Part shown: one piece after another, positions 1-38,992 of the stretch
How positions within the stretch are numbered: position 1 is the first letter of the stretch
Layout: every line of letters begins with the position of its first letter
DNA from: Gammaproteobacteria bacterium
GTDB taxonomy: Bacteria > Pseudomonadota > Gammaproteobacteria > Beggiatoales > Beggiatoaceae
Length of the DNA stretch: 38,992 bases
Reading direction: 5' to 3'
Assembly (NCBI GenBank): GCA_003645255.1
Contig: QNES01000018.1
Span: forward strand, 1 to 38,992
Notes under the pieces: generated by a model
The model's input: the letters and a program-made list of their open reading frames with translations, nothing else
What the model was told of the DNA's origin: nothing
Databases searched by the model: none
Made by a program: the position numbers and the translations under genes

Positions 1-214
1 AAAATTTATCAGGTGCAGCAAGCCCTACGCGAATAGAGCCTAGGGCATAGCCATAACTATCTTGATAAGCTTTGCTAATTTGAACAGCACTGTAGGTAAA
101 ATGTTCCCTAACCAGGGATAAAGCTTTTGCTCCCGCCTGGGAAGCGATTTCTACGACAGCCGGGCTGTCGAGTAATGAACCAAATAAGGATTGTAGGAGA
201 GTTGAAGGTAACAT
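1..214 (-). CDS. Hypothetical protein, N-terminal 71 residues (runs off left edge)
   Basis: An open frame starts at the ATG whose first base is 214 and is still open at base 1, so the C-terminal part lies outside the window. It begins MLPSTLLQSLFGSLLDSP and continues with a helical, mildly amphipathic segment containing SKAYQDSYGYALGSIRVGL. I do not recognise the family. It lies downstream of the PP2C phosphatase on the same strand, separated by about 125 bp that hold a TAGGGTGGGC-type hairpin, so co-transcription is possible but not shown. No signal peptide or metal-binding motif is visible in this part. Confidence 0.6.
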   Translation of the reverse strand, partial: MLPSTLLQSLFGSLLDSPAVVEIASQAGAKALSLVREHFTYSAVQISKAYQDSYGYALGSIRVGLAAPDKF

Positions 215-263
215 AATGTTAATGTTCTAAAATTTATTGAATAGGGCAATCCTTACCGATGAT

Positions 264-289
264 GGTGGGCAAAAAACCACTTGCCCACC
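264..289. repeat. TAGGGTGGGC-family hairpin repeat
   Basis: GGTGGGCAA (264-272) pairs with TTGCCCACC (281-289) around a short A-rich loop. The same motif occurs at least eight more times in the window, always between or at the edges of genes. Confidence 0.8.
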
Positions 290-338
290 CTACAAAAACG
301 CCAAACATTTGGGTGATTAATTGAACAAAATCAACTAC

Positions 339-1205
339 TTAAAAATGAAGACTCGCCCAGAATATTAGGTTCAATATCAGCAATAAAACGAATAAACGCG
401 TTTGCCAACGCCCAAATTTGGCTTGTTTTTTCACTGGATTGAATTCATTGGGTACCTCAACAACTAAAGCAGTCGTATTATCTTGAGCAGGTTTAGCTTT
501 ATCTTTAACAGCTTCTAATAATTTATTGACTAATTTTTTGATCGACAAAGGTTTAGCTAAAATTTTGCTCAATTCTGCATTGGAAAGTGTTAATATGCCA
601 TCACTGGCTAACAGCACACGGTCCCCTGGGTATAATTCTATAGATTGAGCTGATTGATCAATCAGATCAATCTGAGTTCCGACAAGCGCAGAAAGTAACA
701 TATTACGATCAGGATGTATTGCCGCTTCTTGGGGAGTGAGTTCACCGAGTTTAACTTGTTCTTGTAAAAAAGGCTTCATAGAATGATCAGCATTTAAGCG
801 GCGCAATCGCCCAGCACTATATAGCCATAGGGGAGAATCACCTACGCTAATCCATTCTAATTTGCTGTCATGGATAGCAACGCCAACCAATGTGCAGCCC
901 ATTCCTTTTAATTTAGGTTGGGATTGTGCCTTTAAAAGTAATTGATGATTAGCTTGTAGCAATGCTTTATATAGCCGCTTTGCGACTTCTCCGCGGACAG
1001 TATGATAATGATTTTTAAAGGCATCAACCGCACAACGGCTGGCAACTGCCCCCCCTTGATGCCCTCCCATGCCATCTGCCAGAACTATCAAAAAATCGTT
1101 TTGCTGACTATTATCAAAGCTAAAATCATCTTCCTGATAATTGCGTTCACCTTGAATACAATTACCAGCATAATTTTTGGAGCGATATAAAAGTTGTTTT
1201 GCCAA
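339..1205 (-). CDS. PP2C-family Ser/Thr protein phosphatase with C-terminal membrane anchor
   Basis: This 288-residue protein is a PPM/PP2C metal-dependent phosphatase that would remove phosphate from Ser/Thr residues. The motifs appear in order: a variant of the N-terminal RxxNED motif (R21, QED 24-26), ADGMGGHQGG (43-52, with metal-binding D44), GMGCT (101-105), VGDS (121-124), ADHS (139-142), ASDG (200-203) and QDNTT (241-245). The catalytic domain ends near 250. A basic linker and one hydrophobic segment (about 269-287) follow at the very C-terminus, so it is probably tail-anchored with the catalytic domain in the cytoplasm. An FHA-domain gene lies 63 bp upstream on the same strand, a usual pairing for phospho-signalling or secretion control. 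No Ser/Thr kinase is visible in the window. Confidence 0.9.
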   Translation of the reverse strand: MAKQLLYRSKNYAGNCIQGERNYQEDDFSFDNSQQNDFLIVLADGMGGHQGGAVASRCAVDAFKNHYHTVRGEVAKRLYKALLQANHQLLLKAQSQPKLKGMGCTLVGVAIHDSKLEWISVGDSPLWLYSAGRLRRLNADHSMKPFLQEQVKLGELTPQEAAIHPDRNMLLSALVGTQIDLIDQSAQSIELYPGDRVLLASDGILTLSNAELSKILAKPLSIKKLVNKLLEAVKDKAKPAQDNTTALVVEVPNEFNPVKKQAKFGRWQTRLFVLLLILNLIFWASLHF

Positions 1206-1268
1206 TTAAAATGATCTCCTAATTTTGGAATAGGTGATGATAAATCACCACTGTGATGTGAAAATTAT

Positions 1269-1595
1269 TCATAACATCTCCGTGGAATAATTTCCCCTGT
1301 TATAGAGATTTTTAACAGGTGGCACTTGTTTCAGACGCATTGCTAACAATTCGCGTATAGTCACCTGATATTTACCCAACAATAGCTGCTCATTAAGGCT
1401 AACATAAGTTTCTTGAATGGCTATCCAACGTCCACCATATTTGCGATAGGTACCATTAGCACTTTTACGATCCGTCACAAAGTATTTGCCATTACTATCT
1501 TCAGTGAGTTCTAAATGGAAAGCACTGACTGACTGATCGGCATTCGTTATAACAATATCAGCATTTTGACTGCGCCCAATGATATAAGTTTTCAT
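1269..1595 (-). CDS. FHA-domain protein
   Basis: A 108-residue protein made almost entirely of one forkhead-associated domain, which binds phosphothreonine peptides. The conserved elements are GRS (7-9), the Ser/His pair in SAFH about 18 residues later, and NGT in SANGTYRK. It starts at MKTYIIGRSQNADIV and has no signal peptide or membrane segment. It lies directly upstream of the PP2C phosphatase on the same strand, so the two probably form an operon in which phosphopeptide recognition is paired with dephosphorylation. The kinase partner is not in the window. Confidence 0.88.
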   Translation of the reverse strand: MKTYIIGRSQNADIVITNADQSVSAFHLELTEDSNGKYFVTDRKSANGTYRKYGGRWIAIQETYVSLNEQLLLGKYQVTIRELLAMRLKQVPPVKNLYNRGNYSTEML

Positions 1596-1726
1596 AAACC
1601 GCTTATTAAAGACTGTAGTTGAAATATTTTGATTATATCCACATTTAGATTATTAAAAGCACTATTGTGAATAGTGCTTCATTATCAATGAATTTTATTA
1701 TTAACATAAATAAATCGGAAATTAAT

Positions 1727-1981
1727 ATGCCAAGTTATGATTATCGTTGTAAAGAAAACAATCAAGTTGTAGAAGTTAAACATTCTATGAAGGAAAAATT
1801 GAATACTTGGGGTGAGGTGTGTCACTATACAGGTATCGAATTAGGTGATACCTCAGCAGACAGCCCGGTTGAACGCTTAATTGCCGGAGGACAGATTATT
1901 CAAAGTGGAACTTTGAGAAATCCTGAACCGAGTTGTGCCAGCGGTGCTTGCTGTCCTGGTGGGGCATGCGGTTTAGGTTAA
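1727..1981 (+). CDS. FmdB-like small zinc-ribbon-family protein (degenerate)
   Basis: The start is placed at MPSYDYRC, where the FmdB family normally begins and which follows a purine-rich GGAAA stretch; an in-frame ATG 60 bp upstream would add 20 unrelated residues. The protein has 84 residues. FmdB-type proteins usually carry two CxxC knuckles. Here the first is reduced to C8 (YRCKEN) and the second to the lone Cys of EVCHYTG, while a Cys/Gly-rich tail (SCASGACCPGGACGLG) is added. This arrangement, with TWGEVC and SPVERLIAGG, resembles a proteobacterial subgroup I know as 'zinc ribbon domain' proteins. Function is unknown. It converges on the SDR gene across a shared hairpin. Confidence 0.75.
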   Translation: MPSYDYRCKENNQVVEVKHSMKEKLNTWGEVCHYTGIELGDTSADSPVERLIAGGQIIQSGTLRNPEPSCASGACCPGGACGLG

Positions 1982-1989
1982 TTAAGGAA

Positions 1990-2009
1990 GGCAACCCTTC
2001 AGGGTTGCC
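1990..2009 (+). terminator. Hairpin between convergent genes, probable terminator
   Basis: GGCAACCC (1990-1997), loop TTCA, then GGGTTGCC (2002-2009), followed by CCTTTATTAT. It lies between the ends of the FmdB-like gene and the SDR gene and could serve both. The T-tract is short. Confidence 0.65.
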
Positions 2010-2015
2010 CCTTTA

Positions 2016-2867
2016 TTATAAACGTCGTAATACCCAATCCAGGGTACGATGAGGTAGCAATCTCTTCAAACTAGCCAACAAATAAGTGGGAAAAGTAACA
2101 TAATAACGTGGTTGTGGGCGTTTTGACTCCAGGGCATGAATGACTCTTTTTAGCACCGCTTCCGGGGGCAAAGTAAATGGAACAACAGCTTCTTTTGCTA
2201 ATAATCGTTGTTCCATCTGGGTATATTTTTTCCTGTGTATACTATGTTCAGCATCAATATATCGTTTGAACGAAACATAAGAATTAGCACGAAACTTGCT
2301 TTCAATAGGTCCTGGTTCGATCAAAGAAACAAAAATACCCGTATTAGCTAATTCTAAGCGCAAAGTATCCGTTAATCCCTCTAAAGCAAATTTACTCGCA
2401 TTATAAGCACCCCGATAAGCTAAAGTGACGATGCCTAACACAGAACTATTTTGGATAATTCGCCCTTCACCTTGTCGGCGCATGATAGGCAACACTTTAC
2501 AAGTCAATTCATGTGTACCCAATAAATTAGTTTCAAATTGCTGACGCAAAGCATCTCGGCTAAGATCTTCTACTGCGCCAGCTTGTCCATAAGCCCCATT
2601 ATTAAATAAACCATATAATCGCCCTTGAGTTCGTTCTAACACGGTTTGTACAGCTTCATGAATGGATAAAGAATCGTTCAAATCCAATACAAAGCTTTCC
2701 AAACCCTCTTCTTGTAAACGAGCAACATCTTTAGGCTGACGAACAGTTGCAAAAACAGAATAACCTTGATTTTTCAAACCGTGTGCGACACAATATCCTA
2801 TACCACTTGAGCAACCGGTGATAAGTATAGCGCGGGAAGATTTTAACAATTGACGTTTTTTAAACAT
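2016..2867 (-). CDS. SDR-family NAD(P)-dependent oxidoreductase
   Basis: A 283-residue classical short-chain dehydrogenase/reductase. The cofactor-binding motif TGCSSGIG is at 17-24, NNGAYG (the NNAG equivalent) at 89-94, the catalytic Ser in QNSSVLG (141-142) and the catalytic YNASK at 155-159. SLIEPGPIESKF follows, matching the PG motif after the active site in this superfamily. The substrate cannot be read from the sequence; the Tyr-Asn-Ala-Ser-Lys active site and length are close to retinol-dehydrogenase-like or short-chain alcohol dehydrogenase members. It is divergent from the lipoprotein gene at 2886, with only 18 bp between the start codons, so promoters overlap the coding starts. Confidence 0.9.
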   Translation of the reverse strand: MFKKRQLLKSSRAILITGCSSGIGYCVAHGLKNQGYSVFATVRQPKDVARLQEEGLESFVLDLNDSLSIHEAVQTVLERTQGRLYGLFNNGAYGQAGAVEDLSRDALRQQFETNLLGTHELTCKVLPIMRRQGEGRIIQNSSVLGIVTLAYRGAYNASKFALEGLTDTLRLELANTGIFVSLIEPGPIESKFRANSYVSFKRYIDAEHSIHRKKYTQMEQRLLAKEAVVPFTLPPEAVLKRVIHALESKRPQPRYYVTFPTYLLASLKRLLPHRTLDWVLRRL

Positions 2868-2885
2868 AATGAAAAAGGGGAATTT

Positions 2886-3197
2886 ATGTTAGCTTATTTC
2901 TACAAATCCATCAGTATATTTATGATACTTGCATTTCTACTGAGTTGTGCGACGCAGCGCTTGACTTATAGTCAATTTACTCAAATTAAGAAAGGCATGA
3001 CAGAAGAAGAAGTGATTAATATCTTAGGTGAACCAACAAAAGTCACAAGCAGTAGCATTGAAACTGACATTGGCGCAATATTTGGTATTGGCTCATTATC
3101 CGGTACGAATATGATCTGGCATACGAATGATGCCAAAGCGATTGTGATATTTTTGAAGGGGAAAGTAAAAAGTAAAAATTTCACTAACCAATTTTAA
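2886..3197 (+). CDS. BamE/SmpA-OmlA-like small lipoprotein
   Basis: The start is placed at MLAYFYKSISIFM, which follows AAAAAGGGGAATTT and gives a normal signal peptide; an ATG 36 bp upstream would put 12 polar residues in front of it. A lipobox FLLSC places the lipidated Cys at residue 21. The mature part has YSQFTQIKKGMTEEEVINILGEPTKV, the helical motif typical of SmpA/OmlA domains (BamE-like), which sit at the inner face of the outer membrane. At 103 residues it is about the usual length. Whether it is the BAM-complex BamE itself or a paralogue cannot be decided here, since bamE is not normally beside an SDR gene. Confidence 0.75.
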   Translation: MLAYFYKSISIFMILAFLLSCATQRLTYSQFTQIKKGMTEEEVINILGEPTKVTSSSIETDIGAIFGIGSLSGTNMIWHTNDAKAIVIFLKGKVKSKNFTNQF

Positions 3198-3378
3198 CCC
3201 ATTTCAGATTTGAGACCTGACAGATTAAAATTGGGTAATCATTTTTTATGTAGGGTGGGCAAAAAAACACTTCAATGAGTATAGGTTTTATTCTGTTAAT
3301 TCTAAAATTCTATCAATTCTGATTCAGACAGAAAAAGAGTATGAAAAATAATCAGCAAAACCAGGCTAAATTTAACAT

Positions 3379-4776
3379 TCATTCTTTAATAAGTTTCTGT
3401 ATGCTTTTTAAAGAACGTGCCCAAGGTTGAGTATTATTCCGTAACGAAGCAGGAAGTTGTGTAAGGGCAGCCTCCGCTTGAGCGCGTGTCTGATAAATAC
3501 CATAGACCAATACGTACCAATCCTTATCATGATAAATTGTCTTAAACATGGCAACCTCATTGAGGTTATTTTGGGCTATGAATTTTTTTAACGTCAAACG
3601 ATCATAAACCCCCAACACTTGCAAAGTATAAGCATTAGGATTTTGACGGCGTAACCAGTCTTTACCATTGATTTCCGTTTGACCGATTTGATTTGGTAGG
3701 GTAAAATCGCTGTGGGGTACTGGTTTATCAGAGTGACTTATTAGCTCTGATAAACTGGAATTCGTTGAAACAGTCGCGCTATCATGATTTGACAAATCTG
3801 TGGCTCCCGTTTCAAGAATAGGCTGTGGAATAGAGGCATGGTCATATAATGCGGGTGTGGGTAATGCAACCGGTATTTCAGATGTTTCAATCGTTTGTGG
3901 TAAATGGGATTGGGGTGTTTGGAAATAAAAAAACCAGGCAATACCAATTAATATTAACAAAATAGGTATCCCCCAGAGTAATTTTAAATAGGATAAAGAC
4001 TGGAGATGAATCGGCTCCTGTCGTTGTTCAGCAAATTGTTGCAAAATTTGCCCTGCATAGAGATTAATTTCTCCTGGAATACCTTCAGATTCAGTATGAA
4101 TTTTTTTGATGACATCACTGGTAAATGGATGAAAATTGCTATATTGGCTACCATGTAAGCGAAATTGGAGATAGTCACGCACACCTGTTGCAGAAAATGC
4201 GGGAATATCAAGTGTATGAGTCATATTTTTTTGTACAATCTCAAATTCAGGTGTTGCTAAAATGCTCGTAATTTGAGGTTCACAAAATAGCACCACGCGC
4301 ATACGAGTGAGTGGTTTGCCCTGCATAGCTAACTCTATAATAAATTTTAAACTGGCTAAGGGCAACTTATGAGCATCATCGACAAATAACACTGGCAATT
4401 GACCGTTATAACGGGTAGCCGCAATATGGCTAAGTAAACTTTCTTGCAACACTTGAATCGGTTTACCATCTTGACGAACATTAAACGCAGCTAAGATGGC
4501 AGCTATTAACGCTTCAGGAGACAAAGCCGGCGTACTAGCAAGGGGGTAAATCCACCAATGCTCATTCTTTTTTTCCGCAACCCTTTTAAGTTGATTTAAT
4601 AGAGAGGTTTTACCACACCCTGTTTCCGCCAACACTAATAATAGTTGTTCACTATTTTGTATTAAATGGCAAATCAGATTAACTCGTTGGCTCAATTCAG
4701 GTGTGAGATAATACCGACTAATAGTTGAACCAAATGGATCATCAGTGCGTGATGGAGATATTTTAAAATCATGCAT
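3379..4776 (-). CDS. damX: DamX-like protein: AAA ATPase, TM segment and SPOR domain
   Basis: The 465-residue protein has an ExeA-like AAA ATPase (Walker A AETGCGKT at 50-57; Walker B VLFVDDAH at 129-136), one transmembrane helix (about 267-285), a proline-rich periplasmic linker, and a C-terminal SPOR domain (about 378-458, NAYTLQVLGVYDR to TQPWARSL) that binds denuded peptidoglycan at the septum. This architecture and its position downstream of aroK-aroB match the damX neighbour of many gammaproteobacteria, where the protein takes part in cell division. A tnpB gene has been inserted between it and aroB. Instead of a Shine-Dalgarno sequence, the start codon is preceded by tandem TAACAAC heptamers. 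Confidence 0.85.
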   Translation of the reverse strand: MHDFKISPSRTDDPFGSTISRYYLTPELSQRVNLICHLIQNSEQLLLVLAETGCGKTSLLNQLKRVAEKKNEHWWIYPLASTPALSPEALIAAILAAFNVRQDGKPIQVLQESLLSHIAATRYNGQLPVLFVDDAHKLPLASLKFIIELAMQGKPLTRMRVVLFCEPQITSILATPEFEIVQKNMTHTLDIPAFSATGVRDYLQFRLHGSQYSNFHPFTSDVIKKIHTESEGIPGEINLYAGQILQQFAEQRQEPIHLQSLSYLKLLWGIPILLILIGIAWFFYFQTPQSHLPQTIETSEIPVALPTPALYDHASIPQPILETGATDLSNHDSATVSTNSSLSELISHSDKPVPHSDFTLPNQIGQTEINGKDWLRRQNPNAYTLQVLGVYDRLTLKKFIAQNNLNEVAMFKTIYHDKDWYVLVYGIYQTRAQAEAALTQLPASLRNNTQPWARSLKSIQKLIKE

Positions 4777-4808
4777 ATTAGTTATTAGTTGTTAGTTGTT
4801 AGTTGTTA
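4777..4808 (-). repeat. TAACAAC heptamer array abutting the damX start codon
   Basis: Read on the minus strand: three perfect TAACAAC units, then TAATAAC, then TAAT joined directly to the ATG of the DamX-like gene. No Shine-Dalgarno sequence is present, so the array occupies the ribosome-binding region. Confidence 0.85.
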
Positions 4809-4874
4809 TTTCACAAATGGAATAAGAATTTTATTTTTGATGCGGGGTTTGCAAACATAAATGTAGAAATGTAG

Positions 4875-4903
4875 GGTGGGTAGGAATTTCATTACAACCC
4901 ACC
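4875..4903. repeat. TAGGGTGGGC-family hairpin repeat (variant)
   Basis: GGTGGGT (875-881) and ACCCACC (897-903 within the 4800s) form a stem around an AT-rich loop, a variant of the genome-typical repeat. It is downstream of tnpB and upstream of the damX heptamer array. Confidence 0.7.
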
Positions 4904-4953
4904 GTTCCGTTGAAAATAGGATACTAAAATGATTTATCTAAACAACTAGGTTC

Positions 4954-5003
4954 GATTAATATTAATCTTTATTAAAATATATTAAAACATTTTATTAAAA
5001 TGT
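4954..5003 (-). other. Palindromic segment at the tnpB 3' end, candidate element end / omega-RNA region
   Basis: A perfect 14-bp palindrome GATTAATATTAATC (4954-4967) is followed by AT-rich DNA and a stem ACATTTT...AAAATGT (4987-5003) that includes the tnpB stop codon. In IS200/IS605 elements this side carries the right-end hairpins and the omega RNA. The assignment is inference from position. Confidence 0.4.
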
Positions 5004-6215
5004 ATTCATAACCTTAAATGGTGCGAACCCGGCACCTCTATTCCGTATCTCTATAAGTGAATCAAGAGCTTCTGGAACTACTTTTTTAATGATACCTATC
5101 GCACCATTCAAATCTGCATTAATTATACCTTTAGACCATTGATACAAACCTCTACCAATACGTTTACCCGTAAAGCTATGTGATTCACCCTTTTTATAAA
5201 TAGGCAATGGATCATTGTCTAAGTGACTTGATTTGGAGGTATAAGATTCTTCGGTAAAAACAACATCAATACCCATATCGAAGGCCTTATATGCAATCAT
5301 TGCTTTGAACTTATCATAAGGGATCGAAACAAAATTTTGATTGTTCTTTTTGCCAATATTGATTTCCTGTTTCCAGTGCTTGTTTTCACCGATAATAATT
5401 AAACCACTATTAGTTTCTACTGCATAATCAATAATATTTCTACTCGCTTTATGAAGGTAATCATCTATTTTTTGCTCTCGTTTTTTTGACAGACGGCCAA
5501 TTGAATGACTTGGCACTGATTCACCAATAAACGACATCAGTTTAGCTTTTTTCTTATTAAAGTATTGATTTATGGATTTTAAGGGTTTGCCATTTATCAA
5601 CATTGGATGTACATCTGGTTGATTTGAGACTAATGTAGCTAAATTATTTAACCCAAGGTCAATACCTAAAACATTATCATGAGTTAATTTCTCATTTGGC
5701 ACCTCTTTTTTATAAACAACTTCAATCACAAAATGCCTGTATTTTGGAATGAGACGTACTTGTTGCAGGTTGTTAACAGTTGTATTTAATACAGGCAATT
5801 CAGCCTTTTTGGGAAAACGGATTTGATTGTTGGTTAATTTACATTGTTGATTAGTAAAGATAACGATATTCAAACCCTTTTCTTTGTCCTTATATTTGGG
5901 TAATTTAGGTCTACCCTTGAATTTATCAGGATTCTTCTTGTATTCCTGATTTGATTTAAAAAATGATTGGAAGGAATTTTCAACTAATCTTAAAACTTGT
6001 TGTGAAGATTGGGCTGGTAGACCTTTATAAACCACTGGATAATCACGTTTGATTATCTTATCCATCGTGTTATAATTGATAATCTTATGGTTTTTTATAA
6101 AATTTTGCCTCATAATAAATGTGGCGCAATTATATAAATTTTTTGAGGAATAAGATAAATCAATTAATCGTTGATTCATATTGACAATATGTCGTTCAAC
6201 TCTGGTAACTTGCAT
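4995..6215 (-). CDS. tnpB: TnpB, RNA-guided endonuclease of an IS200/IS605-type element (no zinc-finger cysteines)
   Basis: The 406-residue protein has the OrfB/TnpB architecture: a helical N-terminal part and a split RuvC-like nuclease with D186 in LGIDLGLNN, E277 in IIIGENKHW and D368 in INADLNGAIG. All three acidic residues are present, so the nuclease could be active. The usual CxxC...CxxC zinc finger between motifs II and III is missing; the region reads YTSKSSHLDNDPLPIYKKG, as in a recognised TnpB subgroup. There is no tnpA in the window, so the element is a solo tnpB that would need help to transpose. TnpB proteins use an omega RNA made from the 3' end of the gene and the adjacent element end, here expected below 4995. 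It separates aroB from damX. Confidence 0.9.
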   Translation of the reverse strand: MQVTRVERHIVNMNQRLIDLSYSSKNLYNCATFIMRQNFIKNHKIINYNTMDKIIKRDYPVVYKGLPAQSSQQVLRLVENSFQSFFKSNQEYKKNPDKFKGRPKLPKYKDKEKGLNIVIFTNQQCKLTNNQIRFPKKAELPVLNTTVNNLQQVRLIPKYRHFVIEVVYKKEVPNEKLTHDNVLGIDLGLNNLATLVSNQPDVHPMLINGKPLKSINQYFNKKKAKLMSFIGESVPSHSIGRLSKKREQKIDDYLHKASRNIIDYAVETNSGLIIIGENKHWKQEINIGKKNNQNFVSIPYDKFKAMIAYKAFDMGIDVVFTEESYTSKSSHLDNDPLPIYKKGESHSFTGKRIGRGLYQWSKGIINADLNGAIGIIKKVVPEALDSLIEIRNRGAGFAPFKVMNTF

Positions 6216-6327
6216 TGGATAACAGTTTTCCTTGAAATATCTTGATTGATAAATTTATAGACCGATCTATCTGCGTGATTATAACGACTATTACCTCAAA
6301 TTTCTACCCTAACATATTCGCTTAAAG

Positions 6328-6416
6328 TTGGTTATTTGTGATAGCTTTAATACTTTTTGTACTTTCACAAATACCAATATAACATATTTTATAATTATTA
6401 AAATATATATTTTAAT
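6328..6416. other. Hairpins between tnpB and aroB, candidate element left end
   Basis: TTGGTTATTTGTGA (6328-6341) pairs with TCACAAATACCAA (6365-6377) with one bulged base. A perfect 20-bp AT palindrome follows at 6397-6416. The hairpins lie upstream of tnpB and 26 bp or more beyond the aroB stop, so they could be the left-end structure of the insertion or an aroB terminator. I see no gene in 6216-6442. Confidence 0.4.
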
Positions 6417-6442
6417 ATTATTTAATATATTTAGTTACTATA

Positions 6443-7525
6443 CTAAACTTCAATTGTAGATTTCAGCGTCTGTTCTAACAACTGATGATCATACTCATCA
6501 ACAATTTGTGCCATCCCTAAACCTTTTAATAATACTAAACGAATTTTTCCTTCACAGACTTTCTTATCAACCCGCATCAATGCTAACATTTGTTCAGCTG
6601 TCAAACCTTTTGGAATCTGAGTGGGCAAAGCCATATTTTCTATCAGTGCAATAATCCGCATAACATCAGCATCACTTATCCAACCCAACCGTGCCGACAT
6701 TTGTGCTGCTAAACACAAACCAATAGCAATCGCCTCGCCATGCAAAATCTGTCCATAGCCTAGCCCTGTTTCAATCGCATGTCCAAAGGTGTGACCCAAA
6801 TTGAGCAAAACCCTTCGTCCACTTTCACGTTCATCTTCTGCCACAATCCGAGCTTTGTTTTGACAACAATGGGCAATAGCAAAACTAAGTGCCTGCGAAT
6901 CGCGATTCAACAAATCCTTCGTATGAATTTCTAACCAATCAAAAAAGGCTAAATCATTGATTAATCCATATTTAATCACCTCAGCCAATCCTGCACACAA
7001 TTGTCTATCGTCTAACGTTTCCAAAGTATCAGTATCTATAACCACACATTGGGGTTGATAAAACGCCCCTATCATATTCTTACCATAAGGATGATTAACC
7101 CCAGTTTTACCACCAACAGAGGAATCAACTTGAGCCAGCAAAGTCGTCGGTATCTGAATAAATGGCACCCCACGTTGATAACAAGCAGCGGCAAAACCGG
7201 CCATATCGCCCACCACACCTCCACCTAGTGCAACTAATGTTGTTTGACGATCAAAACGCTCACGGAGTAAAGTATCAAAAATCTGATTTAACACCTCTAA
7301 ATTTTTATACGCTTCCCCATCCGGTAAAATCACTGAAGTGGTTTGAAAATCGGTCAAAGCAGCTAGGGCTTTGTCCAAATATAAAGGAGCAACGGTTTCA
7401 TTACTGACCACCAATACTTGCCGCCCCTTAATATGCGTCTTAACTAACGCCGCTTGTCCCAATAATGATTGACCTATATAAATAGGATAACTACGCGTAC
7501 CTAAATCAACTTGTAATGTCTTCAT
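6443..7525 (-). CDS. aroB: 3-dehydroquinate synthase
   Basis: AroB converts DAHP to 3-dehydroquinate, the second step of the shikimate pathway, using NAD and a divalent metal. Counting from the chosen ATG at 7525 ([18 protein letters not shown], where the family normally starts), the protein has 360 residues, the standard length. The NAD-binding GGGVVGD is at 101-107, the active-site stretch [15 protein letters not shown] at 131-145, and a metal-ligand motif GHTFGHAIE lies further on. A TTG four codons upstream is possible but less likely. It follows aroK on the same strand with a 49-bp gap, the usual aroKB pair. Confidence 0.96.
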
Positions 7526-7574
7526 ATTTGCTATCAATCATTCGTTATGAGCTATGATTCTTCTTTTATTAATA

Positions 7575-8093
7575 TTATAATGCTTGCAAATGTTTAAGAA
7601 TGATCGTGACAACCTTACGTATACTACACCTGCTCGTTTTGATTGTCACATCCGCTACTTTTTGATACAGCGGATGCCGTTCTAAAAGAAGGGTTTCTAA
7701 TTTTTCACGGGGATTTGCCGTTTTCAACAATGGACGATTATGATTATGAATAGTGCGTTCTAATAAATCATCAACAGGCGCTTGCAAATAAATAACATAT
7801 CCACGACTTTGTAAATACTTACGATTATCAGCATTTAAAACAACCCCACCACCAGTGGATAAAATAAGATTATTTCGCCGAGTCAATTTTGCAATAATCG
7901 TTCGCTCACGCCTACGAAAACTCAATTCACCTTCACATTCAAAAATAACAGGAATTTTGACACCCGCTTGTTTTTCAATTTCATGATCGCTATCTACAAA
8001 GGTTTTACGCAATTCATTAGCAAGATGATGACCGATTGTGGTTTTACCCACGCCCATTGGGCCAACTAAAAAAATATTTTTAAAAATACTCAT
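7575..8093 (-). CDS. aroK: Shikimate kinase
   Basis: This 172-residue kinase phosphorylates shikimate at the 3-OH with ATP. The P-loop GPMGVGKTT is at 11-19, the shikimate-binding DSDHEIE at 34-40, then FRRRER and the STGGGVV loop, as in AroK/AroL. The lid region LLERTIHNHNRPLL carries the conserved Arg of the RPLL motif. It is the first gene of the minus-strand aroK-aroB cluster and is divergent from the DUF1624-type gene across an 82-bp gap with a perfect inverted repeat. Confidence 0.96.
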   Translation of the reverse strand: MSIFKNIFLVGPMGVGKTTIGHHLANELRKTFVDSDHEIEKQAGVKIPVIFECEGELSFRRRERTIIAKLTRRNNLILSTGGGVVLNADNRKYLQSRGYVIYLQAPVDDLLERTIHNHNRPLLKTANPREKLETLLLERHPLYQKVADVTIKTSRCSIRKVVTIILKHLQAL

Positions 8094-8106
8094 TATTATT
8101 AATCCT

Positions 8107-8134
8107 ATTGCCTTAAAATAAATTTTAAGGCAAT
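8107..8134. repeat. Perfect 13-bp inverted repeat between divergent genes
   Basis: ATTGCCTTAAAAT (8107-8119) and ATTTTAAGGCAAT (8122-8134) form a near-continuous palindrome between aroK and the DUF1624-type gene. It could be an operator or a cruciform; there is no T-tract in either direction that would make it a good terminator. Confidence 0.7.
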
Positions 8135-8175
8135 TAAGAGCCTTTTAATTTTTTTGAAGTCATTGACAATTGAAA

Positions 8176-8916
8176 ATGTTAAATTCCCAATTCCCAATTT
8201 CAAATTATCAATTACCCAAACGTTCCTTATACGTTGATGCTTGGCGTGGCATTGCTTGTGTTTTGATGATTTTTTATCATCTTTGTTATGATCTCAACTA
8301 TTTACAAATAGTCAGCTTTGATTTTTACCATCATCCATTTTGGTTAAATTTGCGTACCCTCATTGTGGCTTTATTTGTCGGTATTGTGGGTATTAGCCTA
8401 CAATTAGCCAGCATTTCTGGACGACACATACCCGCTATAATCAAACGATTAAGCATTTTGATTTTATGCGCCGTATTGATTAGCATCGTCAGTTTTATAC
8501 TTTTCCAAGAACGCTTTATTTTTTTTGGTATTTTACACTTTATTGCGTTAGCAAGTGTACTCGGAATGTTTTTTTTGCGTTGGCTCTGGTTCAATTTTAT
8601 CTGTGGCATAAGTTTAATAGTCATTGGGCTAACTATACAACATTCATTCTTTGATCAAAAGATTTTACAATGGATTGGTTTAATGACTCACAAACCGGCT
8701 ACAGAAGATTATGTCCCATTTTTACCTTGGTTTGGTGTGCTATTATTAGGAATGGCTTTAGGTAAATATCTGCACTTAGGCGGATACCTTTATGCAAAAA
8801 AAATTCGTTGGGGACGGCAATTAATTTGGATGGGACAACATAGCTTATTGATTTATATGCTACATCAACCCATCTTATTAGGTGGACTATGGATACTATG
8901 GTATCCTTATTATTAG
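8176..8916 (+). CDS. DUF1624-type multi-pass membrane protein
   Basis: A 246-residue polytopic protein with about six to seven hydrophobic helices. It begins, after an odd leader, with RSLYVDAWRGIACVLMIFYH, the signature start of the DUF1624 / heparan-alpha-glucosaminide N-acetyltransferase-like family. FLPWFGVLLLGMALGKY and HSLLIYMLHQPILLG near the C-terminus also fit that family. These proteins are thought to be membrane acyltransferase relatives; the substrate here is unknown. The first 16 codons are written by five tandem AATTNNN heptamers (8182-8216), so the ATG at 8176 may be a by-product of the repeat, and translation could begin further in from a non-ATG codon. I keep the ATG because no better one precedes the VDAWRG motif. 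Confidence 0.75.
   Translation: MLNSQFPISNYQLPKRSLYVDAWRGIACVLMIFYHLCYDLNYLQIVSFDFYHHPFWLNLRTLIVALFVGIVGISLQLASISGRHIPAIIKRLSILILCAVLISIVSFILFQERFIFFGILHFIALASVLGMFFLRWLWFNFICGISLIVIGLTIQHSFFDQKILQWIGLMTHKPATEDYVPFLPWFGVLLLGMALGKYLHLGGYLYAKKIRWGRQLIWMGQHSLLIYMLHQPILLGGLWILWYPYY
8182..8216 (+). repeat. Five tandem AATTNNN heptamers inside the predicted N-terminus of the DUF1624-type gene
   Basis: Units are AATTCCC, AATTCCC, AATTTCA, AATTATC and AATTACC in exact 7-bp register. In the reading frame they encode NSQFPISNYQLP, a peptide that looks repeat-derived. Confidence 0.85.
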
Positions 8917-9042
8917 TTCGGAAATATTTCCGCAATCAGTTGTACTAAATTGAAAATCTGTCATAATAATAAAACCCTTTGCTATTGGCAAATCGTCAAT
9001 GGCAAAAATATTGAATAATATTTATCCCTTTTTAGGAAAATT

Positions 9043-9507
9043 ATGATGAAAATTAAAATCGTTGGTTTTTTTGCTATTGCCAGTCTATCTTTAGCCAGTT
9101 TCGGCGGTTGTCAAGCCACTATGCCATCTAAACAAGCTATGGGTACGGTAGGGGGTGCCGGCATGGGTGCTATCATCGGTTCTCGTTTTGGTAAAGGCGA
9201 AGGTCGAGTCGCAGCAGTTGCTGTCGGTACCTTGCTAGGAGCCGTTGCGGGTTCAGCAATTGGTGCTTCTATGGATCAGAGTGATACTGTCAAGACACAA
9301 CAGGCTCTGAATACGGGCGAACCAGTCGCTTGGACTAACCCCAACAGTAAAGACCAGTACACGGTGACTCCCGTTGGTAACTTCACGAATAGTAAAGGGC
9401 AAAATTGCCGTAACTATACAACCGTTGCTGTCATTGATGGAAATCGGGAAACATTAGAAGGGAGTGCTTGCCAGCAGCCTGATGGTACCTGGAAAGCCGA
9501 AAATTAA
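9043..9507 (+). CDS. Glycine-zipper (17-kDa surface-antigen-like) envelope protein
   Basis: A 154-residue exported protein. It has an N-terminal signal sequence with a weak lipobox (FGGC, Cys 23), then a glycine-zipper 2TM segment with AMGTVGGAGMGAIIGSRFG and AVGTLLGAVAGSAIGASMD, then a soluble C-terminal domain with TPVGNFTNSKGQNCRNYT and ACQQPDGTWKAEN, typical of the Rickettsia 17-kDa surface antigen / RT0821/Lpp0805 family. A purine-rich AGGAAAA precedes the start; the second ATG, one codon later, is equally possible. It probably sits in the outer membrane or periplasm. A hairpin with a T-tail follows directly. Confidence 0.85.
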   Translation: MMKIKIVGFFAIASLSLASFGGCQATMPSKQAMGTVGGAGMGAIIGSRFGKGEGRVAAVAVGTLLGAVAGSAIGASMDQSDTVKTQQALNTGEPVAWTNPNSKDQYTVTPVGNFTNSKGQNCRNYTTVAVIDGNRETLEGSACQQPDGTWKAEN

Positions 9508-9519
9508 GTTTTTTTGTAG

Positions 9520-9555
9520 GGTGGGCAAAGTCTTTTTTCTTGCCCACCATTTTTA
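9520..9555 (+). terminator. Rho-independent-like terminator made from a TAGGGTGGGC repeat
   Basis: GGTGGGCAA (9520-9528) pairs with TTGCCCACC (9540-9548), followed by ATTTTT. It sits 12 bp after the glycine-zipper gene stop, so a copy of the dispersed repeat apparently serves as its terminator. Confidence 0.7.
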
Positions 9556-9600
9556 AAGTGGACAAGAAAAGGAACCCAGCCTAATACTATAAGCTATTTC

Positions 9601-12186
9601 CTACCTATAAACCAATATTTCCACTCGCCGATTCTTAGCACGTCCTACCTCACTATCATTACTCGCAATCGGTTTGCGATCAGCTCTACTTTTTATCACC
9701 AATTTCGCATAACTCAGGATAACACAGTGTTTAACCAAATAATCAGCCACAGTCGTTGCACGCGCTCGTGATAATGTCTCCTTCAAATCATCAACTTGGC
9801 TATTATCCGTGTGACCGGTAATCACGATATAATTAATGTGGATAACATCCGGACAAATTTGCCTGGCGAATTTATTCAACAAACGCTTAGCTTGATCAGT
9901 CAGCTTGGCTTGACCAGGCTCAAAAGTAATTTGGGGAGGTTCTGCTTTTTTAGCTTTAACCTTTTTCGAGACTTTATCATCTCTAGCCTCCGATACCTCT
10001 TCTTTAAGCCCCGACTCATCACTTTCGATACTTTCGATTTGATGAGATTGCTGCGTAGATGATACCCTGGGGGGCGCGGATGGCATCAACTTAAACGACG
10101 GTACTATTGACGAGGGTTGTTGTAACGAACCCCTATTTATAGAACGTTGATGAGATGAACGTCCTGATAAAGATAAACCTTTCGTTACAAATCTACGCGA
10201 TTTCATAGCATCCATAGGCATTGCAGCTGATTGCTCACCAAATACGCCATCATAAGAAACGCCTTCAGGCATTTCAACCGGCTGAACGACCGTCTGAGGT
10301 TTCCCATTAACATTGACAACCTTTTCTTCGACAGCAACAAAACTCGTCCATTGGGTCATTAACCGATAAATTAAGCCCAATTGCGTTACTTTTTCAATCA
10401 ATTCTTTGGTTTGTCCATCGCGTACCATTTGGTTCATCAATTGATGTACCTTTTGTCGCGCCCAAACGGTTGCCATGGATTCATGGACTGGCTCGTTTTT
10501 AGGAAGCTGCACTCGCAATCTTTGTTCATAAGGTCGATTCGCCAATTGACCCCGCACCACAATAGTCTCTTTACCGCCATTGGTATAACGCCCATGAATA
10601 CGAATGGGTTGCCCTGCCCATAAATCAGGCACCTTAGCCGGTTGAAGTTCAGTGACATCCAGATTGCCCCAATCAATTTCAATATGTGCTAGGGCAGGGC
10701 GATCAACTCGGTGAAAAAATTTGTCAATAACTTTTTGACTATCTTCATCTTGACGCACATAAAACGCTTCGCCTCGACCTATTTCAGCCGCTCTATCTAA
10801 CAAATAACGGTTAACCGAGGAACCTACACCTAAACTGAACACCCTAGCACCGCGTCTTTCTTTTTCAATCGCCTGAAAAATACCAAACTCATTACCAATA
10901 TAACCGTCGGTTAGCAAAAAAGCAATGCGTAAATAACCATAAGCAGCCGGTTGCGCTAACGCTTCTACAATCCCTTTACGCATTTCCGTGCCACCCATAC
11001 CGCGAAAACTTTCCACATAGCGTAAAGCTTCATTGACGTTAGCGGTGGTATGAGGGCGAGGTTTTTTCCACAGAGTACCAGTATCACCGGCAAAGCGCAC
11101 CACATTAAATATATCTAATGGACGCATACCTTTGATAAGGCGGCGCATCGCTTCTTTAGACTTTTCTATCGGAAAACCACTCATTGAGCCCGAGGTATCA
11201 ACAATAAAAATCAACTCACGAGGAATCACTTGCTCATCAGTGACAGTCTCTTGAGGTTGAATCATCAAAGTGAAAAATCCGCCGCGCTCATCATGGTGAA
11301 CAATTGTCGCTATTTCAGGTGCTTTACCGGCAACTTGATAACGTAGCACAAAATCTTTATTAGGCAAGGTATCAGCACGATGAATTTGGATTTCTTTCTT
11401 ATGCGAATTAATCGGTTTAATATCAATGACATGAGAAATGGACTGTATATTTTTAATCGCAACCCCAGCATCCAATTTCACAGACAAAGCAATATCATGT
11501 CCCGTGCGTGTACCCGGTTTTAAGACAGGCGGTGTGATACGGGAAGCATCAGGTACCACATCAGTATCCACAGCCCAGCCGGTACCACTCTGCCCAGTGG
11601 CAACCTTGCCTGGGATATATCGCGGACCCACTACCATCGGAAATATCAATTCATAATGACCCTCCGCATAATGCAGAATATGGACATAGCGAATTGTGAT
11701 AACGATATTATCGCCTGGCATAATATTGGCGACGGATTGAGTGAAAATATTGGGACGTTCCTGTTCTAACAACGAAGCACGTTGTCCCCTTTCCCGTGCC
11801 AGCTCATAAATCTCACGAGCCTCCTTTTTACGCTTAATCAGCCCTTTAATCGTTCGCTCACCAATCATCATCTGCATATCATCCACAGCCGCATCATCAG
11901 GCAATGGAAATGTATAAACCGCTTCAATTGGCTTTTCAAAAGGGTTATGATAATGCTGCGTCACCGTAGCACTAGCAACAAAGCCAGAAACTTCAATCTT
12001 GACATCAGTATGCTTCAGCGGCATTTCTATTTTTTCATCAGGTTTTTCATTCCCGATTTTCAACACCTCAAGGCTGCCAGGATTCATTCCATCAGCTAGA
12101 TTGCCTGGACGTGTACTGGCATAAGCCAGTGGTGATAAGACTGACAGTAAAACTGTCATCATCAAAGTGATAAAAATTGACGACAT
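9601..12186 (-). CDS. VIT and VWA domain protein with C-terminal OmpA-like domain
   Basis: An 861-residue exported protein. A signal peptide (about 1-24, ending LAYAS) is followed by a VIT domain (about 45-175), a von Willebrand factor A domain (about 323-500) with an intact MIDAS start DTSGS (330-334), a poorly conserved linker, and a C-terminal OmpA-like peptidoglycan-binding domain (about 745-860; TGHTDNSQVDDLKETLSRAR and GRAKNRRVEI). VIT-VWA proteins of Gram-negatives are often annotated as 'marine proteobacterial sortase target' proteins; this one has no sortase or LPXTG motif and would be held to the cell wall by the OmpA domain instead. The role may be surface adhesion or cell-envelope scaffolding, which is inference. 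Confidence 0.88.
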   Translation of the reverse strand: MSSIFITLMMTVLLSVLSPLAYASTRPGNLADGMNPGSLEVLKIGNEKPDEKIEMPLKHTDVKIEVSGFVASATVTQHYHNPFEKPIEAVYTFPLPDDAAVDDMQMMIGERTIKGLIKRKKEAREIYELARERGQRASLLEQERPNIFTQSVANIMPGDNIVITIRYVHILHYAEGHYELIFPMVVGPRYIPGKVATGQSGTGWAVDTDVVPDASRITPPVLKPGTRTGHDIALSVKLDAGVAIKNIQSISHVIDIKPINSHKKEIQIHRADTLPNKDFVLRYQVAGKAPEIATIVHHDERGGFFTLMIQPQETVTDEQVIPRELIFIVDTSGSMSGFPIEKSKEAMRRLIKGMRPLDIFNVVRFAGDTGTLWKKPRPHTTANVNEALRYVESFRGMGGTEMRKGIVEALAQPAAYGYLRIAFLLTDGYIGNEFGIFQAIEKERRGARVFSLGVGSSVNRYLLDRAAEIGRGEAFYVRQDEDSQKVIDKFFHRVDRPALAHIEIDWGNLDVTELQPAKVPDLWAGQPIRIHGRYTNGGKETIVVRGQLANRPYEQRLRVQLPKNEPVHESMATVWARQKVHQLMNQMVRDGQTKELIEKVTQLGLIYRLMTQWTSFVAVEEKVVNVNGKPQTVVQPVEMPEGVSYDGVFGEQSAAMPMDAMKSRRFVTKGLSLSGRSSHQRSINRGSLQQPSSIVPSFKLMPSAPPRVSSTQQSHQIESIESDESGLKEEVSEARDDKVSKKVKAKKAEPPQITFEPGQAKLTDQAKRLLNKFARQICPDVIHINYIVITGHTDNSQVDDLKETLSRARATTVADYLVKHCVILSYAKLVIKSRADRKPIASNDSEVGRAKNRRVEILVYR

Positions 12187-12329
12187 AAGATTTATCCTAC
12201 ATTATAATGAATGAGTATCAATCATAGTATAACAGATTAATGACATAAATGCTTGTGAGATTTGTGACTTTGCTTTTGAAGTGACTTTTGAACTTACCAC
12301 CGGTGGAACCGGTGGAAACTAACGGAAAG

Positions 12330-13718
12330 TTATTTCGTGGTCATACCTAAACGTTCACGCAAACGTTGTACCGCCGCTCTAACCTGACTCGGTGCGGTTC
12401 CACCAAAATGACAACGCGCATTAACAGCACCCTCAAGTGTCAAGATGCCATAGACATCATTATCAATCAAGGGCGAAAAGCTTTGAAAAGTATCCAAACT
12501 CAAAGCTGCCAAATCACAATCAGCTTCAATACAATAACGCACTGCCTCACCAACGATTTTATAGGCATCCCGAAAAGCTACCCCTTTGCGTACCAAATAA
12601 TCTGCTAAATCGGTAGCAGTGATAAAACCAGATTGTGCAGCAGTACGCATAGATTCACGTTGCACCTGTATCGTTGGTAGCATATCGGCAAAAACGCGCA
12701 AACTGCCTTTTAATGTATCAATCGTATCAAATAACGGTTCCTTATCCTCTTGATTATCCTTATTATAAGCAAGTGGCTGCGATTTCATTAAAGTCAAAAG
12801 ACTCATTAAATGACCATACACGCGCCCCGTTTTACCCCGCACTAATTCAGGCACATCCGGATTTTTTTTCTGTGGCATGATGGAGGAACCGGTACAAAAA
12901 GCATCATTTAACTCAATAAAATGAAATTGTGCCGATGACCATAATATTAATTCCTCAGAAAAACGGGATAAGTGCATCATCAGTATAGCAGCAAAACTAC
13001 TAAATTCAATAGCAAAATCCCGATCACTGACAGCATCCAAAGAATTCTCGGCAATCGTATCAAAGCCTAATAATTGAGCCGTATAATGACGATCAATCGG
13101 ATAACTGGTACCTGCAAGAGCGGCGGCACCCAGGGGCATCGTATTGACTCGTTTGAGACAATCTTCTAAACGCGCCTTATCACGAATTAACATTTCACAC
13201 CAAGCTAACAAATGATGTCCAAAAGTAATAGGCTGGGCACTTTGTAAATGGGTAAAGCCCGGCATCAAGGTATCCGCTTCCCGCTCGGCAACCTCAATTA
13301 AGGCAATGAGTAGGCGCGTTAATTCAGTCTGAATCAATTCAATTTCATCACGCAAATAAAGGCGAATATCTGTTGCAACTTGGTCATTTCTAGAACGTCC
13401 AGTGTGTAACTTCTTACCCACCACTCCAATCTTTTGTATCAATCGCGTTTCAATATTCATGTGGACATCTTCCAACGCCACTGACCAATTAAACTCGCCC
13501 CGCGCAATTTCAGCTTTAATTTCGGTTAAGCCCTCAACAATTTGCGTACACTCCGCTTCACTCAAAATACTGACATGCGTTAACATACGAGCGTGAGCAA
13601 TTGAGCCGATAATATCGTGTTGATATAAACGTTGATCAAAATTCACAGAGGCAGTAAACGCCTCAACAAAAGCATCAGTCGGGGCAGTAAAACGCCCACT
13701 CCAAGGTTTTTCTGTCAT
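12330..13718 (-). CDS. argH: Argininosuccinate lyase
   Basis: ArgH splits argininosuccinate into arginine and fumarate, the last step of arginine synthesis. The 462 residues are the standard length. HTGRSRNDQ is at 105-113 and the fumarase/aspartase-superfamily signature [12 protein letters not shown] is at 277-288 with the catalytic Ser 278. The protein starts [15 protein letters not shown] as in other ArgH. There is no Shine-Dalgarno sequence: the ATG is preceded, one base away, by TAACTGA-type heptamers. Beyond the stop (12300-12320) lies a short CCACCGG/CCGGTGG hairpin without a T-tract. Confidence 0.96.
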
Positions 13719-13740
13719 TTCAGTTATCAGTGTTCAGTTA
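13719..13740 (-). repeat. TAACTGA heptamers directly upstream of argH
   Basis: On the minus strand the order is TAACTGA, ACACTGA (degenerate), TAACTGA, A, then the argH ATG. The spacing (one base between the last unit and ATG) is identical to that at dacB. Confidence 0.9.
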
Positions 13741-13813
13741 TCAATATTTATTAAAAGTTGATGTTATTTTTTATAACTACTCATATAATAGACTTTTCCC
13801 TTTTTAATTGTCA

Positions 13814-13840
13814 GGTGGGTGCCGCGAAGCTCTACCCACC
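13814..13840. repeat. TAGGGTGGGC-family hairpin repeat (GGTGGGT variant)
   Basis: GGTGGGT (13814-13820) and ACCCACC (13834-13840) enclose GCCGCGAAGCTCT. It lies in the leader of the nnrS gene, inside an in-frame upstream extension that I do not accept as coding. Confidence 0.75.
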
Positions 13841-13928
13841 CGACATATACACTTTGAGTTTTAGTTATTTAGGGATAAGTCTAACTCGGTTTAAAAATTT
13901 AAGCCAAACAAATGGAGACATTTTTAAA

Positions 13929-15128
13929 ATGGCGAATATCATGATGAATTTGGAACCCAAAAAAAATGTGGGTAAATATGCCTTTTTACACTTGGGATTT
14001 AGGCTATTTTTCCTGGGAGCCAGCAGTTTTGCTTTTTTAGCGATGTTGGTGTGGATGATGCACTATTTAGGATGGACAATCCAGTTCAGTTATTTTATCC
14101 CCATGACATGGCATGCTCATGAAATGATTTTTGGATATAGCATAGCCGTTGTCGCGGGATTTTTATTAACGGCAGTTAAAAACTGGACAGGTATACAAAC
14201 TCTTCATGGCTACCCACTTCTATTTTTATTTTTGCTTTGGGTGCTTGCTCGAATTTTGCCTTTTTCAGCCGCGCCTTTAGAGATAATAGCTGTTATCGAC
14301 AATTTATTTATCCTTTTACTCAGCATTTCGCTATCAATACCACTATTGAAAGCGAAACACTGGAAAAGTTTTGGTCTCGTGTCGCTATTATTGTTGCTAT
14401 TGATTAGCAATATTGTATTTTATCTGGGTGCTTATGGCTGGTTACCTAATGGTATGCATTACGGTTTGTATGCCGGTTTTTACCTGATCCTCTCATTGAT
14501 TTTTATTATGGGCAGAAAAGTGATCCCTTTCTTCATAGAAAGAGGGCTAGATAATTCTGTTCAATTAAAAAATTGGAAATGGGTTGATAAAAGTCATCTA
14601 ATTGTTTTCGGGCTATTTGGAATAGCAGATTTGAACAATTCTAATAGCTACCTCACTGCTGGATTAGCTGCTTTATCATGTATAATTCATGGTACTCGAC
14701 TCGTGGGCTGGTACACCTCGGGTATTTGGAAAAAGCCCTTGTTGTGGATACTTTACTTGGCTTACGCATTTATTGTGCTGGGATTCGCGCTTAAAGTCTT
14801 AGTAATTGTGAATGGCGTATCCATTTATTTAGCCATTCATGCCTTCGCCTTTGGCGGAATTGGGATGATAACAATAGGTATGATGGCGCGTGTCTCATTG
14901 GGACATACGGGCAGAAATGTATTTGATCCCCCTCGCTCATTGTTCTGGATTTTCTTATTGCTCCTTTGTGGTGCACTAATCCGAGTTATTTTTCCCTTAA
15001 TAGATAGTTCATTTTATTTACTTTGGATCACATTATCTCAAATTTTTTGGATATTTGCTTTTGCTGGGTTTTTATATGTTTATTTTCCTATCCTTATTTA
15101 TCCCAGAGTTGATGGGAATTATGGTTAA
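13929..15128 (+). CDS. nnrS: NnrS family protein
   Basis: A 399-residue polytopic membrane protein with about 12 hydrophobic helices. The segments FFLGASSFAFLAMLVWMMHY, WHAHEMIFGYSIAVVAGFLLTAVKNWTG and HAFAFGGIGMITIGMMARVSLGHTGR are the recognisable NnrS core; NnrS is a haem- and copper-containing membrane protein linked to nitric-oxide stress and denitrification. The start is placed at MANIMMNLEPKKN, preceded by TGGAGA; the open frame extends 57 codons further up but crosses a dispersed repeat. The next gene, 113 bp downstream, encodes a cytochrome c'-like protein, which suggests joint work in NO binding. I see no clear FNR or NsrR box. Confidence 0.9.
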   Translation: MANIMMNLEPKKNVGKYAFLHLGFRLFFLGASSFAFLAMLVWMMHYLGWTIQFSYFIPMTWHAHEMIFGYSIAVVAGFLLTAVKNWTGIQTLHGYPLLFLFLLWVLARILPFSAAPLEIIAVIDNLFILLLSISLSIPLLKAKHWKSFGLVSLLLLLLISNIVFYLGAYGWLPNGMHYGLYAGFYLILSLIFIMGRKVIPFFIERGLDNSVQLKNWKWVDKSHLIVFGLFGIADLNNSNSYLTAGLAALSCIIHGTRLVGWYTSGIWKKPLLWILYLAYAFIVLGFALKVLVIVNGVSIYLAIHAFAFGGIGMITIGMMARVSLGHTGRNVFDPPRSLFWIFLLLLCGALIRVIFPLIDSSFYLLWITLSQIFWIFAFAGFLYVYFPILIYPRVDGNYG

Positions 15129-15241
15129 GAAATGGGGTATAAAATATGATGGACAGACTATCTTTTAAAAAATTTTGACGAAGGGCAACCAGTCAGTCTT
15201 GCCACTACAAATAATTTGCCTGAAATATCAATTCTTAAATT

Positions 15242-15826
15242 ATGAAAAACAAAATCTTAGGTATTTTCGCCACTGTCGTTTTAGCCCTATCTACTTGGAT
15301 AGGCAGTCATAGTTTCGCACAAGCACCACAAAATGCCGCCGTACCCACTGTTCAAGGAACTGGACTCTGTGGACAAATGGACCCTTGTGGACCAGGTATA
15401 AGAATGGAACAGGGTAGGGAAAAGCATTTTGGGCAAAACAGCCTTGATAATCAAATAGCAATAGCAGATGATGTGCGTCAATTTGTAGAAATGCCTGAAA
15501 TGGCAAAAAAAATCATGCGTCAAAGGATGTTAAGCAATCTCATCGCCTTAAATCAGATTTTGGGTTTACTCGCAGAGAACAAGCTAAAAGATGCCGCTAA
15601 GATTGCCGAAATTCAAATATGTGATAGAAGAATCGGTGCTGGTACGGGTATGGGACCTGGTAAATTTATGCCAATTGAAATGCGAAAAATTGGTATGAGT
15701 ATGCACAAATTGGTAGATGAATTTGCGCGAATTGCTAGAACCGGTGAGACGACAAAGGCTTATGCCACCTTGCAAAATATCACCACTATTTGTGTGGCTT
15801 GTCACTCTTCTTATCGCACACAGTAG
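15242..15826 (+). CDS. Cytochrome c'-like periplasmic protein
   Basis: The 194-residue protein has a signal peptide (cut after about SFAQA, residue 27), an N-terminal Gly/Pro/Cys segment (LCGQMDPCGPG), a helical bundle, and one haem-attachment motif CVACH near the C-terminus within CVACHSSYRTQ. CxxCHxxYR at the end of a four-helix protein is the signature of class II cytochromes c (cytochrome c'), which bind NO at a five-coordinate haem. It is longer than a typical cytochrome c' (about 130 mature residues), the surplus lying before the bundle. The neighbouring nnrS supports a role in NO detoxification or denitrification. Alternatives are other single-haem four-helix cytochromes. Confidence 0.75.
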   Translation: MKNKILGIFATVVLALSTWIGSHSFAQAPQNAAVPTVQGTGLCGQMDPCGPGIRMEQGREKHFGQNSLDNQIAIADDVRQFVEMPEMAKKIMRQRMLSNLIALNQILGLLAENKLKDAAKIAEIQICDRRIGAGTGMGPGKFMPIEMRKIGMSMHKLVDEFARIARTGETTKAYATLQNITTICVACHSSYRTQ

Positions 15827-15871
15827 TTTTATTTATCTAAAATTTCAACCGTTTAAAGTATACCTTTAAAA

Positions 15872-15895
15872 AGGGCGATAACAAAAATTCGCCCT
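15872..15895 (+). terminator. Hairpin between convergent genes, weak terminator candidate
   Basis: AGGGCGA (15872-15878) pairs with TCGCCCT (15889-15895) between the cytochrome gene and the convergent AAA gene. The following ATATA is not a real T-tract. Confidence 0.45.
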
Positions 15896-15915
15896 ATATA
15901 CCCATCAACTAAAGT

Positions 15916-17697
15916 TTACGCCTGTATGACATCTCGTCCATCTTTTAAAGCCTCTGTCCAATTATTAATGAGACTAGCGCATTTGCGGAGGTTCTTACCA
16001 TAATTTTCACTCCAATCTTCCAAACCTTGCATGAGACTATCATTCGCTGGATCACCCACCATCAATCTGACTTTAGTTAGTACTTGTTGTAACAATACGA
16101 TATCTAGAGCATCCCATCTGCTGTTCATATCCAACTCTTGTAAATTATCTAAACAACGTTTCAAAGATTCCGCAGCGCGTAGGGAAAACATCCCATTCTT
16201 ATACTTGAGCAGTGCGTCTAATTCCTCTACTGACATGATTTGTTGTTCATCTAGTTCAAGTTTAATTCGTTCTAAGGTGTATCTTGGTTCTAAAGTCAGC
16301 TCTATGATAGAAGCACGATCTAAAACACGGGGTGATAATGACAAAGTTGTATGATCATTATTGATCGTCGCGACAAAACGCAACGCAGGAGAAATAAAAA
16401 CCTTACTACCAGTAGTTGTTATGCCACGGATACTTTTACCACCGAGTTCAATCATTCGCAGTTTTTCCTGTTCATCGGAATATTGCGAACGTACTAAAAT
16501 ATCCGCAAACCAATACTCAGGTTGGCTAAGGTTAAATTCTTCAAAAATAATCATAAAAGTACGTTTGTCGTTTTTTCGCCAAGCTGTTTCAGCTTTACAT
16601 AAAAAACGAGTAAAATCCGTCGGTTCAAATTCATTACTGATTGGATTGACATAACCTAATAAATCTTCACGACCTCGCCAAGTCGAACCCACAGGAACAA
16701 TCAGCTTGCGTTCCTGATCGTCAATTAAATCAATTGCTAAACTGCTTTTACCCACACCAGGGTTGCCAGTCAAAATGAGAATATTTTTAGTCAGCGAAAC
16801 CGCCATGACTGCATCCAAAACTTCCTTGTTATAAATCGTTTTGATTTTTTCTTTAGCTGTCTCTTTTTCTATCAAAGGGTAAATCGCTACACCATTTTTA
16901 GGCGTGGATTTGAGGGGGGTGGCTACCTGATGTGAGGGTTTTTTAAGCTCTAAGTTTTTTAGACTATCAACAAAAGGACCTCGATTAAGAACTGACGATG
17001 TACTTCTGCTGGTGTAGGTACGCACCATATTTTGTTGAATCTTGAACGCATTTTCACGAGCTGCTTCAAACCATTCATGTAGATGGGAGTGAAAATATTC
17101 AAACCGTTCGGCATCTTTGGAACTGGTCCAATTGGGGTGAGGACTGCTGGCTTGTTCGGCGGCTTTTTCAAACATATTTTCCACCGCCACACGATTGACT
17201 TCTTTGAGATAAACCCCACCTATGATACTTTTATAGTAGACAGTTAGGATATAGGGTTGTTGAAAGCGTGTCCACCCATCTGGATAAGGTTCTATTTGCC
17301 ACAGAGTCTTAAACTCATTGATTTTTTGTGGAGAAACGCTACGCACACGATAGGCGCCGAAAACGTAATCTTTGGGCCTGGTATTGATATCACTGATACC
17401 CCGAGGTTCTTGAAAACGTTTACCCCAAAATAGTAAAATTTGGTTATTCAACGCCTCTGGATACGGTTCAAGCAACCACCCGATGCCTAAATCGTCTATG
17501 AGGCAATAGGGATTACCCTCTTCAAAAATATGAATATGGTAACAACGTGGATCGCCTTGTTGACAATAATCGGTACGAAATTGTTGTTTTGCTGAGCAGT
17601 TCCAAGTTTCAGCATTTTTACAAATACCGCCATCCCAACCTCGACGATGTGAGTTAATCGTGCAACCTAAAGCGTTACCAACTGTAATAAAACTCAT
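15916..17697 (-). CDS. McrB-like AAA+ NTPase with Cys/His-rich N-terminal domain
   Basis: The start is placed at MSFITVGNALGC because AAGGAG lies 10 bases upstream (17708-17713); a longer open frame adds 15 unlikely residues. The 593 residues comprise a Cys/His-rich head (C12, C26, C34, C45, C52, C65; H17, H54, H56) that may bind metal, a middle domain (about 70-230) of unknown fold, a linker, and an AAA_5/McrB-type NTPase with Walker A GNPGVGKSS (311-319) and Walker B FMIIFEEFNL (381-390), followed by the EYWFADIL helix typical of the McrB clade. McrB proteins act with McrC nucleases in modification-dependent restriction, but no mcrC lies on either side. Function is unknown; defence is one possibility, a MoxR-like remodelling role another. 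Confidence 0.8.
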   Translation of the reverse strand: MSFITVGNALGCTINSHRRGWDGGICKNAETWNCSAKQQFRTDYCQQGDPRCYHIHIFEEGNPYCLIDDLGIGWLLEPYPEALNNQILLFWGKRFQEPRGISDINTRPKDYVFGAYRVRSVSPQKINEFKTLWQIEPYPDGWTRFQQPYILTVYYKSIIGGVYLKEVNRVAVENMFEKAAEQASSPHPNWTSSKDAERFEYFHSHLHEWFEAARENAFKIQQNMVRTYTSRSTSSVLNRGPFVDSLKNLELKKPSHQVATPLKSTPKNGVAIYPLIEKETAKEKIKTIYNKEVLDAVMAVSLTKNILILTGNPGVGKSSLAIDLIDDQERKLIVPVGSTWRGREDLLGYVNPISNEFEPTDFTRFLCKAETAWRKNDKRTFMIIFEEFNLSQPEYWFADILVRSQYSDEQEKLRMIELGGKSIRGITTTGSKVFISPALRFVATINNDHTTLSLSPRVLDRASIIELTLEPRYTLERIKLELDEQQIMSVEELDALLKYKNGMFSLRAAESLKRCLDNLQELDMNSRWDALDIVLLQQVLTKVRLMVGDPANDSLMQGLEDWSENYGKNLRKCASLINNWTEALKDGRDVIQA

Positions 17698-17730
17698 AAT
17701 ATAATATCTCCTTCTGAAAAACAAAAAGGA

Positions 17731-17817
17731 GTGTGACCCCAATTGTGAATTAAAATATTTAAAATCCTTTTAAATCAATGAGTTATCATGCCAGCATACA
17801 TCAAATTGAGATCACAC
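17731..17817. repeat. Imperfect inverted repeat upstream of the McrB-like gene
   Basis: GTGTGACCCCAATT (17731-17744) and AATTGAGATCACAC (17804-17817) match at 12 of 14 positions in inverted orientation and start 33 bp upstream of the gene. It may be a small repeat element or an operator pair. Confidence 0.55.
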
Positions 17818-17826
17818 TCATAAAAA

Positions 17827-17914
17827 GTAACTACGCACGGTAAGTGTGATTGCCCTACTACGTAGCATAAAAATTGTTGTAGAGGCAATCCTTTATGGTT
17901 CCCTGAGTAGTTAC
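17827..17914. repeat. Nested hairpin repeat ending in GTAGTTAC
   Basis: Outer arms GTAACTAC (17827-17834) and GTAGTTAC (17907-17914) are perfect; inner arms GATTGCCCTAC (17848-17858) and GTAGAGGCAATC (17879-17890) match with one bulge. CTGAGTAGTTAC recurs at 28998-29009 after a similar GGCAATCC segment, so this is a dispersed family. Confidence 0.7.
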
Positions 17915-18288
17915 AATAAAAGTTGCCTAGTTATTTTAGGCACATTTCTTATTTAAACATTCAAAAATTGATTAATGCAAAACCTAAATAACATCAAAAA
18001 CATGAAGAACAAGTATATAACGAGTTGATTTTATTAGCTAAATTTTTATTATTCATTGACATACCCTAATTTTTTATTAAATCATCCCCAAAAAAAGTAT
18101 TATTGATAATAATTGTGATTTATAAAATTGTCATTCAAAATCTTAATTAGGAATTGTAAATTAAGAATTGATTAATCAAACTTTTATTTAAGATTGATTT
18201 TAAACTTTTCCCATTCCCTTCAACTCATTTCACCTTATTTATACTATAGATGTTCAGAAAAATAAATTCACTAAAGGGGTAGACAAGC

Positions 18289-18402
18289 CAATGCCATTAA
18301 GTATCGGGCTGACACGCAGATCAGCCCCTACAAAACTCCACGTATTATGTGATTTTCGGTGCTAACCACCGCGAACGCCCGCAGCGATACTTAATGGCAT
18401 TG
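18289..18402. mobile_element. 114-bp MITE-like element with perfect 18-bp terminal inverted repeats
   Basis: CAATGCCATTAAGTATCG (18289-18306) is repeated exactly inverted at 18385-18402. The 11-bp sequence GGTAGACAAGC flanks it directly on both sides (18278-18288 and 18403-18413), which is the mark of a target-site duplication. The interior is richer in GC than its surroundings and includes a hairpin GGCTGA...TCAGCC (18307-18326). No coding capacity. Confidence 0.85.
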
Positions 18403-18632
18403 GGTAGACAAGCTCCTAATTATTTCGGTTTGTAAAGCTAGTGTGAGCCGTGAAATTATTTAGATTTGACAAATTATATTTCAACATTTTTTTGATCTAA
18501 ACTTTTCAAAAAAGCTTGAAGGTTTAATTTTAACGAAATTTAAGTTGATTCAGTATAACATGCTTACTTGATTTAAAAAAAATCATTTATAGTACACAAA
18601 ACTATGTTATCATTAGTTGTTTAGAAAAATAA

Positions 18633-18745
18633 TATATAAGATAATGTGGGTACGCATAAATATATTAACATTTTTGAGAGTTCTTCAAGCTCCGATTTTT
18701 AAAAATATCGGAAAGACTTTTGCATACCTACATTATTATATATAT
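18633..18745. repeat. 113-bp inverted-repeat unit with an internal hairpin
   Basis: The 24-base arms at 18633-18656 and 18722-18745 are inverted copies with a few mismatches (core ATAATGTGGGTACGCAT versus ATAATGTAGGTATGCA). The centre holds CCGAT...ATCGG. It lies inside the larger 18246-19076 interval. Confidence 0.65.
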
Positions 18746-19134
18746 ATACTGAGTGCGGTTATAAATAAGCTTTCTTAGTGATGTCTCCCCGTTTTTTTCA
18801 AAAAACGCAGGTGGATAATAAGTTCAATTTGTTCCCGTACTAAGTATTCATTGTGAGACATAAGTATTTAAATGATTGATTTTAAAGTCTTTTTTGTGAA
18901 AATGGCCCGACTTGATTTTTAACTTATATATAGTTTTTCAGATAAATAATGATCGAGGCTAAAGTTTTTCTTCAAAAAACTTGAACCTTGAACACAAAAG
19001 TAGGTGCAATCCTTTATTATTGCCCTTCTGCGTCTGAAACGTTGTTCCGAAGCAAATTATTTTTCTGAACATCTATTATAATGATGAGTGCTGAGTATAA
19101 TATAAACGACCCAACTAATAATGAGGAAACATAT

Positions 19135-19533
19135 ATGGCTGATTTATTTTCAGACGCTTGGATGAAAAGCTACATGGAAGAATGGAATAAAGAGCAGGAT
19201 TTGGCTGACGCATTGGCTAAAATTAATTTTAGCTCCAATATTGCTTATGGGTTTAAAGATGAAGACAGTGCCAAAGGTATTTTGGTGATTGAAAATGGCA
19301 AAGTCACATCCGCGGGTGCGTATAATGGCGAAGAAGTTAATTGGGATTTACGTGCCACAGCCGAAAGCTGGCAAAAATGGCTTGATAAGGGCCTAGGTAT
19401 GGCAAGCTTAGGTGCAGCCTATGTGAGTGGTAAATTGAAATTCAAGACCGGCGATTACAGTGCCATGATCAAAGAGCCACGCATGGCTGGACCGTTTGTA
19501 AAGAGTTTTACCGTGATGGGGCGTGTTTCTTAA
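19135..19533 (+). CDS. SCP2 sterol-binding domain protein
   Basis: A 132-residue cytoplasmic protein built from one SCP2-like domain (INFSSNIAYGFKDEDSAKGILVIENGKV, then LRATAESWQKWLDKGLG, then GKLKFKTGDYSAMI). This fold binds lipids or other hydrophobic ligands in a tunnel. The start is placed at MADLFSDAW, which is preceded by GAGGAAA; an ATG 54 bp upstream exists but lies just outside the right inverted repeat of the preceding element. The stop codon runs directly into TAATGNT heptamers. The ligand is unknown, and I infer no operon link with the efflux genes 270 bp downstream. Confidence 0.82.
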   Translation: MADLFSDAWMKSYMEEWNKEQDLADALAKINFSSNIAYGFKDEDSAKGILVIENGKVTSAGAYNGEEVNWDLRATAESWQKWLDKGLGMASLGAAYVSGKLKFKTGDYSAMIKEPRMAGPFVKSFTVMGRVS

Positions 19534-19568
19534 TAATGCTTAATGCTTAATGATTAATGGTTAATGTT
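19534..19568. repeat. Five TAATGNT heptamers after the SCP2-domain gene
   Basis: TAATGCT, TAATGCT, TAATGAT, TAATGGT and TAATGTT run in exact 7-bp register from the stop codon onward. TAATGGT is the reverse complement of ACCATTA, so this is a degenerate, opposite-strand version of the ATTAACC array at 19743-19791. Confidence 0.8.
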
Positions 19569-19591
19569 TAACAGGATAGTATGCCAAAAAT

Positions 19592-19611
19592 ACTATTTTT
19601 TCAAAAATAGT
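19592..19611. repeat. ACTATTTTT/AAAAATAGT hairpin
   Basis: ACTATTTTT (19592-19600) and AAAAATAGT (19603-19611) form a tight stem between the SCP2-domain gene and the adaptor gene. The same core recurs at 21009-21039 and near 26519-26527. Confidence 0.6.
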
Positions 19612-19651
19612 ACTTTGCATTAACGGGTAACGAAGTTTCCACATTAATCAT

Positions 19652-19743
19652 TAGACTTGTCCCTTAATCAGCTAAGTTATTGATTTATATCGTTTTGATA
19701 TTGAGTCTTTTCAAGGGTTTATGCTTATTAAGGGACTAGTCTA
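19652..19743. repeat. 92-bp inverted-repeat element next to the heptamer array
   Basis: TAGACTTGTCCCTTAAT (19652-19668) is repeated inverted at 19727-19743 with one mismatch. The right arm touches the first ATTAACC unit. No coding capacity. Confidence 0.7.
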
Positions 19744-19791
19744 TTAACCATTAACCATTAACCATTAACCATTAACCATTAACCATTAACC
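19743..19791 (+). repeat. Seven perfect ATTAACC heptamers upstream of the RND adaptor gene
   Basis: Seven exact tandem copies end 12 bp before the adaptor ATG and take the place of a ribosome-binding site; written in another phase the unit is TAACCAT. Confidence 0.95.
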
Positions 19792-19803
19792 ATTAAAAAT
19801 AGC

Positions 19804-20970
19804 ATGTTAAAAAAATTTATTAGAATCGCAACTATTGTTGGAATATTTTTAAGCACGACTGTCAAGGCAGAAAGTTATTATGAAGTACGTGCTCATGATC
19901 TGAGTCCACCCATCACCTTAAGTGGTACAGTCATACCTGAAAAAGAAGTTACCTTATCCGCTCAACTCCCAAGCCGAATTGAAAAGATTGCGGGTGAAGA
20001 AGGTGAAGCATTTGAACAAGACACGGTTTTAGTGGCTTTAGATGATAGTGAATTACTTGCTCAACGGCGTTCAGCCGTCGCTAAGTGGCATCAGGCCGAT
20101 TTAGCTCTACGCAATGCGGGTATGCAGTACAAGCGTGAACTCTTGTCACCTGATTCTCTTAGTAAGGCCCCAGGGGGTATGGGATTGCCACATTTATTTG
20201 ATCAATTTATTACCAAGCCCCTTAGTGATGTTCTTGGACAAAGTGATGAAGGGCTTGACCGTCGCACTCAACTCCATAGTCATGGTACTCGGATCGAAAA
20301 TGCTCGTGCTGCCTTATTGCAAGCTGAGTCACACATTGAACAAATTGATTCTAAACTACGTGATGCCCAAAGCCTGGCACCATTTGATGGTGTTATCATC
20401 CAAAAGTCGGTAGAAGTGGGTGATACCGTGCAACCCGGTCAACCTTTGTTGAAGTTTGCCAATCTCGGAAAACTGCAAATTGAAGTCAATGTACCTGCTC
20501 GTTTGGTTCGTGGTTTAGAAGTAGGACAACGCCTTTCCGCTAAATTGGATGTGCTTGATGAGCGTGTAATTGTAACCGTGGAGCAAATTTTTCCCATCGC
20601 GGATGCACAACGTCACACTGTCAAAGTTAAATTTAACTTATCCATAGATAAAGAAAGTGAAGACGCTCGATATGTCGGTCCAGGTCAATATGCACAAGTA
20701 GATGTACCAGATGTCAGAGCAGCTAAACAAGATTTACTTTTAATTCCCAAATCCGCGGTAGTTAATGGTGGAGGAAGTTTGCCAGGCGTTTGTGTTTTAA
20801 GAAGCGATAATCAATATGAACGGCGTATGATACGGCTTGGTAGAAGTATTAATCCTGCACTCATTGTCGAACTTGATCCCTCGCTTGGTGATTATGTGAC
20901 TATTCTCAGTGGCTTAAAAGTGGGTGATACTGTTGTGATTCTAACGGGAATTAGAAAAAAACCTTGTTAA
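19804..20970 (+). CDS. RND efflux periplasmic adaptor (membrane fusion protein)
   Basis: A 388-residue HlyD/AcrA-type adaptor that would link the inner-membrane RND pump to an outer-membrane channel. It has a signal peptide (about 1-22, TTVKA), a first lipoyl half-motif (SGTVIPEKEVTLSAQLPSRI), an alpha-hairpin region (about 75-185), the second lipoyl half (LAPFDGVIIQKSVEVGDTVQPGQPLLKF), a beta-barrel and a membrane-proximal domain. The hairpin region carries an unusual Gly/Pro-containing stretch (SKAPGGMGLPHLFDQF). It precedes the RND permease gene by 261 bp; no TolC-like gene is in the window. No Shine-Dalgarno sequence is visible before the ATG. Confidence 0.9.
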   Translation: MLKKFIRIATIVGIFLSTTVKAESYYEVRAHDLSPPITLSGTVIPEKEVTLSAQLPSRIEKIAGEEGEAFEQDTVLVALDDSELLAQRRSAVAKWHQADLALRNAGMQYKRELLSPDSLSKAPGGMGLPHLFDQFITKPLSDVLGQSDEGLDRRTQLHSHGTRIENARAALLQAESHIEQIDSKLRDAQSLAPFDGVIIQKSVEVGDTVQPGQPLLKFANLGKLQIEVNVPARLVRGLEVGQRLSAKLDVLDERVIVTVEQIFPIADAQRHTVKVKFNLSIDKESEDARYVGPGQYAQVDVPDVRAAKQDLLLIPKSAVVNGGGSLPGVCVLRSDNQYERRMIRLGRSINPALIVELDPSLGDYVTILSGLKVGDTVVILTGIRKKPC

Positions 20971-21008
20971 TTTTTGAGGTTGTTCCAAATTCGCGTTGAG
21001 TTTTCCCC

Positions 21009-21040
21009 AAAATACTATTTTTTGAAAAAATAGTATTTTT
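21009..21040 (+). terminator. Strong AT hairpin with T-tail between adaptor and permease genes
   Basis: AAAATACTATTTTTT (21009-21023) and AAAAAATAGTATTTT (21025-21039) form a 15-bp stem followed by more T. It could attenuate transcription into the permease gene. A second hairpin CGAGGTTTTA...TAAAACCTCG lies at 21069-21106. Confidence 0.55.
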
Positions 21041-21231
21041 TTGGTTGCTAAGTTTTTTGAGGCACATTCGAGGTTTTAATTTTTTTGTACAAAAACTAAA
21101 ACCTCGTAACCCTTTTTCAAAAAAATTTGTGTTCTTCTATCTAAATACTATTCCTTTTTTAAACATGCTAAGGCTAAGTAGTTACGATCATGTTTAATTT
21201 TTCACTTTTAATTTAACACTATTAATTTAAC

Positions 21232-24200
21232 ATGACAGACCAATATTCTTCGATGGAAATGGAGACTCAGCCACAAAATTCTTTAGGTATAGCTGGGAAA
21301 ATGGCGCAAACTTTTATCCACTCGCCACTATCTCCCCTATTTTTCTTCGCCATGCTATTTATGGGCATCATGGGCTTGATGTTCACGCCCCGTCAGGAAG
21401 ATCCCCAAATCTCTGTGCCTATGGTGGATATTTTTATTCAATATCCTGGAGCTTCAGGAGAACAAGTTGCCAGTTTAGCTATTGACCCACTGCAACGCAT
21501 TATGAGTGAAATTCCGGATGTCAAACATGTCTATTCCGCCTCTGAACGAGGACAGGGCATGGTGACAGTCGAGTTTGAAGTGGGTGAGCGATTAGAAAAT
21601 TCTATTTTTAAAGTTTACGATAAATTACAGTCAAATATGGATAAAGTCCCCCCCGGTGTCATGCAGCCTTTGGTGAAACCAAAGGGCATTGATGATGTCC
21701 CGCTCGTGACTTTAACTTTATGGTCTGATAATTTGGACGATGGGGCTTTACGCACATTATCTTTAGAGGTGATGCAACGTCTTAAAGGTATTCATAATAC
21801 GGGACAAAGTTTTGTGGTTGGTGGACGCGCCGAGCAAGTGCTTATTGAAGTTAAGCCACAAGATTTGTCTGGTTTTGGTATCAGTATCGGGCAAATCGCG
21901 AATACCATACAAACAGCTAATAATGAAATTCAAGCTGGACTGGTGGAATCTGGTAATAAGCATTTTACGGTTTATACCGGTCGATTTTTACGCAACGCAG
22001 AAGATGTTAAAGAATTGGTGGTTGGTACTTTTCAAGATGCGCCAGTTTATGTGCGTGATGTGGCAAATGTTATTCAGGGACCTGAAAAAGAAGCCTATCA
22101 AATGGTCAATTATTATTCAGGTCCCGCCTACGAAAAACATGATACCTTTTGGCTGGCTCAAGATGTCGCAGTTCCTGAGGTCAATGGTGTCCCAGCCGTT
22201 ACGATTGCCATTTCAAAAAAAATTAATACGAATGGAGTCCAAGTTGCTAAGGACATTTTGACACACGTTGATTCACTAAGAAAAAAGGGGGTTATTCCGG
22301 ATAATGTGCATGTGGAGGTGACTCGCAATTATGGGCAAACTGCTAATGACAAAGTTAATGGCTTAATTAAAAAATTATTCATTGCAACGGGGGCAGTGAC
22401 TTTTTTGGTTTTGTTCTCATTAGGATGGCGCCCCTCTCTTGTGGTGACGTTAGTCATTCCTGTGGTGATTTTAATCACCGTGTTTTCAGCCTGGATTTTA
22501 GGTTATACCATTGATCGCGTGAGTTTGTTTGCCTTGATTTTTTCCATCGGTATTTTGGTCGATGATGCCATTGTAGTCATAGAAAATATTTACCGTCGCT
22601 GGTTGCTTCACGGTGAAACCGATACGGAAACGGCAGTCGATGCAGTGCGCGAAGTAGGTAACCCTACAATATTAGCCACATTTACTGTGGTAGCCGCCTT
22701 GTTACCTATGGGATTTGTGTCAGGCATGATGGGGCCTTATATGGGGCCTATTCCGGCTCTCGGCTCAGTGGCTATGATATTTTCTCTATTTGCAGCTTTT
22801 GTTTTTACGCCTTGGTTAGCCATGCGTTTTAAACCTTCTATTGCGGCACTTGAAAGGGCTGAAATTAAAGAACACAAAACAAACCAAAGAATTGAAAAAT
22901 TTTTCAGATACATTTTACCGCCCTTATTTAGTAACCGTCTCCTCGGCTGGGGATTTTTGATTTTGCTGATTGGGTCATTTTTTGCCGCCTGTTCAATGTT
23001 TTATTTCAAATCAGTTGAAGTTAAAATGTTGCCACTGGATAAAAAGCCTGAATTTAATGTTTTTATTGATATGCCCGAAGGCACTGCTTTACCCGTGACA
23101 GCGAATCTAACTTATCAACTGGCTGAACGTTTGCGTGATCCTGTAAAATTTCCAGAAGTCATCGCCCTACAAACTTATGTAGGTACTTCACAACCTTTTG
23201 ATTTCAATGGGATGGTGCGTCATTATTATTTGCGCCAGCGGCCTTGGCACGCAGACATTCATGTGCAACTTGAAAAGAAAGCTTGTGGTATCAGCTTATG
23301 GAATAAGGAAACACTTAAATGTTATCTTGAGGAACATCGTACTAGCCATGAAATTGCTCTTGCCGCTAGGAAAGAGTTAAAGGCACTTATTAAAGAGATA
23401 AATAGTCATGGCAAAATCACCGTAGTGGAAATGCCGCCAGGTCCGCCAGTACTCCAGTCTATTGTAGCGGAAGTCTATGGACCGGATGATAAAACACGTC
23501 GCGAAGTGGCTCAAAAAATGACGCAAGTCTTTGAACAAGCTAAAATTTTAGATGATGTCGATAATTACATGCCCGAACCACATAAAGTCTGGCATTTTGA
23601 AGTCGATACTGAAAAAGCTGTACGACAAGGTATTTCCGTTGATACCATCAACCGTAATTTGATGATGGCATTGGGTGGTTTTAAATTAGGTGATATTAAA
23701 CAGGGCAATGTGCTTGAACCGACTTATTTAATTATTCAGGTACCATTGACTGAACGTTCACAGTTGAGCAGTTTGTATGATTTGCCTATTCCGACACCAA
23801 CTGGTGGCATAATTCCCCTAGCTGAACTAGGACAATTCGTTGAAGCGATGCAAGATCCCACTTATTACCAAAAGGATTTACGTTCCGTTGAGTATGTTGT
23901 AGGGGATCCAGTTGGTCTTTATGATGAGGAAAGCGGTGAATATAGTCAGAGCGCACCGATTTATGGTATGCTCGAAATTGAAAACTTATTAAAAGACTAT
24001 GAAACGCCTGATGGCATCAATCTAGTCGATTCTGGTTGCGTCAATTTAGGCGTTATCTCCTTCTGTGATCGATATGTTGGACCACCTGAAGTCGTAGGAC
24101 AATCGGGTTTTGAGTGGACTGGTGAATGGACTGTCACATATGAAACTTTCCGAGATATGGGATTAGCATTTGCTGTCGCAATGGTCCTGATTTACATACT

Positions 24201-25245
24201 CGTTGTGTGGTTGTTTGGTAATTTTATCGTACCGGCTATTATTATGGCACCGATTCCGCTAACGCTACTCGGTATTATCCCTGGTCATTGGTTGTTAGGT
24301 TCTGAATTTACAGCGACTTCAATGATAGGTTGGATAGCGTTAGCGGGCATCATTGTGCGTAATTCTATTTTGTTGGTAGATTATTCTATCCAAGAAATAG
24401 AACAAGGTACGCCCATACAAGATGCCGTAATTTTAGCCTGTAAAACTCGTACTCGCCCTATTTTGATTACTGCCTTTGCCTTAGTCGCCGGTTCATTTGT
24501 TATTCTATTGGATCCCATTTTCCAGGGCATGGCGATTTCTTTGTTGTTTGGGGTACTGATTTCGACCCTACTGACCCTAATTGTCATTCCCTTGGGTTGT
24601 ATTAGTATTGGTCCTGATGCACTCTGTAACACTAACACTGGGGGAGGTGATTTGCCCCCACCGCAATTGACTGAAGAAGCCTTGACTCAGGAAGAGTCAA
24701 TACCACCAGCACAAAAGCTACCTTTATGGTTGCGTATTTGGATGTTCACCATTGGACTCATACTGGCGATTGTTAACGTCATTAATAAGATTGTTGGGGT
24801 AGTGAAAGTAGTATTTTATGTTATCCGTGCTATCTTCATTCTCATTTTCAGTGCCTTTAGTAATATGGGGCGGAAAATATCGGCAGAGATGACAGAACCC
24901 AGTCAAAAAACACCGCATCAAAAGCCACCACCCAGTGTTGCGCCTAACGAACCAAAAGCGGAGAGTAAAGTAGAAGCAGCGGCACCTGAAGTGAGCCAGC
25001 AGCCACCACAGGTAGCACCTCGCACGAATACTGCGCCAATTGAACCACCTGTACCCTTGACACCAAATGCTGAAACAACCGAACCGTCTCAAGTTGTTCA
25101 GAACATGGAATCTCCAAGTACAGAGAACGGAGCAGACAAGCCAACCACATCGAGAAATTCAAGGAGAAAGGCCACTTCTCGGCGTGGTGTCCAGCTTAAA
25201 ACAGATTTGCTGACGCAATATCAACATGAAAAAAGTGACAAATAA
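21232..25245 (+). CDS. RND efflux permease (AcrB/MexB-like) with long C-terminal extension
   Basis: A 1337-residue inner-membrane proton-driven pump. TM1 (about 33-51) is followed by periplasmic porter segments, TM2-6 with the proton-relay pair D444-D445 in GILVDDAIVVIENI, a second periplasmic half, and TM7-12 ending near residue 1125 (LLTLIVIPLGCISIGPDAL). Normal RND permeases have about 1040 residues. The surplus consists of small periplasmic insertions (for example around 297-320, and an acidic one with two Cys before the EWTGEWTVTYET segment) and about 210 residues at the C-terminus: a Gly/Pro linker, a hydrophobic stretch at about 1163-1213 that could add one or two membrane helices, and a Pro/Glu-rich tail. 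Substrate is unknown. The adaptor gene is upstream. Confidence 0.92.
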   Translation: MTDQYSSMEMETQPQNSLGIAGKMAQTFIHSPLSPLFFFAMLFMGIMGLMFTPRQEDPQISVPMVDIFIQYPGASGEQVASLAIDPLQRIMSEIPDVKHVYSASERGQGMVTVEFEVGERLENSIFKVYDKLQSNMDKVPPGVMQPLVKPKGIDDVPLVTLTLWSDNLDDGALRTLSLEVMQRLKGIHNTGQSFVVGGRAEQVLIEVKPQDLSGFGISIGQIANTIQTANNEIQAGLVESGNKHFTVYTGRFLRNAEDVKELVVGTFQDAPVYVRDVANVIQGPEKEAYQMVNYYSGPAYEKHDTFWLAQDVAVPEVNGVPAVTIAISKKINTNGVQVAKDILTHVDSLRKKGVIPDNVHVEVTRNYGQTANDKVNGLIKKLFIATGAVTFLVLFSLGWRPSLVVTLVIPVVILITVFSAWILGYTIDRVSLFALIFSIGILVDDAIVVIENIYRRWLLHGETDTETAVDAVREVGNPTILATFTVVAALLPMGFVSGMMGPYMGPIPALGSVAMIFSLFAAFVFTPWLAMRFKPSIAALERAEIKEHKTNQRIEKFFRYILPPLFSNRLLGWGFLILLIGSFFAACSMFYFKSVEVKMLPLDKKPEFNVFIDMPEGTALPVTANLTYQLAERLRDPVKFPEVIALQTYVGTSQPFDFNGMVRHYYLRQRPWHADIHVQLEKKACGISLWNKETLKCYLEEHRTSHEIALAARKELKALIKEINSHGKITVVEMPPGPPVLQSIVAEVYGPDDKTRREVAQKMTQVFEQAKILDDVDNYMPEPHKVWHFEVDTEKAVRQGISVDTINRNLMMALGGFKLGDIKQGNVLEPTYLIIQVPLTERSQLSSLYDLPIPTPTGGIIPLAELGQFVEAMQDPTYYQKDLRSVEYVVGDPVGLYDEESGEYSQSAPIYGMLEIENLLKDYETPDGINLVDSGCVNLGVISFCDRYVGPPEVVGQSGFEWTGEWTVTYETFRDMGLAFAVAMVLIYILVVWLFGNFIVPAIIMAPIPLTLLGIIPGHWLLGSEFTATSMIGWIALAGIIVRNSILLVDYSIQEIEQGTPIQDAVILACKTRTRPILITAFALVAGSFVILLDPIFQGMAISLLFGVLISTLLTLIVIPLGCISIGPDALCNTNTGGGDLPPPQLTEEALTQEESIPPAQKLPLWLRIWMFTIGLILAIVNVINKIVGVVKVVFYVIRAIFILIFSAFSNMGRKISAEMTEPSQKTPHQKPPPSVAPNEPKAESKVEAAAPEVSQQPPQVAPRTNTAPIEPPVPLTPNAETTEPSQVVQNMESPSTENGADKPTTSRNSRRKATSRRGVQLKTDLLTQYQHEKSDK

Positions 25246-25259
25246 TTAATAGTTAATGA

Positions 25260-25399
25260 TTAATTCTACTTTGTCACATTTCATAAGCAATTACTTGTAA
25301 GGCTCCTAAAAATTTGCTAATCCACCAAAATGATTGGTTAATCAGATGGATTAGCATAGCTTTAGAAGCCCTACATTAAATTTGACAAAGTAGAATTAA
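25260..25399. repeat. 140-bp nested palindrome (MITE-like) after the RND permease gene
   Basis: Outer arms of 22 bases (25260-25281 and 25378-25399, core TTAATTCTACTTTGTCA) match with one mismatch. Inside them GGCTCCTAAA (25301-25310) pairs with TTTAGAAGCC (25361-25370), GCTAATCCA (25316-25324) pairs with TGGATTAGC (25347-25355), and TGATT/AATCA forms the tip. The whole unit can fold as one long cruciform. TTAAT(A/G)N heptamers lie to its left and ATTAACC units to its right. Confidence 0.85.
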
Positions 25400-25472
25400 C
25401 CATTAACCTTTTTTTTTTATACTAAAGCTGTCGTTTAAATGCGATGGTTTTTAAAACTCCCAAAGATAGACA

Positions 25473-26264
25473 ATGAAAGAATATACCTTGAGAGATTATA
25501 TTGCTCACCTTATCATTGGTACACATCTTCAGCAGCCAGTACAATCTTTCATGAAGATGGTGAATTTCAGGAAACGTTGGAAACATCCTGAATTAAAAGA
25601 CATATACTTGGAAAGTTCACGAATTGATCAGATGATGGAACGCATGATAATTGAACCCATGAATTGTATTGACGCAGGATGTCATCTTGGTTCAATGCTA
25701 AATCGAATGTTACAGCTTTCACCTAACGGTAATCATATTGCTATTGAACCGATTCCATATAAGGTAGAATGGCTACGACGCAAATTTCCAAATGTGGAAG
25801 TTCTACAAATAGCACTTAGTGACACCCCCCGTGAGACAGCCTTCTATTTCCACTCTCATCACTCAGGTTTCTGTGGATTCAAGCCGATACAAAAGTTTGG
25901 TGATGACGTAAAACAATTAACGGTTAGGTGTGAACGATTAGATGATGTGGTACCATCGGATAAAACTATTGATTTTATAAAATTTGATCTAGAAGGCGCT
26001 GAGTTAGAAGCTTTTCGTGGTGCTAATAATCTGCTACAACGTTGTCAACCTCACCTATTGTTTGAATGTACTCGTTCTGGGTTAAAGTCTTTTGGTATCA
26101 CGTCGGATGAAGTATTCAATTTTTTAACCCAGCAGCATTCCTATTCAGTATTTCTTATTAAAGATTGGCTTGACGGTAAAGAACCCTTGGATTCTGAAAA
26201 ATTTTCTAATGCAATGCGGTATCCATTTAAAGCCTTTAATTTTTTTGCAACAAGATATAAGTAG
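25473..26264 (+). CDS. FkbM-family methyltransferase
   Basis: A 263-residue SAM-dependent methyltransferase of the FkbM / Methyltransf_21 family. SAM-binding motif I is CIDAGCHLG (65-73), the acidic residue ending strand 2 is E92 in AIEPIPYK, and the family motif DFIKFDLEGAELEAFRGA is at 167-184, followed by LLFECT. Such enzymes O-methylate sugars or other small molecules and often sit among glycan genes; no glycan cluster is visible here. It lies between two repeat-rich gaps, downstream of the RND permease on the same strand but separated from it by the 140-bp palindrome, so it is probably transcribed separately. Confidence 0.88.
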   Translation: MKEYTLRDYIAHLIIGTHLQQPVQSFMKMVNFRKRWKHPELKDIYLESSRIDQMMERMIIEPMNCIDAGCHLGSMLNRMLQLSPNGNHIAIEPIPYKVEWLRRKFPNVEVLQIALSDTPRETAFYFHSHHSGFCGFKPIQKFGDDVKQLTVRCERLDDVVPSDKTIDFIKFDLEGAELEAFRGANNLLQRCQPHLLFECTRSGLKSFGITSDEVFNFLTQQHSYSVFLIKDWLDGKEPLDSEKFSNAMRYPFKAFNFFATRYK

Positions 26265-26275
26265 GTACTCAAAAG

Positions 26276-26348
26276 TATTTTAACATTTTCTATTTTTATA
26301 AATCCGTTAATAATAAGTGCTTTAGAAGAAAACAAAAATGTTAAAATA
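26276..26348. repeat. 73-bp inverted-repeat element
   Basis: TATTTTAACATTTT (26276-26289) is repeated exactly inverted at 26335-26348. It starts 11 bp after the FkbM gene and could act as a terminator-like structure. Confidence 0.65.
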
Positions 26349-26353
26349 TTTAT

Positions 26354-26454
26354 GTGTCCAAGAAAAAATAAAATAGACATTTTCCTTTAGTTTCCCCTTT
26401 TATTAAAGGGGGGTTAGGAGGGATTTTTTAGATAGGTTATTTTTGCTTGGACAC
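26354..26454. repeat. 101-bp inverted-repeat element with CCCCTTT...AAAGGGG core
   Basis: GTGTCCAAGAAAAAATA (26354-26370) is repeated inverted at 26438-26454 with one mismatch. Its centre has CCCCTTTTATTAAAGGGG followed by GGTTAGGAGGGAT. It begins 5 bp after the previous element. The rest of the gap to dacB (26455-26664) shows no gene; it holds TGCTTATG...CATAAGCA arms around 26570-26612. Confidence 0.7.
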
Positions 26455-26664
26455 TAACAGGATTCACCATCAAAAACTTGAACATCAAATTTAAAAGAAT
26501 ACACGTGATTTGAAAAAAAATAGTATTTCTAACTTGCCTGATATGATGGTATATTTATTGCTGTCAGTTTGCTTATGATAAAATCCAAGCTTTATTTTTG
26601 CATAAGCACAAACTAAAGTTTATACTCCAAACTATCAAGCAAGGTATATATTTTTACCAGATTA

Positions 26665-26685
26665 TAACTGATAACTGATAACTGA
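26665..26685 (+). repeat. Three perfect TAACTGA heptamers directly upstream of dacB
   Basis: TAACTGA occurs three times without a gap, followed by one A and the ATG. TAACTGA direct repeats placed just before start codons have been reported in marine Beggiatoaceae genomes and proposed as post-transcriptional regulatory sites. Confidence 0.95.
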
Positions 26686-26686
26686 A

Positions 26687-28168
26687 ATGATGTTAAACCT
26701 CTCCCCCTATCGTTCATACTTATTTGGATTCATTCTATTAATGTGGTTGGCTACTCCCGCCTATTCACAAGACTCCTTATTACTGATCCAAAATATTGAC
26801 AAAGCATTGAAAGCCCGTTGTTTAGATGACAGTCAAACTTCTGTCAGTATAGTCGCTATGCCGAGCGGCAAAGTCGTTTATGCCCACAATACCGAACTGC
26901 CCTTATTACCCGCTTCGGTGATGAAAATCATTACAACCGCCGCGGCACTGCATTACTTAGGACCAGAATACCGTTTCAAAACGCAAATTTTATATAGCGG
27001 TGAACGGAAAAATGGCATGCTCCTTGGTGATTTAATTATTCGTGCAGGTGGTGATCCAACACTTTCTACCGAAAAACTCTGGCCAATTGTGAGACAAATC
27101 AAAGCCAGTGGTATTAATGAGATTACTGGCAACCTTATCATTGACGCACATTTTTTTGACCAATATGACAGGGCACCCGACTGGAAAGTGGAACGTAGCC
27201 AACGTGCTTATGATGCCAAATTGAGTGCCTTATCCTTAAATTATAATTCTCTTGCTATCCATGTCCAACCAGGGCAAGGTGTAGGAAATAAGCCAAATGC
27301 TTGGCTAGAACCCGCACTCCCTTATATAAACTTACGTAATACCGCTAAAACCATTAAGCGGGGAAAAAATACCGTATCAGTTCGCCGCAGTGAAGAGGTG
27401 CATGGCACGGTTGAAATGCTTCTGAGAGGAAAATTGCCAATACGTGCTAAAGAAAGAATCATCCGCTTGAATGTTGACAACCCAATGCGTTATGCCACCG
27501 AAACTTTCCGTGCTTTGTTAAGTCAAGCTGGGATCAAAATAAACGGTAGCACCAAAGTCGTCCATACTCCCATTGTTGCAAACGAGTGGTATGAACACTT
27601 ATCTGATCCTTTATCAATCATTTTAAAGACATTGAATACTTACTCCAATAACTTGACGGCGGAACAAATTGTCAAAACCATCGCCGCAGATCGATACGGT
27701 ACCCCCGGGACTCATGCTGAAGGCTTAAGATTAATAAAAGAATTTTTACGCCTCAGTCATGTTAATATGCAGGGGATCGTATTAGCAGATGGCTCTGGCT
27801 TATCCAGAAAAAACCGTATGACAACTCGTGCCATCACAAATGTACTAACGAGTTTATTTTCACGTTTTGATATTGGACCTGATTTTATTTCTACCCTACG
27901 AGTCATGGGAGCTTATGGCGTTTTATCACAGCGTTTAGCTAAATCCCCTGCTCGCGGTAAAATTCGTGCTAAGACGGGTTCTTTAAGACGTGTTAGTACC
28001 TTAGCCGGTTATGTTGCCAGTCAAGATGGGAAAGTTTATGGCTATGCATTGTTTTTGAACAATAACCGATGTGGTCCTTGGAAGGCAGATAAGATAGAAG
28101 ATCGTATCGTGACTGCTATCCATAACTTTGGTGACGGTGCCGCTAGATTAAACACGGCTAAAAAATAA
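26687..28168 (+). CDS. dacB: D-alanyl-D-alanine carboxypeptidase/endopeptidase (PBP4)
   Basis: A 493-residue periplasmic class C penicillin-binding protein that trims or cuts peptidoglycan cross-links. A signal peptide (about 1-27, ATPAYS) precedes the transpeptidase-like fold with the three catalytic motifs in order: SVMK (77-80, nucleophile S77), SNN (320-322) and KTG (429-431). The large insertion between the first two motifs is typical of PBP4/DacB. The length is normal. It has its own leader with TAACTGA repeats in place of a ribosome-binding site and is followed by a TAGGGTGGGC-type repeat. Confidence 0.94.
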   Translation: MMLNLSPYRSYLFGFILLMWLATPAYSQDSLLLIQNIDKALKARCLDDSQTSVSIVAMPSGKVVYAHNTELPLLPASVMKIITTAAALHYLGPEYRFKTQILYSGERKNGMLLGDLIIRAGGDPTLSTEKLWPIVRQIKASGINEITGNLIIDAHFFDQYDRAPDWKVERSQRAYDAKLSALSLNYNSLAIHVQPGQGVGNKPNAWLEPALPYINLRNTAKTIKRGKNTVSVRRSEEVHGTVEMLLRGKLPIRAKERIIRLNVDNPMRYATETFRALLSQAGIKINGSTKVVHTPIVANEWYEHLSDPLSIILKTLNTYSNNLTAEQIVKTIAADRYGTPGTHAEGLRLIKEFLRLSHVNMQGIVLADGSGLSRKNRMTTRAITNVLTSLFSRFDIGPDFISTLRVMGAYGVLSQRLAKSPARGKIRAKTGSLRRVSTLAGYVASQDGKVYGYALFLNNNRCGPWKADKIEDRIVTAIHNFGDGAARLNTAKK

Positions 28169-28198
28169 ATCAATGATATCTGACAAATCATATGATAA

Positions 28199-28218
28199 GG
28201 TGGGTTTGGCTACCCACC
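28199..28218. repeat. TAGGGTGGGC-family hairpin repeat after dacB
   Basis: GGTGGGT (28199-28205) pairs with ACCCACC (28212-28218). Directly after it (28225-28313) an open frame without a start codon reads ...AKIYVQDEVLKLIDNLQ..., possibly the tail of a gene cut by the repeat; this is too short to call. Confidence 0.7.
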
Positions 28219-28313
28219 CTACGTTCACTAATTGCTAAAATATATGTTCAAGACGAAGTATTAAAACTCATTGATAATCTCCAAAAAACAACAATACCGA
28301 GAATTAAGAGAAT

Positions 28314-28916
28314 ATGAAAAGAAAAAACTTTTCCAGATTTACTCCTAAAGAAGCATTCAAACAATTGAAATTAAATGATTTACAAAAATGGAGTATTGAT
28401 TTTCAAGCACTTGAACCAAGTCAATTTTTTCAAATCCGTTTGCAACGACTTGAAAATTTCGATTTAAATATTTCTGAAAGAGCTAAAGAACTACTTATTG
28501 ATGCAATTTGTGAGGAAGTTATTCAACAACATCTTAATCTCAAAATTTGGAAAGAAGCTCCATTGCAAAGTGATGAACTAACTGGTTTTGTTGATTATTT
28601 AATAACAGAGAAAAAAGCTTATTTAGATGTCCCATTATTATGTGTTGTCGAAGCTAAAAAAGATAAGTTTGACAAAGGATTAGCTCAATGTTTAGTTGAA
28701 ATGCAGGCTTGCCAATGGAATAATGAGCAACTTGGTAAAAAAATTGAGGTTTATGGTATAGTTACTAATGGTGAAGTTTGGAAATTTTATAAACTGAGCT
28801 TTGCAGGACAAGTTTATGAAACGTTACCTTATGCTTTGAGTGAAATCAGTCATGTTTTAGGAATACTTGATTATATATTTCAGAAATGTGAAAAAAATCT
28901 TGCCGACCCTACATAA
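28314..28916 (+). CDS. Hypothetical protein with PD-(D/E)XK-nuclease-like core
   Basis: A 200-residue soluble protein. After a helical N-terminus (FTPKEAFKQLKLNDLQKW), it has GFVDYLI (D94), then PLLCVVEAKKDKFDKGLAQCLVEM with E113-A-K115, followed by a helix containing Q125 and then VYGIVTNGEVWKFYKL. A D-(x18)-ExK spacing followed by a Q-containing helix and a predicted beta-hairpin is the core of PD-(D/E)XK nucleases, of the kind found in restriction-like and unassigned cyanobacterial/Beggiatoa proteins. The N-terminal segment could be a DNA-binding or partner-binding part. No methyltransferase is nearby. It is unclear whether it is a nuclease or a nuclease-derived protein. Confidence 0.6.
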   Translation: MKRKNFSRFTPKEAFKQLKLNDLQKWSIDFQALEPSQFFQIRLQRLENFDLNISERAKELLIDAICEEVIQQHLNLKIWKEAPLQSDELTGFVDYLITEKKAYLDVPLLCVVEAKKDKFDKGLAQCLVEMQACQWNNEQLGKKIEVYGIVTNGEVWKFYKLSFAGQVYETLPYALSEISHVLGILDYIFQKCEKNLADPT

Positions 28917-29101
28917 AAACTAATTTAAAAAGTTAAATTTATGCCCGCGCTGAGTATAATCCATTTCGACAGGCTAGGGCAATCCCTTGCTCAAGTCCTG
29001 AGTAGTTACTAAATATTACTCGTTCTTCTTTTGTAAATCATTGATTTTAAAAGAAATATAATTTTAGGCTAAAAATTAAATAACCTTAAAAATCAATAAG
29101 T

Positions 29102-29122
29102 GACAGGTTTTGAAAACCTGTC
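29102..29122. repeat. GACAGGTTTT/AAAACCTGTC hairpin
   Basis: GACAGGTTTT (29102-29111) pairs with AAAACCTGTC (29113-29122). It resembles the AAACCTGCCAGGTTT unit at 38926-38958 and belongs to the same dispersed family. Confidence 0.6.
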
Positions 29123-29206
29123 AGGTTTGAAATTTGTGACTTTGGCGAATCAAGAAATCCGAATTTTTCAAAAAATCGAATTTCTAAACTCGTTTAATCC
29201 ACCTTT

Positions 29207-29365
29207 TCATTTGAAAGATATTGGTGGGCAACAAAAACACGTTGCCCACCCTACTTTGACTGCGGCTTTTCCTTCTTGCTCAATAATGATTCGTTCTCCC
29301 ATCAAGGTTCGATTAATGAGTTCTGGAAAACGGTCATTTGATAGAGGCATGTTTACTCTCATCAT
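29207..29365 (-). pseudogene. Phd/YefM-type antitoxin gene, 3' part replaced by a repeat
   Basis: The frame begins with AAAGGAG and ATGATG (first base 29365) and reads MMRVNMPLSNDRFPELINRT, then LMGERIIIEQEGKAA, the N-terminal half of a Phd/YefM-like antitoxin. At about 29261 it leaves the family and continues into the TAGGGTGGGC repeat as VKVGWATCFCCPPISFK and stops. The family's C-terminal half survives at the second locus (31955-32244). Without its C-terminal, toxin-binding half the protein should not be functional. No toxin gene is adjacent. Confidence 0.65.
29223..29250. repeat. TAGGGTGGGC-family hairpin that interrupts the antitoxin gene
   Basis: GGTGGGCAAC (29223-29232) pairs with GTTGCCCACC (29241-29250). 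It lies exactly where the antitoxin reading frame loses its family sequence. Confidence 0.85.
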
Positions 29366-29395
29366 GATTAATAATACTCCTTTGTCAATTCAGTT

Positions 29396-29418
29396 GGTGG
29401 GCAATGTTATTGCCCACC
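29396..29418. repeat. TAGGGTGGGC-family hairpin repeat upstream of the antitoxin remnant
   Basis: GGTGGGCAA (29396-29404) pairs with TTGCCCACC (29410-29418). A copy lies on each side of the antitoxin fragment. Confidence 0.8.
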
Positions 29419-29439
29419 CCACTAATGGTGATAAGCAAA

Positions 29440-29490
29440 GTAGGTCAGGTTAGATTTTTTTGCGCAGCAAAAAAACGTAACCCGACCCAC
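29440..29490. repeat. Hairpin repeat GTAGGTCAGGTTA...TAACCCGACCCAC
   Basis: The outer arms (29440-29452 and 29478-29490) match imperfectly and the inner part TTTTTTTGC-GCAG-CAAAAAAA forms a tight stem. It sits between the antitoxin remnant and the end of the exonuclease-ATPase gene and could terminate that gene (minus strand reads into a T-run). Confidence 0.65.
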
Positions 29491-29529
29491 CATACTTTAC
29501 GAGTTGTGTGCATAGAGCCGTTCCAAAAG

Positions 29530-31904
29530 TTAATCCCTAAAAATCTTGAGAAGCCAATAATCACTCTTTAAAGTTTCCAAAATGCTTAGGGCTTTTTGTA
29601 AGTCAATTTCTAAGTCATAGTTTTGAATATCAACTATCAGTTTATAAATCAGTTCAAAGGAAACTCTATCTTCTGGCTCCATATAAATAAATTTGCCATT
29701 GGGGGCATTATTGAGTTTTTCTATTTCGTTAATGCCCACTTTGCCTGTAATATCGGATTCTCTGACATCTCTAAATAGCCCAAAGCGTATCTCTTTGTAA
29801 GTTATGACTAATTGGTTAAAGTTTTTTAGTCTGGAAGTAAAGGTGGAGCCGCCCTGATGTAAAAAACCAACCACAAAAGATTGTTTTTGCGTTTTTATCA
29901 GCAAATGCGCTGGGAGCTTTTTTTTGCCAAGTCTCAAGTAATCCGTTTCTATATTTTTAACGGTTTTAAAGACTTCGGAAACGGTGATGACTTTGCCAAT
30001 ATCGTCTGAATCGCTGATAATGACTTTTTTTTGATAGGCATTTTCCAGTAGCACTTTCTGTTCTTCGAGATAGACTTTGATGCGATTTTCATCGTCATTC
30101 AATTCCTGATGAAGTGGCACCTTTTCTGGCTCGCTTGTTTGATAATGGCTTGTGGTTTGTGCCATTTTAGGCTCCTGAATACATAAGATTTCTTGTTTTA
30201 ACCACGCGACATCTTCTCTCAGCTTTTTGAGTTCTTGTCTGATTTCATCTTCAAAGCTTCTCATGCTTTTTGGCAAGGGAATGCCATCCACTTTATGTCT
30301 GTAGTAATGGGAAGCCCAATTTAAAACAGCCCTGATTGAGTTTTGATTTAAAATCACTTTTAACTCTTTTTGAGTAAAAAGGGCTTTTAGCTCAATATCT
30401 GACGCTTGCGCTTTTAACGCTAAAATCAATATCAACTGATCATCAGTTGGTTTGTTTAAATTTACCTCATATTGGGAAACCCTATCCACAATGGCATCAT
30501 TGAAGAAGTTTTTAAAATGTTGCCATCTATCTGGAAATAAATTGAGTATAATCAAACAGTTAGGCGCGTGAGTGAATATTTCTTTTATGGCTTCGCCAAA
30601 GTTTGAGAGTAATTGTTCGTGGTATTTTAGCCCTTCCAATTGATCAAAAATGATAATTAATGGTTCATCGACAATGGATAGTTTACTAAAGACACTGATG
30701 GCTTCTAGCGAAAAATCTTCTTGACTGATTTCATCCGCCCAGTTTTCTAATTTAATTTGTTCTAATTCACTTTGTTCTAATTGGTTGCCAGATAACCATT
30801 TTCTGACTAATTCTCGTTTTAGGGGAGTGGAATAACTACAAAATTTGATTAGCCCTTTAATGATGGCGATGGCATAGCCCCCAAATCCATAAGTTTTGCT
30901 CCACCATTCCAGGGTTAATTTTTCAATCCATTGCCAATTCTTTCTTTTTCGATCTGAGTTTTCATGCCCTAACAGGTTGTATATATTTAGTGGCTCTGGC
31001 GAGAGTGTGTCTAAAATTTTGGCTTGGTTTTGTGTGAGATGCTCCTTATTATTCAGAAAATCAATGGTTATTTTAGAGAAACTTCGGGCAAGTAAATATT
31101 CCAATTGAGAATAATGGCTTGACGGAATCATTTCCACAAAGGATTCCAAGATTCTGCTATAAATATGATATAAAACCGCGTTAGGATTATTCGGTTGTCT
31201 TATAAAGAGAAGGCGATGACTGTTGAGTAATTCTTTTGCCAGTCTCATCATCAAATGGGTTTTGCCGCTGCCCGCTTCACCGATGACAACAGCACCTTTA
31301 CTTTGATTGTTTGGATCATGCTTTATTTCCACGAGAATAGATTTCAAAATTTTAAATTCATCTTGATAAATGCTTTTTAAATCAACATGATCCTGAAAAG
31401 GGGTATCAACCCGACTGGTTCCAAATGGATTAGGTGGCAACATGATTTGCAACATTAATTTGATATAAAGTTGATAAGTGAACAGGGCATCATATCTAGC
31501 ACTATGCGCAAAGTTTTGATTAAACAGTTTTTCGTCAACTTTTAGATTAAGAAATTGACTCAAATATTCTAATGAATAACTTTTAACACTTTTAAAATGG
31601 TTTTTTGAAAGCTCAAAGGTGCAACCAAATTCTAAATTTTGCCATTTGATATTCACTTTTTTAAAGCTGTTTTTCAATACCCCAATGTCGTGTTCAGCAT
31701 AATGGCAAATAATTAATTTATCATTCGCTTGGTTTAAAAAATCCCCAATAATGTCTCTGAGACTTTTAGCGTTGACTTTGGGTCCCTCAGCATTTAATTC
31801 GTCTTTAACAAAGGCTTCATAGATGATATTGCCTGGCTATCAATGATAGCGATTTCAGTTAATTCATCTTTGCCTTCGGTGTCTATAATTATAAAGTCTT
31901 TCAT
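29530..31904 (-). pseudogene. DEDDh exonuclease fused to a P-loop ATPase, interrupted by one frameshift
   Basis: The intact-looking part (29530-31677 and its upstream codons) continues a frame that starts at ATG 31904. One base is missing near 31831-31833 (CAGGC where CAGGGC would restore the frame), leaving a 37-codon 5' fragment. Restored, the protein has 791 residues: a DnaQ-like exonuclease with motif I DTE (8-10), motif II HYAEHD (D73) and motif III HSARYD (Hx4D, about 134-139); a P-loop NTPase with Walker A GEAGSGKTH (about 209-217) and Walker B LIIIFDQLEGL (about 416-426), STAND- or ORC/Cdc6-like; a coiled coil (about 550-576); and a C-terminal domain of about 200 residues that I do not recognise. 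The frameshift may be real or a sequencing error. The combination suggests nucleic-acid defence or repair. Confidence 0.75.
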
Positions 31905-31954
31905 TTGAGAATCATAAGCTAACAGAACATGACGACGCGTTCCCAGCGGGTTTG

Positions 31955-32244
31955 TTAAACAAGCTGCTGAGTGTATATGTCTTCTTCTTGCGTGGAACGA
32001 CTAAAAGAGGAGTTGCTAACAACTGTTTTTGTCCATTTAAGATCGTAAAACGCCTTACCGTCTTTCAATGTATAAATCTCTTCCTCTGATTTGTTTAAGG
32101 AATCAAAGGCAGGATTCCTGTTCGGCTTTTTCTAAAAGGGCTTCTACTGCTTCAAATCGTTGTAAATCAACATAAGTGATGATAGCAGCTGCGGCTTTTC
32201 CTTCTTGCTCAATAATGATTCGTTCTCCCATCAAGGTTCGATTA
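31955..32244 (-). pseudogene. Phd/YefM-type antitoxin gene, 5' part replaced by a repeat
   Basis: Family sequence begins at NRTLMGERIIIEQEGKAA (from base 32244 downwards), continuing AAIITYVDLQRFEAVEALLEKAEQE, which completes the antitoxin half missing at 29207-29365. The first 28 residues of the open frame (start 32327) are encoded by TAGGGTGGGC and related repeats, so the true start is lost. After EQES the frame stops at 32103; a one-base shift reopens it as AFDSLNKSEEEIYTLKDGKAFYDLKW to a stop at 31955, so there is probably also a frameshift. The exonuclease-ATPase gene follows 50 bp downstream on the same strand. Confidence 0.6.
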
Positions 32245-32245
32245 G

Positions 32246-32270
32246 GGTGGGCAACGTGTTTTAGCCCACC
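32246..32270. repeat. TAGGGTGGGC-family repeat that truncates the second antitoxin copy
   Basis: GGTGGGC (32246-32252) and GCCCACC (32264-32270) form the stem. The antitoxin homology ends one base away, at 32244. A further CACACCCTAC/TACCCACCCTACG stretch lies at 32322-32352. Confidence 0.8.
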
Positions 32271-32370
32271 AATATGATATTGATGATTAATTTCAATGCC
32301 GATGCACACAAAAACACGTTTGCACACCCTACATGGCTTCTACCCACCCTACGTCGTTTTTTGATAGAAA

Positions 32371-35300
32371 TCACCCAATATCGTGTTTTTCAAGTTTAAG
32401 AAACGCTTCTATAGATTGGGCATCCTTAGGGCGTGAGAAGAAATAGCCTTGTAAATTGTGACAGTGTGCTGCTTTTAATGTATTTATTTGTAAGTTGTTT
32501 TCGACACCTTCGGCTACAATTTTTAAATCAAATGCTTTTCCTAATGCAATAATGGCGTTGACAATTTGTGCTGATTGCTCTGAATCATCAATTTTCTGGA
32601 TAAAGCTTTTGTCAATTTTCAGGGCATCTATCGGAAATTGTTGTAAGTAGCCTAAAGAGGAGTAACCCGTTCCAAAATCATCAATGTATAACAGCACGTT
32701 CAAACTTTTTAAGTCGTTGAGTATCGTTAGTGCTGTTTGAGGGTTTTGCATCATAGCACTTTCTGTTATTTCGACACGGCAAGTTGGGCCATCAATACAG
32801 GTTTTGGTAATAATATCATTAATATGACGAACTAAATGAGGTTGCTTTAGTTGAACCGGTGATACGTTGATGTTCATGCCGAGTTTGGCGTGGTGTGTAA
32901 ATTGGGTTTGCCAACTGCGTAGTTGAATACAGGCTGTTTCAAATACCCATAAACCTAAATCTTTGATTAAACCGGTTTCTTCTGCCAAGGGAATAAATAA
33001 ATCTGGGGGAATTAATCCCTGTTCAGGATGTTGCCAACGCACTAATGCTTCTAAGCCCACCGTTTTGAATGTTTCTACTGATATAATGGGCTGATAATAT
33101 AGACAAAATTCTTCCCGTTCTAAGGCTTTACGTAGATCCCTTTCCATCCTGAGCATATTGATGACATGGGTGTGCATACCAGGCTGAAAAATCACCGATT
33201 TATTGCCGCCTTGTTTTTTAGCTTCGTACATGGCAGTATCGGCATCACGTAGGAGTTCATCGGCGTTGTTATATTGAGGCTCGCTAAGGGCAATGCCAAT
33301 ACTGGCTGTGGTATTAAATATTTCGTTTTTTAATTGATAGGCTTGACTTAAATGTTTTTGAATGCTATCAACGCGCTGTTCAAGATTCGTTAAATCAGAG
33401 ATTTTTTCTAATATGATGGCAAATTCATCGCCACCAAATCGGGCGACTAGATCGTTTTCACTGACGATATGGTTTAAACGTTTGGCAACTTTGGTGAGTA
33501 ATTGATCGCCTACAAAGTGCCCCAGGCTGTCATTGACAATTTTAAAGCGATCTAAATCGACAAATAGCACTGCAAAGGGGATTGGGAATTGGGTTACTTC
33601 GTTTTTGCCTGGTTCATTGGGTATTTTTTCGAGGGCTGCGGTTAAGTGGGTGGTGAAAGCCTTGCGATTAAATAGTTGGGTGAGTTGATCATGGGTGGCA
33701 TCATAACGCAGTTTTTCTTCTGCTTCTAATCTGGCTTGTTTAAGTTGCAAGAGGTTAAGATGGGTTCTTATACGCGCGAGCAATTCATATTTTGAAACAG
33801 GTTTAGTCAAATAATCATTTGCACCGCTTTCTAAACCGGTGACTAAGTCGGTTACTTGATTTTTTGCGGTGAGTAAAATAATAGGTAATTCATCGGGAGT
33901 TTTGGTTTCACGGATTTTTTGGGTGACTTCATAGCCGGTGAGATGGGGCATCATCACGTCAAGTAGAATTAAATCCGGTTGGTAGCCCTGTTCAAGAAAT
34001 TCTAAGGTTTCTAAGCCGGAAGCTGCCTGATTGAGATAATAGTTTTTTTCTAATGACAATTGATTGAGGAGTACTTGCCGATTAACCAGATCATCATCAA
34101 CAATCAAAATGTTAAATTGACCTTCCAATTTTGAAGAGACCTGTTTTGAAGAGATTAGCTCATCTCTTTTCTCAATCTTATCAATCTTGGCTTGTACATC
34201 GCTTTCTGTGAGTTCATAATTCAATTCAACAGTATTGGTTTCTAAAAAGGGCGATTGGTGAGAAACAGATAATTGAGATGAGGGCTTTGTTACTTTATCT
34301 TCAGAAATCGGTAGCGTAAAGCTAAAGTCTGAACCCACTCCCACTTGCGATTGAACGTTCATTTGACCATCATGCAAATTGACTAATTGTTGGGTGACGG
34401 CTAATCCTAATCCAGTCCCGCCGTAAATTCTAGCCGTTGAACCATCAGCCTGTTCAAAAGCTTCAAAAATGCGGTTCAGTTTTTTTGCTGGAATACCGAT
34501 GCCTGTATCAGATACCGTAATCGCTAATTGGGCATTTGGCATTAGGGATGAGTCACTCATCTGCTTTTCATGAAGTTGATTATTCATGATGACTTCAGTT
34601 GAAACTGTAATTGTGCCGCTATCCGTAAATTTAATGGCGTTGCCTACTAAATTATATAAAATCTGTTGAATCCGATTTTCATCAGCATTGATGGGGGGTA
34701 GATTAGAATCAATTGCATTAATCAATTCCACCTTTTTGTGACCAATCAGTGGTTGGCTTAACGCTAACACCACTTCAGCAATGGTACGAATATCTACTGC
34801 TTTCAGTTGCAAATCAAAATCTTTCTTTTTCAATTTAGAAAAATCTAGAATATCATTAACCAGGTTAAGAAGGCGGCGACCACTAGATACAATCATTCCC
34901 AAATTAGTGTGAGTCGCTTTGCCTAAAATACCGGTGGCACCGTCAATTAGAGATTCGGCTATACCAATAATACCATTCAGCGGAGTACGTAATTCATGGG
35001 AAGTATTTGCTAAAAATTCATCTTTTAACCTGTCGGCTTCTTTTAATTTGGCAGCCATTGCTTTTTCATACTCTAATTCTTGCTGCTTTTCTCGTAATTT
35101 TTGCTTTTGGAGCCAAATATAATAAATAATAATCACTAAAATAATTAGGATATATAAGGTATAAGCCCACCAGGTTTTCCAAGGTGGTGGCAAAATGGTT
35201 ATTTTGATAGCAGCACCTTGCTCATTCCAAACATTATCATTATTACTACCCCGAACGCGGAAAGTGTAATGACCAGGGGGAACGTTAGTATAATAAGCAT

Positions 35301-37587
35301 GGTGGCGACTATCTATCTCATTCCAATGGCTATCAAGCCCTTCTAATTGATAGGCATATTGATTTTTTGAAGATTGTATAAAATTTAATGCCGCAAATTC
35401 AAAAGAAAAAAATGATTGTTTGTAAGACAGTGTTATTTTGTCTGTTTCGCTAATGTGTTGTTGCAAGGGCGAATTTTTTCCGAATGGTACGGATTTCGTG
35501 AAAATTTTAAAATCCGTTACGACAATAGGGGGAATATAGGGATTATCTTTAACTTGCGCCGGGTAAAAGGCATTAAAGCCATTGATACCACCAAAAAATA
35601 GCTCGCCACGCGGGTTTTTATGAGCTGCTGTATTAAATTCATTGTTTTGTAAGCCATCTAAAACATCGTAATTTCTAAATTGTTCCGTTTTTGGATTAAA
35701 TTTAGAAATGCCCTTGTTTGAAGATAGCCAAAGGTAGCCCTGATTATCGGCTAAAATCCCATAAATCATATCATTTGCTAAACCATCTTTTTCACGGTAA
35801 GCGTGAAAATGCCCTGTTTCCCGATCAAATTTATTGAGTCCGCCACCCAGGGTGCCAATCCATAACGTTCCAGTTTTGTCTTCGTAAATGCTGGCAATCT
35901 CGTTGTAGCTCAAACTGGTGGGGTCATTTTTATGGTGTTGATAACGGATAAAAGTATTTTGCTGGCGATCAAAGCGGTTTAAGCCACCGCCATAAGTTCC
36001 AATCCACAATATCCCCTTTGTGTCTTCGTAAATAAAAGCAACCGTATTATGACTTAAACTATTAGGATTCTGAGGATCATGAATATGATGGATAAATTGG
36101 TTCGTTTGACGGTTAAATTGGTCAAATCCTTTTCGTGTACCAAACCACAGTGTTTGGGTGCTATCTTCATAAATGGATAAGACATAATTACTATTCAGAC
36201 TATTAGGTTTATCCGCATGATGCTGATAGGAAATAAACTTATTTTTAGTACGGTTAAATTGATTTAAACCGCCACCATAAGTAGCAATCCACAAAACGCC
36301 TTGGCTATCTTCATAAATAGATGAGACATCATTATGCGCTAAACTATTAGGATTTTGCAGATCATGCTGGTAATGGGTGACATTTTGCCGCTTAGAATCA
36401 AAGCGATTTAAACCACTGCCTTGTGTACCTACCCACAATATACCTTGTCGATCTTCGTGGATTGATAATATATAATTATTACTCAAAGTATTCACATTAT
36501 GCGAATCGTGAAAATAATGGGCAAACTTTTCTGGCTGCGGGTTAAAGTAGTTCACCCCTCCACCTCCTGTGCCAATCCACATTGTACCCGCGCGATCTTG
36601 ATAAAGTGATAAAACAGCATTGTCGCCTAAACTGCTCGGATTTTGCGGATCGTGCTGGTAATGCACAAAACTATTTGTTTGGCGATCAAATAAATTAAGC
36701 CCCCCTCCATCAGTCGCTATCCATAGATGACCCAGGTTATCTTCCAAAATCGCCCAGACGGCACGGTGACTTAGGCTATCCTGATTTTTGGGTTCGTGAA
36801 AGTAATGGATAAAGGTTTTAAGCTGCCGATCAAATTGATGAAGCCCCTTACTCGTTCCAATCCATAAGGTGCCGTTCCCATCTTCGTAAATAGAAGTAAT
36901 GACATTACTTAAACTATCAATATCTACTGCATTGGGCAAATAATGCTTAAATTTATTTTTCAGGTGATCAAACTGATTTAAGCCACCCCCATCAGTCCCA
37001 ATCCATAAGATACCCTTTTTATCCTGGTAAATAGGCCAAACTGACTGATGACTTAGGCTATCCTGATTTTTGGGATCGTGCTGAAATGACACAAACTGAT
37101 TTTTCTGACGATCAAACTGATTAAGCCCCCCGCCATTGGTACCCACCCACAGCATACCAGCCTTATCTTCATAAATTGACCAGACGGTATTATGACTAAT
37201 ACTATTGGGATTTTCCGGCTCTTGAAAGTAATGGATAAACTGATCCTGTTGCCGATCAAACTGATTGAGTCCGTTATTGGTACCAATCCACAATGTTCCG
37301 GTCTTATCTTCATAAAGGGAAAATACTTCATTATGACTCAAACTATTAGCATTTTGCGGATCATGGCGATAAATCGTAAACTGATAACCGTCATATTTAT
37401 TTAGCCCATCTTGCGTACCAAACCACATAAAGCCTTTGCTATCTTGTAAGATAGTATAGACAGTGCTTTGCGATAAGCCATCCTCAAGTGAGAGATGCTG
37501 AAATTTTAATTGGGGCTTTTGAGCTAATACTGTGGAACTCAGTATCATTAATATTGTTAAGATGGTTTTTAAAAAATGTGTGTTCAT
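32371..37587 (-). CDS. Hybrid sensor: propeller repeats, histidine kinase, receiver, GGDEF and EAL
   Basis: The start is placed at MNTHFLKTILTILMILSSTVLAQ, a clean signal peptide, giving 1738 residues; 29 codons further upstream are open but unlikely. In order: about 13 Reg_prop repeats of about 47 residues with LW(I/V/F)GT...GLNQFD (about 25-700), probably two seven-bladed periplasmic propellers; a Y_Y_Y domain (about 735-800); one TM helix (about 804-824); HisKA with H864 in SHELRTPLN; HATPase_c (about 965-1080); a receiver domain with D1210 in LLDVMMP; GGDEF (intact GGDEF, 1385-1389); and EAL (E1513 in GLEALVRW, then DDFGTGYSS and VAEGVE). Both cyclic-di-GMP domains look catalytic; the usual RxxD inhibitory site before GGDEF is absent (SEND). 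It would join an external, perhaps glycan-like, signal to cyclic-di-GMP turnover. Confidence 0.93.
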   Translation of the reverse strand: MNTHFLKTILTILMILSSTVLAQKPQLKFQHLSLEDGLSQSTVYTILQDSKGFMWFGTQDGLNKYDGYQFTIYRHDPQNANSLSHNEVFSLYEDKTGTLWIGTNNGLNQFDRQQDQFIHYFQEPENPNSISHNTVWSIYEDKAGMLWVGTNGGGLNQFDRQKNQFVSFQHDPKNQDSLSHQSVWPIYQDKKGILWIGTDGGGLNQFDHLKNKFKHYLPNAVDIDSLSNVITSIYEDGNGTLWIGTSKGLHQFDRQLKTFIHYFHEPKNQDSLSHRAVWAILEDNLGHLWIATDGGGLNLFDRQTNSFVHYQHDPQNPSSLGDNAVLSLYQDRAGTMWIGTGGGGVNYFNPQPEKFAHYFHDSHNVNTLSNNYILSIHEDRQGILWVGTQGSGLNRFDSKRQNVTHYQHDLQNPNSLAHNDVSSIYEDSQGVLWIATYGGGLNQFNRTKNKFISYQHHADKPNSLNSNYVLSIYEDSTQTLWFGTRKGFDQFNRQTNQFIHHIHDPQNPNSLSHNTVAFIYEDTKGILWIGTYGGGLNRFDRQQNTFIRYQHHKNDPTSLSYNEIASIYEDKTGTLWIGTLGGGLNKFDRETGHFHAYREKDGLANDMIYGILADNQGYLWLSSNKGISKFNPKTEQFRNYDVLDGLQNNEFNTAAHKNPRGELFFGGINGFNAFYPAQVKDNPYIPPIVVTDFKIFTKSVPFGKNSPLQQHISETDKITLSYKQSFFSFEFAALNFIQSSKNQYAYQLEGLDSHWNEIDSRHHAYYTNVPPGHYTFRVRGSNNDNVWNEQGAAIKITILPPPWKTWWAYTLYILIILVIIIYYIWLQKQKLREKQQELEYEKAMAAKLKEADRLKDEFLANTSHELRTPLNGIIGIAESLIDGATGILGKATHTNLGMIVSSGRRLLNLVNDILDFSKLKKKDFDLQLKAVDIRTIAEVVLALSQPLIGHKKVELINAIDSNLPPINADENRIQQILYNLVGNAIKFTDSGTITVSTEVIMNNQLHEKQMSDSSLMPNAQLAITVSDTGIGIPAKKLNRIFEAFEQADGSTARIYGGTGLGLAVTQQLVNLHDGQMNVQSQVGVGSDFSFTLPISEDKVTKPSSQLSVSHQSPFLETNTVELNYELTESDVQAKIDKIEKRDELISSKQVSSKLEGQFNILIVDDDLVNRQVLLNQLSLEKNYYLNQAASGLETLEFLEQGYQPDLILLDVMMPHLTGYEVTQKIRETKTPDELPIILLTAKNQVTDLVTGLESGANDYLTKPVSKYELLARIRTHLNLLQLKQARLEAEEKLRYDATHDQLTQLFNRKAFTTHLTAALEKIPNEPGKNEVTQFPIPFAVLFVDLDRFKIVNDSLGHFVGDQLLTKVAKRLNHIVSENDLVARFGGDEFAIILEKISDLTNLEQRVDSIQKHLSQAYQLKNEIFNTTASIGIALSEPQYNNADELLRDADTAMYEAKKQGGNKSVIFQPGMHTHVINMLRMERDLRKALEREEFCLYYQPIISVETFKTVGLEALVRWQHPEQGLIPPDLFIPLAEETGLIKDLGLWVFETACIQLRSWQTQFTHHAKLGMNINVSPVQLKQPHLVRHINDIITKTCIDGPTCRVEITESAMMQNPQTALTILNDLKSLNVLLYIDDFGTGYSSLGYLQQFPIDALKIDKSFIQKIDDSEQSAQIVNAIIALGKAFDLKIVAEGVENNLQINTLKAAHCHNLQGYFFSRPKDAQSIEAFLKLEKHDIG

Positions 37588-37652
37588 GATGATAATATTT
37601 AAAAAATAAAAATTGATGCCACGCGGGCTGGTTTTCGGATTATTATAAAGGC

Positions 37653-37716
37653 TCTTGCAAAACTCGCTTGCCACTTAAATTTCTGAAACCTCGAATAGAT
37701 TTATAATTTTGCAAGA
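37653..37716. repeat. Inverted repeat upstream of the hybrid sensor gene
   Basis: TCTTGCAAAA (37653-37662) is repeated exactly inverted at 37707-37716, in the divergent promoter region. Confidence 0.55.
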
Positions 37717-37754
37717 AACTCTATAAAATAATATTGTACATTAACAATCTCGTC

Positions 37755-37831
37755 GCTAAAGCTTTTTCAGTATTTAAAGTCGGTTAAAACCGACTATACC
37801 CATTGCCGAGTATCCTTAAGGATACTTTAGC
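37755..37831. repeat. Nested palindromes in the leader of the 331-residue protein gene
   Basis: Outer arms GCTAAAG (37755-37761) and CTTTAGC (37825-37831) enclose a tight hairpin AGTCGGTT/AACCGACT (37778-37795) and a perfect 16-bp palindrome GTATCCTTAAGGATAC (37810-37825). It ends 16 bp before the ATG and could affect translation or transcription of that gene. Confidence 0.65.
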
Positions 37832-37847
37832 TAAAAAAAGTTGAAAA

Positions 37848-38843
37848 ATGTATCCTAAAAAATTAAATCTTAATTACTTACACAAAACTACCATTTTTGG
37901 TAAGCATTGGATTAAAATACATGATCCTAAAAGAAATATCATTACCCCCTGGCGTATTGGTTCATTTCTTTTCCTGATTTTTATCGTATTATATTCGGTG
38001 CATCAGTACTCTTCTGAATATACTAAAGCATCTGCACCAAGCACTGAAATCAGATCATCGCCTCCAATGATAAACCAAACCCTGATTTCTCCCCAATTGG
38101 AACCTAGTTTGGATAAACACCTTCCAGTTATACCTAAGTTAGAAACTATTTCAAATAACAACATACCTCATAAAACGGTCCAAAAGGCAATACCATTAGA
38201 ACAAATACCCCATCACCCGGCGCCAAAACCTGTCACAATAGATGATCAAATTGTCGCATTATTACAACAATGTGAAATTCATTTTAAAGCTAATCGTCTC
38301 ACAACTGGAAAGGGAGGTACGGCTTATGATTGTTATAACCAGGTTTTGCTCCTACAATCCAATAATGCTGAAGCTAAACAAGGCAAGATAAAAATTGAAG
38401 CACGCTACCAACAATGGGTAGAACAGGCACTGAAAAAAGGCAAACTATCAGGCGCACGTAAATACATTAAACGCTTAGCTAAAATCAATCCCAATTTACC
38501 GATATTAGCAAAATTACGGCAAAAAACAAAAAAGCGGCAACAGCAGCAACAACGGCAACGCACTAAAACTATTCAGAAATCATTACCTTCAAAAACTATT
38601 CAGAAATCATTACCTTCAAAACGGCGAAGCACCGTAACAATTCCACGAGCTTCACCTTCAAAGCCTCCGCAATCTGCAAAGGCAAAAAAACGCTCATCGT
38701 CATCCAAGCAACGTACTGCGATTCCAAAAAAACATAAACGATCTCTCCCCTCACGGTGTATTAATATACTCTCCCAGGAATCTTTAGGAATAAGACCATT
38801 AACATCTGAGCAAAAAACATTTAAACGAAAAAATTGCAATTAG
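37848..38843 (+). CDS. Hypothetical TM-anchored basic protein with TPR-like helical region
   Basis: A 331-residue protein. A cytoplasmic N-terminus is followed by one membrane helix (about 45-63, GSFLFLIFIVLYSVHQYSS), a Pro-rich linker, a helical region (about 125-222) containing QIVALLQQCEIHFKANRLTTGKGG, TAYDCYNQVLLLQSNNAEA and WVEQALKKGKLSGARKYIKRLAKINP, then a very basic Lys/Arg/Ser-rich tail with a duplicated TIQKSLPSK unit (27-bp direct repeat at about 38566-38619), and a C-terminal motif CINILSQESLGIRPLTSEQ...NC. The helical region resembles TPR-like segments found in formylglycine-type and serine/threonine-kinase-linked proteins of large sulfur bacteria. Function is unknown. It is divergent from the hybrid sensor gene. 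Confidence 0.75.
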   Translation: MYPKKLNLNYLHKTTIFGKHWIKIHDPKRNIITPWRIGSFLFLIFIVLYSVHQYSSEYTKASAPSTEIRSSPPMINQTLISPQLEPSLDKHLPVIPKLETISNNNIPHKTVQKAIPLEQIPHHPAPKPVTIDDQIVALLQQCEIHFKANRLTTGKGGTAYDCYNQVLLLQSNNAEAKQGKIKIEARYQQWVEQALKKGKLSGARKYIKRLAKINPNLPILAKLRQKTKKRQQQQQRQRTKTIQKSLPSKTIQKSLPSKRRSTVTIPRASPSKPPQSAKAKKRSSSSKQRTAIPKKHKRSLPSRCINILSQESLGIRPLTSEQKTFKRKNCN

Positions 38844-38925
38844 TAGGCTGCACACCCTTGTGGTTGCCCTTTCAAAGTTGATTTTCATAAATTTATCCTT
38901 ATTTCTTATATTAAACACGAATACT

Positions 38926-38958
38926 AAACCTGCCAGGTTTAAAAAACCTGGCAGGTTT
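38926..38958. repeat. Perfect 15-bp hairpin AAACCTGCCAGGTTT/AAACCTGGCAGGTTT
   Basis: The arms 38926-38940 and 38944-38958 pair exactly around three A residues. It lies 83 bp after the 331-residue protein gene and resembles dispersed CCTGCCAGG repeats found in many filamentous bacteria. A GTTGCCCTT-type repeat fragment is at 38858-38872. Confidence 0.75.
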
Positions 38959-38992
38959 GGCTTGAAAGTTTTTTCAGTTATTAAAATCTCAT

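Follow-up and report, generated by a model that had tools for sequence, protein, structure and literature searches.

Fusions of a nuclease with an NTPase are already known, and the described systems closest to the gene considered here match it one part at a time: the DnaQ and PolC proofreading exonucleases and RNase T match its first part, the ORC/Cdc6 and TnsC AAA+ ATPases its second, and several PD-(D/E)XK proteins with sensors or partners its third, while the SspFGH module (PMC8092258) is comparable with an operon of distant relatives. The gene that joins the three parts occupies 29530-31904 on the minus strand of the window (the whole analysed stretch of 38,992 nucleotides) and encodes a DEDDh exonuclease, a P-loop ATPase and a tail of ~200 residues, with one frame break. 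The initial annotation had described a complete DnaQ-type exonuclease, a P-loop ATPase and an extra C-terminal domain, and this architecture was confirmed by motifs, folds and conservation in homologues; the 791 residues given for the restored protein agree with the gene length and with an intact relative (locus L102) of 792 aa. No full-length match was found among the PADLOC, Pfam or NCBIfam families, PADLOC 2.0.0 returning only matches to the exonuclease part (DEDDh, PDC-S48) and a weak P-loop match, and no description of the fusion was found in the open-access literature, an absence that is weak evidence. The architecture represents an undescribed protein family.

In the window copy, the mechanically listed ORF (29530..31677, minus strand, 715 aa) contains the exonuclease part incompletely. 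The exonuclease start, MKDFIIIDTEGKDELTEIAIIDSQ, is read in a different frame from 31904 downwards; this first part (31834..31904, minus strand), which carries motif I (D-T-E), was recognized by alignment to L102 and by the conservation of D8 and E10 in homologues, and the remainder (31440..31833, minus strand), with HYAEHD and HSARYD, lies in the frame of the 715-aa ORF. Motif I is split from the rest by a single-base frame break on the minus strand, placed approximately at 31833..31833 by alignment with L102, the nearest relative (Candidatus Parabeggiatoa sp. nov. 1), whose ORF is intact and which shares 89% nucleotide identity. One base near 31,833 is the sole frame-changing difference in this alignment, all the remaining indels being multiples of three, and the dN/dS ratio of the pair is 0.053/0.383 = 0.14 (712 codons), which suggests that strong purifying selection acted on the window gene until very recently, or else that the break is an artefact of sequencing or assembly. 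The break is confined to the window copy, the majority of the other family copies being unbroken, and broken or fragmentary copies occur in several genomes. Its origin is either a mutation of recent date or an error made in sequencing or assembling the source genome, which consists of 313 contigs. As written, the window copy is probably inactive, since the break separates motif I from the remaining frame. The DEDDh motif is conserved far above chance in 66 homologous exonuclease domains (D8 in 65, E10 in 64, H68 in 66, D73 in 65, H134 in 66 and D139 in 65), and the fold is of the DnaQ/RNase T type (VIA Z 14-17, rmsd about 3, 142-154 residues). The attached domain is a predicted 3'-5' exonuclease.

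The ATPase domain (30200..31430, minus strand) carries a Walker A motif (GEAGSGKTH) and a Walker B motif (IIFDQLEG), of which G-K-T, F-D-Q and E424 are each kept in 90/90 sequences. Pfam AAA_16 scores above its cut-off, and in the predicted structure (full model pLDDT 82.5) residues 172-563 match TnsC with Z 13.3 and rmsd 3.7 over 260 residues, and Cdc6/Orc1 with Z about 13 and rmsd 6-7. The domain had been called STAND/ORC-like; the ORC/Cdc6/TnsC half of that label holds by fold and by AAA_16, whereas the STAND profile nSTAND_NTPase5 just missed its curated cut-off (30.7 bits vs 34) and NACHT also stayed below its own. The predicted model places a single alpha/beta domain C-terminal to the NTPase, not a winged helix as in ORC, and a repeat-type sensor (TPR, WD, LRR) is absent from that place. 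A PDB sequence search with the ATPase-tail profile returned nothing meaningful.

The C-terminal domain (29533..30135, minus strand), which the initial annotation could not place, can now be assigned on the basis of its topology and of fold matches that are consistent but modest, and it looks like a PD-(D/E)XK fold. Its AF2 model, built from 54 sequences, has a pLDDT of 94.1, and the fold list is mostly of PD-(D/E)XK proteins, including VC1899, Can2, XisH, BspD6I, EndoMS, McrC, the Avs4 N-terminus, Hna, LmuA and Cap4; the best match (Z 6.5) is modest, the topology fits the alpha-beta-beta-beta-alpha-beta core, and a fold missing from a VIA list was not counted as excluded. The second strand still begins with P-(E/D) in 86/90 sequences, and the (D/E)XK catalytic pair is absent from the third strand in the 90-sequence conservation, with G/A-F-L at that place. 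The tail may be a dead nuclease fold that serves for binding.

Variation within the family also occurs through the presence or absence of the exonuclease. Among the 93 members in the tree, 25 are without it, and the Walker residues are intact in 26/26 exonuclease-less members. The two forms change places five times on the tree, vs 22 in shuffles, and four of the five changes are forced by well-supported branches; one of the five (L095) lies at a contig start, may be an artefact and was left out as a loss, and the tree gives no direction, loss or gain, for each change. The exonuclease is securely absent from a Beggiatoaceae paralogue clade, Okeania and two Xenococcaceae, with L126 a probable further case, so that at least three lineages lack the exonuclease with ATPase and tail intact. 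In genome G007 (L042), the exonuclease and the ATPase are two overlapping intact genes. By sequence, these exonuclease-less forms and split genes mark the ATPase-tail core as the conserved unit and the exonuclease as a separable part. The source genome of the window itself holds an intact exonuclease-less paralogue of 702 aa (G000:C4:2597-4705, equivalent to L046:2597-4705), marked by two matches on contig 4.

A distant family, reached through weak matches in a cyanobacterial survey and examined at six loci (L137, L138, L139, L140, L141 and L142), is homologous across ATPase and tail (hhalign 99.4%, E 3e-21, 531 columns). A protein of ~270 aa precedes this relative at 6/6 loci, with weak winged-helix matches in two, and an FtsK-motor protein follows it at 4/6; three of the four FtsK-motor proteins carry an RNase D-type 3'-5' exonuclease, and three of the four carry a Pfam PD-(D/E)XK domain. 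This three-gene operon, of a wHTH-like protein, the ORC-like ATPase-tail protein and usually an FtsK fusion, is undescribed as far as searched. Since the partner in the related operon is of RNase D type, the core has two different DEDD exonuclease partners, one fused and one in trans, which is the best functional clue. Membership of the operon in SspFGH was considered and rejected; the FtsK part carries the PADLOC label SspH with a match at ~1e-67, which is non-specific, equally high scores being common among partial FtsK-type matches (93/299 genomes at 1e-40 or better). Homology to SspF was similarly rejected, as ORFs in the SspF position upstream of two full-length SspH loci gave E >= 0.02 against the ATPase profiles. 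No SspBCD phosphorothioation genes were found among the annotated neighbours of the plasmid copies.

Short of an even chance, yet ahead of its rivals, is the reading that the protein is an ATP-gated exonuclease that handles DNA and serves, as a single-gene system, to protect the cell from foreign or aberrant DNA (phage or plasmid). The ORC/TnsC-like ATPase and the pseudo-nuclease tail would form a core that binds DNA and assembles on it in an ATP-dependent manner, the PD-(D/E)XK-like tail being the DNA-binding rather than the cutting part, and the DEDDh 3'-5' exonuclease would trim or degrade the bound nucleic acid after assembly. The proposal rests on the domains, their conservation, the forms with and without exonuclease, the second exonuclease partner and the presence on plasmids, and it is favoured by an ATPase closest to DNA-loading AAA+ proteins and a tail fold closest to DNA nucleases; from these features we infer that the substrate is DNA, that ATP gates the activity, that the tail has a binding role and that the purpose is defence. 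An improbable alternative is an RNA-targeting effector, in which the DEDDh domain, like RNase T or oligoribonuclease, would degrade tRNA or mRNA once the NTPase senses infection. RNase T ranks with the nearest folds (Z about 15-16) and STAND-type NTPases often gate toxic effectors; however, DNA proofreading exonucleases match equally well or better, and the tail and the operon partner of the relatives (FtsK, PD-(D/E)XK) point to DNA.

The spread of the family bears on the protective purpose. The homologues, more than 100, are nearly all from Beggiatoaceae and Cyanobacteria. Any match was found in 25 of 57 related genomes, all within the window's own family (Thiotrichaceae/Beggiatoaceae), and among 84,980 prokaryote genomes scanned there were 117 relatives; the 80 of these that were kept come from cyanobacteria, Beggiatoaceae and one MAG labelled Campylobacteraceae. 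A full-length member occurs in about 25 of 291 sampled cyanobacterial species, and the family is found on eight cyanobacterial plasmids, where the records give no product name beyond exonuclease or 'AAA family ATPase'. The Beggiatoaceae copies form one clade (SH-aLRT 100), inside which the Campylobacteraceae-labelled MAG nests, and this single clade indicates that descent there has been largely vertical. The copy of that MAG (L126:9974-11845) is a divergent exonuclease-less member followed by a UvrD-like gene, and it may be a binning error. Gene exchange among filamentous gliding bacteria is reported in PMC6390638, and the distribution of the family is compatible with such exchange. An origin from phage or prophage was rejected, with no relative found by tblastn in 50,697 phage records, nor in two scans of viral contigs.

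Plasmid carriage also raises a very improbable alternative, in which the gene would serve the upkeep or partitioning of a plasmid or mobile element that has become established in chromosomes. In its favour, Synechococcus plasmids carry an immediately adjacent, divergent ParA gene, one of them also ParB and an integrase, a ParA-like gene lies near the three-gene operon in two genomes, and eight records are plasmid-borne; but the chromosomal copies examined have no recurrent Par or integrase neighbour, and close relatives share their location, for example beside acetate kinase or a photolyase-like gene.

An anti-phage role had been suggested from the start, and it is weakly supported by the neighbourhoods, more by those on plasmids than by those on chromosomes. 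Plasmid copies adjoin GmrSD, TIR/macro, methyltransferase/helicase and NERD genes, and GmrSD is directly downstream in five Nostocales loci; most of the chromosomal copies examined, in contrast, stand alone among unrelated, often housekeeping, genes such as acetate kinase, ALAD, GOGAT, GUN4, debranching enzyme and permease, and photolyase-like and NUDIX genes, read by eye, also adjoin chromosomal copies. The 116 neighbours of 20 loci matched 131 PADLOC models with up to three members per model, vs 43 models with one member each for 117 genes of 20 matched control regions; the models overlap, so that few distinct genes stand behind the counts in both sets, and the excess near the family loci over the controls is weak. 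Patchy presence, plasmid carriage, defence-gene neighbours on plasmids and decayed copies were counted for protection, and housekeeping neighbours, the weak PADLOC excess, the largely vertical descent in Beggiatoaceae and the want of a full-length family match against it. A consistent location in housekeeping operons had been named beforehand as the pattern that would speak against a defence system, and the family does not sit in a housekeeping operon.

The housekeeping neighbours and the weak PADLOC excess make DNA repair a serious rival, and it is ranked close behind protection. In that case the ATPase would load at DNA ends or stalled forks and the exonuclease would trim 3' ends, as repair or replication-fork maintenance for the host and not as immunity, which is possible and on balance unlikely. 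Copies in Planktothrix adjoin a photolyase-like gene (cluster 6, by eye), a NudB-like NUDIX neighbour occurs in several Beggiatoaceae with exonuclease-bearing and exonuclease-less forms alike, NurA/HerA lie upstream in Tolypothrix, descent in Beggiatoaceae is mostly vertical and the closest relatives of the exonuclease are DnaQ/PolC proofreading domains. However, the gene is patchy even inside one family, is plasmid-borne and belongs to no stable repair operon, and NudB is a rare neighbour of inconstant linkage, found in only 6/36 genomes. The NudB-like NUDIX gene is convergent with both forms at L031:10905-11375, L033:726-1175, L048:11195-11734 and L081:3548-4003. The idea that the gene held a fixed ancestral place between proS and nudB in Beggiatoaceae was rejected, as it applies to some copies only and proS is unlinked in the window's own genome and in G003.

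In the window, an exact 56-nt direct repeat brackets the gene, with one copy, an antitoxin-gene fragment, on one side (29260..29315, plus strand) and the second inside an antitoxin remnant on the other (32189..32244, plus strand); one further partial match is present in the source genome. These repeats are compatible with a low degree of local mobility rather than with a defined defence island. The initial annotation had placed the gene in an accessory island; homologues at other loci show no link with the local PD-(D/E)XK gene or the antitoxin remnant. The 200-aa product of the PD-(D/E)XK gene (28314-28913, plus strand) strongly matches PADLOC PD_DExK (E 4e-44) and has no Pfam match; the gene was rejected as a partner, with one weak match only among all the neighbourhoods. 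A short dispersed repeat at 29228-29254 (ggtgggcaa...ttgcccacc type) has over 30 copies in the source genome and is MITE- or REP-like. On the minus strand, a 1767-aa ORF at 32371-37674 reads by eye as a fusion of a propeller-type sensor, histidine kinase, receiver, GGDEF and EAL. Rfam gave no match in the window.

Protection against foreign DNA, the preferred reading, may be extended to a wider and rather doubtful proposal, in which the window protein would found a hitherto undescribed family of DNA-surveillance proteins in filamentous bacteria. The ORC/TnsC-like ATPase and pseudo-nuclease tail would act as the sensor core, and interchangeable DEDD exonucleases, either the fused DEDDh domain or the RNase D-type domain on the FtsK translocase of the three-gene operon, would destroy the foreign DNA. 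If this is true, giant sulfur bacteria and cyanobacteria would have a compact nuclease-ATPase machine in common, in which a dead nuclease fold does the sensing or binding and the cutting enzyme is exchanged, and the forms with and without exonuclease on an intact ATPase core would make it possible to test directly how sensing and acting are divided between the parts. Compared with known systems, the family shares with DnaQ, PolC and RNase T the exonuclease fold over ~150 residues and all five catalytic residues, and differs from them in its fused ATPase and pseudo-nuclease tail and in having no polymerase partner. With the ORC/Cdc6 and TnsC AAA+ ATPases it has the ATPase fold (Z about 13) and the AAA_16 match in common, whereas neither a winged helix nor a repeat sensor was identified in it. 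The tail is alike in fold (Z 4-6.5) to VC1899, Can2, Avs4, Cap4, McrC, Hna and LmuA, but its (D/E)XK is replaced by G/A-F-L and only P-(E/D) is kept. In the operon of the relatives, a Walker-A ATPase is combined with an FtsK-like protein, as it is in the SspFGH (PMC8092258) and DndFGH restriction modules.
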